Shown one piece after another: positions 1 to 49,328 of a stretch of DNA of 49,328 bases (the first letter of the stretch is position 1; every line of letters starts with the position of its first letter). The translations under genes and the position numbers were made by a program. The notes under the pieces were generated by a model. The model was not told where the DNA came from. It made no database searches and saw only the letters and a list, made by a program, of their open reading frames with translations. The DNA comes from Melioribacteraceae bacterium (GTDB lineage Bacteria; Bacteroidota; Ignavibacteria; Ignavibacteriales; Melioribacteraceae), in the NCBI GenBank assembly GCA_028282005.1, contig JANQIV010000231.1, positions 1 to 49,328 of the forward strand, given 5' to 3'.

Positions 1-86
1 GTAAATGAGTAATTTACTAAATTAGTATTAACAAATCTTTACCGCAATGTTTTTATACTCGTTGTTACAGTCATAAAAAGTTGAAT

Positions 87-124
87 GAAAAGCAGTGACT
101 TAACTTTTGTAACCACTGCTTTTC
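87..124 (-). terminator. Putative terminator hairpin after the TonB receptor gene
   Basis: An 11-bp perfect inverted repeat (GAAAAGCAGTG at 87-97, CACTGCTTTTC at 114-124) with a 16-nt loop lies 28 bases past the receptor stop codon. On the minus strand it is followed by a weak T-rich stretch. It could serve either strand. Positions 1-86 are AT-rich and show no supported gene. Confidence 0.5.
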
Positions 125-151
125 GTAATTAGGTGAGAAAAATAATGTAAA

Positions 152-2473
152 CTAAAATTCTGTTTCAAAACCAAAGTAGATTCTGCGGGGTAATTGTGGC
201 CCGTAAACATAAGCTGGATCCCTATCTGCTCCCATACCTAAATCTTCCTGGTACGAATCGAACAAGTTTTTTATTCCCAAAGTAATTTTACCGCCAAAGT
301 AATCAAATGCAGGGAGTTTATATGAGAGACCAAAATCAAACTCTAAAAAAGTCTCATCCGGTTCAAGAATTTGCTCAATCGCCTCGTTTGGTACAACCAT
401 TTTTCCTGTGTACCTCATTGAAGAAAATAGATTCACTCTTTCGTTCGGGTCGTATGAGATTCTTAAAAAGCCATATTCGTCCGGAGTCCTAAGAAATTTA
501 TCGGTAAGTTGTCCATCAAAAATTTCTTGTTGAGAATCGAACTTACTGCTTTTGTAAGTAAAACCGGCTCTAATTTCAACTTCTTGAACAGGCTTAATTC
601 CCATATCAATTTCAAAGCCTTTTACTTCAGCACCATCGGTATTAACTCTTTCCCAAATGGAAAGCCCATCCGCAGTTTCAGTTAATGGTTGGGTAGTGAA
701 AGCATCATCTAAATCTGTGTAAAAACCTGTTACGCCAAATAATACTGCAACATCACCAATAAAATTTTGAAATTCAATTCCACCGGATATTGATTTACTA
801 CTTTCTTCTTTTAAATCTGAATTATTGCGGACTACTCGCTGGTCTCCGCCAAGTGCTTCAATGTGTAAATCTTCATCAAAAGTTTGAGGTGCTTTAAAGC
901 CAGTTGTAAAAGATGCTCTTAAATCAAGACCTTCAGTAATTTCATATTTCATATTGAGTCTTGGACTGATAACCGGATCACTTAATTTTGAATGCTTGTC
1001 TAACCTGGCACCTAAAATTATATTTAAGCGATTATTCATAAATGAAATATCATCTTGGATATAAGCACCAAAATTAGTGTTGGTTTCATCAATATGATAT
1101 CTCGCATCTTTAACTGAATTGTCTGTTAAGTCATCAGCATAATATTCAAATCCTGCAGTTAGCTTTTGGTTTCCCAAAACCAAGTTTGTTCTTCCGCCAA
1201 AGCTCTGGGTAAAACTTTCAGCCAAGCCATAAAAATCTAGTGCAGCTAATCTTTCAGTTTCTGAGATATTACCGTCGCCATCATCATCTACTAATCCACC
1301 GTAGTATGATTCTCTGTCCACTTTACTGAAAGAATAAAACATACTGTAATCAAAAGTGTTTTCAAGTGAATGCTCCCACTTTATTTTACCACCCCATCGA
1401 AGATGGTCGAGCCATTCAGCAATATCTGCTTCGTGCTGAGGTAAATCGAAGTCATTCCCACCGCGTCTGTCTTCATGTATTCTGTGTGCATTAATATTTA
1501 ACTGTTGGTTTACACCCGGCTTAAAGAATAAATTAAATCCAACTGTTTCGTCTGTCAAAACACCTATCTCGGAAAATCCGTCACCATTTCTATCATAAGC
1601 AGAACGGTTTCTTGCAGAGCCATAAACAAAAGCACCAGTTTTACCATTATTTGAAACTAATTCCGACATAACTCCTAGTTTGTTTTCAAAATTGCCCTCA
1701 AGCGATTGCCCCTGGTAATTTACTTTTGTCCTGTTTATTTGCGGCTTTTGCGAAATAATATTTATTGTACCGGCAATAGCTCCTCCGCCATACAGCGCTG
1801 AACCGCCACCTTTCACAACTTCAAGCTGGCCTATCATTTCCTGAGGGAATTGTTCCAGAGCATATACTCCCGCAAGCGAACTAACAACAGGATCGCCGTC
1901 AATTAATACTTGTGAATACTTTCCGTCAAACCCAAGTATCCTAACTTGAGTAAAATTACAATTTTGACAATTGTTCTCAACTCTTACTCCTGTCTGTAAT
2001 CCAAGTGCTTCAGCAAGATTTGAAGACTTTGTTTGTTCGATTAATTTCCTCGGAATTACTTCTGTTTTTACTGGCGATTCTTCATACAAATATTGAGTTG
2101 CTGTACCGGTTATTACCACTGTCCCGGTTTCATAAAAAGCAGCTCTAAGTTGGAAATCTACTTTTGTAGTTTTGTTTGCAGTAACTTCAATAGTTTTTAT
2201 CACCGACTCAAAACCTACAATAGAGGCAATGATTCTATATTGACCTACTGCTACATTTTTGATTTCGAATTCACCATTCTCAATAGTAGCAGTTCCAAGA
2301 GTCGTATTTTGCAAAAAAACATTTACGCCAATCAGACTCTCACCGTTTGAATCAATTACTCGACCTTCAATTGTTCCATTTGCAATAACAGACTTTTTGT
2401 CCGATTTTTCGGTAGAAAAAATCGTTCCGGTTAACAAAACAATAATTATCAATAGTGTATTTAGGTATTTCAT
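152..2473 (-). CDS. TonB-dependent outer-membrane receptor
   Basis: This 773-residue protein is a typical TonB-dependent receptor that would import a large ligand, probably an iron chelate, across the outer membrane. A signal peptide covers residues 1-20. A carboxypeptidase-regulatory-like beta-sandwich follows at about 32-112, then a plug domain at about 130-245 containing an NNCQNCNFTQVRI segment, and a 22-strand-type barrel to the C-terminus, which ends in Phe as outer-membrane barrels usually do. The start has a clear ribosome binding site (AGGAAG) a few bases upstream. The gene lies downstream of the split feoB in the same orientation, across a 148-bp gap that holds a repeat, so it may belong to the same metal-controlled unit. 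The iron substrate is inferred from this context only. Confidence 0.93.
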   Translation of the reverse strand: MKYLNTLLIIIVLLTGTIFSTEKSDKKSVIANGTIEGRVIDSNGESLIGVNVFLQNTTLGTATIENGEFEIKNVAVGQYRIIASIVGFESVIKTIEVTANKTTKVDFQLRAAFYETGTVVITGTATQYLYEESPVKTEVIPRKLIEQTKSSNLAEALGLQTGVRVENNCQNCNFTQVRILGFDGKYSQVLIDGDPVVSSLAGVYALEQFPQEMIGQLEVVKGGGSALYGGGAIAGTINIISQKPQINRTKVNYQGQSLEGNFENKLGVMSELVSNNGKTGAFVYGSARNRSAYDRNGDGFSEIGVLTDETVGFNLFFKPGVNQQLNINAHRIHEDRRGGNDFDLPQHEADIAEWLDHLRWGGKIKWEHSLENTFDYSMFYSFSKVDRESYYGGLVDDDGDGNISETERLAALDFYGLAESFTQSFGGRTNLVLGNQKLTAGFEYYADDLTDNSVKDARYHIDETNTNFGAYIQDDISFMNNRLNIILGARLDKHSKLSDPVISPRLNMKYEITEGLDLRASFTTGFKAPQTFDEDLHIEALGGDQRVVRNNSDLKEESSKSISGGIEFQNFIGDVAVLFGVTGFYTDLDDAFTTQPLTETADGLSIWERVNTDGAEVKGFEIDMGIKPVQEVEIRAGFTYKSSKFDSQQEIFDGQLTDKFLRTPDEYGFLRISYDPNERVNLFSSMRYTGKMVVPNEAIEQILEPDETFLEFDFGLSYKLPAFDYFGGKITLGIKNLFDSYQEDLGMGADRDPAYVYGPQLPRRIYFGFETEF

Positions 2474-2500
2474 TTTTCTTCCTTTATTCTTTTTTAATTA

Positions 2501-2588
2501 TCATCTCGAATCTCGACAAGAGTCGAGGTGAGAAATCTTCAGATTTTAGAAATAAGATTTCTCAGTCGCTTAGCTCTTTCGAAATGAC
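2501..2588. repeat. Palindromic intergenic repeat, family B
   Basis: The ends are inverted: TCATCTCGAA on the left and TTCGAAATGACA on the right. Internally GAGAAATCTT and AAGATTTCTC form a second inverted pair. The sequence resembles the element at 4889-4966. It fills most of the gap between the receptor and feoB permease genes. Confidence 0.6.
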
Positions 2589-2621
2589 ACAACCTGACGA
2601 GCTTGTAACTTTACAAACTTT

Positions 2622-4043
2622 TCAACCTGTAACCAACAAATAAACCTGTGCTGTGAAGTAACAAACAATTACACCAAGAATAACCGGTAGAATTGTTGAA
2701 ACAATCGTCCACTTCCAGCTTCCTGTTTCTTTATAAATTGTATAAATTGTTGTTGAACACGGATTATGCAATAAGCTGAACAACATTAAATTCATTCCGG
2801 TCAATAATGTCCACCCACCGGATTGTAAAATATTTGCTGTATCACTAATCGAATCGAGTTCAAACATTACTCCCGCACCTTCGCCGACACCTGTCATTCC
2901 GACACTCATTACTGTTAACATTAATATCGTTGGAATCACAATTTCATTTGCGGGTATCGCAATTATGTATGCTAGCAATATTACTCCGTTAAGCCCGAGC
3001 AGCAATCCTAAAGGATTAGAAAAATTTATAAAATGCTCTGCAAGCGAAATATCATTTATTGTTACATTGCCGACCAACCAAATAACTAATCCGGCCGGTA
3101 TTGCAAAAACTATTGCACGCCAAAGAACAAAGATTGTTCTATCGATAAGTGATGTATAAAGTGTCTGCAAAATTCTTGGCGGACGATACGGCGGTAGCTC
3201 CAAACTGAATGTTGATGCTTCACCTTTCAATACTGTTTTTGACAATCCCCATGAAACAGCAAGGCTGAATAAAATTCCGAGTACAGCTATGAAAACTACA
3301 GCACCTGCAGAAACCAATCCTGCCAAATGTGCTGGAACAGCGGAGCCAATAAAAATCGATGCAATTATAATTTGCGTTGGCCACCTTCCGTTGCAAAGTG
3401 CAAAGTTGTTTGTAATAATCGCTATCAGCCTTTCCCGAGGAGAATCAATAATTCTTGCTGCAATTACACCGGCAGCGTTGCAACCAAATCCCATGCTCAT
3501 TGTTAAAGCTTGTTTGCCGTGAGCGCCTGCTCTCTTAAACAAATTATCCATGTTGAATGCAACTCGCGGAAGATATCCCAAATCTTCAAGTAAAGTAAAC
3601 ATCGGGAAAAAGATTGCCATTGGCGGAAGCATTACACTTATTACCCAGGCCATTGCGAGATAAGCACCGTCGATCAATAAACCATCCAGCCACCAAACCA
3701 TTCCGATTGACGCAGCCAAACCTTTCAGCCAAGGATGAATAGTATCTAAGAATAATGAAGCCAGCATTCCGGAAGGAACATTTGCTCCTTCAATAGTTAA
3801 CCAAAATACAACCGCAAGAATGAGAAACATCAAAGGCAAACCAAACCAGCGGCTTGTCACAATTTTATCAATGTTTCTTTCAAGATTAAATGTAGATGTC
3901 TTCCCTTTTTTAACAATTGCCCGGGAAGCAATTTTCTCAGCATCTTCATAAATCGATTCGATCAAATGATCGTGAAAGTTTTCTCCAACTTTCAATCGCA
4001 TTACATTTGATTCTGCAATTAATGCTTCTTTTTTATTTTCCAT
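2622..4043 (-). CDS. feoB: FeoB membrane (permease) half of a split ferrous iron transporter
   Basis: These 473 residues match the C-terminal membrane part of FeoB, the inner-membrane Fe(II) transporter. A short cytoplasmic linker (1-60) leads to the conserved SRWFGLPLMFLI segment that opens the first membrane helix. Two Gate-type domains follow, including the GFGCN motif with Cys188 and a later NPCSTTIYTIYKETGS segment. The gene starts with ATG inside the stop codon of the upstream GTPase gene (TAATG overlap), which points to translational coupling and assembly of the two halves. A normal FeoB is one chain of about 650-800 residues; here GTPase and permease are separate proteins of complete-looking domain structure. 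This looks like a clean split rather than a decayed gene. Confidence 0.93.
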   Translation of the reverse strand: MENKKEALIAESNVMRLKVGENFHDHLIESIYEDAEKIASRAIVKKGKTSTFNLERNIDKIVTSRWFGLPLMFLILAVVFWLTIEGANVPSGMLASLFLDTIHPWLKGLAASIGMVWWLDGLLIDGAYLAMAWVISVMLPPMAIFFPMFTLLEDLGYLPRVAFNMDNLFKRAGAHGKQALTMSMGFGCNAAGVIAARIIDSPRERLIAIITNNFALCNGRWPTQIIIASIFIGSAVPAHLAGLVSAGAVVFIAVLGILFSLAVSWGLSKTVLKGEASTFSLELPPYRPPRILQTLYTSLIDRTIFVLWRAIVFAIPAGLVIWLVGNVTINDISLAEHFINFSNPLGLLLGLNGVILLAYIIAIPANEIVIPTILMLTVMSVGMTGVGEGAGVMFELDSISDTANILQSGGWTLLTGMNLMLFSLLHNPCSTTIYTIYKETGSWKWTIVSTILPVILGVIVCYFTAQVYLLVTG

Positions 4044-4858
4044 TACGCTACCTCACCGACTTGTTCATTTTGAACTTCGGCGTTTTCAATTTTATTAAGT
4101 TCTTCAAGTTCGTTGTTTCTAATCGCGTTTATAATTCTTTGATCTCCTTCAAGCAATCGCATTGCGACCCAGCGGGCGTTTGGCAGATCCGGATATATAT
4201 CTACAACTTTTTTCGTCAACTCTTCAATTGATTTTTTTATTGCTTTTGATTCGCTTGTCATTCTGTGCGGTTTGCAAACATAGGAGCCGGTAGCAACTTC
4301 ATGTACTTTTGAAAGCAAGTCATTCATTCCTTCACCTTGCCTCGCCGCAGCAGGCACAACGGGAATCCCGAGATCTCTTTCCAGACTTCTTACGTCAATT
4401 TCAATTTCATGCCTTCGTGCTTCGTCCATTAAATTTAAGCACAGCACTGCACGTTCTGTTATTTCCAAAACTTGTAAAACCAGGTTCAAATTTCTTTCAA
4501 GCCGGGAAGCATCAACAACGATTATAGTAACATCCGGCTGTCCGAATAAAATAAAATCGCGTGCGATCTCTTCATCTGTACTTGTCGATAATAGCGAATA
4601 CGTTCCAGGCAAGTCAATCAACTTAAATTTATTGTTGGAAAACTCGAATCCGCCTTCCGCTCTTCCGACAGTCTTGCCGGGCCAGTTGCCTGTGTGCTGT
4701 CTTAATCCTGTTAAGTAATTAAACACTGTGCTTTTCCCTGTATTCGGATTGCCGGCTAATGCAACTACGTAATCGAAGTTCTCCATATTCACACCAAGCT
4801 TTTTTAAGTTAGCCAGGTTATGCACCGGACAATTATTACAATCGTGATTAGTACTCAT
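4043..4858 (-). CDS. feoB: FeoB GTPase half of a split ferrous iron transporter
   Basis: This 271-residue protein carries the G domain of FeoB. Visible motifs are G1 GNPNTGKS (36-43), G3 DLPG (82-85), G4 NLMD (142-145) and a G5-like PAAA stretch near 169-172. A helical region after about 200 fits the GDI domain. The N-terminus has a Cys7-x2-Cys10-x2-His13 motif, seen in many FeoB proteins and a possible metal or redox site. A strong AGGAG ribosome binding site precedes the ATG. The stop overlaps the start of the permease half by one base. GTP hydrolysis here should gate Fe(II) uptake by the permease chain. Confidence 0.94.
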
Positions 4859-4888
4859 TATTTATTTTCTCCTAGAATTCTTCATCAT

Positions 4889-4966
4889 GTCATTTCGAAT
4901 CCTGCTTTCGAGGTGAGAAATCTTTCACTATACATTATTTAGATTTCTCCCTTTGGTCGAAATGAC
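4889..4966. repeat. Palindromic intergenic repeat, family B
   Basis: The ends are GTCATTTCGA and TCGAAATGAC, with an inner inverted pair GAGAAATCT / AGATTTCTC. It belongs to the same family as 2501-2588. It lies directly upstream of the feoB GTPase gene, in front of its ribosome binding site. Confidence 0.65.
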
Positions 4967-4984
4967 TATCATAATTTTTTCTTT

Positions 4985-5062
4985 TGTCATTCCCGCATGC
5001 TTTTAGCGGGAATCTATTTTCTAAGATTTATGGATTCCCGATTAAAACGTTCGGGAATGACA
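4985..5062. repeat. Two-hairpin palindromic repeat, family A
   Basis: Hairpin 1 (GTCATTCCCGC ... GCGGGAATC) is joined by about 20 AT-rich bases to hairpin 2 (ATTCCCG ... CGGGAATGAC, 5034-5061). The outer ends are inverted copies of TGTCATTCCCG. This is the most intact copy of the family in the window and lies just past the stop of the DtxR-FeoA fusion gene. Confidence 0.75.
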
Positions 5063-5073
5063 GTCCAATTTCA

Positions 5074-6087
5074 TCAGTCACCCTTTATAAAAATTTGATC
5101 AGTCTGGTTTCGTCTCAACGCAACTGTTGCTCCGCGAACCAAATAAGCAACCGGGTCACTGCCGATGCTGAATAGCTCCGCAGTTACTTTTGATCCGGGG
5201 ACAATCCCCAAATCCATTAAACGCCTTCTTTGTCTTCCACGCACTGCTTTTGAAATCCCGGCAATTACTCCCTCTTCACCTTGCTTTAATGATGACAATG
5301 TTTTGAAGTCGCTTTGAATTTCTTCTTCCTCATCAATTTTTGTCACGGCAATGTTATTCGCAATTATCGGTGCGAGGACATATTCATCACCTTCAGCGAT
5401 AAGTTTTATTCGCTTTTCATTTTTTTCTGCTAACTGTATCTGCTGCCCCCTATGAAGATTTATAGCAACAATTTGAGAATAAATCGCGTCCGGCTCATCT
5501 TCGATATGAGTAATAACAGCAAATTCGCCACTCGCAAGTGAAGTTAGCGGGATACTATTATCATCCAAAATCTCACCATCCGCAGTGGGAATCGGGTCAC
5601 CGTGAGGATCGTAAAACGGATTGCCAAGTTTTGCGGCTAACTCGTCTACTTCACTTGGACTCAAGTCATGTTCTTTTATTTCAGCATAATGGTGCCATTT
5701 CTCTTCACTAATGCTTGTGTGGTCCGCGAGGTATTTTTCCCAAAGCCTGTGAACACGGATAACTTTCAGCGCGTATGATTTCCCACCTGCTGAAAGTTTT
5801 ACAAACTCCGGCTCCGAAATTATTAATCCCATTTTTTCAAGGTTTGAAAGAAGGTTTGCAGCATCGTCGTTTGAAATTGAAAGGTTGCCACCGACACTAT
5901 GAACAGTACATTTAATCCCTTTGTATTCACAGTCGTAAATGTGTTTGAGCGCGTCTTCAATCAATTCTTTTTTCTTATCGCGCTTGCCTTTGCTCCATTT
6001 ATCCAGAAATCCTTTTTGCGGATAAACCAGATAAACCAAAACTGCCGTAACTATTAAACCTATTATTATTCCCAATAAAGGACTCAT
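5074..6087 (-). CDS. Membrane-anchored DtxR-like protein with two FeoA/SH3-like domains
   Basis: The 337-residue product has an N-terminal membrane helix (about 4-22), then a basic stretch and a DtxR-type winged-helix and dimerisation region (about 38-165). Two SH3-like domains follow at about 180-250 and 262-337. The second is a bona fide FeoA domain (RRRLMDLGIVPGSKV, then VRGATVALRR). The metal ligands of the DtxR/MntR fold appear kept: Asp45, His113, Glu117, His132, Glu136, Glu139, His140. A good AAGGAAA ribosome binding site precedes the ATG. It lies upstream of the split feoB and probably supplies the FeoA function that supports FeoB at the membrane. Whether the winged helix still binds DNA is unknown. 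Confidence 0.85.
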   Translation of the reverse strand: MSPLLGIIIGLIVTAVLVYLVYPQKGFLDKWSKGKRDKKKELIEDALKHIYDCEYKGIKCTVHSVGGNLSISNDDAANLLSNLEKMGLIISEPEFVKLSAGGKSYALKVIRVHRLWEKYLADHTSISEEKWHHYAEIKEHDLSPSEVDELAAKLGNPFYDPHGDPIPTADGEILDDNSIPLTSLASGEFAVITHIEDEPDAIYSQIVAINLHRGQQIQLAEKNEKRIKLIAEGDEYVLAPIIANNIAVTKIDEEEEIQSDFKTLSSLKQGEEGVIAGISKAVRGRQRRRLMDLGIVPGSKVTAELFSIGSDPVAYLVRGATVALRRNQTDQIFIKGD

Positions 6088-6120
6088 TTATTTTCCTTTT
6101 ATAATTTTCTTTTTCATTCT

Positions 6121-6204
6121 GCCATTCCCGCATTTTTCTATTGGGAATCTATTATTCTATTTTTTGGATCCCCGATAATCCGCCGCGGCGGATCGCGATG
6201 ACGG
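6121..6204. repeat. Degenerate family A repeat with a GC-rich palindrome
   Basis: Hairpin 1 is GCCATTCCCGC ... GGGAATC. The second half starts GGATCCCCGAT and ends GCGATGACGGC. Inside the second half is a perfect 16-bp GC-rich palindrome, ATCCGCCGCGGCGGAT (6178-6193), which stands out in this AT-rich DNA. Confidence 0.6.
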
Positions 6205-6226
6205 CCAAAATTTTCTGCTTCTCTTT

Positions 6227-6250
6227 GTCATTCCCGTGAAAACGGGAATC
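6227..6250. repeat. Family A hairpin 1, flanking the GIY-YIG gene
   Basis: GTCATTCCCG and CGGGAATC form a short hairpin separated by TGAAAA. It is identical in layout to hairpin 1 of the repeat at 4985. It lies three bases from the stop codon of the GIY-YIG gene. Confidence 0.65.
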
Positions 6251-6253
6251 TAT

Positions 6254-6541
6254 TTACAGAAAATCTTCAGACAAATCTCTCCAGCCTGGATTTGTTTTTT
6301 CTATCAATTCTATCTTCCATTCTCTATTCCACTTTTTCAGTCTTTTCTCTCTTTGAATTGCTACATTAACATCGTTACACATTTCAAAATAGACCAATTT
6401 GTGTACTGAATATTTTTCAGTAAAACCTTCTGTCAAGTTCTTTTTATGCTCATACATTCTTCGTGGCAAATCATTTGTAAATCCTATGTAAAGTGTTCCG
6501 TTCTTTTGACTCGCTAATATATAAACATAATATTGTTTCAT
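6254..6541 (-). CDS. Small GIY-YIG domain nuclease
   Basis: This 95-residue protein is a single-domain GIY-YIG endonuclease of the UPF0213/YhbQ-like type. The hallmark YYVYIL and LYIGFTNDLPRRMYEH segments hold the two Tyr-containing strands and the catalytic Arg. Glu52-54 region residues and a late RLKKWNREWK basic helix follow, and the protein ends NPGWRDLSEDFL. Such small proteins are common in this part of the tree, and their cellular role is not established. The gene lies between two hairpins of one palindromic repeat, with the left one three bases past the stop and the right one ten bases before the start. This suggests that gene and repeat travelled together. It interrupts an otherwise metal-related gene row. 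Confidence 0.9.
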   Translation of the reverse strand: MKQYYVYILASQKNGTLYIGFTNDLPRRMYEHKKNLTEGFTEKYSVHKLVYFEMCNDVNVAIQREKRLKKWNREWKIELIEKTNPGWRDLSEDFL

Positions 6542-6550
6542 GTTTCTTGG

Positions 6551-6580
6551 ATCCCTGATTAAAGCATTCGAGGATGACAG
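6551..6580. repeat. Family A hairpin 2, flanking the GIY-YIG gene
   Basis: This 28-base segment (6551-6578) matches hairpin 2 of the intact repeat (5034-5061) at 22 of 28 positions by hand alignment. All six differences are transitions. It forms the other flank of the GIY-YIG gene. Confidence 0.65.
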
Positions 6581-6600
6581 TTATAATTTCTACTTTTTTT

Positions 6601-6672
6601 GTCATTCCCGCATGTCTCTGGCGGGAATCTATTTTACTGTTTTACTGATTTCCGTTTTCACCGGAAAAACTG
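6601..6672. repeat. Family A repeat, second half degenerate
   Basis: GTCATTCCCGC and GCGGGAATC form hairpin 1, followed by TATTTTACTG. The second half is a diverged hairpin (TTTCCG ... CGGAAAAACTGTC). It ends at the stop codon of the DtxR-type regulator gene. Confidence 0.65.
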
Positions 6673-6673
6673 T

Positions 6674-7333
6674 CTAAATCTTTGTTACAAAAACACTATT
6701 AGTTAATTTTTCACTTACGGTTATATTCTCACCGTCATTTTCAATAATCATCGAGTTATCAAAATTCAGCTTCTCAATAATTTTTATTTTTTTATTCAAT
6801 ACCAGATTCAGCTTTGTTAAATAATTTATGAGGTCTTCACTTTCGTCGTGCACATTTTTAATTTGATATCTCTTCCCTTCCACTGCTTTACTTAGCGGGA
6901 TCATGTCCGGCAGCTTCGGCACTTCCCCGTTCTTTTGGGGAATCGGGCTTCCGTGCGGATCAAATTCCGGGAAGTTCAGCAGTTCGTCAATTTTGTCGAT
7001 TAAAAACTCGGAAGTGTTGTGCTCAAGGTTTTCAGCTTCACGGTGGACTTCACTCCATGAGAGCCCGAGTACCTTAATTAAAAATAGCTCCCAAAGCCTA
7101 TGCCTGCGTAAAATGTTGAGCGCAATTTTTTCACCTTTACCGGTAAGTTTTAAGCCTTTGTATTTTTCATATTTAATGAAACCTTGTGCAGCAAGCTTTT
7201 TAGCCATATCGCTTGTTGCTGCGTTGGAAACATCAAGATCAGCAGCAATATCTGCAGTGGAAACGGAATCACCATTTTCATTCTGAAATTTGTAGATTGA
7301 CTTAAGATAATCTTCTTTTGAAATACTCGGCAT
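6674..7333 (-). CDS. DtxR/MntR-family metal-dependent repressor
   Basis: The 219-residue protein has a winged helix-turn-helix (about 5-65, recognition helix near 36-50), a dimerisation and metal-binding domain (about 70-135), and a C-terminal SH3/FeoA-like domain (about 148-219). The metal ligands are visible: Asp8, His78, Glu82, His97, Glu101, Glu104 and His105. Asp8 and Glu101 stand where DtxR has Met10 and Cys102, which is the MntR pattern; MntR Glu11 is Lys here. The start has only a weak GAG-rich ribosome binding site. As first gene of the feo row it is the likely regulator, acting through the palindrome at 7532-7553. Its metal (Mn or Fe) cannot be settled from sequence. Confidence 0.92.
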   Translation of the reverse strand: MPSISKEDYLKSIYKFQNENGDSVSTADIAADLDVSNAATSDMAKKLAAQGFIKYEKYKGLKLTGKGEKIALNILRRHRLWELFLIKVLGLSWSEVHREAENLEHNTSEFLIDKIDELLNFPEFDPHGSPIPQKNGEVPKLPDMIPLSKAVEGKRYQIKNVHDESEDLINYLTKLNLVLNKKIKIIEKLNFDNSMIIENDGENITVSEKLTNSVFVTKI

Positions 7334-7365
7334 TACTCACTCAATATTCTTTATAAATACTAAGT

Positions 7366-7389
7366 CCTCCGTAGTTTTAACGAAGGAGG
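7366..7389. repeat. Short inverted repeat upstream of the DtxR-type gene
   Basis: CCTCC (7366-7370) and GGAGG (7385-7389) can pair around a GTAGTTTTAACGAA loop. It lies 33 bases before the regulator start codon, so it would be in the 5' leader. It may be a fragment of a palindromic repeat. Confidence 0.35.
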
Positions 7390-7419
7390 GCTCGGCACGC
7401 TTAACTCACAAATTATTTT

Positions 7420-7505
7420 GCCAAGTTGGACTTGTCCACCGAAGCCAACTTCCACTAAAGTTTCAGTTGGTAAACTTTGGCGTAGGCGGATTAGACATAC
7501 TTGGC
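7420..7505. repeat. Palindromic intergenic repeat, family C
   Basis: The ends are inverted (GCCAAGT ... ACTTGGC). Inner inverted segments are GTCCACCGAAGCC against GGCGTAGGCGGAT and CCAACT against AGTTGG. It has a structure different from families A and B and occupies the middle of the 276-bp gap upstream of the regulator. Confidence 0.55.
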
Positions 7506-7531
7506 ATATTACTTTAAATTTATTTCACTAC

Positions 7532-7553
7532 AAAGTTAAGCATGCTTAACTTT
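7532..7553. promoter_or_regulatory. Perfect palindrome, candidate DtxR-family operator
   Basis: A 22-bp perfect palindrome with core GTTAAGCATGCTTAAC lies in the gap upstream of the DtxR-type regulator, about 200 bases before its start codon. DtxR-family proteins bind palindromes of this size and AT-rich style as paired dimers. A single half-site, GCTTAAC (7399-7405), lies nearer the start codon. The role as operator is inferred from position and symmetry. The rest of this 276-bp gap holds repeats and no gene. Confidence 0.5.
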
Positions 7554-7609
7554 AATGTCAAGTAGAATTCTCAAATCGGAATGGTTCGCTGTTTAATCTG
7601 AAGAACAAA

Positions 7610-8365
7610 TTATTCTATAGTCTTCAAATCAAAATATGAATTGTTTTGAATTGAAAGAAGATTTAATTTTAAGGCTAAGAGTAACGCAATGGCAAAAAAA
7701 CTTATATATTGAATTGCACCCCAAACGTTTTTAAGGGTTTCAGATGAAATGAGATTTTTCTCTACTTTTTCAGTCTTATATTCTTTCATCAAATTAAGAG
7801 TTCTTTTAATATCACTTTGAATTTCAGATTCCAAATACATTTTATTTGAATCGATGAATTCTGTCCATTTTTCTTTTTTGAAATCTTGAGACAAAAATTT
7901 TTTTGTTTCTTTAAACCAAGAAATAATTTCGTTTGGATGCATTTCCCCAAATTTTAAACTGTCATCCCAGATCGAATAGTAATTAAGACTCCAATCAATT
8001 TTATGGTTTATATCCCTCTCAAGTCTATTTATATAAGATTGAGACATCTTATCATTTGCATCTTGAACATTAATATCAATTGAAATAATTCCTAAAAGTG
8101 CCAATGCACCTAAATAGACTATTGCATATTCAGATAGCATTGTAAACTCTGCTGAGTATTTTTCCTTTTTCGCAATATAAGCTAAACATCTAAGAATAAA
8201 AAAATACAAAACAAAAGCTCCAAAAATCGTCAAAAACAAATAAATATGATTCCAATATGTCCCAATTAATAATATTGGTAAAATAACTAAGGCAATTGCT
8301 AGCAGAATCGCATATAATATATCAACGTTTTTTAATAATGCAGTTTTTTTATTTTTTTCTTCCAT
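7610..8365 (-). CDS. Unknown membrane protein next to DUF2971 gene
   Basis: I do not recognise this 251-residue family. Hydrophobic segments lie at about 15-35, 42-62 and 82-100, then a long charged region (about 105-210) rich in Lys, Glu and Trp, then a last helix at about 215-235. So three membrane helices are followed by a soluble domain and a fourth helix. The gene is the last of three on the minus strand, 26 bases after the DUF2971 gene, and is probably co-transcribed with it. No catalytic motif is evident. A sensor or anchor role for the cassette is possible but unproven. Confidence 0.7.
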   Translation of the reverse strand: MEEKNKKTALLKNVDILYAILLAIALVILPILLIGTYWNHIYLFLTIFGAFVLYFFILRCLAYIAKKEKYSAEFTMLSEYAIVYLGALALLGIISIDINVQDANDKMSQSYINRLERDINHKIDWSLNYYSIWDDSLKFGEMHPNEIISWFKETKKFLSQDFKKEKWTEFIDSNKMYLESEIQSDIKRTLNLMKEYKTEKVEKNLISSETLKNVWGAIQYISFFAIALLLALKLNLLSIQNNSYFDLKTIE

Positions 8366-8391
8366 ATATGATCCATTTAATTGATTTCAAA

Positions 8392-9237
8392 TTATATTCT
8401 AATGTAATCCAGTTTATATTTGTCCTTATTTAACTCAGCCTTAAAAAAATTTACATGTTTAAATCTATCCCGTTTTTTAGCCTCTTGAATTAAACCCAAG
8501 GACATTTCGTCAAAATTAAGTCCAACATCGACTCTAATTAAACTTGATTCCTGAAGTTTTGTAAAATAGATTTTCTTTTCTTCGATTTTAGTATTAGTAC
8601 AATAATCCGGATCAACAAATAGCCGATATTCCTTCTCATAATTCCAACATTCAGATTTTGTTATCATAGCAACGATAAGTTGGCCCATTAATTTATTAGA
8701 TCGATTATCTAACGTATGATCAACTGGAGGTCGTTCATTTGAGTATTTAATTTTTCTTAGCTCAAAAGGAGGAATTAGCAATGCTTTCGAATCGTAGTGC
8801 AATCTTATACCTGTATGATTTGCGCAATAATGTGACCACATTAATATTTCATCAGTAGAAATTGCATACTCTGATGAAAAACTAATCAATCTCATATATT
8901 CATCATTATCTTTTTTGGACTCTTGAATAACTTCCCAATACTCTTTTGATTGGAATCTGTCCAATAAATCACTTGCCCAGGAATCAATATCTTTTATTCT
9001 TTCCTTGAATTCTTTTTTGTTTTTTACATGCCCACCGTCTTTTTGCATTTTGTAGATTCTATTTTGCCGGGCTTTATCTTTTAAAAATTTCTTAACTTTT
9101 GCTTTCGTCCAAACAGCAGAATCTTTCGGTAAGAACTCAAAAGGATCATTTAATTCAGATGGGACGCTAACTTTTAGTTGAGACTGAATTATTGCCTGAA
9201 TGCCATGTTCAGCTTTTAAATATTTGTGTAATATCAT
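8392..9237 (-). CDS. DUF2971 domain protein
   Basis: This 281-residue soluble protein matches the DUF2971 pattern. It has an N-terminal LHKYL...LNDPFEF segment (about 3-35), the central MWSHYCANHTGIRLHYD motif (133-149) and a later CWNYEKEYRLF motif (197-207). The family has no settled biochemical function that I can name; it is common in accessory and phage-associated regions. It is the middle gene of a three-gene minus-strand cassette, with 18 bases to the upstream and 26 to the downstream membrane protein genes. The ribosome binding site is weak. Identity as DUF2971 is fairly sure; function is unknown. Confidence 0.82.
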   Translation of the reverse strand: MILHKYLKAEHGIQAIIQSQLKVSVPSELNDPFEFLPKDSAVWTKAKVKKFLKDKARQNRIYKMQKDGGHVKNKKEFKERIKDIDSWASDLLDRFQSKEYWEVIQESKKDNDEYMRLISFSSEYAISTDEILMWSHYCANHTGIRLHYDSKALLIPPFELRKIKYSNERPPVDHTLDNRSNKLMGQLIVAMITKSECWNYEKEYRLFVDPDYCTNTKIEEKKIYFTKLQESSLIRVDVGLNFDEMSLGLIQEAKKRDRFKHVNFFKAELNKDKYKLDYIRI

Positions 9238-9255
9238 AGAAGTGATTTTTTTGCT

Positions 9256-9645
9256 TTATTTCTTTCTCTTGATTACATAAGTAACTATGAAAAAAATTAA
9301 AATTGGAATAGAAAACTTCCACCCCAATTCTATAGGTAATCTAGCAATCTCATATCCCATATCTATAGCTTGCTGTTCGTGCATGCCCGGATTGTTCTTA
9401 ATTTCCTCATCAACAATTCGATTAGCTAAATAAGAACTATATACTCCTGTCAAAAAAGGTAACGACGCAAAAACTCCGCTATAAATATACTTTTTGTGTT
9501 TTTTTATTATTGCTGTTAATGCTATAAGTAAACCAAATGAGATAAAAAAAACTAATAAAATATAGAAACCGTATTCACCAGACATTGCAAATTTATCACT
9601 AAAACTTGCGTCCGAAGTGATTGATTTACTTTGAAATATCAACAT
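9256..9645 (-). CDS. Unknown small membrane protein
   Basis: This is a 129-residue protein of no family I recognise. It has hydrophobic segments at about 26-46, 53-71 and 107-125 and ends in a basic KRKK tail. A polar stretch (about 75-100, with a run of Asn, Glu and Gln) lies between helices 2 and 3. It is the first gene of the three-gene minus-strand cassette with the DUF2971 gene, 18 bases away. The 240 bases upstream separate it from the divergent mrp gene; they are AT-rich and I see no repeat in them. Confidence 0.65.
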   Translation of the reverse strand: MLIFQSKSITSDASFSDKFAMSGEYGFYILLVFFISFGLLIALTAIIKKHKKYIYSGVFASLPFLTGVYSSYLANRIVDEEIKNNPGMHEQQAIDMGYEIARLPIELGWKFSIPILIFFIVTYVIKRKK

Positions 9646-9885
9646 ACTTCCTCAAAAAAATGGATTCATGATTTTAAAGTACATCTTTATTAGTAAAGAC
9701 TCAATTTATAAAGCATTCGTCTATTTTAATATATTTTATCCATTTATTCGGCAAAGCAGTCACTTCCCTCCTTTGACAACCCCTACTTTGAAATTTTTTC
9801 CTTTCTACCTTAGTTATAGAATAGAGAATTTATTATTTTAGTAATCTTAAATATTTTGAGAATTGCGGATAAGAAAGGAAATTAT

Positions 9886-10986
9886 ATGTCTATTACAAAA
9901 GAGCAAGTAATAAGCGCATTAAGCAAGGTTGACGACCCGGATTTACATAAAGATTTAGTTACATTAAATATGGTTAAAGAGGTTGCCGTTGAAGGCAGTA
10001 ATGTTAAGGCGACAATTGAGTTAACAACTCCAGCCTGCCCGATGAAAGATAAAATTGAAGAAGACTGTATCACAGCGATAAAAAATGAAATCCCTTCGGT
10101 TGAGAATGTTGAAATAAATATGACCGCAAGTGTGCCGGGGCATTTGAATAATCAAAAAGACGCAATACTGCCCGGCGTAAAAAACACAATCGCAGTAGCG
10201 AGCGGTAAAGGCGGCGTGGGTAAAAGCACTGTTGCCGTAAACCTTGCGGTAGCTCTTGCAAAGCTGGGCGCAAAGGTTGGATTAATTGACGCAGATATTT
10301 ACGGTCCAAGTATCCCGCTGATGCTCGGCATAAATGAAAAACCAAAAGTTTACCAGGATACAGCAACACAGAAAATGGTTCCGCTTGAGAATTTCGGAAT
10401 AAAATTAATGTCAATCGGATTTTTAATTGATGACAACCAGCCGGTAATCTGGCGGGGGCCAATGGCGAGCGGTGCACTAAAGCAGTTTATGAGCGATGTA
10501 AATTGGGGCGAACTTGATTATCTAATTTATGACATGCCTCCGGGAACAGGCGATATTCAATTAACACTTGTGCAGACAATACCTTTAACCGGGGCTGTAA
10601 TTGTTACTACCCCGCAGGATGTTTCGCTTATTGACGCACGCAAAGGTTTAAAAATGTTTGAACGAGTTAACGTCCCGGTATTCGGAATTATTGAAAATAT
10701 GAGCTATTTTATCGCACCGGATACAGGCAAGCGTTATGATATTTTCGGGCACGGCGGCGGAGAGAATTTAGCGAAAGAACTGGAAGTTGCTTTCCTCGGC
10801 GGCATCCCGATTGACCCGAGAATTAGAGAAGGCGGCGACAAAGGCAAACCTATTGTTTTTGATCTGCCGGATTCCGATAATTCGAAAGTGATTTCTGAAA
10901 TCAGTAAAAATTTAGCAGCGCAAGTAAGTATTAATAATATTAATTCGTCACAACAAAAAGTTGAAATAGATTTAGGCGACAATTAG
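9886..10986 (+). CDS. mrp: Mrp/ApbC-family Fe-S cluster carrier ATPase
   Basis: The product is a P-loop ATPase thought to carry and deliver [4Fe-4S] clusters in the cytosol. An N-terminal MIP18-type domain (about 5-80, with Cys51 in TPACPMKD) precedes the Mrp NTPase domain with the deviant Walker A GKGGVGKS (107-114) and the DADIYGPS and DMPPGTGD motifs. The CxxC pair that many Mrp proteins carry after the NMSYF motif is missing here, replaced by IAPDT (276-280). I chose the ATG at 9886, giving 366 residues, because AAGGAAA lies just upstream and MSITKEQV is a normal Mrp start; an in-frame TTG at 9856 is less likely. It heads an operon with an Nfu-type gene and tpiA. Confidence 0.95.
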   Translation: MSITKEQVISALSKVDDPDLHKDLVTLNMVKEVAVEGSNVKATIELTTPACPMKDKIEEDCITAIKNEIPSVENVEINMTASVPGHLNNQKDAILPGVKNTIAVASGKGGVGKSTVAVNLAVALAKLGAKVGLIDADIYGPSIPLMLGINEKPKVYQDTATQKMVPLENFGIKLMSIGFLIDDNQPVIWRGPMASGALKQFMSDVNWGELDYLIYDMPPGTGDIQLTLVQTIPLTGAVIVTTPQDVSLIDARKGLKMFERVNVPVFGIIENMSYFIAPDTGKRYDIFGHGGGENLAKELEVAFLGGIPIDPRIREGGDKGKPIVFDLPDSDNSKVISEISKNLAAQVSINNINSSQQKVEIDLGDN

Positions 10987-10998
10987 TCAGGAGAAGAA

Positions 10999-11235
10999 AT
11001 GAACGAAGAATTAAATCAAAAAGTAAGAGCAGCGTTGGAAACAATTAGGCCATATTTGCAAGCGGACGGTGGTGATGTTGAGTTGGTTCAGATTTCCGAA
11101 GAAGGTGTTGTAGAGGTAAGATTGATGGGCGCGTGCGTTGGCTGCCCGATGTCGCAAATGACTTTAAGAGCCGGAGTTGAAAGAGCATTAATGAGAGAAG
11201 TGCCCGGCATTAAAAGAGTTGAATCCGTGAACTGA
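10999..11235 (+). CDS. NifU C-terminal (Nfu)-type Fe-S scaffold protein
   Basis: This 78-residue protein is a single Nfu domain that binds and transfers Fe-S clusters. The family signature GACVGCPMSQMTL carries the Cys46-x2-Cys49 ligand pair, and the N-terminal IRPYLQADGGDVELV segment is typical. It begins 12 bases after mrp with an AGGAGA ribosome binding site and lies 25 bases before tpiA. The pairing with mrp fits a scaffold-to-carrier handover, inferred from gene order. Confidence 0.95.
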   Translation: MNEELNQKVRAALETIRPYLQADGGDVELVQISEEGVVEVRLMGACVGCPMSQMTLRAGVERALMREVPGIKRVESVN

Positions 11236-11260
11236 CATTTTGAAAAAATAGGAAATAAAC

Positions 11261-12016
11261 ATGCGTAAAAAAGTTATTGCCGGTAACTGGAAAATGAATA
11301 ATAACCTTTCCGGTGCTGTTGAATTGATTTCGGGAATTAAAAACGGTTTGGCTGATTTTGAGCCTCAAGCGGATATGATTATCTGCCCGCCTTATATTTC
11401 ACTTGAAACTGCTGCCGCGTTAATTAAAGACACACCGATAAAATTGGGCGCACAGAATATGTATTTTGAAGACAGCGGCGCGTACACGGGTGAAGTTTCT
11501 GCTGAAATGCTAAAAAGCGTTGGCTGCGAATATGTAATTTTAGGCCACTCCGAAAGAAGAACAATTTTTAATGAATCTGATGAAACAATTAATAAAAAAG
11601 TGAAAAAAGCATTGGCAGGCGGGTTGAAACCAATTTTCTGCATCGGCGAAACTTTGGAAGAAAGAGAAAGCGGCGTTACAAATAAAGTTGTCGAAAAACA
11701 AGTAAGAGACGGATTACAAGATATCAGCGAAAGTGATCTTGCAAATGTAATAGTTGCTTACGAACCGGTTTGGGCAATCGGCACAGGCAAAACCGCTACC
11801 CCGGAACAAGCACAGGAAGTACATGAGTTTATTAGAAATCTGATTAAAGAATTATACTCTGAAAATGCAGCTCAGAATTTGGTAATTCAATACGGTGGTA
11901 GTGTGAAACCGGCAAACGCAAAAGAGCTGCTGTCTCAGAATGACATCGACGGAGCGCTAGTTGGTGGTGCTTGCTTGCAACCGGATTCATTCCTTGACAT
12001 TGTTAAATCTTCTTAA
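11261..12016 (+). CDS. tpiA: Triosephosphate isomerase
   Basis: A full-length (251 residues) TIM barrel interconverting dihydroxyacetone phosphate and glyceraldehyde 3-phosphate. Active-site residues are all present: Asn9 and Lys11 in GNWKMNN, His96 in ILGHSERR, and the base Glu168 in AYEPVWAIGTG. The phosphate-binding GGSVKP segment lies near the C-terminus. It is the last gene of the mrp-Nfu-tpiA row and is followed by a hairpin. Codon use here is somewhat richer in G and C than in the genes beyond about 28 kb. Confidence 0.98.
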   Translation: MRKKVIAGNWKMNNNLSGAVELISGIKNGLADFEPQADMIICPPYISLETAAALIKDTPIKLGAQNMYFEDSGAYTGEVSAEMLKSVGCEYVILGHSERRTIFNESDETINKKVKKALAGGLKPIFCIGETLEERESGVTNKVVEKQVRDGLQDISESDLANVIVAYEPVWAIGTGKTATPEQAQEVHEFIRNLIKELYSENAAQNLVIQYGGSVKPANAKELLSQNDIDGALVGGACLQPDSFLDIVKSS

Positions 12017-12041
12017 TAATTTAGTTTTCTTCAAAAAATAC

Positions 12042-12064
12042 GCTCTGTAGCACTCCTACAGGGC
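12042..12064 (+). terminator. Putative terminator hairpin after tpiA
   Basis: GCTCTGTAG and CTACAGGGC form a 9-bp stem (one G-T pair) with a 5-nt loop, 26 bases past the tpiA stop. A short T-rich tail (TCTTTC) follows. It separates tpiA from the promoter candidate of the next gene. Confidence 0.5.
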
Positions 12065-12072
12065 TCTTTCAA

Positions 12073-12104
12073 ATTGATTTCCCCTCGTTTTCTTCGTATA
12101 TTTG
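12073..12104 (+). promoter_or_regulatory. Candidate Bacteroidota-type promoter
   Basis: TATATTTG at 12097-12104 fits the Bacteroidota -7 box TAnnTTTG. ATTG at 12073-12076 stands 20 bases upstream, near the expected place of the -33 box. It lies 33 bases before the GH2-like gene start, which has no clear Shine-Dalgarno sequence. Confidence 0.4.
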
Positions 12105-12137
12105 TAGTCTTGATTTTTTTAATTATTCTAAGCTTAG

Positions 12138-14705
12138 ATGGCAAAATTTAAATATTGCATTTACATACTCATTCTGACATTACTGTCATCTGCCTCTCTT
12201 TTTTCTCAAATTAAAATAAAAGAATTAAATAGCTATCCGGTAAATGAGGCAGAATTATACCAGGAATCATCAGAAACGAGGGAAATTGTTTACCTCCGCA
12301 GTAATTGGGAAATTTATGTCGAAGATGCCCCAGCAAGCCGAAACAAAGTTACAGTGCCGAATACTTTCACAGGTGTTGATGAACTTGTTTACGAGACATC
12401 ATTTGATCTAAGTAAAGAACAGATTTCGGGCAAACTATTATTCTTGAATTTTACAGGATTAAGTTATTCTGCTGAAGTTTTTGTTAATGACGAAGTGGTT
12501 TCCAAAATAGAATTCGGTCAAATCCCCGAAAGAATTGAAATCCCTAGAGATATTTTGTCGTTTGATAAAAAGAATAAGCTTGTTGTAAAAGTAATTCACG
12601 AACTTGATGATATTAATACTATCCCGGTTAACAAAAACTTTTTAAGTCCCGAATGCCACGGCGGTATTTTTAGAGACGTTTATTTAGAATTGGTGCCTGA
12701 TTCATTTATTAAAATTATTAATAAAGATTATTCATTTGCTGACGGATTAAAGTCAGCCCAAATCAAAATTGATCTCGAGATAAATAACTTCGTACTAAAG
12801 TCCGATACAAATAATGTTGACGGAAATAATTACCAGTTAATTTATTCATTAGTTGATCCGGCAGGTTCAGTTGTTGATAATTACTCTGAAAATGTAATCG
12901 TTGAAAATAATGACATTGTCAAAAAGACTATTGAAAGACGCGTGGCTGCTCCAAAGTTATGGTCACCATCTCAGCCGGATGTTTATAAATATGAAATAAC
13001 AATTTCCCAAAATGGTCGGTTAATAGATAAAGTTGGATCAACTTATTCGTTTTATAGTTTATCAAAAGATGAAGACGGACTGAAACTAAACGGGAATAGT
13101 TTTCAGCTAAGAGGAACAGGCTATTATTTACAAGTTTCCGAGAACGCTAATTTGATTCCTTTCAGCGATCACAAAAAACTGCTTGATAAAATTGAATCAA
13201 CTGGATTTAATGCTGTTAGATTTAAAGACATTATCCCTACTCCAAATTCTTTAAAGTATTGCGAAAAGATCGGCTTGCTGGTTTTGGTTGATGTTCCATT
13301 GAATTCAATTCCTGAAAACATTTCAACGGACATTACTTTTGTTGAGCGTGCAAAAAGGTACACGAATAAATTTTACAGCTATTATAAAAATTTTAATTCT
13401 ATCGCATTATTTGGATTGGGGAATTCCTATTTAGCAAATTCTGCTGACCACAAAGTATTAATCCAACAATTGGCTGAAGCATTAAACGGACAGACATCTG
13501 ATTTGACTTATGCTTCGTTTGTCGGGTTGCAGACTGAGCAAATTAATGAAATAGATTTTTATGGTATAGAATTATTTTCAAGGTATAACGACGGTTTATT
13601 TAACTCTTTAGAGAAACTAACAACAAATAATTATTTTATTAGCGAAATAAATTATGCTGTTTTTAAAAGTGAATCCGTCGGTTATATAAATCCAAACACT
13701 GTTGAAGCTCAAGCTAAACACATTGAAAGCGTATTGGAATTTGCAGACGAGAAAAATCTGTCCGGCGTTTTTATAAAAAGCCTTTATGACTACAAAGGGG
13801 AAAGCTCATCATTCTTTACAAGTTATAATCGTGAGAGAGTTTTTAATATTGGTATTTTAGGTGAAAACCGAAACGAGACTAATCCTTCTTATCAAGTTGT
13901 AAGCTCTTTCTTAAAGGATCAAAATAAAGTTAGAATACCAATCGGCAGTAAAAAGGAAGATCGCTCACTATTGTTTATAATCAGTGCATTGATCCTTTCT
14001 GTATTTATGGGCTTGTTAATAAATTCGAAAAGAAAGTTCAGAGAAGATGCATCACGTGCTTTGATAAGGCCTTATAATTTCTTTGCTGATATTAGAGACA
14101 TGAGAATCATTTCAGGAATTCACACCAATATATTAATGATAATTCTCGTTTTAACTCATTCACTGCTGCTAACAAACATTTTGTATTTCTTAAGATCAAA
14201 TATGTTGGTGGAAAAATTCTTGTTGGCGTTTGATAGTTCTAAACTTGTTAATTTCTTTGCGATGCTTGCATGGAATCCGGAAGAGGCATTAATCTATTTT
14301 GCAATTTTCTCAGTCGGCATTATTATTCTCTTAACTTTGGTTGCCAAATTTTCAACAGTATTTATTAAAACTCGAGTAATGTTCTCTAGTATATATTTCA
14401 TTATTATTTGGGCATTTCTACCTTTAACACTGATTCTCCCGCTGCTGTTATTGCTTTACAAAGTGTTGTTGCTGGAAATCGCCAACTACTTCATTTACGC
14501 ATTTCTTTTACTCTATTTGGTTTGGATGGTGCAGAGATTGCTCAAAGGTATTTATATCATCTTCGACATTCCTGCTGTTAAAATTTATTTTTATTCGATA
14601 GCGCTGCTTATACTTATCTTTGGCGGAACACTTTTTTATTATCACATGACTGAATCAACTGTTTATTACATCGTTAATTCGTACAAGCAGTTTTTGTTAA
14701 TCTAA
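12138..14705 (+). CDS. GH2-like membrane protein, probably catalytically inactive
   Basis: The 855-residue protein starts with a signal peptide (about 1-23). A GH2 sugar-binding jelly-roll follows (about 45-190, with GIFRDVYLE at 176-184), then an immunoglobulin-like domain (about 195-310) and a TIM-barrel-like domain (about 315-595). The C-terminal 250 residues hold about six membrane helices starting at about 611, resembling Yip1-like domains. In GH2 enzymes the acid/base Glu follows Gly-Asn; here the motif reads GLGNS, with Ser430 in its place. A possible nucleophile, Glu503 in ISEIN, is kept. It is therefore more likely a surface or periplasmic carbohydrate-binding protein than a working glycosidase. 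It stands directly before smc, 10 bases apart. Confidence 0.75.
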   Translation: MAKFKYCIYILILTLLSSASLFSQIKIKELNSYPVNEAELYQESSETREIVYLRSNWEIYVEDAPASRNKVTVPNTFTGVDELVYETSFDLSKEQISGKLLFLNFTGLSYSAEVFVNDEVVSKIEFGQIPERIEIPRDILSFDKKNKLVVKVIHELDDINTIPVNKNFLSPECHGGIFRDVYLELVPDSFIKIINKDYSFADGLKSAQIKIDLEINNFVLKSDTNNVDGNNYQLIYSLVDPAGSVVDNYSENVIVENNDIVKKTIERRVAAPKLWSPSQPDVYKYEITISQNGRLIDKVGSTYSFYSLSKDEDGLKLNGNSFQLRGTGYYLQVSENANLIPFSDHKKLLDKIESTGFNAVRFKDIIPTPNSLKYCEKIGLLVLVDVPLNSIPENISTDITFVERAKRYTNKFYSYYKNFNSIALFGLGNSYLANSADHKVLIQQLAEALNGQTSDLTYASFVGLQTEQINEIDFYGIELFSRYNDGLFNSLEKLTTNNYFISEINYAVFKSESVGYINPNTVEAQAKHIESVLEFADEKNLSGVFIKSLYDYKGESSSFFTSYNRERVFNIGILGENRNETNPSYQVVSSFLKDQNKVRIPIGSKKEDRSLLFIISALILSVFMGLLINSKRKFREDASRALIRPYNFFADIRDMRIISGIHTNILMIILVLTHSLLLTNILYFLRSNMLVEKFLLAFDSSKLVNFFAMLAWNPEEALIYFAIFSVGIIILLTLVAKFSTVFIKTRVMFSSIYFIIIWAFLPLTLILPLLLLLYKVLLLEIANYFIYAFLLLYLVWMVQRLLKGIYIIFDIPAVKIYFYSIALLILIFGGTLFYYHMTESTVYYIVNSYKQFLLI

Positions 14706-14715
14706 AGGAAATTTT

Positions 14716-17700
14716 TTGTATTTATCTAAGTTAGAAATATTCGGGTTTAAGTCCTTTGCCAATAAAACCGTAATAAATTTTACAAAAGGAATTACCGGCA
14801 TCGTTGGGCCGAACGGCTGCGGTAAGACAAATATTGTTGATGCCATTAGATGGTGTCTTGGCGAGCAGAAAAGTTCTACCCTACGAAGCGATAAAATGGA
14901 AAACGTAATCTTCAACGGTACACGAACCAAAAAGCCAATGGGTATGTCGGAAGTATCTTTAACACTTGTTAATGACGACAACAAATTGCCGACCGAGTAT
15001 TCCGAAGTAACAATAACACGAAGAATTTTCCGTTCCAGCGAAAGCGAATATCTATTAAACAAAAACTTATGCCGGCTTAAAGATATCACCAATCTCTTTA
15101 TGGATACCGGGATGGGCACCAATGCTTATTCTGTTATCGAGTTAAAGATGATTGAGACGATACTTAACAATAAAGCCGAAGAACGCCGCAGAATGTTTGA
15201 GGAAGCTGCTGGTGTAAATAAATACAAGCTAAGAAGACGGTTATCACTAAAAAAACTTGAAGAAGTTAAATCAGACTTAACCCGTGTTAATGATATTGTT
15301 TCTGAAGTTGAAAAGAATGTTCGCTCACTCGAAAGACAAGCAAAGAAGGCTGACAAATATAATCAGTACCAGACAATATTAAGAGAAAAGGAAATAGACC
15401 TTTCCGAAAGAGAGTTTGCTCTTTTCACTAATTCCAAAAAAGAAATGGAAGAGAGTGAAATTACCCTGAAAAACAGTAAGTCAGAGATTGATAAAAAATC
15501 AGAGACAATTGAAGAGAGACTTGATCAAGTAAGAAATAGTGTTCAGGATATTGAAAGAAAATTATATGAAAAAAGGAATGATATTTCTCAGTTAAATGAC
15601 AAGATATACGAGAAACAAAAAACGATTTCTGTTTCTGAAGAAAGACAAAACTCACTTGAATCGAATATTGAGAAATATAAAAACGACATCGATGATTTTC
15701 AAAACCAAATAATTGAAAACGACGAGACTATCAGAAGCAACGAAAGAAAAATTGATGAGTATTCAACTTCCATCGATATTAAAGAGACACAGATTGAAAA
15801 TAACTCCGCAAGTATTGATTCCGCTAAAGAAGAAGTAAACGATAAACGCACTATTCTTAACGAGCAGAGGGAAAGTTCACTTGAAGTTCATAAAAAATTG
15901 AATGAAAAAGAAAACAAACTTAAGAATCTGCAAAGTACTGTTGACAGAGCAAAGAGCAATGTTCAAAAACTTAATGATAAAATTCAATCTACCACTAATG
16001 ACATAGCAAAAACTGTAGGCTACCTTGAACAGCTTTCAGTGGAAAAAGAAGAAGAAGAAAAAAAATATAAAGAGAACGAAAAGTTTTACAACGAGCGACA
16101 GGAAGAAAAAGAGAAATTAGAAAAGAAACTTGCTGAACTGAAAGAAAGAGAATTAAAAGAAAAAGCTGCTTTAACAAACCTTAAAAACAAAATTGATTTT
16201 CTTCAAACGCTTTTGAATAACCTTGAAGGTGTATCAAAAGGTTCGAAGAGTTTAATCCAAAACAGCGAGTGGACAGAAAAAGATAAAAATCTTTTCGCAG
16301 ATGTTGGCGAAGCTGATGACAAGTTTAAGTTTGCGCTTGAAGCTGCATTGGTAAATGTACTGAACAACATTCTTGTTGACGACATAAAGGATTTAAACAA
16401 AGCAATAAACCACTTGAATGAAAACGAACTCGGCAAAGCATCTTTTTATTTAATGGAGTCAAGAAGTAACGGCAAAGTCTCCTTATTTGAAAGATTGATG
16501 AAATTTCGTATAAAAAGAAAGATCAAAAAGCTAGAAGCCGAAGAGAGTTTTGTAAACTGGGCCTCAAAAAGTATTAAGTCTGACGCAAAGTGGAAGCCTT
16601 ATTTCAAAAAAGTGTTATTCAACACAGTTATTGTAAAAGACTTTAATTCCGCAATTAAATTACATTCTCAATACCGTGATTTCGATTTTGTATCGCTAAA
16701 TGGTGATTTGATTAAGAGCAACGGTGAAGTTGTAGCGGGTTCAACTCCTCAAAAGGATCAAACAATCCTTGGACGTAAAAAAGACCTGGAACAGCTCGCA
16801 AATGAATTCCCAACCGTCCAGGAAAGAGTTGATTTAACTAGCAAAGAAATTAAAGAAACTTTTAATTTAATTAGCGCTATTGACTTAAAATCAATTTCTG
16901 AGCAGAGTAGGATTATTCAAACAGACTTGAATAATATTGATAAACAGATTTCTCAAATGGATTTTGAAAAGAAAAAATATGATGAAGAAATTGAGAAAGC
17001 TCAGAATCAAATAAAAGAGTTTGTTGAAGAAGAAAATTCAATTTATAAAGATGTTGAAATTTTGCAGAACGAAATTGAAGAAGAACAATCCAATAAAAAA
17101 GAAATCGATGAAAAATTAGCTCAAGCTGAAAATAATTTAAAGGAATTTGAGCAGCAGCACAATAAGTTAGTTGAAGATCAAAACTTTGCAAAGGTAGAAC
17201 TGGAAAGGCTTAAAGGCTCACTTGAAAATGCACACAATTCAATTAGCAGTGCAAACCAAAATATTGACAGCATTAAAAATAATATCCAAAAACGTAATAA
17301 TGATATTGCCAACGCCGAAAGAGAAATTGAATCATTAAACGGCAAACTTGATTCACTTTCTGATGAACTTGAAGAAAACACAAATGCAAAAGATGATCTG
17401 GTAGCTGAAGCTACTGATATCGAAAATGAATTGAAATCATTCAAAGCAGAAGCAACAAACTTTGAGACAGACTTAAAAACTATTCGCAAGCAAAGAGAAG
17501 AACTATCCGAACAAATTCACAACATCGATATCAAGATTAGTGAAGCTAATTTCAAACTTGTGAACATTAAAGAACACATTAAAGAAAATTACGCGATAGA
17601 TATTAACTTCAAAGAATTTGAAGATCTGGGTTCATTTAATTTTGAAGAGAGAAAAACTGAGGTACAGCAACTTAAAGAGAAAATAAAAAATCTTGGTCCT

Positions 17701-18303
17701 ATAAACTCTTTGGCATACAGCGAATTCGAAGAAGAAAAAGAGAGAATGGAATTTCTTCAAAAACAAAGGAATGATTTACTTGATTCAGAAAAAGACCTTG
17801 TTAAAACGATAAATGAAATAAATGAAACAGCGCAGGAATTATTCTCGACAACATTTGAAGAGATTAGAGAAAATTTTAAAAAGATATTCCAAACACTGTT
17901 TAATCCCGGCGATGAAGCGGATTTAACTCTTGAAGAAGAAAAGGACCCGCTTGAAGCAAAAATTGAAATTATGGCTAAACCGAAAGGCAAGCGCCCAACG
18001 TCAATTGAGCTTCTCTCGGGTGGTGAAAAAACATTAACGGCAACGGCTTTGCTGTTTGCGATTTATCTTGTTAAACCAAGCCCATTCTGTATTCTCGATG
18101 AAGTTGATGCACCGCTTGATGACGCAAATATTGACAGGTTCACAAGATTGATTAAAGAATTCAGCAAAGGCACACAGTTTATAATTGTAACACACAATAA
18201 AAGAACAATGGAATCGGGTACTAACCTTTATGGCGTTACAATGCAGGAAGAAGGTGTTTCCAAATTAGCAGCAGTTCAGTTTAACGAAGAGGTACATGTC
18301 TAA
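14716..18303 (+). CDS. smc: Chromosome segregation protein SMC
   Basis: A 1195-residue SMC ATPase that shapes and segregates the chromosome, normally with ScpA and ScpB, which are not in this window. The N-terminal head has Walker A GPNGCGKT (31-38). Two long coiled coils flank a hinge at about 500-660. The C-terminal head has the LLSGGEKT signature near 1099 and Walker B FCILDEVDAPLDD near 1124. The start codon is TTG at 14716, with AAAGGAAA 5 bases upstream and a normal SMC N-terminus (MYLSKLEIFGFKSFANKT). The stop overlaps the next ATG by one base (TAATG). Confidence 0.98.
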   Translation: MYLSKLEIFGFKSFANKTVINFTKGITGIVGPNGCGKTNIVDAIRWCLGEQKSSTLRSDKMENVIFNGTRTKKPMGMSEVSLTLVNDDNKLPTEYSEVTITRRIFRSSESEYLLNKNLCRLKDITNLFMDTGMGTNAYSVIELKMIETILNNKAEERRRMFEEAAGVNKYKLRRRLSLKKLEEVKSDLTRVNDIVSEVEKNVRSLERQAKKADKYNQYQTILREKEIDLSEREFALFTNSKKEMEESEITLKNSKSEIDKKSETIEERLDQVRNSVQDIERKLYEKRNDISQLNDKIYEKQKTISVSEERQNSLESNIEKYKNDIDDFQNQIIENDETIRSNERKIDEYSTSIDIKETQIENNSASIDSAKEEVNDKRTILNEQRESSLEVHKKLNEKENKLKNLQSTVDRAKSNVQKLNDKIQSTTNDIAKTVGYLEQLSVEKEEEEKKYKENEKFYNERQEEKEKLEKKLAELKERELKEKAALTNLKNKIDFLQTLLNNLEGVSKGSKSLIQNSEWTEKDKNLFADVGEADDKFKFALEAALVNVLNNILVDDIKDLNKAINHLNENELGKASFYLMESRSNGKVSLFERLMKFRIKRKIKKLEAEESFVNWASKSIKSDAKWKPYFKKVLFNTVIVKDFNSAIKLHSQYRDFDFVSLNGDLIKSNGEVVAGSTPQKDQTILGRKKDLEQLANEFPTVQERVDLTSKEIKETFNLISAIDLKSISEQSRIIQTDLNNIDKQISQMDFEKKKYDEEIEKAQNQIKEFVEEENSIYKDVEILQNEIEEEQSNKKEIDEKLAQAENNLKEFEQQHNKLVEDQNFAKVELERLKGSLENAHNSISSANQNIDSIKNNIQKRNNDIANAEREIESLNGKLDSLSDELEENTNAKDDLVAEATDIENELKSFKAEATNFETDLKTIRKQREELSEQIHNIDIKISEANFKLVNIKEHIKENYAIDINFKEFEDLGSFNFEERKTEVQQLKEKIKNLGPINSLAYSEFEEEKERMEFLQKQRNDLLDSEKDLVKTINEINETAQELFSTTFEEIRENFKKIFQTLFNPGDEADLTLEEEKDPLEAKIEIMAKPKGKRPTSIELLSGGEKTLTATALLFAIYLVKPSPFCILDEVDAPLDDANIDRFTRLIKEFSKGTQFIIVTHNKRTMESGTNLYGVTMQEEGVSKLAAVQFNEEVHV

Positions 18304-19031
18304 TGCTTGAAGTTCAGGAAAAGACTTTTAAGATATATGTTGACTTTGACGGCACGATTACCAAAACAGATGTTGGCGAAGCGATGTTTATTGAATTCGG
18401 TGATGAAGTTGAAGCAAATGATATTATTCAGCGCTGGATAAATAAAGAGATTACCTCAATTGAAACCTGGCAACTACTTTGCAAAACAGTTACAGATTTT
18501 GATAAAAATGCTTTTGATAGATTTCTTGACACAATGGAAATTGACCAAAGTTTTAAGGTGTTCGTTGGCTACTGCAAAGACAATAATTTTGAGATGTCAA
18601 TTTTAAGCGATGGATTAGATTACTACATTAACCGAATTTTGGAAAGAGAGAATTTAGGACACATAAAAAGATTTACAAATAGAGTGGATTTTATAGAAAA
18701 TAATTTAATTCCTTCGTTTGATTACACAGACGAAGAATGTGATAAGTGTGCGAATTGTAAAAGAAACCACATATTAGCTTCGTCGCATGATGAGGATTAT
18801 ACTATCTACATTGGCGATGGTTGGTCTGATACTTGTCCGGCACAGCATTGTGATTTTATTTTTGCAAAAAATTCACTTTTAAAATTCTGTGAAGAAAATA
18901 GAATTTCGTATTACCCTTTTAAAAACTTTGATGACGTTATACCGCGAATAGAAGATTTGAAAAAGAAGAAACGATTGAAGAAACGTCATCAAGCACAACT
19001 GAAAAGAAATGAAGCTTATATGCAAGGATAA
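18303..19031 (+). CDS. MtnX-like HAD-IB family phosphatase
   Basis: This 242-residue HAD phosphatase has the nucleophile motif VDFDGTITKTD (Asp14, Asp16), motif II SDGLDYYI and the acidic motif GDGWSDTC. A Cys cluster (CDKCANCKRNH) of the kind found in MtnX-like proteins lies in the cap region. The family includes the methionine-salvage phosphatase MtnX, but no other salvage gene is near, so the substrate is open. It overlaps smc by one base and is followed 4 bases later by a methyltransferase-like gene, so it is probably co-transcribed. The C-terminus is very basic (KKKRLKKRHQ). Confidence 0.85.
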   Translation: MLEVQEKTFKIYVDFDGTITKTDVGEAMFIEFGDEVEANDIIQRWINKEITSIETWQLLCKTVTDFDKNAFDRFLDTMEIDQSFKVFVGYCKDNNFEMSILSDGLDYYINRILERENLGHIKRFTNRVDFIENNLIPSFDYTDEECDKCANCKRNHILASSHDEDYTIYIGDGWSDTCPAQHCDFIFAKNSLLKFCEENRISYYPFKNFDDVIPRIEDLKKKKRLKKRHQAQLKRNEAYMQG

Positions 19032-19035
19032 CTAA

Positions 19036-19620
19036 ATGAAAAATTTTGCAACAAAGATTTTTAATTATAGAAGCTATACACCAATCCCTTTTTTAATATT
19101 GATGTTAATATTTCAGCAAGCATCCGCGATAAGTTTAATAATTGGGTTCGCGATGGCATTATGTGGTGAACTGATTAGGCTGTGGGGTGTATGCTACGCA
19201 GGAAGTGAAACCAGAACAACAGGAAAAGTTGGCGGTGTTTTTTTGGTAATTAGCGGTCCTTTTGCTTATGTAAGAAATCCGTTATACGTTGGAAACATAA
19301 CTATGTATTTGGGGATCGGGATTATGTCAATGGCATTGTATCCCTATTTGCAGTTGGCTGCTTTGTTTTTCTTTTACTGGCAGTACAGCGTTATAATTTT
19401 AGAGGAAGAAAATTATTTACGTAAAACGTTCGGTGCTGATTACGAAGATTACTTTAATAATGTTCCTAGGCTCGTTCCCCGTTTAACACCGTACAAAAAC
19501 GACAAAGTTGAACAGCCACCATTTAAGCTTGACGCAGGCTTAAGATCAGAACGCAGGACACTACAGGCTTTTTCATCTGTCACAATAATTTTGGTTGTAC
19601 TATATCTATTGGGAGTTTAG
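19036..19620 (+). CDS. ICMT/PEMT-like membrane methyltransferase
   Basis: A 194-residue integral membrane protein of the isoprenylcysteine carboxyl methyltransferase / phospholipid methyltransferase type. Hydrophobic helices fill about 15-60, 70-125 and the C-terminus. The SAM-binding pattern is visible as GPFAYVRNPLYVGN followed by EEENYLRKTFGADYEDYFNNVPRL. The methyl acceptor in bacteria is generally unknown. Its TAG stop shares a G with the GTG start of lpxB, so it probably belongs to the lipid A operon and may act on a membrane lipid. That assignment is inferred from position. Confidence 0.85.
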   Translation: MKNFATKIFNYRSYTPIPFLILMLIFQQASAISLIIGFAMALCGELIRLWGVCYAGSETRTTGKVGGVFLVISGPFAYVRNPLYVGNITMYLGIGIMSMALYPYLQLAALFFFYWQYSVIILEEENYLRKTFGADYEDYFNNVPRLVPRLTPYKNDKVEQPPFKLDAGLRSERRTLQAFSSVTIILVVLYLLGV

Positions 19621-20756
19621 TGGCAAAAAGAATTATGATAATTGCCGGAGAAGCTTCGGGTGATTTGCACGGTGCTTCGCTGATAAAAGAAATCAAAAAT
19701 TCGGACAACAGCGTTGAGATATATGGAATCGGTGGAGACAAAATGATCGAAGCCGGAATGAATCCGGAATACCATATTAAGAAAATGGCATTTCTCGGAT
19801 TTATTGAAGTGATAAGACATATTCCGTTTATAAAAAAAGTACAGAGACGATTGCTTAAAGTTGTAAAAGAAAAGAACATTGAAACTATCGTACTAATTGA
19901 CTATCCCGGTTTCAATTTGAGTATTGCAAAAAAGTTAAAGAAACTGAATAAAAAATTGGTCTATTACATTTCACCGCAAATATGGGCTTGGGGACGAGGC
20001 CGGATAAATAAGATCAAACAATTGATCGATAAAATGCTTGTGATCTTCCCTTTTGAAAATGAAATGTACAGAAATGCCGGTATTGACTCGGAATACGTTG
20101 GGCATCCTTTGGTAGATCGAATTAGTAATTATCAGTTTCAATCAAAAGAAGAGTTCTTTGAAAACTTTGATCTCAAAAAAGACAAAGAGATTTTGCTTTT
20201 AATGCCCGGCAGCAGAAAACAGGAAATAGCGAAGATTTTTCCAGAGTGCATTAAAGCAGCAGATGAATTATCAAAAGAATTTAATCTGCAAACAGTTGTT
20301 GCTTGTTCGGAACATTTTAATGAAAGTATTTTTGATGAATATAAAAATGAGTACTCATTCAAAATCATTAAAAACAAAAATTATGATTTGTTGAAACACT
20401 CACGTTTTGGAATAATTAAGTCAGGTACATCGACTATAGAAGCAGGAATGTTTCAATTGCCGTTTATTGTTGTTTACAAGACAAGTAGGCTGACTTACTT
20501 AATTGGTAAGTCGTTGATAAAAGTTAATAACATAGCTATGGCAAATATCGTAGCCGGAGAAACAATTGTCACCGAGCTAATTCAGGATGACGTAAATGAA
20601 CAAAAAATTGTTTCCGAATGTAAAAGAATCTTGAGCGACGAGTTGTTGTTGGATTCAATAAAAAATAAACTTGGAATTATAAAAGAGAAATTACGAGGTG
20701 GTAATTCCTCAAAAAAAGCAGCTGAAATTATTCTGAATATTCTCTATGAAGCTTAA
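19620..20756 (+). CDS. lpxB: Lipid-A-disaccharide synthase
   Basis: LpxB joins UDP-2,3-diacylglucosamine and lipid X to make the lipid A disaccharide at the inner membrane. The 378-residue length is normal. The N-terminal GEASGD motif (10-15), VLIDYPGFN, SPQIWAWG and VGHPL segments are typical. Translation starts at GTG inside the TAG stop of the methyltransferase gene. The 3' end overlaps the DUF374 acyltransferase gene by 11 bases, so the block icmt-lpxB-DUF374-lpxK looks translationally coupled. Confidence 0.97.
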   Translation: MAKRIMIIAGEASGDLHGASLIKEIKNSDNSVEIYGIGGDKMIEAGMNPEYHIKKMAFLGFIEVIRHIPFIKKVQRRLLKVVKEKNIETIVLIDYPGFNLSIAKKLKKLNKKLVYYISPQIWAWGRGRINKIKQLIDKMLVIFPFENEMYRNAGIDSEYVGHPLVDRISNYQFQSKEEFFENFDLKKDKEILLLMPGSRKQEIAKIFPECIKAADELSKEFNLQTVVACSEHFNESIFDEYKNEYSFKIIKNKNYDLLKHSRFGIIKSGTSTIEAGMFQLPFIVVYKTSRLTYLIGKSLIKVNNIAMANIVAGETIVTELIQDDVNEQKIVSECKRILSDELLLDSIKNKLGIIKEKLRGGNSSKKAAEIILNILYEA

Positions 20757-21405
20757 AGAAGTCAAACGAAATATTTTGCGGTTCATCGGTAACAGATTCT
20801 TGTATTACTTGATTTCTTTGCTTTGCAAGACAATGAAAATTGTCAAAATAAATGAAGAGCCAGTTTTAAAACTGGAAGAAAAAAATAAGAATTATGTTTT
20901 TGCTTTTTGGCACGGGAAGATGTTAATCCCTTGGTATATAAATAGAAAAAAGAATTTTGCAGCACTAGTAAGCAGAAGTAAAGACGGAGATATTTTAGCA
21001 AACTTGTTAAGAAAATGGAAATACGATGTATCCCGAGGGTCAAGCCACTCGGGTGGAAAAGAAGCACTGGATCAGATTTTATCAAAAGCTGATAGCGGCA
21101 GAAATATTTCAATTACACCGGATGGGCCGACAGGGCCAATATACAAAATGAAAGCCGGTGCGGTTATTACAGCTAAGAAAAGTCAAATACCGCTTGTGCT
21201 GTGCGGAGTTTTTAACAGCAGAAAATATGTTTTGAAAAGTTGGGATAAATTTGAGATCCCAAAAGCGTTTTCAAAATCTGTTCTTGTTTTTTCTGATCTA
21301 ATTTACATAGATAAAGATTTGTCTTATGAAAAGACAACAAATAAAATTGATGAATGCGAAAACAGATTGATTGCATTAGAAAAGGAAGCTGAAAAGTATT
21401 GTTAA
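20746..21405 (+). CDS. DUF374 lysophospholipid acyltransferase-family protein
   Basis: This 219-residue protein is of the DUF374 type, a branch of the LPLAT acyltransferases. The segments FAFWHGKMLIPWY, SRSKDGDILA, RGSSHSGGKEAL and ITPDGPTGPIYKMKAG are the family hallmarks. The classical HX4D acyltransferase motif is not present as such; the family is generally annotated in lipid A or Kdo-lipid acylation. It overlaps lpxB by 11 and lpxK by 7 bases. In this context it may be the late acyltransferase of lipid A, which is inferred. Confidence 0.9.
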   Translation: MKLKEVKRNILRFIGNRFLYYLISLLCKTMKIVKINEEPVLKLEEKNKNYVFAFWHGKMLIPWYINRKKNFAALVSRSKDGDILANLLRKWKYDVSRGSSHSGGKEALDQILSKADSGRNISITPDGPTGPIYKMKAGAVITAKKSQIPLVLCGVFNSRKYVLKSWDKFEIPKAFSKSVLVFSDLIYIDKDLSYEKTTNKIDECENRLIALEKEAEKYC

Positions 21406-22448
21406 AATTTTTGAGAATAATATTATCACCGACAGTATTTCTTTATAAGGCAATTATCGATATGAGAAATTACTTTTTTGACAAAGGCATTTTCAAAACA
21501 ACAAAAGTTGATGCGAAAGTGATTTCTATTGGTAATTTAACTGTAGGAGGCTCCGGCAAAACCCCTGCTGTTATTGCCATTACAAAGCTATTAAAGAAAA
21601 TGGGTAAAAATCCCGGAATACTTTCACGCGGATATGGAAGAAATACTAAGGGTTATTTGTTAGTTTCAAATGAAAAGAGGATTCTAACTTCGGTAGATAG
21701 AAGTAGTGACGAAATGTTTATGGCTGCTTCGGACTGCAATGTGCCGTCTGCTGTTTGTGAAAGAAGAGTAGAAGGAGCAAAAAAGTTTTTGAAAGATGTC
21801 AGCGTTGATTCAATTGTACTCGACGATGCTTATCAACACAGATGGATTGACAGAGATTTAAATATACTTATGATGGACCAAAGATTTTTGCATCAGACAG
21901 GAAGTATCAGGCAAAAGCCGCTTCCTCTAGGAAATATGCGTGAGAGCTTTGCTTCAATTGACAGAGCAGATGTGGTTGTTATTAACAGAAAGTTTAACAA
22001 TAAAAGAGAGCTCCCGGAAAAACTAAAAAGATATTTTCACGGGAAAAAGATAATTCACGGTTATTACAAAACTGCCGGTATTTATGATGTAAAGACAAAC
22101 GAACATTTTGAAATTAACGAATTTGAAGGACAAAAAAGTTTGATAGTTTGCGGCATCGCCAGACCCTTTTCTTTCTTAAAAGTATTGGAAGAAAACAGAA
22201 TAAACTTTAGCAACAAACTATTGTTTAGAGATCATCAAAAGTATGGTAACAAAGAAGTTCAATTAATCAGAAAGCAATTCTACAGTACAAACTCCCATTC
22301 CGTATTAACTACTCAAAAGGATGCGGTAAAGCTTTCTAAATTCTCCAAAGAACTTGACGACATTGATATTTATTATCTCAAAATAGAAATAGAATTTGAG
22401 GAATCAGAAGAATTTAAAAAACAAATTACACGCATTTATGAACAATAA
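21399..22448 (+). CDS. lpxK: Tetraacyldisaccharide 4'-kinase
   Basis: LpxK phosphorylates the 4' position of the lipid A disaccharide at the inner membrane. The 349-residue product has an N-terminal membrane-associated segment (about 1-25) and Walker A GGSGKT (50-55) in [12 protein letters not shown]. The SRGYGR and VLDDAYQHR motifs follow. Translation starts at TTG (21399), overlapping the previous stop; the resulting N-terminus [17 protein letters not shown] is typical. Sixteen bases separate its stop from the ppdK start. Confidence 0.95.
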
Positions 22449-22464
22449 AAAACGGAGGACATTA

Positions 22465-25293
22465 ATGGCTAAAAAAGCTCCAAAGTATGTTTACTTTTTC
22501 GGCGGTAAAAAGGCCGACGGAAAAGCTGGAATGAAAGAACTGTTAGGTGGTAAAGGTGCTAACCTTGCTGAAATGGTTAACATCGGTTTACCAGTGCCTG
22601 CTGGTTTTACTATCACTACTGACGTTTGTACTTATTACTATAACAACAAGAAAAAGTATCCGAAAGAATTAAAGGATCAAGTTCTTAAATCATTGGCGAA
22701 AGTAGAAAAAGAAATGGGCGCTAAATTTGGCGACAAAAAGAATCCATTACTTTTATCTGTAAGAAGTGGCGCTCGTGCGTCAATGCCAGGTATGATGGAT
22801 ACAATCTTGAACTTAGGATTAAACGATGAAACTGTTCAAGCATTAATTGAAAAAACAGGTAATCCAAGATTCGCTTACGATTCATACAGAAGATTCGTAA
22901 CAATGTATGGTGACGTTGTTTTAGGCTTGCAGCCGGAAAGTGAAGAAGAAAGAGATCCTTTTGAAGAAATTCTTGAAAAGAAAAAAGAAGCTAAAGGCGT
23001 TACTCTTGATACTGAATTAACAGCAGAAGATTTGAAAGAATTAGTTGCTGAATTCAAAGCTGCAATCAAAGAAAAGAAAGGTATCAAATTCCCTGAAAAC
23101 CCAATGGACCAATTATGGGGAGCTGTTGGTGCAGTATTTAGTTCTTGGATGAATGAAAGAGCAATTGTTTACAGAAAATTGAATGCCATTCCTGCTGAAT
23201 GGGGTACTGCTGTTAACGTACAATCTATGGTATATGGTAACATGGGCGAAGATTCTGGTACAGGTGTTGCATTTACACGCGATCCTGCCACAGGTGAAAA
23301 TGTTTTCTACGGCGAATATTTATTCAACGCTCAAGGTGAAGACGTTGTTGCCGGTACAAGAACCCCTTTACCTATTTCTGATCTTAAAAAAGATAACGCA
23401 AAATTATATAAAGAATTAGACAACATTCGTCTAAAATTAGAAAAACATTATCACGATATGTTGGATGTTGAGTTTACAATTCAGCAAGGCAAACTTTGGA
23501 TGCTTCAATGTAGAGTCGGTAAAAGAACAGGTTTCGCTGCTGTGAAAATGGCAGTTGATATGGTTAGACAAAGATTGATTTCTCGCGAAGAAGCTTTGAT
23601 GAGAATTGACCCTGACCAATTAAACCAATTGCTAAGACCTATTTTCGATTCAAAAGAAAAATCTGCGGCAATCAAAGGTGGTAAATTATTAGCTAAAGGC
23701 TTGAATGCCGGTCCCGGTGCTGCTTCAGGTAAAGTAGCTTTTACAGCTAGTGATGCTCAAGCGATGGCTGCAAAAGGTGATTCAGTTATTCTTGTTAGAA
23801 TTGAAACATCACCTGAAGACATCAAAGGTATGAACGCTTCGGAAGGCATTTTAACTGCTCGTGGCGGTATGACTTCACATGCTGCATTAGTTGCACGTCA
23901 AATGGGTAAGGTTTGTGTTGCTGGCTGCGGCGAATTATTGATCGACTACGTTAAAGGCACTATGAAAGTCGAAGGTAAAGATTTCGTCATCAAAAAAGGT
24001 GATTATTTATCAATTGATGGAACAACAGGTGAAGTTATTGTTGGTGAAATCCACACAAAACCATCTGAAGTTATCCAGGTGTTGATTACAAAAGAATTAG
24101 ATCCGAAAAAATCAGATGTTTACAAAACTTACAAAGATTTGATGACATGGGCTGACAAAGCTAGAACAATGAAAGTAAGAACAAACGCTGATCAGCCTGA
24201 TCAATCATCAAATGCTATTGCATTTGGCGCTGAAGGTATCGGTCTTTGCCGTACAGAGCATATGTTCTTCGGCGGCGACAGAATTTTAGCTGTACGCGAA
24301 ATGATTCTTTCAGACACAGAAGAAGACAGAAAAGCTGCATTGGCTAAATTACTTCCTCATCAAAGAGCTGACTTTGCAGGTATCTTCCAAGTTATGAAAG
24401 GCAAGCCTGTTACAGTTCGTACTTTAGATCCGCCATTGCACGAATTCTTACCTCACGAAGCTAATGAAATTAAAGAAGTTGCTGATGCGTTAAACGTACC
24501 TGTTAAAAAAATCAAAGATAAAATCGAAGCATTGCATGAATTCAATCCAATGTTAGGTTTCAGAGGATGTCGTTTAGGTGTATCTTATCCTGAAATTACA
24601 GAAATGCAAGCTAGAGCTATCTTTGAGGCTGCAGTTGATACTGCTAAAAAAGGCATAAAAGTATTTCCTGAAATCATGATTCCTTTAGTTGGTACCGTTA
24701 AAGAATTGAAACTACAAGAAGAAATTGTAAGAAACGTTGCTAAAGATGTATTCAAAGAAAAAGGTAAAAAAGTCAATTACCTTGTTGGAACAATGATTGA
24801 ATTACCTCGCGCTGCGTTGACCGCTGATGAAATCGCAGAAGTTGCAGAATTCTTCTCATTCGGTACAAACGACTTAACTCAAACAACATTTGGTTTATCA
24901 CGTGACGATGCAGGTTCATTCTTGCCTAGTTACGTTGAAAGAGAAATCTTACCAGCTGATCCATTTGAAAAGATAGACCAAGGTGGTGTTGGCCAATTAG
25001 TTGAAATGGGTACACAAAAAGGCCGTGCTACAAGAGACGGAATGAAAATAGGTATCTGCGGCGAGCATGGTGGTGAACCATCATCAGTTGAATTCTGTCA
25101 CAGAACTGGTTTAGATTATGTTAGCTGTTCTCCATTTAGAGTGCCGATAGCTAGATTAGCTGCTGCACGTGCTGCTGTTAGGGAACAATTAGCAAAAAAA
25201 CCTGTTAAGAAAACTGTTGCTACAAAAAAGACAACTGCTAAAAAAACTACAGTTAAAAAAACAGCAACAAAAAAAGTAAGCAAGAAAAAGTAA
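22465..25293 (+). CDS. ppdK: Pyruvate, phosphate dikinase with lysine-rich C-terminal tail
   Basis: PPDK interconverts pyruvate, ATP and phosphate with phosphoenolpyruvate, AMP and diphosphate. The ATP-grasp domain is N-terminal ([28 protein letters not shown]). The swivelling domain has the phosphohistidine motif [12 protein letters not shown]. The C-terminal barrel has [10 protein letters not shown] with the conserved Cys soon after. I chose ATG 22465 (942 residues) because GGAGG stands 6 bases upstream; the longer frame back to 22396 overlaps lpxK. Residues 911-942 form an extra Lys/Thr tail ([12 protein letters not shown] and similar) past the usual PPDK end, like histone-H1-type tails. 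Codon use is that of a highly expressed gene. Confidence 0.97.
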
Positions 25294-25306
25294 GATAGTA
25301 AATAGA

Positions 25307-25338
25307 GAGCGGCGGATGGTATTCCGTCGCTCATTTTA
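25307..25338 (+). terminator. Putative terminator after ppdK
   Basis: GAGCGGCGGA (25307-25316) and TCCGTCGCTC (25323-25332) form a 10-bp stem with one G-T pair and a 6-nt loop, followed by ATTTTAG. It lies 14 bases past the ppdK stop. It should separate the ppdK transcript from queA. Confidence 0.65.
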
Positions 25339-25364
25339 GTTGTAACAGATGAGAGAGGAAATAA

Positions 25365-26402
25365 ATGAAATTATCTGATTTTAGATATAAACTTCCTAAA
25401 ACTGCTATTGCTAAATTTCCGGCAGAACCAAGAGACAGTGCAAAAATGATTGTCCTCGACAGAGAGAAACAAGCAATTGAGCACAAGACTTTCTCTGATC
25501 TACCGGATTATGTTTCCAAAGGCGATGTTATTGTTGTGAACGAAACAAAAGTGATGCAGGCAAGATTGTATGGTCAGAAGGAAAGAACGAATGCGAAAAT
25601 AGAAGTCTTTGTTTTAAGAGAATTAAACAGAGAAGAAAATATTTGGGATGTGATTGTTGATCCCGCAAGAAAAGTAAGAATAGGAAACAGAATTTATTTT
25701 AACGACAAACTATGGTGTGAAGTAATTGATAATACAACTTCAAGAGGTAGAACTGTCAGATTTAATGAAGATGCAGGTGATATTTTTAAAGCGATTGAAA
25801 ACATTGGTCAAACACCATTACCACCTTACATTAAAAGAGATACTATTCCTGAGGACAAAGATAATTATCAAACAATATTTGCAGAGTTTGATGGCTCAGT
25901 TGCTGCACCAACAGCCGGATTGCACTTTACACCTGACTTAGTTAAAAAGCTGAAGAAAAAAGGTGTTAAGTTTGCAAATGTTTTACTTCATATCGGCTTG
26001 GGCACTTTCAGAGCAGTAGAAGTTGAAGACTTAACAAAACACAAAATGGATTCTGAATATTTTGAAATTACTCAAGATTCCGCAGATATTATTAACAAAG
26101 CATTAACTACAAAAAAGAAAGTTATCTCTGTTGGTACTAGTACAACTAGAGCTTTGGAAAGCAGTGTTACTGCTGAAGGTTTTGTTAAATCTAATTTCGG
26201 TTGGACAGATAAATTTATCTTCCCACCTTATGAATTTAAGATCGCAAAAAGATTAATAACCAATTTCCATCAGCCTGAATCTACTCTTTTAATGCTCGCT
26301 GCTGCATTTGCTGATTACGACTTTCTAATGAAGTCCTATAAAAAAGCAATGAAAGAAAATTATAGATTCCTTAGTTATGGCGATGCGATGATGATCTTAT
26401 AA
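25365..26402 (+). CDS. queA: tRNA preQ1(34) S-adenosylmethionine ribosyltransferase-isomerase
   Basis: QueA makes epoxyqueuosine in the tRNA wobble position by moving the ribosyl part of SAM to preQ1. The 345-residue length is normal. Recognisable segments are the N-terminal FRYKLPKTAIAKFPAEPRDSAKM, the VNETKVMQARLYG strand, the PTAGLHFTP motif and the C-terminal NFHQPESTLLML. An AGAGAGGAAA ribosome binding site precedes the ATG. ispD starts one base after its stop, so the two are likely co-transcribed. Confidence 0.98.
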   Translation: MKLSDFRYKLPKTAIAKFPAEPRDSAKMIVLDREKQAIEHKTFSDLPDYVSKGDVIVVNETKVMQARLYGQKERTNAKIEVFVLRELNREENIWDVIVDPARKVRIGNRIYFNDKLWCEVIDNTTSRGRTVRFNEDAGDIFKAIENIGQTPLPPYIKRDTIPEDKDNYQTIFAEFDGSVAAPTAGLHFTPDLVKKLKKKGVKFANVLLHIGLGTFRAVEVEDLTKHKMDSEYFEITQDSADIINKALTTKKKVISVGTSTTRALESSVTAEGFVKSNFGWTDKFIFPPYEFKIAKRLITNFHQPESTLLMLAAAFADYDFLMKSYKKAMKENYRFLSYGDAMMIL

Positions 26403-26403
26403 A

Positions 26404-27084
26404 ATGAAAACGTATGCGATTATTCCTTCAGGTGGAGATAGCAAAAGGTTCGGAGGAGAAACTCCGAAACAGTACTTAAAAGTTAACGGCAAAGAACTTC
26501 TAGTTTATACGTTAGAAGTGTTTCAGCATTGTGAATTAATTGATGAAATAATTATTGCCGCTAAAGAAAGCTACTTCGATTTGATAAATGAGCTGAAGGA
26601 AAAGCATAACATAGATAAATTAGAAAAGTTGATAGAAGGAGGAGCTACTAGGCAAGCTTCAGTTGCCAACGCCCTCTTTTCTATTAATAATCCAAACGAA
26701 AATGATTTAGTAGCAGTCCACGATGCTGCCCGCCCTTTGCTTTCACAAAAAGTTTTAACCGACTCTATAAATTCTGCAAAAAAATTCGATAGTGTTGTAG
26801 TAGCAATTACTGCAAGGGATACTTTGTTAAAAGGAAATGATTTTGTTGATGATTATGTTGATAGGTCAAATATTTGGTATGCACAAACTCCGCAGGTATT
26901 TAAGTATCATATCATCAATCAATCAATGGAAAAAGCAATCGACGAAAACTTTACAGGTACTGATGAATCAATGCTGGTAAACAAAGCAGGTTATAAAGTA
27001 AAGTTTGTGAAAGGTGAATCAACCAACTTCAAAATAACAACTCAGGATGATATTACCTTATTTGCATCCTTAATACAAAGGTAA
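26404..27084 (+). CDS. ispD: 2-C-methyl-D-erythritol 4-phosphate cytidylyltransferase
   Basis: IspD makes CDP-methylerythritol in the non-mevalonate isoprenoid pathway. The 226-residue protein has the nucleotide loop in the form IPSGGDSKRF followed by TPKQYL. VHDAARPL, ARDTL and TGTDESMLV motifs and the GESTNFKITTQDDI end follow. The loop differs from the usual PAAGxGxRMG by Ser-Gly for Ala-Ala and Ser for the second Gly, but the Arg is kept. It lies one base after queA. Confidence 0.94.
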   Translation: MKTYAIIPSGGDSKRFGGETPKQYLKVNGKELLVYTLEVFQHCELIDEIIIAAKESYFDLINELKEKHNIDKLEKLIEGGATRQASVANALFSINNPNENDLVAVHDAARPLLSQKVLTDSINSAKKFDSVVVAITARDTLLKGNDFVDDYVDRSNIWYAQTPQVFKYHIINQSMEKAIDENFTGTDESMLVNKAGYKVKFVKGESTNFKITTQDDITLFASLIQR

Positions 27085-27158
27085 CTTTGTAATTAATGAC
27101 ATTGTATATTATTTTAAAAATACATAACTTTGTGGACTTTTGAGTGGAGTCTGATTGT

Positions 27159-27821
27159 ATGTTAAATTTAATAGTTATAGTGATATTGTCATATCTTGTT
27201 GGATCAATACCAACAAGTATATTAGTGACACGTTGGGTTAAGAATGTAGATATTAGAAATTACGGCAGCGGTAACGCCGGAGGTACAAATGTTATGCGAG
27301 TACTCGGCTGGAAGTATGGAGTATTCGTAATATTACTTGATGCTTTCAAAGGCGCGATAGCTGTAATCTTTATCGCAAGATTATACCTTGGCAGTTTCCC
27401 TTTCCCAAACGCAACTCCTTTTGATGATTTTACTCTTGTTCAAATTATTGCAGGCTTAGCTGCAGTGCTCGGTCATATTTGGACAATCTTTGCTGACTTC
27501 AAAGGTGGTAAAGGAATTGCTACTGCATTAGGTTTCTTAATGACTTTAATAACTGTAGATATGCTTTTAGCTATCGCAGTATTTGCTATTGTAGTTTATA
27601 TATCAAAATATATATCTCTAGGTTCAATTATAGCAGCTGTTTCAGTACCTGTTATCGTTCTTGTTAGAGAAAATATTTTCGGAGCTCAAATTCAAGGATA
27701 TCAAACAATCCTTCCATTTTGTGTTTTAGTTGCTTTACTAGTTATTTATACTCACCGTGCTAATTTATTAAGATTAATTAACGGTAAAGAAAACCGAATT
27801 AATTTTTCCAAGAAAAAATAA
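27159..27821 (+). CDS. plsY: Acyl-phosphate glycerol-3-phosphate acyltransferase PlsY
   Basis: PlsY transfers acyl groups from acyl phosphate to glycerol 3-phosphate, the first step of phospholipid synthesis, in the inner membrane. The three family motifs are visible: LVGSIPTSIL, the GSGNAGGTNVMR loop and the FKGGKGIAT loop. I chose ATG 27159 (220 residues) since MLNLIVIVILSYLVGSIPTS is the standard start; a GTG at 27144 is in frame. It lies seven bases before gpsA, which makes its glycerol 3-phosphate substrate. Confidence 0.96.
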   Translation: MLNLIVIVILSYLVGSIPTSILVTRWVKNVDIRNYGSGNAGGTNVMRVLGWKYGVFVILLDAFKGAIAVIFIARLYLGSFPFPNATPFDDFTLVQIIAGLAAVLGHIWTIFADFKGGKGIATALGFLMTLITVDMLLAIAVFAIVVYISKYISLGSIIAAVSVPVIVLVRENIFGAQIQGYQTILPFCVLVALLVIYTHRANLLRLINGKENRINFSKKK

Positions 27822-27828
27822 GTTATAA

Positions 27829-28827
27829 ATGAAAATATCAGTTCTTGGTGCTGGTGGTTGGGGAACCGCGCTGGCTATCATTCTTCATAGTAACGGTCAT
27901 GACATAACTTTATGGGAGTATAAAAGAAGTTATGCTCGTGCGCTAAATAGATCGCGCATTAACAAAGTTTATCTACCGGATATTAAGATACCTGAAGAAA
28001 TTAAGATTACATATAACATTGAAGAGATTTGTAATAACAAGCATATGATTGTGCTTGCAGTACCTTCGCAGTTTATTCGTAGTATATTAAAGCTAATAAA
28101 GAAATTTGATTTAAGTGATACGACAATTATTAGCGTTGCAAAAGGTATCGAAAAAGATACTCTTTTAACAGTATCACAAGTGATTGAAGATGAATTACCC
28201 AAAATTAACAGTTCAGCAATCGGTGTGTTATCAGGACCATCACACGCTGAAGAGGTAGGTAAGAAAATACCAACAGCTGTTGTTTCTGCATCAAAAGATT
28301 TGGAAACTGCAAAGATTATCCAAGCTGCATTCATGACATCATATTTCAGAGTTTATCACTCTACAGATATTTTAGGTGTCGAACTTGGCGGTGCATTAAA
28401 AAATGTAATCGCTATTGGTGCAGGTATTATTGATGGAGCACAATTTGGGGACAATACCAAAGCAGCAATAATGACAAGAGGCATAGCCGAAATATCCCGT
28501 ATCGGAACATTGATGGGTGCGTTACCGGAAACCTTTGCAGGCTTATCTGGAATGGGTGATCTTATCGTTACTTGCATGAGTAAACATAGTAGAAACAGAT
28601 TTGTTGGCGAACAAATTGGTAAAGGTAAAAAATTAAAAGAAGTATTGAAGAGCATGGAAATGGTTGCCGAGGGTGTTGAGACTTGTAAATCTGCTCATCA
28701 ACTTGCTGCAAAGCACCATGTTGAAACACCGATAATAAATGCAACTTATAATATTTTATACAACGATAAAGATCCGATTAAGGCTACATTCGATTTGATG
28801 TCGAGAGATATGAAATCCGAGCACTAA
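27829..28827 (+). CDS. gpsA: Glycerol-3-phosphate dehydrogenase [NAD(P)+]
   Basis: GpsA reduces dihydroxyacetone phosphate to glycerol 3-phosphate for lipid synthesis. The 332-residue protein starts with the Rossmann motif GAGGWGTALA. VLAVPSQFIR, SVAKGIE, SGPSHAEEV, the catalytic-lysine region LGGALKNVIAIGAGI and the GLSGMGDLIVTC segment follow. It directly follows plsY, so substrate supply and use are side by side. Confidence 0.98.
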   Translation: MKISVLGAGGWGTALAIILHSNGHDITLWEYKRSYARALNRSRINKVYLPDIKIPEEIKITYNIEEICNNKHMIVLAVPSQFIRSILKLIKKFDLSDTTIISVAKGIEKDTLLTVSQVIEDELPKINSSAIGVLSGPSHAEEVGKKIPTAVVSASKDLETAKIIQAAFMTSYFRVYHSTDILGVELGGALKNVIAIGAGIIDGAQFGDNTKAAIMTRGIAEISRIGTLMGALPETFAGLSGMGDLIVTCMSKHSRNRFVGEQIGKGKKLKEVLKSMEMVAEGVETCKSAHQLAAKHHVETPIINATYNILYNDKDPIKATFDLMSRDMKSEH

Positions 28828-28885
28828 CCTTTTTAAATTCAAGCCTTTTTAATTATATTTAAATCCAATCAAAATCGTTTTAATT

Positions 28886-31063
28886 ATGCCGAAAAGCTTA
28901 AATGACTCAGTACAATTCATTAAATCCGTTGGTCCTAAAAGGGCTGAATCATTTTCAAAAATAGGAATCAATGTTGTAAATGATTTACTCTTCTACTTCC
29001 CTTCCAAATATTTAGACAGGTCTACTATAGTTAATACACTAAATTTAGTTCGATATGTCAGCAACGGATTTGAAGGAGAGGTTACCATCGTAGGTGATGT
29101 AGTTGATGTTGAGTATATTCGATACGGTAAAAAGCAAATATTCAAAGTTTCTTTCAAAGACAAGACCGGACGATTTGAGTGTGTGTGGTTTCAAGGAATA
29201 AGATTTTTCAAAGATAGATTTAAAGTTGGAGATACTTATGCTCTTTCCGGCAAGCCGGTAATTACTCGTTACGGGCATATTCAAATTGCTCACCCTGACT
29301 TTGATAAACTTACTGAAAACGAATCCGAAGAGTTTTTTAATACTGGCAAAGTAATTCCTTTTTATAAAGTTCCAAAGGAATTGAAGAATCAAAATATTGG
29401 TGACTTTAGTTTAAGAAAAATCATTAACAACGTTGTTACAAATTATTATGAGCTATTGGATGAATCGCTTCCTGAATATCTTATACAAAAATATGACTAC
29501 CAAAATTTATCGACTTCAGTTTACAATTTACACTACCCTTCAAATAAAGAAATATTTGAGAATTCGTTAAATAGATTCAAATACGAAGAACTATTTTATT
29601 TTGAATTATTAATTGCTCTGAAACGATCACAAATAAAGGAAGATAAAAATGGGATTTCATTTACCATTTCTGACGAAGTAATAGATAAATTTATTGACTC
29701 TCTTCCCTTTCAATTAACCAATGCTCAACTTAAAGTAATAAATGAAATAAAAAGTGATATGCAAGATCAGTCGCCAATGAATAGGCTAATTCAAGGTGAT
29801 GTTGGAAGTGGCAAAACCATTGTTTGTCTTATTGCGATATTAATTGCTATTAAGAACGGTTATCAAGCTGCATTGATGGTACCGACAGAGATTCTCGCAA
29901 ATCAACATTATTTAACAATATCAAAACTACTTTCAGAAAGTGGAATTAAAATATCTTTGTTAATTGGCAGTAACAAAAGCAAAAAGAAAAAGGAAATTAT
30001 TGAATCAATAAAGAACCATGAGGTAGATTTAGTAATCGGTACACATGCAATTATTCAAGACAATATTGAGTTTAGTAAACTTGGATTAGTTGTAATAGAT
30101 GAACAACATCGATTTGGCGTATCTCAAAGAATGCAACTAATTAGCAAAAGTATTACTCCCGATATTATTGTAACTACAGCGACACCTATTCCGCGAACAC
30201 TATCGATGACGGTGTATGGTGATCTTGATATTTCAATTATTGATGAGATGCCTAAAAACAGAAAGCCTACAAAAACTTATTTAAGAAATGAAGAAGCACT
30301 GCCTAAAATTTACAAGTACATTGTTGATGAAAGCAAGAAAGGTAATCAAACTTTTATCATCTATCCATTAGTTGAAGATTCTGAAAAGATTACCCTAAAG
30401 TCTGCTGAAACTTATTATAATGATTTAAAAGATAGTTTCTTCAAGTCTATCAACGTTGGAATGATCCACGGCAAGATGAAATGGGAAGAAAAAGATCAGA
30501 TAATGTTGGATTTTGCCAATAAAAAGCATGATGTATTAATTTCAACAACCGTAATTGAAGTAGGTATTGATATCCCTAATGCAAACATTATTGTAATAAA
30601 TGATGCAAGCAGATTTGGTTTATCACAACTTCACCAACTTAGAGGCCGTGTGGGTAGAGGAAACAAACAAGCTACATGCATCTTAGTTTCCGACTTAACG
30701 AATAATAAATCAATAACAAATGTAAAAGAAAGTTTTCAATACCTATCAAGTCAAGAAATTGAAAAGAACAAAGCAATTATAAGATTAAATTCAATGGCTG
30801 AACACACAAGTGGATTTGATTTATCAGAAATAGATTTAAAGCTGCGCGGGCCTGGTGATATCTTTGGTACAAAACAAATTGGTTTTCCGGAATTTAAGCA
30901 TGCAGATATAGTTAATGATTATGATATACTATCGAATGCAAAGGCTGATGCTTTTAACATTATTAACGACGATCCTTTATTAACAAAACAAATTAATAAC
31001 ATAATAAAAGAACAAGTAACAAAAAAATACGAATATAAATTGACATACCTCAACACCCCATAA
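28886..31063 (+). CDS. recG: ATP-dependent DNA helicase RecG
   Basis: RecG remodels stalled replication forks and branched DNA. The 725-residue protein has the N-terminal wedge/OB domain (about 1-165), then helicase motifs: GDVGSGKT (304-311), DEQH box (405-408) and TATPIPRTL. The C-terminal helicase half has VIEVGIDIPNAN and QLRGRVGRG, and a TRG-type end. Length is slightly above the family's usual 690-700. The gap to the next gene (129 bases) is very AT-rich and probably holds that gene's promoter. Confidence 0.98.
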   Translation: MPKSLNDSVQFIKSVGPKRAESFSKIGINVVNDLLFYFPSKYLDRSTIVNTLNLVRYVSNGFEGEVTIVGDVVDVEYIRYGKKQIFKVSFKDKTGRFECVWFQGIRFFKDRFKVGDTYALSGKPVITRYGHIQIAHPDFDKLTENESEEFFNTGKVIPFYKVPKELKNQNIGDFSLRKIINNVVTNYYELLDESLPEYLIQKYDYQNLSTSVYNLHYPSNKEIFENSLNRFKYEELFYFELLIALKRSQIKEDKNGISFTISDEVIDKFIDSLPFQLTNAQLKVINEIKSDMQDQSPMNRLIQGDVGSGKTIVCLIAILIAIKNGYQAALMVPTEILANQHYLTISKLLSESGIKISLLIGSNKSKKKKEIIESIKNHEVDLVIGTHAIIQDNIEFSKLGLVVIDEQHRFGVSQRMQLISKSITPDIIVTTATPIPRTLSMTVYGDLDISIIDEMPKNRKPTKTYLRNEEALPKIYKYIVDESKKGNQTFIIYPLVEDSEKITLKSAETYYNDLKDSFFKSINVGMIHGKMKWEEKDQIMLDFANKKHDVLISTTVIEVGIDIPNANIIVINDASRFGLSQLHQLRGRVGRGNKQATCILVSDLTNNKSITNVKESFQYLSSQEIEKNKAIIRLNSMAEHTSGFDLSEIDLKLRGPGDIFGTKQIGFPEFKHADIVNDYDILSNAKADAFNIINDDPLLTKQINNIIKEQVTKKYEYKLTYLNTP

Positions 31064-31192
31064 ACAAAGGGCTTCATAGACATTCATTATTAAATTCATT
31101 AACTCTTTCTTTATCACTATAGTTAATAATAAAAATTATTTGTGTACATGTATTGCATATAAAATATTATTATATATATTGCTATAAATTTT

Positions 31193-32269
31193 TTGAGAGA
31201 GTTTAATATAAGTAAGTTAATTAATAAAAAACTTAACGTTGCTTTAACTTATAACTTAAGACCGGACGAAAACTTCGTCACAGAAAATCTCTCTCTCTAC
31301 TCTAAGAATTCTTCCTTAAACGATGCTTTTGCTGAATGGGATAGCAAAGAAACTATCTTTGCGATTAGAGATGCGTTAGAAAAATATCACAAAGTTACTA
31401 TGATAGAATCTAATGCCGATGCTTTTGAACAATTTAGAAAGAACAACTTGGATATTGTTTTTAATGTTTCGGAAAATACTAATGGAATAAGCAGAGAAGC
31501 GCAGATACCTGCTATGCTTGATATGCTTAACATTCCTTATACTGGTTCTGACCCTTTAACATTAGCGTCATGTTTGGATAAAGCTCGTACAAAAGAAATA
31601 TTAACTTATCATAATATTCCTAATCCTAGATTCATTGTTGGTAATGATATAATTGATAAAGATGTTGAATTAGATTATCCACTTATTTTAAAACCTATTG
31701 GTGAAGGTTCCAGCAAAGGTATTTTTAATTCATCATTAATAAAAAACTTTGATGAATTAAAGGAGCAAGCAAAACAAATAATCAAAAAATACAATCAACC
31801 AATTATTGTTGAAGAGTATTTACCTGGGAAAGAATTCACAGTTGCAATTCTTGGCAATAACAGTGAAGCACAAGTCTTACCAATAATTGAAATGAATTTT
31901 GATACACTTCCTGATGATGTTAATCCGATTTATTCATTTGAAGCTAAGTGGGTATTTGATACAAAAGAAAATCAATTAGACTTATACTCCTGTCCTGCAA
32001 ACATAACTAATGAATTAAAAACGCAAATCGAAAATACTTGTTTAGCAGCTTACAATGCTTTGCGATGCAGAGATTGGAGTCGCATTGATGTAAGGCTTGA
32101 TAAATATGGTGTTCCAAATATTATTGAGATAAACCCATTACCTGGTGTGTTACCTGATCCGAAAGAAAACTCATGTTTTCCTAAAGCATCAAGAGCAGCC
32201 GGTATGAATTATGAAGAGCTAATTAATACTGTTTTATATCATGCATCAAAGAGGAATAACCTAATATGA
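31193..32269 (+). CDS. Ddl-like ATP-grasp ligase 1 (beta-lysine-type cluster)
   Basis: This 358-residue protein has the D-alanine-D-alanine ligase fold. It shows Lys167 in LILKP, the GEGSSKG loop (170-176), EEYLPGKE (207-214), RIDVR with Asp299, and IEINPLPG with Glu312 and Asn314. It therefore should activate a carboxylate as acyl phosphate and join it to an amine. The region that follows (VLPDPKENSCFPKAS) differs from normal Ddl. The start is uncertain: TTG at 31193 opens the frame, no ATG is near, and a GAGAGAG stretch lies within the first codons. The next gene overlaps by 4 bases (ATGA). Substrate is unknown; housekeeping Ddl seems unlikely given the neighbours. Confidence 0.85.
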   Translation: MREFNISKLINKKLNVALTYNLRPDENFVTENLSLYSKNSSLNDAFAEWDSKETIFAIRDALEKYHKVTMIESNADAFEQFRKNNLDIVFNVSENTNGISREAQIPAMLDMLNIPYTGSDPLTLASCLDKARTKEILTYHNIPNPRFIVGNDIIDKDVELDYPLILKPIGEGSSKGIFNSSLIKNFDELKEQAKQIIKKYNQPIIVEEYLPGKEFTVAILGNNSEAQVLPIIEMNFDTLPDDVNPIYSFEAKWVFDTKENQLDLYSCPANITNELKTQIENTCLAAYNALRCRDWSRIDVRLDKYGVPNIIEINPLPGVLPDPKENSCFPKASRAAGMNYEELINTVLYHASKRNNLI

Positions 32270-33339
32270 AAAATCTTTGTGCTGTGATATGTGTGAATGA
32301 TCCGATAAGTATTTATGATAATTATATCGGAAAAGATATTTCAGACATAAATGAACTAACTGATCTATCTGAAAAAGAATTCTTTATTAACATCGAAAAA
32401 GTAAAACAACAGTTAAAAAAATTCTATAGTGATGTACATATTGTAACTGTCGGAAATGATATCATTAAAAACATTAGAAAAATTCAAAGAATAAATCCTG
32501 ATGTGATTTTTAATTTCGTTGAATCAATTGATGGCAATGCAACTTTTGAAAGCTATACAGCCGGAATGTTTGATTTGATCGGAATAAACTATACTGGAAA
32601 CTCAAGCTTATGCTTAGGCAATTGTTTGAATAAAGTTAAAACAAAAGAAATATTAGCATCTCAAGGAATAAATACCCCTAGATTTATTAAGCTATCTAAG
32701 AAACAAAAAATTGAAGAAAAAACTTTTGAATTAAACTTTCCTGTAATTGTTAAACTTATAAGGGAAGATGCAAGTATTGGAATTTCAGAATTCTCTGTCT
32801 GTAATAATTTTGAAGAATTGAAAAAACGAATTAGATTTTTAATAAAAAACTATCAACAAGAATTAATTATTGAAGAATATATAAAAGGAAGAGAATTTAA
32901 CATTTCCATTCTTGGTGAAAAGGCTTTGCCTGTTTCAGAAATCAGTTTTGAAGGACTGCCAAATGATTTACCCAAGATTGTAACCTATGAAGCAAAGTGG
33001 TCACCGGAAACTACTTATTATAAACATACAAAGCCTATCTGCCCTGCTGAAATAGATAAGAAATTAAGTGATAAAATCAAATCAACAGCATTAAATGCTT
33101 CCAAAGCAATGAATTGTAGAGATTATGCGAGAGTAGATATTCGCATTAATAAAAAAAATGTGCCTTTTGTAATTGAAGTAAATCCTAACCCTGATATTTC
33201 TGTTGATTCCGGTTTTGTTCGATCCGCAAAAGTTGGAGGATTAGATTACGGTGAAATGCTAAACAAAATTGCTGAGTTTGCTTTAGAGAGAAAAGTTTAT
33301 GATTACGAGTATGAAACAGAAACACATGCAACAAGTTAA
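32266..33339 (+). CDS. Ddl-like ATP-grasp ligase 2, divergent
   Basis: A second 357-residue ATP-grasp protein, a diverged relative of its upstream neighbour. Retained are Lys163 in VIVKL, EEY (203-205), RVDIR with Asp291, and IEVNPNPD with Glu304 and Asn306. The usual Gly-Ser-Ser loop is altered to EDASIGIS (167-174), so its nucleotide handling or substrate may differ. The start ATG overlaps the previous stop by 4 bases, and the 3' end overlaps the GNAT gene by 41 bases. Two tandem paralogues suggest two coupling steps or a hetero-oligomer. Confidence 0.82.
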   Translation: MKNLCAVICVNDPISIYDNYIGKDISDINELTDLSEKEFFINIEKVKQQLKKFYSDVHIVTVGNDIIKNIRKIQRINPDVIFNFVESIDGNATFESYTAGMFDLIGINYTGNSSLCLGNCLNKVKTKEILASQGINTPRFIKLSKKQKIEEKTFELNFPVIVKLIREDASIGISEFSVCNNFEELKKRIRFLIKNYQQELIIEEYIKGREFNISILGEKALPVSEISFEGLPNDLPKIVTYEAKWSPETTYYKHTKPICPAEIDKKLSDKIKSTALNASKAMNCRDYARVDIRINKKNVPFVIEVNPNPDISVDSGFVRSAKVGGLDYGEMLNKIAEFALERKVYDYEYETETHATS

Positions 33340-33766
33340 AGATATTGTTGCAGAAACATTTAACTTCACAGATGAAGAGAAATCTGTTGCATACGAATTA
33401 ATTGATGAATCTATAGCTGATGAAAATGAAGGTTACTATAAATCTTTTGTTTTTTTAAATGATGATAATGTTGAAGGATTCTATTGTGTTGGTAAAAGAA
33501 GTTTAACTAATGGCGTTTATGATTTGTATTGGATTGTAGTAAAGACTATTAGTTACAACAAAGGTATTGGCAAAGGTCTTATTAGACATTGCGAAGACTA
33601 TGTGATTAAGAATAAGGGGAGATTAATATTAGCGGAAACATCCTCAAAAGATAGTTATTTTAATACAAGAAAATTTTATGAAAAATGTAACTACAATATT
33701 GTTTCAGAAATTAAAGATTTTTATTCCATTGGGGATGACTTAATAGTTTATGGAAAATATTTATAA
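33299..33766 (+). CDS. GNAT-family N-acetyltransferase
   Basis: This 155-residue single-domain GNAT has the acetyl-CoA loop in NKGIGKGLIRHCEDYV and a NTRKFYEKCNYNIV segment typical of the C-terminal strand-helix part. The ATG at 33299 has a GAGAG sequence 8-10 bases upstream; ATGs at 33311 and 33326 are alternatives. It is shorter than the AblB beta-lysine acetyltransferase (about 270 residues), so it is not a clear AblB. Next to a lysine aminomutase it may acetylate beta-lysine or a product made by the two ligases; this is inferred. Confidence 0.85.
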   Translation: MITSMKQKHMQQVKDIVAETFNFTDEEKSVAYELIDESIADENEGYYKSFVFLNDDNVEGFYCVGKRSLTNGVYDLYWIVVKTISYNKGIGKGLIRHCEDYVIKNKGRLILAETSSKDSYFNTRKFYEKCNYNIVSEIKDFYSIGDDLIVYGKYL

Positions 33767-33786
33767 ATATTATAAAGGGTAAATTC

Positions 33787-34959
33787 ATGGAACTATGGCA
33801 AAAAATGATACGCAATAGTATCCATACAGTTGATCAGCTTGTTGAAAAGTTTCATATTAATAAAGACGTAGCTGAACAACTTGATGAATTTTTTCAAGCT
33901 CGTATCAATCCTTATTATCTATCTTTAATCAGATACAAAGGTGATCCTATTTGGCAGCAATGTGTGCCGCATGAAGAAGAACTTAATGACATGGATGGGT
34001 TTGAAGATCCATTAAATGAAGACGCCATGAGTCCTGTACCAAATATTACTCATAGATACCCTGATCGTTGTCTATTTTTAGTTACGAGTCAATGTGGTAT
34101 GTATTGCAGATTTTGTACTAGAAAAAGAAAAGTTGGCGATAACGGTAAAATCTCAATGAAACAATTAGAATCTGCGTTCAAATATATTGAAGAGCACACA
34201 GAAATAAGAGATGTTATTTTATCTGGCGGTGATCCATTGATGCTTACAGATGTAATGTTAGAAAAAATATTAAAGCGTTTAAGGCAAATACCTCATGTTG
34301 AAATTATTAGACTCGGGACAAAAATGCCTTGTGTACTTCCTCAAAGGATTACACCTCAACTTTGTGATATGATTAAAAAATATCATCCGATTTATGTTAA
34401 TACGCATTTCAATCATCCATGGGAAATTACAGAAGAAAGCACAAAAGCTTGTGGAATGTTGATTGACGCTGGTTGCCCAGTAAATAATCAAGCTGTTTTG
34501 ATGAGAGGAATAAACGATAATGCAGAAGTAATGAAAGAGCTTCTTCTAAAATTATTGAAGATTAGAGTTAGGCCATATTATTTATTCATGGCCGATGAAA
34601 CAAGAGGTGCTAGTCATTTTAGGACATCTGTTAACGAAGGTTTAGAAATAATTGACAAATTGCGTGGACATGTAAGTGGATTGGCAATACCTCATTTTGT
34701 AATTGATGCGCCAGGCGGTGGTGGTAAAATTCCTATGCTTCCAAAGTATGTTATTCACCATGACGATGATAAAATTATACTACGCAATTACAAGCATGAA
34801 AACTATATCTACAAAGAATACAAACCCCTTAAAGAAGAAAATGAAGATTCAAAAATAGAAATTGAGATATCTAACAAGAGAAATGGGAAAGCAACTCAAC
34901 CGAAGAAAATCAAAGAAAGAAAAATTAAAACTAACGAACTTATTGAGAGCAATGGTTGA
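33787..34959 (+). CDS. kamA: Lysine 2,3-aminomutase (radical SAM, KamA type)
   Basis: A 390-residue radical SAM, PLP-dependent aminomutase that should turn L-lysine into beta-lysine. The cluster-binding CGMYCRFC motif holds Cys103, Cys107 and Cys110. Lys314 in APGGGGK is the PLP lysine. Asp270 and Asp307, 37 residues apart, match the lysine-binding pair of clostridial lysine 2,3-aminomutase (293 and 330); glutamate 2,3-aminomutases have other residues there. This supports lysine as substrate. The C-terminal 45 residues are a charged extension rich in Lys and Glu. An AAAGGG ribosome binding site precedes the ATG. It ends the four-gene cluster, facing nadK with 11 bases between. Confidence 0.93.
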   Translation: MELWQKMIRNSIHTVDQLVEKFHINKDVAEQLDEFFQARINPYYLSLIRYKGDPIWQQCVPHEEELNDMDGFEDPLNEDAMSPVPNITHRYPDRCLFLVTSQCGMYCRFCTRKRKVGDNGKISMKQLESAFKYIEEHTEIRDVILSGGDPLMLTDVMLEKILKRLRQIPHVEIIRLGTKMPCVLPQRITPQLCDMIKKYHPIYVNTHFNHPWEITEESTKACGMLIDAGCPVNNQAVLMRGINDNAEVMKELLLKLLKIRVRPYYLFMADETRGASHFRTSVNEGLEIIDKLRGHVSGLAIPHFVIDAPGGGGKIPMLPKYVIHHDDDKIILRNYKHENYIYKEYKPLKEENEDSKIEIEISNKRNGKATQPKKIKERKIKTNELIESNG

Positions 34960-34969
34960 TTCTATTGCT
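34948..34969. terminator. Weak hairpin between convergent kamA and nadK
   Basis: AGCAAT (34948-34953) and ATTGCT (34964-34969) can pair across the kamA stop codon. It is short and only partly followed by T or A runs. It is the only candidate for ending both convergent transcripts in this 11-base gap. Confidence 0.25.
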
Positions 34970-34970
34970 T

Positions 34971-35867
34971 TCAAAACTTATCAGAATTAGAATTACTTCT
35001 TACGTCAATTCCCCAATAAAGTTTCTTCCTTAAAATTTCAAAATAGTTAGTCATATTGGTATGCACTAATCTTACCGGATGTTTACTTTTTTCAATTTCA
35101 ATTTTCACTGGAGGTTTAAAATAGTGAACTCTTTGTCCATCACAGTTAATTTGAACTGAGGTGTGCTGAGAATTAACCTCAATCAAAATTTTATTTTTGC
35201 TTGATAAAACTAGCGGCCTCATTGTTAGAGTATGAGGTGAAATTGGATTTAATGTCATAACATCAGCTTTCGGACTGACAATTGGTCCGCCTGTGGAAAG
35301 TGAATAACCAGTAGAACCAGTAGGAGTAGCGATTATAATTCCGTCGGCAGAAAAAGTTGAAACATATTTGTCATCAACATCAATTGCAAGTTGGATCATT
35401 TTGGGCCAGCCGCCTTTGTCAATTACAATATCATTGATAGCAAATAATTTTTCATCCTTATTACCATTACAGTAAGCATCTAATGTAATCCTTTCCTCAA
35501 CCTCATAATTACCATGTTTTAAATCTTTTATCACACTACTTATGCTATTCATATCAAACTCAGCAAGAAAACCCAGCTTTCCAAAATTCAAGCCTAATAA
35601 GGGCGTATTATGCTCTCTCGCTTCAAATGCTGTGTTTAACATTGTACCGTCACCACCAATTGAAATTACAACATCACTATTTTTACAAAGCTCAACATTC
35701 TCCATAAAGGTTGAGTTATAAATTAATTTTGTAAATCTCTTTTGATAATATTTAAGCGAACTGCTGATAATGTAATCAATTTCAAAAGATTTTAGCTCTT
35801 GAATCAATGTACCGACTACATCCAGAATATTATCTTTATAAATATTTGGAACTATTCCGACTCTCAT
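34971..35867 (-). CDS. nadK: NAD kinase
   Basis: NadK phosphorylates NAD to NADP. The 298-residue protein carries the GGDGTML motif (71-77, Asp73), the NFGKLGFLAEF segment, and the conserved TGSTGYSLSTGGPIV region. It is the last gene of the minus-strand polysaccharide row, 17 bases after the sugar transferase gene, and is probably read from the same transcript though unrelated in function. Confidence 0.97.
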   Translation of the reverse strand: MRVGIVPNIYKDNILDVVGTLIQELKSFEIDYIISSSLKYYQKRFTKLIYNSTFMENVELCKNSDVVISIGGDGTMLNTAFEAREHNTPLLGLNFGKLGFLAEFDMNSISSVIKDLKHGNYEVEERITLDAYCNGNKDEKLFAINDIVIDKGGWPKMIQLAIDVDDKYVSTFSADGIIIATPTGSTGYSLSTGGPIVSPKADVMTLNPISPHTLTMRPLVLSSKNKILIEVNSQHTSVQINCDGQRVHYFKPPVKIEIEKSKHPVRLVHTNMTNYFEILRKKLYWGIDVRSNSNSDKF

Positions 35868-35884
35868 TTTATTTCCACTGATAT

Positions 35885-37249
35885 TTACGTACCTAAATTT
35901 TTACCGGATATTACTTGGATAACTGTTTCAATTATAATTTTAATATCATGTAAGAAACTCCAGTTTTCAATATACCAGATATCTAATTCAATTCTTCTCT
36001 TTGTTCTTTTTTTATTTTCTTCGAAATCGAAAACATCTCCTCTGTAGCCATTCACCTGTGCCCATCCTGTTATTCCAGGTTTTATTCTGTGCCTTAGCTT
36101 GATCTCCTCAACATATTCACTATAAGTGTTGTTATAATTTATAGCATGAGGCCTCGGACCAACAACAGACATTTTACCTTGTAACACATTAATGAATTGT
36201 GGAATTTCATCAAGGTTTGTTTTTCTAAGGAGCTTTCCAATTTTGGTAACACGTTGATCACCACTTGTAACCGGATTAAACTTATCATCCATTTTTTTTA
36301 TATACATTGTTCTAAATTTGTAGCATTTAAATAAGTTATCGTTCAATCCAAATCTGTCTTGTATAAAAAAAATTGGGCCTCTTGAAGACAATTTAATGAT
36401 AACTGCAACAATCGGAATTAGCCAGCTCAAAATAAAAATCGTAACTAAAGTTGAAAACAAAACATCAAATAATCTTTTTAATATTCTGTTTTGCAACTCA
36501 TCAAGCGGATTCGTCCTAACAGTTACAATAGGATAATCACCAAGAAAACTGAACTGATACCTGCTTGACATAAGATTATAGAACTCAGGGACAATATGTG
36601 CATTTATTGCAAGTCTATCACAAATCAACAATACTGTTTTTACGTTCTCTTCATTCTTTGAGTTAAGATTTATAATTATGTCATTTATATTTTTTTCTTG
36701 AACAATCTTTTCAAATTCTTCAAAGTTTTCAAAATTTATTTTAAAGTCATCTAAAAAACCAATAAAGTCATAACCATATTCCGGCTTATTATTTATAGCT
36801 TCAGAAATTTTTATGCCATCATCATTTTTTTCAAGAATAGCTAAATTTCTTAAAGCTTTCTTGCTTCTAAAATAAGCATATATGAAATATTCTTTAATTG
36901 TAGATAAAACAAAAAGAAAAGCAAAAGTATAAAAAACAAAATTTCGTGTGAAGAGATTTTCTTTTGTAATAAAGATAAAAGCAATTGCTAGCAATAATTG
37001 AAAAAAAGATTTTTTGAGTTGGTTACCAAACCTTTCAGCAAATGAACTGTATTCTTTACTGTTTACTGAATAGTCTGAGGAAAGATACCACGTAAAATTC
37101 ATTAGAAATAGAAGTACAAACATGTAGCTTTTTTCAAGCAAAATTTCATATGACTGAGCAATAATTGCAGCTAAGAAAAATGAAACCGATACAACAATTA
37201 TATCTGAGATATTTCTAAAAGTTTTTAAGGATTTTTGATTATAGACCAT
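35885..37249 (-). CDS. Initiating undecaprenyl-phosphate sugar-phosphate transferase (WcaJ/WbaP-like)
   Basis: The 454-residue membrane protein would start repeat-unit assembly by moving a sugar phosphate onto undecaprenyl phosphate. Four N-terminal helices (about 15-130) and a CoA-binding-like central domain (about 135-255) lead to the catalytic C-terminal domain (about 265-454). That domain holds KRLFDVLFS, the FKCYKFRTM motif, LRKTNLDEIPQFINVL and MSVVGPRP, and the late KPGITGWAQVNGYRG. All landmarks of the bacterial sugar transferase family are present. The sugar is not predictable. It lies among glycosyltransferase genes, 10 bases after the next one. Confidence 0.95.
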   Translation of the reverse strand: MVYNQKSLKTFRNISDIIVVSVSFFLAAIIAQSYEILLEKSYMFVLLFLMNFTWYLSSDYSVNSKEYSSFAERFGNQLKKSFFQLLLAIAFIFITKENLFTRNFVFYTFAFLFVLSTIKEYFIYAYFRSKKALRNLAILEKNDDGIKISEAINNKPEYGYDFIGFLDDFKINFENFEEFEKIVQEKNINDIIINLNSKNEENVKTVLLICDRLAINAHIVPEFYNLMSSRYQFSFLGDYPIVTVRTNPLDELQNRILKRLFDVLFSTLVTIFILSWLIPIVAVIIKLSSRGPIFFIQDRFGLNDNLFKCYKFRTMYIKKMDDKFNPVTSGDQRVTKIGKLLRKTNLDEIPQFINVLQGKMSVVGPRPHAINYNNTYSEYVEEIKLRHRIKPGITGWAQVNGYRGDVFDFEENKKRTKRRIELDIWYIENWSFLHDIKIIIETVIQVISGKNLGT

Positions 37250-37259
37250 GTGATCGTCT

Positions 37260-38375
37260 TTATTTTATAATCGCACTGTATTTATCTGTAACATAATTCT
37301 TAATATTATCTTCAAAAATGCTTCTTGAAAATTTCTCAGCATGTTTTGATATCTCAACCGGATTAAAATTATCAACATTATTTTCGAACTCATTTACAGC
37401 ATTGATCAACGATTCCGGATTTTGGCGTTCAAACAAATAACCGGTTTTATTGTGAATTATCGTATCACTTGATCCACCTACCTTATAAGCTATTACCGGA
37501 GTACCACATGCTTGGGCCTCAACGTTGGTAATTCCAAAATCTTCCTCAGCGGCAAAGACAAAAGCCTTCGCATTTTGCATGTATTCAATTAATTTATTCT
37601 TTTCTAGATAGCCGGCAAATTTAATGTTTGGTGCAGCAAATTGTTTAATCTTCTTTTCTTCCGGGCCATCGCCGATTACAACTAATTTTTTATCTGGCAT
37701 TTTAGAAAACGCTTCTACGATCAGAACCATTTTTTTATAAGGTACAAACCTTGCAGCAGCTAAGTAATAATCTTCTTTCTTTTCAACTAGCGTGAATTTA
37801 TCAATGTCAACCGGAGGAAAAATTACATCAGCGGGCTTGTCATATACTTTTTTGATTCTCTTTTCAATGTGTGTAGAATTAGCCACAAAGTAGTCAACAC
37901 GGTTACGAGTAGTGAAATCCCAAATTCTTATATTATGCAAAAACTTTTTAGCAAGAAATCCTTTAAAACCACTTTTTAACCCGGCTTCATCAATATATTG
38001 ATGATAAAGATCCCACGCATATCTAATTGGCGAATGACAGTAGCAAATATGTAATTGATTAGCGGAGGTTATTACTCCTTTTGCAAAGGAATGAGAACTT
38101 GATAAAACGACATCATAATTTGAAACGTCAAGCTGCTCAACAGCATATGGGAAAAAAGGAAAATAATTTCGGTACATCTTTTTTGCAAAAGGAAATTTTT
38201 GAACAGTACTTGTTGTCGTCTTCTTACCTTTTAATATAATTTCCCTTTCTTCATCATTTAAAAAATCAACGAGCGTAAAAACATCAGCATGCGGCCAAAT
38301 ATTAATAAATGATTCAACGCATCTTTCTGAACCCATATAATTAACAAGCCAATCGTGCACAATTGCTATTTTCAA
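37260..38375 (-). CDS. Family 4 glycosyltransferase
   Basis: A 371-residue GT-B, GT4-type enzyme that adds a sugar to the growing repeat unit on the cytoplasmic face. The N-terminal IVHDWLVNYMGSERCVESF and FTLVDFL segments resemble the WbaZ-type mannosyltransferase subgroup. The donor-binding motif FAAEEDFGITNVEAQACGTPVIAYKVGG carries the E-x7-E pair. The sugar donor cannot be told. It lies between another GT4 and the initiating transferase. Confidence 0.93.
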   Translation of the reverse strand: MKIAIVHDWLVNYMGSERCVESFINIWPHADVFTLVDFLNDEEREIILKGKKTTTSTVQKFPFAKKMYRNYFPFFPYAVEQLDVSNYDVVLSSSHSFAKGVITSANQLHICYCHSPIRYAWDLYHQYIDEAGLKSGFKGFLAKKFLHNIRIWDFTTRNRVDYFVANSTHIEKRIKKVYDKPADVIFPPVDIDKFTLVEKKEDYYLAAARFVPYKKMVLIVEAFSKMPDKKLVVIGDGPEEKKIKQFAAPNIKFAGYLEKNKLIEYMQNAKAFVFAAEEDFGITNVEAQACGTPVIAYKVGGSSDTIIHNKTGYLFERQNPESLINAVNEFENNVDNFNPVEISKHAEKFSRSIFEDNIKNYVTDKYSAIIK

Positions 38376-38389
38376 TATTTTCCTATCTT

Positions 38390-39508
38390 CTATTTATCAA
38401 GAATATTAACATATAAATTTTCTGTATGCTTTACCATTTTTTCGACACTGAATTTTTCAGAAGCATCTTCCCTAGCTTGATTTGATAAGTTATTCCATCT
38501 TTCATAATTAGTTGAAAGATCAAAAATTGCTTTTGCTGCTTGGCGAAAATCTTCCAATTCGTACAGTATCCCGTTTTTGTTATCATTAACGATATCGTTG
38601 TTTCCAACAACGTTTGAGGTGACCACAGGAAGCCCCACAGCCATCGATTCAATTAATGAAAGTGGATGGCCTTCCCACCTTGATGTTGATAAATAACATG
38701 CAGAATTTATTAAGTAGTCTTGGGGATTTACAACTGCTCCAACCTGATTTATATTTTTTTGAAGGTTATTCTCTGAAACTAGATTTTTTATTAATTCGAA
38801 TTTATCACCTTCTCCCAAAATATCCAGCATAAATGTTTTCTTTCCGTCGGCAATCAAATTTAATTCTTTAATTACACTGATTAATAACTCCGGGTATTTC
38901 TGCTGATCATATCTGGTAAAAGTAACCAGCCTAAATACTTCTTTATAAAAATTATCCTTTGGGATTGTTTCTTCAGGAATTACAACACCGTTTTCAATAA
39001 TCTCAATTTTGTTACTAGTGCTAATGTTTGCTTGAATAACTTTTTCAAACTCCCCTTTGGAAACAGAAATAAATTTATCCGTAAATACAGATAATAATCT
39101 TTCGAGAATCAGATATAATTTCTTTTGTATTGAATTATATTCTCCAACATGTAAACCGTGAAACGTATGAGCACATTTTACTTTATTCATTATTGACAGA
39201 AGCCTTGAATAAAGGCCAGCACCTTTTCCCATTGAATGCACAATATCAATTTTGTTGGCGTTTATAAATTTGCGCAATGACCAATAAGAAGTCAGGCTAA
39301 ACTTTCTGTGAGGAATTTTTATTATCTTTTCTTGACCAGTTAATTGTGCATACCTTTCATAATACGGGTAGTCTTCCGGACAAGCAATATAGGCTTCGTA
39401 ATTGTTATTTAACTTACTTACCAATCTAAACAAATGCTCAGGTCCGCCGCCGAAATCTGCGCGGACAGTTATGAAAAGTATTTTAGTTTTTTTGATTTCC
39501 TGGTTCAC
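38390..39508 (-). CDS. Family 4 glycosyltransferase
   Basis: A 372-residue GT4 enzyme. The N-terminal acceptor domain shows RADFGGGPEHLFRLVSKL and HSMGKGAGLYSRLL; the C-terminal donor domain shows TSRWEGHPLSLIESMAVGLPVVTSNVVGNND. It is one of two GT4 genes, so a repeat unit of at least three sugars (including the initiating one) is plausible. The distance to wzx is 5 bases and to the next GT4 is 14. Confidence 0.93.
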   Translation of the reverse strand: MNQEIKKTKILFITVRADFGGGPEHLFRLVSKLNNNYEAYIACPEDYPYYERYAQLTGQEKIIKIPHRKFSLTSYWSLRKFINANKIDIVHSMGKGAGLYSRLLSIMNKVKCAHTFHGLHVGEYNSIQKKLYLILERLLSVFTDKFISVSKGEFEKVIQANISTSNKIEIIENGVVIPEETIPKDNFYKEVFRLVTFTRYDQQKYPELLISVIKELNLIADGKKTFMLDILGEGDKFELIKNLVSENNLQKNINQVGAVVNPQDYLINSACYLSTSRWEGHPLSLIESMAVGLPVVTSNVVGNNDIVNDNKNGILYELEDFRQAAKAIFDLSTNYERWNNLSNQAREDASEKFSVEKMVKHTENLYVNILDK

Positions 39509-39513
39509 AAAAT

Positions 39514-40914
39514 TTACTTCCCTTTTAACCTTACTTTTCTTAGAAGCTCACTCATAATCGGCCAGTTAAGCACTACAAAAATAACAATAGTTAATAACAA
39601 CATAACATAAATAAAAACAAGGCTAAGATGATAACTGATTACTGAAATTATTGATGCATAGATTAGTAATAAGATAAATCTAAAAATATTGGTTTCTCTT
39701 AGGTTTACAAAATCTCTAATGTAAATAAGTCTAACAACCCAAAGTACAAAAAACGATAAAATCGTAGAAAACGCCGCTGCCCAAATTCCCCATATAGGAA
39801 TAAAGATTATATTTAAAATAAGATTAACTACCCCACCAACACTTGATGTTACAAGTGCAGAAACAGTCTTTTTAGAGATTTGGTATTTCATCCCATAAAA
39901 CGCGGCAAAAGATGAAAACATAGTTCCGCCTAAAAGTAATGGCACATAATTAAAAGCATCCGAAAAATTTTCAGCAATTAAAGTTTCAATCACGATTTTA
40001 CTGAAAGGAACTAAAACAGCAACAGCGGTAATTTGTATTACCAAAAGTTTACCAAATACTTCTGTAAAATCGTTAACACTACTTTCATTTTTATTTTGAA
40101 TAATGGAATACTCTTGCCAGGTCAAATAAAATATCGTGTTAAAGAAAAACAGAATTGCCGCGAATTTATATGCCACTCCGTAGATACCAACGGAATCATT
40201 TCCAAGGATAAAGGAGAGCAATGATCTATCAGATAAATTCATCACCCACCAAATTATTGCATCAAATAGCAATGGGAAAGAATACTTAATTATTCTTGAA
40301 GCTAGTTTTTTATCAAAACTTTTAAATGAAATGTATTTAACTACATCTATCGATTTTAATAAATATAATACAGCAATAAAATTTCCAACAAAGTAAGAGA
40401 TTATAATTCCATCTACTTTCATATCTGCATACATTAGTGTAAACAGACATGTTGCAGCTATGCCAACAGTAGATAAAAATCCAGAAATAGAAAACTGAAG
40501 CTGTTTTTTTAATCCCCTTGCAATTCTTTGAAAATAGTAAAATAGAAAAGTAATGTTGAAATAAAGGGAAATGAAAAAAATGTATTCAAAATTATAAACA
40601 GTAGAAAAGATGACGTAAAACAAATTGAAAGCTATTAAGTTAATCAACACAATAAAGAAAGAAGTGCTTACAACTCCCCTCTCATCCTTTTCATTATCTG
40701 CATCAAGTAGAAAACGTATTATTCCCTCAAAAGTCTGCAAAGCAACTACGGGAATAAACAAATTAACTGCAGTATTAATTAATTCAAAATACCCGTATTC
40801 GCTTTCACTTAAATATGCAGTTATAAAAGGAAGTAAAAAAAGGAGAATTAATTTAGAACCGGCATTGCCAATAAAATAAACTATAAATCCTTTTGCTAAA
40901 GAGGGTTTATTCAT
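39514..40914 (-). CDS. Polysaccharide flippase (Wzx-like, MOP superfamily)
   Basis: This 466-residue protein has 12-14 predicted membrane helices along its length and the pattern of Polysacc_synt flippases, including an early LLLFLLPFITAYLSESEYGYFEL segment with the loop motif of the family. It would flip lipid-linked repeat units to the periplasm. It ends with a basic RKVRLKGK tail. Its place among glycosyltransferases, the initiating transferase and a Wzy-like gene supports a Wzx/Wzy-type pathway. Confidence 0.92.
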   Translation of the reverse strand: MNKPSLAKGFIVYFIGNAGSKLILLFLLPFITAYLSESEYGYFELINTAVNLFIPVVALQTFEGIIRFLLDADNEKDERGVVSTSFFIVLINLIAFNLFYVIFSTVYNFEYIFFISLYFNITFLFYYFQRIARGLKKQLQFSISGFLSTVGIAATCLFTLMYADMKVDGIIISYFVGNFIAVLYLLKSIDVVKYISFKSFDKKLASRIIKYSFPLLFDAIIWWVMNLSDRSLLSFILGNDSVGIYGVAYKFAAILFFFNTIFYLTWQEYSIIQNKNESSVNDFTEVFGKLLVIQITAVAVLVPFSKIVIETLIAENFSDAFNYVPLLLGGTMFSSFAAFYGMKYQISKKTVSALVTSSVGGVVNLILNIIFIPIWGIWAAAFSTILSFFVLWVVRLIYIRDFVNLRETNIFRFILLLIYASIISVISYHLSLVFIYVMLLLTIVIFVVLNWPIMSELLRKVRLKGK

Positions 40915-40925
40915 TTCTAGGAATA

Positions 40926-42122
40926 TTATTGTAATTCGGCGCGCTTCAAAATAAAGGATATGTTTTCTGTTGTAATTTCACCATTACCCCAAAAATCCAT
41001 ATCTATTAAATAATCAGTAACGTATGCAGCAAGCTGATTAGTGTTAAAATCTTTATATAGTGCTTTTCCAAAACATTGAATTTCTTTTTCCAAAATTAAA
41101 GCTTGTAATCCCACAGTAGAATTTATCGTGAAGACCTTTTTGGCATTCATTATTAATTCAATAGTGTTGTAAGAAACAAATTTGAAACCCAATTCACTTT
41201 TCAATTTTTCTATTTTTTTAACATAACCAAAATCCACTTCTGCCGGGTGTGGTTTTACTAAAAACTCTAAATTATTTTTCTTTGCATATTCTGAAATCTC
41301 AACCAAAGCACCTGAATTATCAACATCACTATTTAATATCAGTTGAGCATCATCGCTGACTTGCATTGGATAAAACACATAATCAGAATTTTTGAAATCA
41401 ACTTCGTCATAATTGAATTTCCAAAACCTGCGCATCAATTTATTTTTTAGTTTATCGAGTCTTAATATTGGTTCATTTTGCGAATAGCCTTTCAATTTAA
41501 ATCCGATTAAATCGAGTATATTTTTTTTCACATCAATACTCGCTACAGAAGAGCTTTGAGGTACTTTATGCGAAGCTAAACTTTTATTCAAATACTCTCC
41601 TTTCCATAATTCATATGGTTGCATATCCGGAGAATTTATCAGAACATTCTTTTTTGCAAGAAGTGATTTAGCATTTGTCCCTTTTGGATCTACGAATATT
41701 TTCCCTGGAAAATTTCCTAATTCAAAAAAGACAGTTTTAATGCCATACCTGATAGCTTCTTGAGATGCAACATATTCAATTAATCTTACTCCACCCCAAA
41801 GAAATATATATTCAAAATTATATTTTACATTCAGCGACTCAATAACACTACAAACATTTGAAAGAAGTGTTTTCCCATTGCTAAAACTCAAATCTCCTTT
41901 AGCAATTTCGAAAGCTTCCGATATATCAATTTCAGAAGATAATTTGCTGCCTTTGTGAATTTTATAAATACTTAAGCCTTCTTTTTCCGCTTCAAGAAAA
42001 ATGGAATGCTTATTTGTTAAAAAGATTGGTTCATAATCCAGTTTGTTCATTGCACGTTTCATTCTTGCGAAGAAAGAAAAGTGATTGTTAAAAGTGGTAA
42101 CAATTAAGATGAATTTGCTCAT
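40926..42122 (-). CDS. Capsule polysaccharide biosynthesis-like protein (PF05159 type)
   Basis: The 398-residue soluble protein resembles the Capsule_synth family (KpsC/KpsS-like beta-Kdo transferases and relatives). Typical segments are YVFYPMQVSDDAQLIL, EFLVKPHPAE with the HP motif, and FTINSTVGLQALILEKEIQCFGKA with the NSTxG motif near the end. Its N-terminal half (VTTFNNHFSFFARMKRAM) is like a GT-B acceptor domain. It probably transfers a sugar, but a true Kdo-linker role is not shown, since no kps genes are present. It is the first gene after the terminator at 42211-42240. Confidence 0.78.
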   Translation of the reverse strand: MSKFILIVTTFNNHFSFFARMKRAMNKLDYEPIFLTNKHSIFLEAEKEGLSIYKIHKGSKLSSEIDISEAFEIAKGDLSFSNGKTLLSNVCSVIESLNVKYNFEYIFLWGGVRLIEYVASQEAIRYGIKTVFFELGNFPGKIFVDPKGTNAKSLLAKKNVLINSPDMQPYELWKGEYLNKSLASHKVPQSSSVASIDVKKNILDLIGFKLKGYSQNEPILRLDKLKNKLMRRFWKFNYDEVDFKNSDYVFYPMQVSDDAQLILNSDVDNSGALVEISEYAKKNNLEFLVKPHPAEVDFGYVKKIEKLKSELGFKFVSYNTIELIMNAKKVFTINSTVGLQALILEKEIQCFGKALYKDFNTNQLAAYVTDYLIDMDFWGNGEITTENISFILKRAELQ

Positions 42123-42210
42123 TAAAAACTGTATCTCGGTAAATAAAATGAAAAATAAATTTAACTCAATAAAAGAAATTAGAAAAGAAATAAAAATGGT
42201 TTGATATTAT

Positions 42211-42240
42211 GAAAAAGAAAAGCCGCTTAAGTAAGCGGCT
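42211..42240 (-). terminator. Rho-independent terminator after the lectin-like gene
   Basis: AGCCGCTTA and TAAGCGGCT (42221-42240) form a perfect 9-bp stem. On the minus strand it is followed by a T-rich run (TTTCTTTTTC). It lies 16 bases past the lectin gene stop and splits the polysaccharide row into two likely transcripts. Confidence 0.8.
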
Positions 42241-42255
42241 AACAAAATGCAAAAA

Positions 42256-42615
42256 TTATTCAGTGAACGCCATCCAATTACCACCTATGTTTAATAACCT
42301 GGTATCATTCCATGTTTTGATTCTAATTGTAAAACCATCACGGGAAATACCTTCAGCGCTGACTGCATAACGAACATTCGAATCTTTATGCGCTTCCAAT
42401 TTATTTACCATAATTAAAATTTCAGGCACTTGTTCAAATGGTTTTTCAAACTTTACATAAGCTGTATAAACTCTGTCACCTTGATTTTTATGTAATATAT
42501 AACCACTGCTGCTGCTGTTAGCATCAAATTTACCATGAACAAAACCTTGAGCTACTGCTTGGCTTACAAATCCAAGTGCAATTAATAATACAAATAATGC
42601 TGCAAAACTTTTCAT
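42256..42615 (-). CDS. Secreted H-type lectin-like protein
   Basis: I place the start at the ATG at 42615 because a strong GGGAGG site is 5-6 bases upstream and a clean signal peptide (1-23, ending AVAQ) begins there; a longer frame to 42687 is in phase but not needed. The mature 96 residues fit the H-type lectin (Helix pomatia agglutinin-like) pattern. They show a YVKFEKPFEQVPEILIMV strand pair, a RYAVSAEGISRDGFTIRIKTW core and a final GNWMAF. H-type lectins bind GalNAc-type sugars as trimers. It lies in the middle of a polysaccharide locus and ends at a strong terminator, so it may bind the cell's own surface glycan. Binding is inferred. Confidence 0.75.
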   Translation of the reverse strand: MKSFAALFVLLIALGFVSQAVAQGFVHGKFDANSSSSGYILHKNQGDRVYTAYVKFEKPFEQVPEILIMVNKLEAHKDSNVRYAVSAEGISRDGFTIRIKTWNDTRLLNIGGNWMAFTE

Positions 42616-42662
42616 AAATCCTCCCTTTTTAATTTGATTAATTTTATAAAAATTAAGAAACA

Positions 42663-42681
42663 AAATTGTTTCCAACAATTT
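42663..42681 (-). terminator. Weak AT-rich hairpin between wzy-like and lectin genes
   Basis: AAATTGTT and AACAATTT form an 8-bp stem with a 3-nt loop that touches the stop codon of the upstream gene. On the minus strand a T-rich run follows. It is AT-only, so termination would be partial at best. Confidence 0.3.
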
Positions 42682-44704
42682 AATCATGTTTATTTAACGA
42701 AAAATTAATTCCGATAATAAACCATATCATGGTAGCAATTTCCTGATCTCCAAAGTTCCATTCTGTGAGTCCGGAAACCAAAAAAGCAACAATACAACCT
42801 ATTGAAGCAAGAGCAAAGTTCGAAACAAAATCATCACCAATGTTTAATCTATATTGACGATATAATTTGAAAATTATTTTTCCAAATAAATAAATAAAAG
42901 CAATAAATCCTGTGATACCCAATATTGCAAGCAAGTGAATGTAATTATTATGCAAGTGCCCTTGAATTTCTTTTTCGTATGGAGATTTATACTTTTTGTA
43001 ATATTCTGCTAAGTCAATATCACCGACACCAAAGAAGGGATGATCCAGAAAAATTTTCCAGCCGGCACTCCACAACGCTAGCCTTGTTTGGTTGGATAAA
43101 TTATACGGATCAAAAATACTTGACAATCTGCCTTTAGCAGAGCTTGTAGCAAATATTTTTCCGTTATTATACTTAATCGAGTTCGGTCTGAAACTCAGTT
43201 TATATTTTTTTTCTACAATCAGTTCATTATCTATAATTTTTGTTAAGTATAAATCATTTGTATTACTCAAAAGAAGTATTCTATCTGCATGAATACTTGA
43301 TTTTACAAATCTTACACTTCCATTGAATTTAATTGTAGAAAATGATCTATCTGAGTCTTCGAAATAAAGAAGATCTGACTCATTTTGAAATACCGGATTA
43401 TTGTTATTAAAAAACAAAAACTTCAATTGCATTTCTTTATCAGAAAATAATTTTTCAAATGTAGAATCATTTCTGAAGATTTCGATGTTATTTAATTTAT
43501 TTTCTAAAACTAAATATTTCTCACTCACATACAGCTTTTCAAAATCTCTCAAAATTGGATATCTTTTAATATTTATGTTTCCTAATACATTTTCATAAAT
43601 GGTTAAACCACTATCCCTATCACTCACGTATAATTTTTCGTTAAAGTATTTATAATGGCTGGTAAATCCCGGTGAAAGTATTTCTTTTATTGTTTTTAGG
43701 TTGTTTTCTTTAAACTCAGCAATTACAAATCTTGTGTCTAATAATTTTACAATGAGCAAACTGTCATTGTGTTCTACTGCTGATTCAACTGGGGAAGGAA
43801 ATGAAAATTCGCTGATAACTTTACCGTCATCAACTTGCAAAAGTCCGCCTTCAAAATCAGAGACAAGAAAAGTGGAATCGCTGACAAGAATATTACGGGC
43901 TCTTCCCTTCGTGTCAATATTTAAAACTTCTGTAAGCTGGTCATTATTTATTTGAAATACTCGAACGAAACTGAAATTCTTTTCAACAAAAAATAAAGTA
44001 ACAATTAATATCAAGCCTGGGATAACTAATTTGTATTCCCGCTTAATTAATAAAATTACACCGATACCTCCGGCAACACCTATCCACCCTGTTCTTTTGA
44101 ATGTTGCAACGATAGCCAAAAGAGAAACCGCAAGACCGATAAGCAAAATTACTTTGTATTTTTTATCCATCTTTTCATAAAATAGAAATACAAAAAAGAA
44201 AATGATTGTGAAGCTTAACAATTCACTTGTAGTTATTGGATATTGAAAAACTGAGGGACCGCTTCCGGTTAATTGAAGTAAACCTTGCTCAAAATATTCA
44301 TACGAATTAAAGAGATAAACTGCAGCACTGATAAATGCGAATAAAAGATAAATCCAGAAAAATGTTTTTGCTTTTTTTAAATCTGTTAAAACTACAGGCA
44401 TGACATACAACAAAGGAAGAAGTAATACTCTTTTCAATAAATTGTTAAACGATTGTCCAAGAAAATCCGAAAAAATTGTTGCTAAAATCTCTGCGACAAT
44501 AAAAAAAATCAATGCCAATTCAATTCCGCTTTTTCGAAACTGATTTTCTTCCAATAAAAAAGATTTAATTAAGATTAACAGCAGCGCGCCAAAGTAACCT
44601 ATCTGATTAACAAAAATAGAATTGGTTAAACTAGCACAGAAAATAAAAATAAAAAATAAAATTAGGTTATCAATTAAGCGAATTGATTTGTTATCACTTT
44701 CCAT
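42680..44704 (-). CDS. O-antigen ligase/polymerase (Wzy-like) with a large beta-rich insertion
   Basis: The 674-residue membrane protein has about ten N-terminal helices (12-240). The Wzy_C/WaaL hallmark follows near the end: RLALWSAGWKIFLDHPFFGVG (Arg541 on), the GHLHNNYIH loop with His583 and His585, and the last helices to about 670. Between helix 240 and residue 525 lies a roughly 280-residue hydrophilic insert of repeated short beta strands, like a beta-propeller, in the outside loop that normally is short. The family is about 400-450 residues. It would polymerise or ligate the glycan at the periplasmic face. The start overlaps the ABC transporter stop by one base. Confidence 0.86.
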   Translation of the reverse strand: MESDNKSIRLIDNLILFFIFIFCASLTNSIFVNQIGYFGALLLILIKSFLLEENQFRKSGIELALIFFIVAEILATIFSDFLGQSFNNLLKRVLLLPLLYVMPVVLTDLKKAKTFFWIYLLFAFISAAVYLFNSYEYFEQGLLQLTGSGPSVFQYPITTSELLSFTIIFFFVFLFYEKMDKKYKVILLIGLAVSLLAIVATFKRTGWIGVAGGIGVILLIKREYKLVIPGLILIVTLFFVEKNFSFVRVFQINNDQLTEVLNIDTKGRARNILVSDSTFLVSDFEGGLLQVDDGKVISEFSFPSPVESAVEHNDSLLIVKLLDTRFVIAEFKENNLKTIKEILSPGFTSHYKYFNEKLYVSDRDSGLTIYENVLGNINIKRYPILRDFEKLYVSEKYLVLENKLNNIEIFRNDSTFEKLFSDKEMQLKFLFFNNNNPVFQNESDLLYFEDSDRSFSTIKFNGSVRFVKSSIHADRILLLSNTNDLYLTKIIDNELIVEKKYKLSFRPNSIKYNNGKIFATSSAKGRLSSIFDPYNLSNQTRLALWSAGWKIFLDHPFFGVGDIDLAEYYKKYKSPYEKEIQGHLHNNYIHLLAILGITGFIAFIYLFGKIIFKLYRQYRLNIGDDFVSNFALASIGCIVAFLVSGLTEWNFGDQEIATMIWFIIGINFSLNKHD

Positions 44705-46557
44705 TAAAAATCTCTAAACTGCATTTCATAAAGTTTGCTGTAAAGCCCGTTACTTTCTTTGATAAGTTCATCATGTGTTCCTTCTTGAATTATCTTACCT
44801 TGATCTAAAACAATAATTCGATTGGCATTTCTAATAGTACTTAGTCTGTGAGCTATTACAAATGTTGTCCTATCCTTCATTAGTCTTTCAATTGCTTCCT
44901 GAACAAGTTGCTCAGATTCATTATCCAAAGAAGACGTTGCTTCATCAAAAATCATTATAGGTGGATTCTTCAATAAGGCACGTGCAATCGAAATACGCTG
45001 TCTTTGTCCGCCGGATAACTTTGTACCACGTTCACCGATAATGGTATCATAACCATTTGGTAATTCTAAAATAAATTCATGGGCGTTTGCTGCTTTTGCA
45101 GCTCCAATAATTTCTTCTTCAGGGTAATTACTGAAACCATATGCAATATTATTTTTAACAGGCTCATTAAACAACACAACCTCTTGTGTAACAATACCCA
45201 TTAGCTTTCGGAGGTCATTTAATTTTATTTGCTTGATATTAATTCCATCTAACAGTATCTCACCATTGGCAACATCAAAAAAGCGTGGGAGCAAATCTAC
45301 AACTGTTGTCTTACCGGCACCACTGCTGCCCACAAAAGCGATTATTTCACCTTTATTAACTGTAAAATTTATACCTTTTAAAACCAACTCATCTGAATCG
45401 TCATAGTGAAATCTGACGTCTTTATACTCAACTTTTGCGTTAAAATCGTCTACCGAGACAGAATCTTCAGTATCTTTTATTTTTGGTTCTGTTTCTAAAA
45501 TTTCAAAAACCCTATCTGCTGCCGCACTTGATTCTTGAATTCTGTTATTAATATTGCTCAACTCTTTTATTGGTGTCATCAAACTAAAAATCGCAAAAAG
45601 GAAACCGAGAAACTCACTAGCCTTTAACGCACCTTCTTCGAGGACGAGATGTCCGCCGTAATAAATCATGGCAGCACCGACCATAACACTTAATAATTCA
45701 GTTACAGGCGAAGATACATTTCTAATTCTTACCATCTTTAAGGCTTGTCTTCGTAAGCTGTCGGTTTGTTTTTTGAACTTATCATTTTCATATTTTTCCA
45801 TACCAAAAGCTTTTACAATTTTTACGCCTGATATCGTTTCGTGAAGAATTGTTGTTAGCTCAGACATTTTTTCTTGAAGGAATGTACTTTGCTTTCTGAG
45901 AATTTCACCGATTTTAGCAATCACTATTGATGAAGCGGGGATTACAATAATCGAGAACAAAGTCAATTTCCAGGTTATCGACAGAGCAATTCCGAGAAAA
46001 ACCACTATTGTTAAAGGCTCTCTGATAAGGTTAAAAAATATTGTTGAAACGCTTGTCTGAATTACGTAAACATCATTTAGTATTCGTGAAATTAAATTGC
46101 CGGTTTTTTCTCCTTTAAAGAAACCCATAGGCAATTTATGCAAATGAATATAGGCTTGATCACGTATACTTTTAATAACCCCTTGCTCAACATAAGCTAG
46201 GAAGAAAGCTTGGAGATAAGCAAACAAGTTCTTGCCAAAAAAGGCTAGAAAAATTAGAATACAAATTCTAAGCAATACTTTTGAAGGTTCACCGTCAAAA
46301 ATAAAATCTTGAAAAGATTGTTTTAGATTATCAAAGTAACCGGTTATAGAGTTTGAAGGGATACTACTTTCTTCAATTACTTTTTCTTGCTGGCTATTCG
46401 CAAACTTTGAATCTTGAAAAAGTGCATCCAACAACGGAATTGTTAAATATATTGATGCACCGTTTAGCAGTGCATATATTATCGTACAAATAATTGAGAG
46501 TGATAGGTGCTTCCAAAAGGGTTTTACGTAGTTTAAAATTTTGAAGTAAGTTTCCAA
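44704..46557 (-). CDS. MsbA-like ABC transporter (fused TMD-NBD)
   Basis: A 617-residue half-transporter of the exporter type with six N-terminal membrane helices (about 15-335) and a C-terminal ATPase. Walker A GSSGAGKT (410-417), Q-loop Gln458, signature LSGGQ (514-518) and Walker B IMIFDE (534-539) are intact. An extra loop of about 40 residues (50-90) lies between helices 1 and 2. It could flip lipid A core (MsbA) or lipid-linked glycan; the polysaccharide setting does not decide between them. It is tightly coupled to the wzy-like gene (TAATG). Confidence 0.9.
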   Translation of the reverse strand: METYFKILNYVKPFWKHLSLSIICTIIYALLNGASIYLTIPLLDALFQDSKFANSQQEKVIEESSIPSNSITGYFDNLKQSFQDFIFDGEPSKVLLRICILIFLAFFGKNLFAYLQAFFLAYVEQGVIKSIRDQAYIHLHKLPMGFFKGEKTGNLISRILNDVYVIQTSVSTIFFNLIREPLTIVVFLGIALSITWKLTLFSIIVIPASSIVIAKIGEILRKQSTFLQEKMSELTTILHETISGVKIVKAFGMEKYENDKFKKQTDSLRRQALKMVRIRNVSSPVTELLSVMVGAAMIYYGGHLVLEEGALKASEFLGFLFAIFSLMTPIKELSNINNRIQESSAAADRVFEILETEPKIKDTEDSVSVDDFNAKVEYKDVRFHYDDSDELVLKGINFTVNKGEIIAFVGSSGAGKTTVVDLLPRFFDVANGEILLDGINIKQIKLNDLRKLMGIVTQEVVLFNEPVKNNIAYGFSNYPEEEIIGAAKAANAHEFILELPNGYDTIIGERGTKLSGGQRQRISIARALLKNPPIMIFDEATSSLDNESEQLVQEAIERLMKDRTTFVIAHRLSTIRNANRIIVLDQGKIIQEGTHDELIKESNGLYSKLYEMQFRDF

Positions 46558-46570
46558 TAAAAAGATTTCC

Positions 46571-47749
46571 TTAGATTCTATTTATTCCACATCCATCTTT
46601 AACTTTTATTGAATCAATAAAGATGTCTTTAAATGGATTATAGATTATTATTTTCTTATCGTTAATCCATTGATCAAATATAACTAAATTACCATGCACT
46701 ATAAAATCAGTAGATTCACCTTGATCAAACTGAATCTGAATTTTACCATCTTTCAAATTTACGACAAACAATAATCCCGTAGTTCCTTCAAATGATAATA
46801 CACAATAATCTTTTAACCATTCTACTTTGATTATTTTTAATGAATCTCTAACTATCGGAATTGACTGGTTATTTATTTGATCAGTAATTGCATAGTTTAT
46901 AATCGATCCTTGAGCAAAAGATTCAATTTTGTATTTCATGCCCGGGGATGTTAATTCAACTTTATCTACTATTGGTATAGGGAATCCATCGTTTAATAAA
47001 TCATATTCTTCAAGAGTATCGGCAACTAATTCAAAATTGTTATTAAAAGTATTTTTTGCTCTAAAAATGTGTGACGAGTTAAGTGAATCTAAATAAGTAT
47101 AATAATTTGTGAACACTGAATCGTTTTCCCATTGAGAATAAATCTGCAGACCATCACCATATTTTTTTATTCTTTTTACTTTTCCCTTTGTAAACGAATA
47201 TAATTTAGCATCTATCACAAAAGGAAAACCTGCTCTGCTACCAATTGACAAAGCTGTATTGAAATTCAAGATTTTATTATTCGCACTTCTTTCAAGTCTA
47301 ACAATATCATTGCCCCATTTATTCCAAAGTAGGTTTATTTTCTCAGTATACAAATTATACGTGAATAGAGACTTTCGTTGATTTTCCATACCTACGAAAT
47401 AAATGTTGCTAAAATTATCATCCACTTTTTCATTTGAAGAAAGCTCAATAATTTCAAAGTCTTTAATCAATTCATCCGAATAAAATGAAAATGCTCTTTG
47501 TCCTGCATGAAATGTATTTTTGTAAAAACCAATTCTTATTTTTTTCGCAGGCCCTGAATCATCAAAATAGACTGAATCATCAATTGTAGATTTTAACTTA
47601 AGAAAAACCGAATTTATATTTTCATCAATGTTGAGGAGTTGAATTGAATAATCACCTTCTTCAACTTTGCCATAGTTTGTTTCCACCTTATCTTCTTTAC
47701 AAGAGATAAAAAAAAATAAGAATCCTGTAAATAGAATTATCTTTTTCAT
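46571..47749 (-). CDS. Putative beta-propeller-like lipoprotein
   Basis: This 392-residue protein is not of a family I recognise. Its N-terminus MKKIILFTGFLFFFISCKEDK is a lipoprotein signal with the lipobox Cys at 17. The rest is rich in beta strands with repeated short hydrophobic strands and turn-like Asn/Asp-Gly, as in WD/NHL-like propellers; repeat boundaries are not clear enough to count blades. It lies 1 base from the M50 protease gene and 13 from the ABC transporter gene in the same direction. The neighbouring Wzy-like protein carries a similar beta-rich insert, so both may act at the outer leaflet or periplasm. Confidence 0.7.
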   Translation of the reverse strand: MKKIILFTGFLFFFISCKEDKVETNYGKVEEGDYSIQLLNIDENINSVFLKLKSTIDDSVYFDDSGPAKKIRIGFYKNTFHAGQRAFSFYSDELIKDFEIIELSSNEKVDDNFSNIYFVGMENQRKSLFTYNLYTEKINLLWNKWGNDIVRLERSANNKILNFNTALSIGSRAGFPFVIDAKLYSFTKGKVKRIKKYGDGLQIYSQWENDSVFTNYYTYLDSLNSSHIFRAKNTFNNNFELVADTLEEYDLLNDGFPIPIVDKVELTSPGMKYKIESFAQGSIINYAITDQINNQSIPIVRDSLKIIKVEWLKDYCVLSFEGTTGLLFVVNLKDGKIQIQFDQGESTDFIVHGNLVIFDQWINDKKIIIYNPFKDIFIDSIKVKDGCGINRI

Positions 47750-47750
47750 G

Positions 47751-48425
47751 TTATAAAAAAATTCTCAAAATAAATTCTGTTACACTAACTACGAACATCA
47801 TAAAATACTTCCATAGGGGACTGTAAATAAAAAGGAATAAAATTATCGTTCCGTAAAAGCCAAGATTTAAAATTTTTGCTGTTATTTGATTTGGGAAAAG
47901 ATCAAATAAAATATGTGAGCCATCCAACGGTGGTATAGGTAACAAATTAAAGGCAAACAAGAACACATTAAAATAAACTGCCAATGTGAGTACCGAATTT
48001 AACCAACTATTTGTATCTGGAGTTAAAGCTTGATTTAGAAACAGCAATGATGCAAATAATAAAGCTAAAGCAAAATTTGAGACCGGACCAGCAACTGAAA
48101 CTAATGCATCATCTTTGTAGGGATTCTTAAAATTGTTCGGATTCACCGGAACTGGTTTTGCCCAACCAATAATCAGAAACCCGGATGCAAAAGCAATAAA
48201 GGGCATCAGTAAACTACCAACCAAATCTATATGCTTAATTGGATTTAATGTCATTCTGCCCTGATCCTTTGCAGTACTGTCACCAAGCTTATTTGCATAA
48301 TATGCGTGCGCAAATTCATGAACTGCAAGTGAGATAAAAAACAATGGTAAAAAAATCAAAAAATTTATGAGTCTTTCGTTTACTTGTATTTCGCCCAATT
48401 TATTTGCCCCTGGGATGATAATCAT
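47751..48425 (-). CDS. Site-2 protease family (M50) membrane metalloprotease
   Basis: The membrane-embedded zinc protease has the HEFAH motif (36-40 in this numbering) inside a hydrophobic helix. GRMTLNPIKHIDLVGSL and the second active-site segment IPPLDGSHIL follow. From 48425 (ATG) the product is 224 residues. Other starts are possible: a TTG at 48398, just after the xerD stop with AGGGG 8 bases upstream, and an ATG at 48497 that would overlap xerD far more. Substrate is unknown; family members act in regulated intramembrane proteolysis. It is not the longer RseP type with PDZ domains. Confidence 0.88.
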   Translation of the reverse strand: MIIIPGANKLGEIQVNERLINFLIFLPLFFISLAVHEFAHAYYANKLGDSTAKDQGRMTLNPIKHIDLVGSLLMPFIAFASGFLIIGWAKPVPVNPNNFKNPYKDDALVSVAGPVSNFALALLFASLLFLNQALTPDTNSWLNSVLTLAVYFNVFLFAFNLLPIPPLDGSHILFDLFPNQITAKILNLGFYGTIILFLFIYSPLWKYFMMFVVSVTEFILRIFL

Positions 48426-49293
48426 GAAATTCTTGTTTAATAAATTCTCTATCAATATGCGTATAGATTTGCGTAGTTGAAATATCAGCGTGTCCAAGCA
48501 TCTCTTGAACAGCTCTTAAATCAGCACCGCCTTCCAATAAATGTGTTGCAAAGCTATGACGAATGGTGTGTGGGTGCACTTCCTTTTTTATTCCAGCTTG
48601 TTCACAGTATTTCCTTAAAATTTTCCAAATACCCATTCTAGAAAGCTTTGTTCCTCTAACATTTAAAAAAACATGGTTGTGACTATACATTCGTTTTTCT
48701 AATAACGGCCTGAATTTTTGCAAATAACTTATCAACGAATCTATTGCACTTGAGCCAACAGGCACAATTCGATATTTATTGCCTTTACCCAAAACTCTTA
48801 CAACTTCTTCCTTTAATAACAAATCAGATATTTTTAAGTTTATCATCTCAGAAACACGAAATCCTGATGAATAAGATAATTCAAGTAGAGCTTTATCTCG
48901 GGCGCCTAATTTATTTTCAACATCCGGTTGTTCCAATAAATTAAAAATCTCATCAACAGTGAGCACTACCGGCAGCATACGTGTTAATTTAGTTGAAGAT
49001 AAATTCTCTGACGGATTTTTACTTATATATTTTTTCTTAAATAAATATTTAAAGAATCCTTTTAGTGATGATAAATACCTTGCTACAGTAGTACTTCCAA
49101 GTCCAATCTCTCTTTGCAAATTAAAATACTTTGAAATAATTGTTGAAGTAACTCCACTCCAATCATTAACGTCTTGTTCATTTGCAAAAGTTATAAATTT
49201 ATTGATATCATTGGAATATGACGTAATCGAATTATCTGATAAGTTTTTTTCTAACTTTAGAATAGCCAAATATTCTTTTAGGAAATCTTCCAT
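48400..49293 (-). CDS. xerD: Tyrosine recombinase XerD-like
   Basis: The 297-residue recombinase that resolves chromosome dimers at dif, usually with XerC. The SAM-like N-terminal domain (about 1-90) is followed by the catalytic domain. The active-site set is visible as Arg146, Lys170, His242 and Arg245 in HPHTIRH, His268 and Tyr277. Length matches XerC/XerD. The start overlaps the stop of the upstream gene by one base (TAATG). XerC versus XerD cannot be told with certainty from this copy alone; no integron or phage is nearby. Confidence 0.94.
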   Translation of the reverse strand: MEDFLKEYLAILKLEKNLSDNSITSYSNDINKFITFANEQDVNDWSGVTSTIISKYFNLQREIGLGSTTVARYLSSLKGFFKYLFKKKYISKNPSENLSSTKLTRMLPVVLTVDEIFNLLEQPDVENKLGARDKALLELSYSSGFRVSEMINLKISDLLLKEEVVRVLGKGNKYRIVPVGSSAIDSLISYLQKFRPLLEKRMYSHNHVFLNVRGTKLSRMGIWKILRKYCEQAGIKKEVHPHTIRHSFATHLLEGGADLRAVQEMLGHADISTTQIYTHIDREFIKQEFHDYHPRGK

Positions 49294-49328
49294 TAGTTTT
49301 CAGCAACAGCGTTTTCTAATTCTTCCTG
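49293..49328 (-). CDS. C-terminal end of a gene upstream of xerD (partial)
   Basis: The last 36 bases of the window read on the minus strand as an open frame ending QEELENAVAEN and TAA. The stop overlaps the xerD ATG (TAATG), the same coupling seen elsewhere here. It is too short to identify; the gene continues beyond the window. Confidence 0.45.
   Translation of the reverse strand, partial: QEELENAVAEN

Follow-up and report, generated by a model that had tools for sequence, protein, structure and literature searches.

Judged from its sequence, the 337-aa protein encoded at 5074-6087 is probably a FeoA subunit that is anchored in the membrane, senses metal and switches transport by a particular clade of FeoB. 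It is encoded next to this FeoB and close to a soluble DtxR in the window, i.e. the whole stretch of DNA that was analysed (49,328 nucleotides). On the same evidence, the chances are about even that a DtxR/MntR-type sensor has moved off the DNA onto the transporter and gates FeoB post-translationally via a tethered FeoA, with a soluble paralogue in charge of transcription. The relevant features of the window are:

5074-6087, minus strand: membrane-anchored DtxR-FeoA protein, 337 aa (ORF, translation, Pfam, AlphaFold2 model, family alignment)
6022-6081, minus strand: N-terminal membrane helix, residues 3-22, predicted N-out/C-in (hydropathy, K/R bias, model)
5785-5958, minus strand: degenerate winged helix, residues 44-101, bearing metal ligand D45 (Fe_dep_repress under cut-off)
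5584-5784, minus strand: metal-binding and dimerisation domain, residues 102-168, with H113, E117, H132, E136, E139 and H140 (Fe_dep_repr_C)
5335-5544, minus strand: first SH3/FeoA-like domain, residues 182-251, equivalent to the SH3 domain of DtxR (FeoA HMM, model strands)
5491-5508, minus strand: invariant HxEDEP loop, residues 194-199 (family alignment)
5080-5301, minus strand: C-terminal FeoA domain, residues 263-336 (FeoA HMM, FeoA tree)
4043-4858, minus strand: FeoB GTPase half, 271 aa, with an N-terminal CxxC (FeoB_N, E 1.8e-60)
2622-4043, minus strand: FeoB permease half, 473 aa (Gate and FeoB_C domains)
6674-7333, minus strand: soluble DtxR/MntR-type regulator, 219 aa (Fe_dep_repress, 5.6e-15; Fe_dep_repr_C, 2.5e-31)
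7532-7553, no strand assigned: perfect 22-bp palindrome AAAGTTAAGCATGCTTAACTTT, putative operator of the TTAAGn4CTTAA variant, upstream of the operon

The earlier note had read the protein as an N-terminal membrane segment, a DtxR-type domain with all metal ligands apparently kept and a real FeoA domain, placed directly before a split FeoB. Each of these parts is borne out by a conserved hydrophobic helix, by seven ligands conserved in 38-40 of 40 family sequences, by a C-terminal domain scoring 55.2 bits with the FeoA HMM (family cut-off, 23) and by the GTPase (4858-4043) and permease (4043-2622) genes that come next. A Shine-Dalgarno-like AAGGA is found immediately 5´ of the ATG. In Pfam, the protein matches Fe_dep_repr_C (E 3.9e-21) and, in two stretches, FeoA (E 2.4e-21), the match of the first SH3/FeoA-like domain covering 5341-5553 at 24.8 bits; the DNA-binding model Fe_dep_repress reaches E 0.13 and 13 bits in the same protein, compared with a cut-off of 26. 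The protein gave no match to PF09012 (FeoC, a small winged-helix partner of FeoB) with E values allowed up to 1, and a functional analogy with FeoC is only an idea. The AlphaFold2 model (pLDDT 90.7, pTM 0.80) has a helix at residues 3-21, a break at 22-26, a helix at 27-56 that runs into the DtxR core with its wHTH and dimer domain, and two SH3-like barrels. The best match among solved structures is the Mn-dependent repressor 5zr6, with a Z score of 25.3 and an rmsd of 1.4 Å over 206 residues (Foldseek, VIA-align).

The mean hydropathy over residues 4-22 is 2.71, and 38 of the 40 family sequences pass a threshold of 1.6 for the 19-residue mean, compared with none of the soluble DtxRs (maximum 1.11). 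Lysine and arginine average 5.6 across the family in the 20 residues after the helix vs 0.16 before it; an N-out/C-in topology is therefore predicted, with a single-pass anchor and the remainder cytosolic. Conservation of the helix in the family, and its lack in the soluble paralogues, rule out a plain soluble DtxR with a mis-called start, and the conservation of the architecture across phyla rules out a chance ORF or an assembly artefact. Relatives of the same architecture could have turned out to be plain soluble DtxRs, as the earlier note had considered, but they carry the membrane helix. In L041 (5980-6900) and L074 (4807-5841) the DtxR-FeoA part is kept and the helix is apparently absent, and anchoring does not seem to be essential everywhere, given these two cases.

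A scan of genome contigs revealed 39 close relatives with 39-53% identity, nearly all of about 340 aa, in records named as Ignavibacteria, Calditrichota, Bacteroidota, Chloroflexota, Verrucomicrobiota, Planctomycetota, Acidobacteriota and Omnitrophota. The family spans at least six phyla; many of the relatives are MAGs, for which single taxonomic assignments may be wrong. One such case is L029, which is labelled Rickettsiales but groups with Marinoscillum in the tree and is probably misassigned. In a tree of DtxR cores, the membrane DtxR-FeoA family is one clade (support 100). The FeoB GTPase and permease come next in every locus long enough to judge, and a soluble DtxR of about 217 aa is usually encoded just upstream.

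The metal site and the DNA-reading surface of the DtxR core have had very different fates. In the family alignment (n=40), H113, E117, H132, E139 and H140 are each found in 40/40 sequences, E136 in 39 (one D) and D45 in 38 (two N). The DPHG motif (D160 and H162) is likewise present in 40/40, as are H194, E196, D197, E198 and P199 of the first SH3 domain. Of the latter HxEDEP residues, only the D is shared with the paired soluble DtxRs, and the loop is a candidate source of SH3 ligands for an ancillary metal site. With the soluble DtxRs of the same 33 loci as control, mean column entropy at the ligands is 0.08 in the membrane group vs 0.21, and the relation is reversed in the recognition helix (2.28 vs 1.21) and in the wing (2.21 vs 1.52). 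The net charge of the HTH and wing is -1.4 in the membrane group vs +2.1 in the soluble proteins (paired Wilcoxon p 4e-6, which overstates independence as the loci are related). The bases are read in IdeR by Ser37, Pro39, Thr40 and Gln43, and the arginine of the wing is Arg60 (PMC10317159). The equivalents of the first four are variable in the membrane group, Arg60 is mostly replaced by D, G, E or N, and one wing residue is deleted in 40/40 membrane proteins. Where the membrane protein stands alone, with no adjacent soluble DtxR, no DNA-binding surface is retained either, because the recognition helix is neutral or acidic in 6/7 such loci. The DtxR core of the membrane protein thus seems to have given up DNA binding, although loss of a DtxR-like recognition helix is no proof of this. 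As to the metal, replacement of Met10 and Cys102 by Asp and Glu gives the ligand set of MntR (PMC10317159, PMC6860424). The membrane protein has Asp and Glu at these positions, so that Mn2+ is no less likely than Fe2+ to be the signal, and the metal sensed may be Mn2+.

Transcriptional control of the operon is likely to fall to the soluble DtxR at 6674-7333, as suggested by its sequence. Soluble DtxRs upstream in the same operons keep an intact DNA-binding surface, and the box TTTAGn6CTAAA, at up to 2 mismatches in 10, is found upstream of the soluble DtxR in 33/38 regions (25 of them perfect), compared with 8.7 expected from mononucleotide shuffles. In the window itself the exact box was not found, the best site having 3 mismatches; the TTAAGn4CTTAA variant seen in the palindrome occurs also in L062, L066 and L009. 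L016 has no soluble DtxR beside the membrane protein; there the latter is itself preceded by a perfect box, and soluble DtxRs are encoded at other places in the genome. Between the genes for the soluble DtxR and for the membrane protein lies that of a GIY-YIG protein of 95 aa (6254-6541, minus strand, E 1.1e-17). In relatives the two genes are direct neighbours, and the GIY-YIG gene seems to have been inserted into the operon. On both sides of the membrane-protein gene there is a short GTCATTCCCGC repeat (4986-5061, 6121-6237 and 6601-6611), with 6 matches in the window where 0.31 are expected.

Linkage to FeoB is tight. The membrane protein is present in 26 of 198 genomes of its own phylum (E below 1e-99), and in 26/26 it is adjacent to the same type of FeoB GTPase (>300 bits). 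This type occurs in 30 of the 198 genomes, the other FeoBs there scoring <180 bits. In Planctomycetota, the membrane protein and the FeoB type are found, adjacent to each other, in the identical 4 of 199 genomes. Four genomes (L048-L051) have the FeoB type without the membrane protein. They encode a free FeoA of about 80 residues in the slot before FeoB, with a soluble DtxR near this slot; the sensor part is thus modular and not obligatory for FeoB. The free slot FeoAs and the fused C-terminal FeoA domains form one clade apart from other FeoAs (support 99; a short alignment of 78 columns, from which we use the starred split only). Within this clade the slot FeoAs appear nested among the fused ones, as would be expected from loss of the sensor part.

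Most carriers have a split FeoB; in L053, L054, L072, L073 and L074 it is one chain. These one-chain FeoBs beside the protein rule out a strict tie to a split FeoB. The association is thus with the FeoB clade and not with the split, which the gene arrangements mark as incidental, and the split FeoB that the earlier note had made part of the association turns out to be dispensable to it. The N-terminal CxxC ahead of the GTPase domain is conserved in 57/62 sequences of the FeoB clade and absent from the FeoB of three of the four free-FeoA genomes; it is possible that it forms an extra metal or redox site. Directly downstream of the permease, a TonB-dependent receptor is encoded at 152-2473 (minus strand); it may serve the same metal uptake route at the outer membrane. 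The genome has a further Feo system, of canonical type, at another place (C145:19169-20361, L003), made up of a one-chain FeoB and a 169-aa protein with two FeoA domains in tandem.

In the mechanism that we propose, the DtxR/MntR core would act off the DNA and sense cytosolic Mn2+ or Fe2+. Metal bound at the primary and ancillary sites would, as it does in DtxR, fix the N-terminal helix and dock the first SH3 domain. Here, this helix runs on into the membrane anchor, and FeoA is attached to the SH3 domain. With the helix tied to the membrane and FeoA carried by the SH3 domain, metal would change the contact between FeoA and the FeoB GTPase, such that movement of FeoA relative to the GTPase switches transport. 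FeoA has been proposed to stabilise GTP-bound FeoB (PMC8980893). The switch would most simply be feedback inhibition when metal is plentiful, but activation by metal could also apply. The soluble DtxR encoded upstream would add slower transcriptional control via the DtxR box.

The earlier note had left the choice between a metal-sensing gate at the transporter and a membrane-tethered repressor. We favour the gate, as an explanation of the invariant ligands, the decayed and acidic DNA surface, the FeoA slot, the linkage to one FeoB clade and the separate soluble DtxR with its boxes, all of which are read from sequence; metal binding, the contact with FeoB, the direction of the switch, the metal concerned and gating itself we infer. 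A repressor acting on its own operon while in place in the membrane would make use of the DtxR-repressor fold and its metal site and could find an operator in the palindrome upstream. This is improbable, given a DNA-binding Pfam model under its cut-off, the unconserved equivalents of Ser37, Pro39, Thr40 and Gln43, the mostly D, G, E or N residue in place of Arg60, and the neutral or acidic recognition helices of 6/7 loci without an adjacent soluble DtxR, and with a soluble DtxR of intact DNA-binding surface available for the operator. Decay and acidity of the DNA-reading surface also make it hard to credit that the cytosolic DtxR-FeoA part is released by proteolysis to act as a repressor of transcription, and most operons encode a soluble DtxR already. 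Such a latent repressor would have a parallel in Chlamydia, where a fused DtxR domain is cleaved and gives iron-dependent repression (PMC5599777), and fusions of ABC-3 permeases with DtxR are the closest membrane relatives; we nevertheless regard it as very improbable.

It is also conceivable, if unlikely, that the protein is a tethered FeoA and nothing else, its DtxR core being a dimerising scaffold, or an acceptor or relay of metal from the permease, with no switching of transport. The membrane anchor and the FeoA domain are clear, a free FeoA in the same slot implies that four genomes can dispense with the sensor part, and anchoring could help to recruit a detached GTPase. However, the protein is also found with one-chain FeoBs, for which recruitment is needless, and a scaffold would not need seven ligands and an HxEDEP loop that are kept in 38-40 of 40 sequences at about 40-50% identity to the query. 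Transport switching by a metal-sensing FeoA subunit is the reading that we retain.

The anchor may have a traceable origin. ABC-3-type permeases with a C-terminal DtxR core are found in L004, L006, L070, L071, L075 and L076, with coordinates for five of these as follows:

ABC-3-type permease-DtxR fusions: L004:10943-12448, L070:3807-5288, L071:4139-5623, L075:5765-7252, L076:3565-6241

In L076, two such genes are located side by side. An alignment to the L004 fusion (phmmer) begins within the last membrane helix and passes a PxxG into helix 1. When an HMM of the N-terminal 42 residues, containing no DtxR part, was used, two fusions ranked first among 1819 other ORFs (E 0.03 and 0.05), both matching at the last permease helix. 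Models of the membrane protein and of a fusion share a spacing of a 19-residue helix, a 5-residue break and a 30-residue helix (the fusion model is of low confidence, pLDDT 69.4, and only its helix spacing is used). The fusions adjoin the membrane family in the tree (SH-aLRT 93; quick tree, split not starred). These observations suggest that the membrane helix and junction share a common origin with those of the fusions. The simplest reading of the sequences is that the membrane protein descends from a permease-DtxR fusion of which one helix was kept and to which FeoA was added, but descent in the reverse direction is also possible. The DNA-binding model of DtxR is unmatched in the L004 fusion, and some of the fusions may be transporter sensors too.

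Permease-DtxR fusions have been reported in 11 phyla, and YtgC of Chlamydia carries YtgR, which reportedly undergoes cleavage and binds DNA in iron-dependent repression (PMC5599777). The present protein resembles the YtgCR fusions in having a membrane helix, a PxxG break and a long helix into helix 1 of DtxR, and these fusions largely keep the metal ligands. It differs from them in having one membrane helix, rather than a complete ABC-3 permease, ahead of the DtxR core, in carrying a FeoA domain and in partnering FeoB instead of an ABC transporter. Fold and metal ligands are those of the MntR/DtxR/IdeR repressors (5zr6; DR2539, 8pw0), from which it is set apart by the anchor, the extra FeoA and the decayed DNA-reading helix and wing. 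As with FeoA that stands alone or forms a fusion with FeoB (as in Bacteroides fragilis), the FeoA domain occupies the slot before FeoB and is replaceable by a free FeoA; unlike known FeoA, it is joined to a membrane metal sensor. FB2 of Porphyromonas gingivalis we take to be a FeoB. It is a manganese transporter, and its operon encodes PgMntR, a DtxR core with two C-terminal FeoA domains like the protein described here (PMC4805248). The predicted extra ligands of PgMntR include H166, D169 and E170, with the same spacing as H194, D197 and E198 (PMC4805248). PgMntR is soluble and binds its own promoter DNA, with no membrane helix reported, whereas the present protein has a membrane helix and a decayed recognition helix. 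Six candidate PgMntR homologues with long frames in the same phylum (L068, L069 and L078-L081) were rejected as ordinary soluble DtxRs lacking a second FeoA.

DtxR-FeoA architectures are already present in databases. FeoA-DtxR fusions were excluded from the set analysed in a JBC 2022 paper, and FeoA with extra domains is mentioned only in passing in an mBio 2022 paper. In the literature searched, mostly outside subscription journals, we found no description of the membrane form, the FeoB linkage, the lost DNA surface or the split FeoB. The parts and precedents are thus known (YtgCR, PgMntR, FeoA fusions), and the membrane form with its linkage to FeoB appears to be new.

It is an open question what FeoA does and how FeoB is regulated post-translationally (PMC8980893, PMC10353542). 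The natural joining of a well-understood metal switch to FeoA, in which the ligands are kept and the DNA surface is seemingly lost, makes a direct test of the role of FeoA possible. If it is true that metal alters the FeoB GTPase only via the membrane protein, FeoA would be a regulatory handle, and one operon would hold two metal sensors with separate outputs. FeoA would then gain a defined role as a movable activator or brake of the FeoB GTPase, and the DtxR family would extend from transcription to direct control of a transporter, linking it with the permease-DtxR fusions (PMC5599777).
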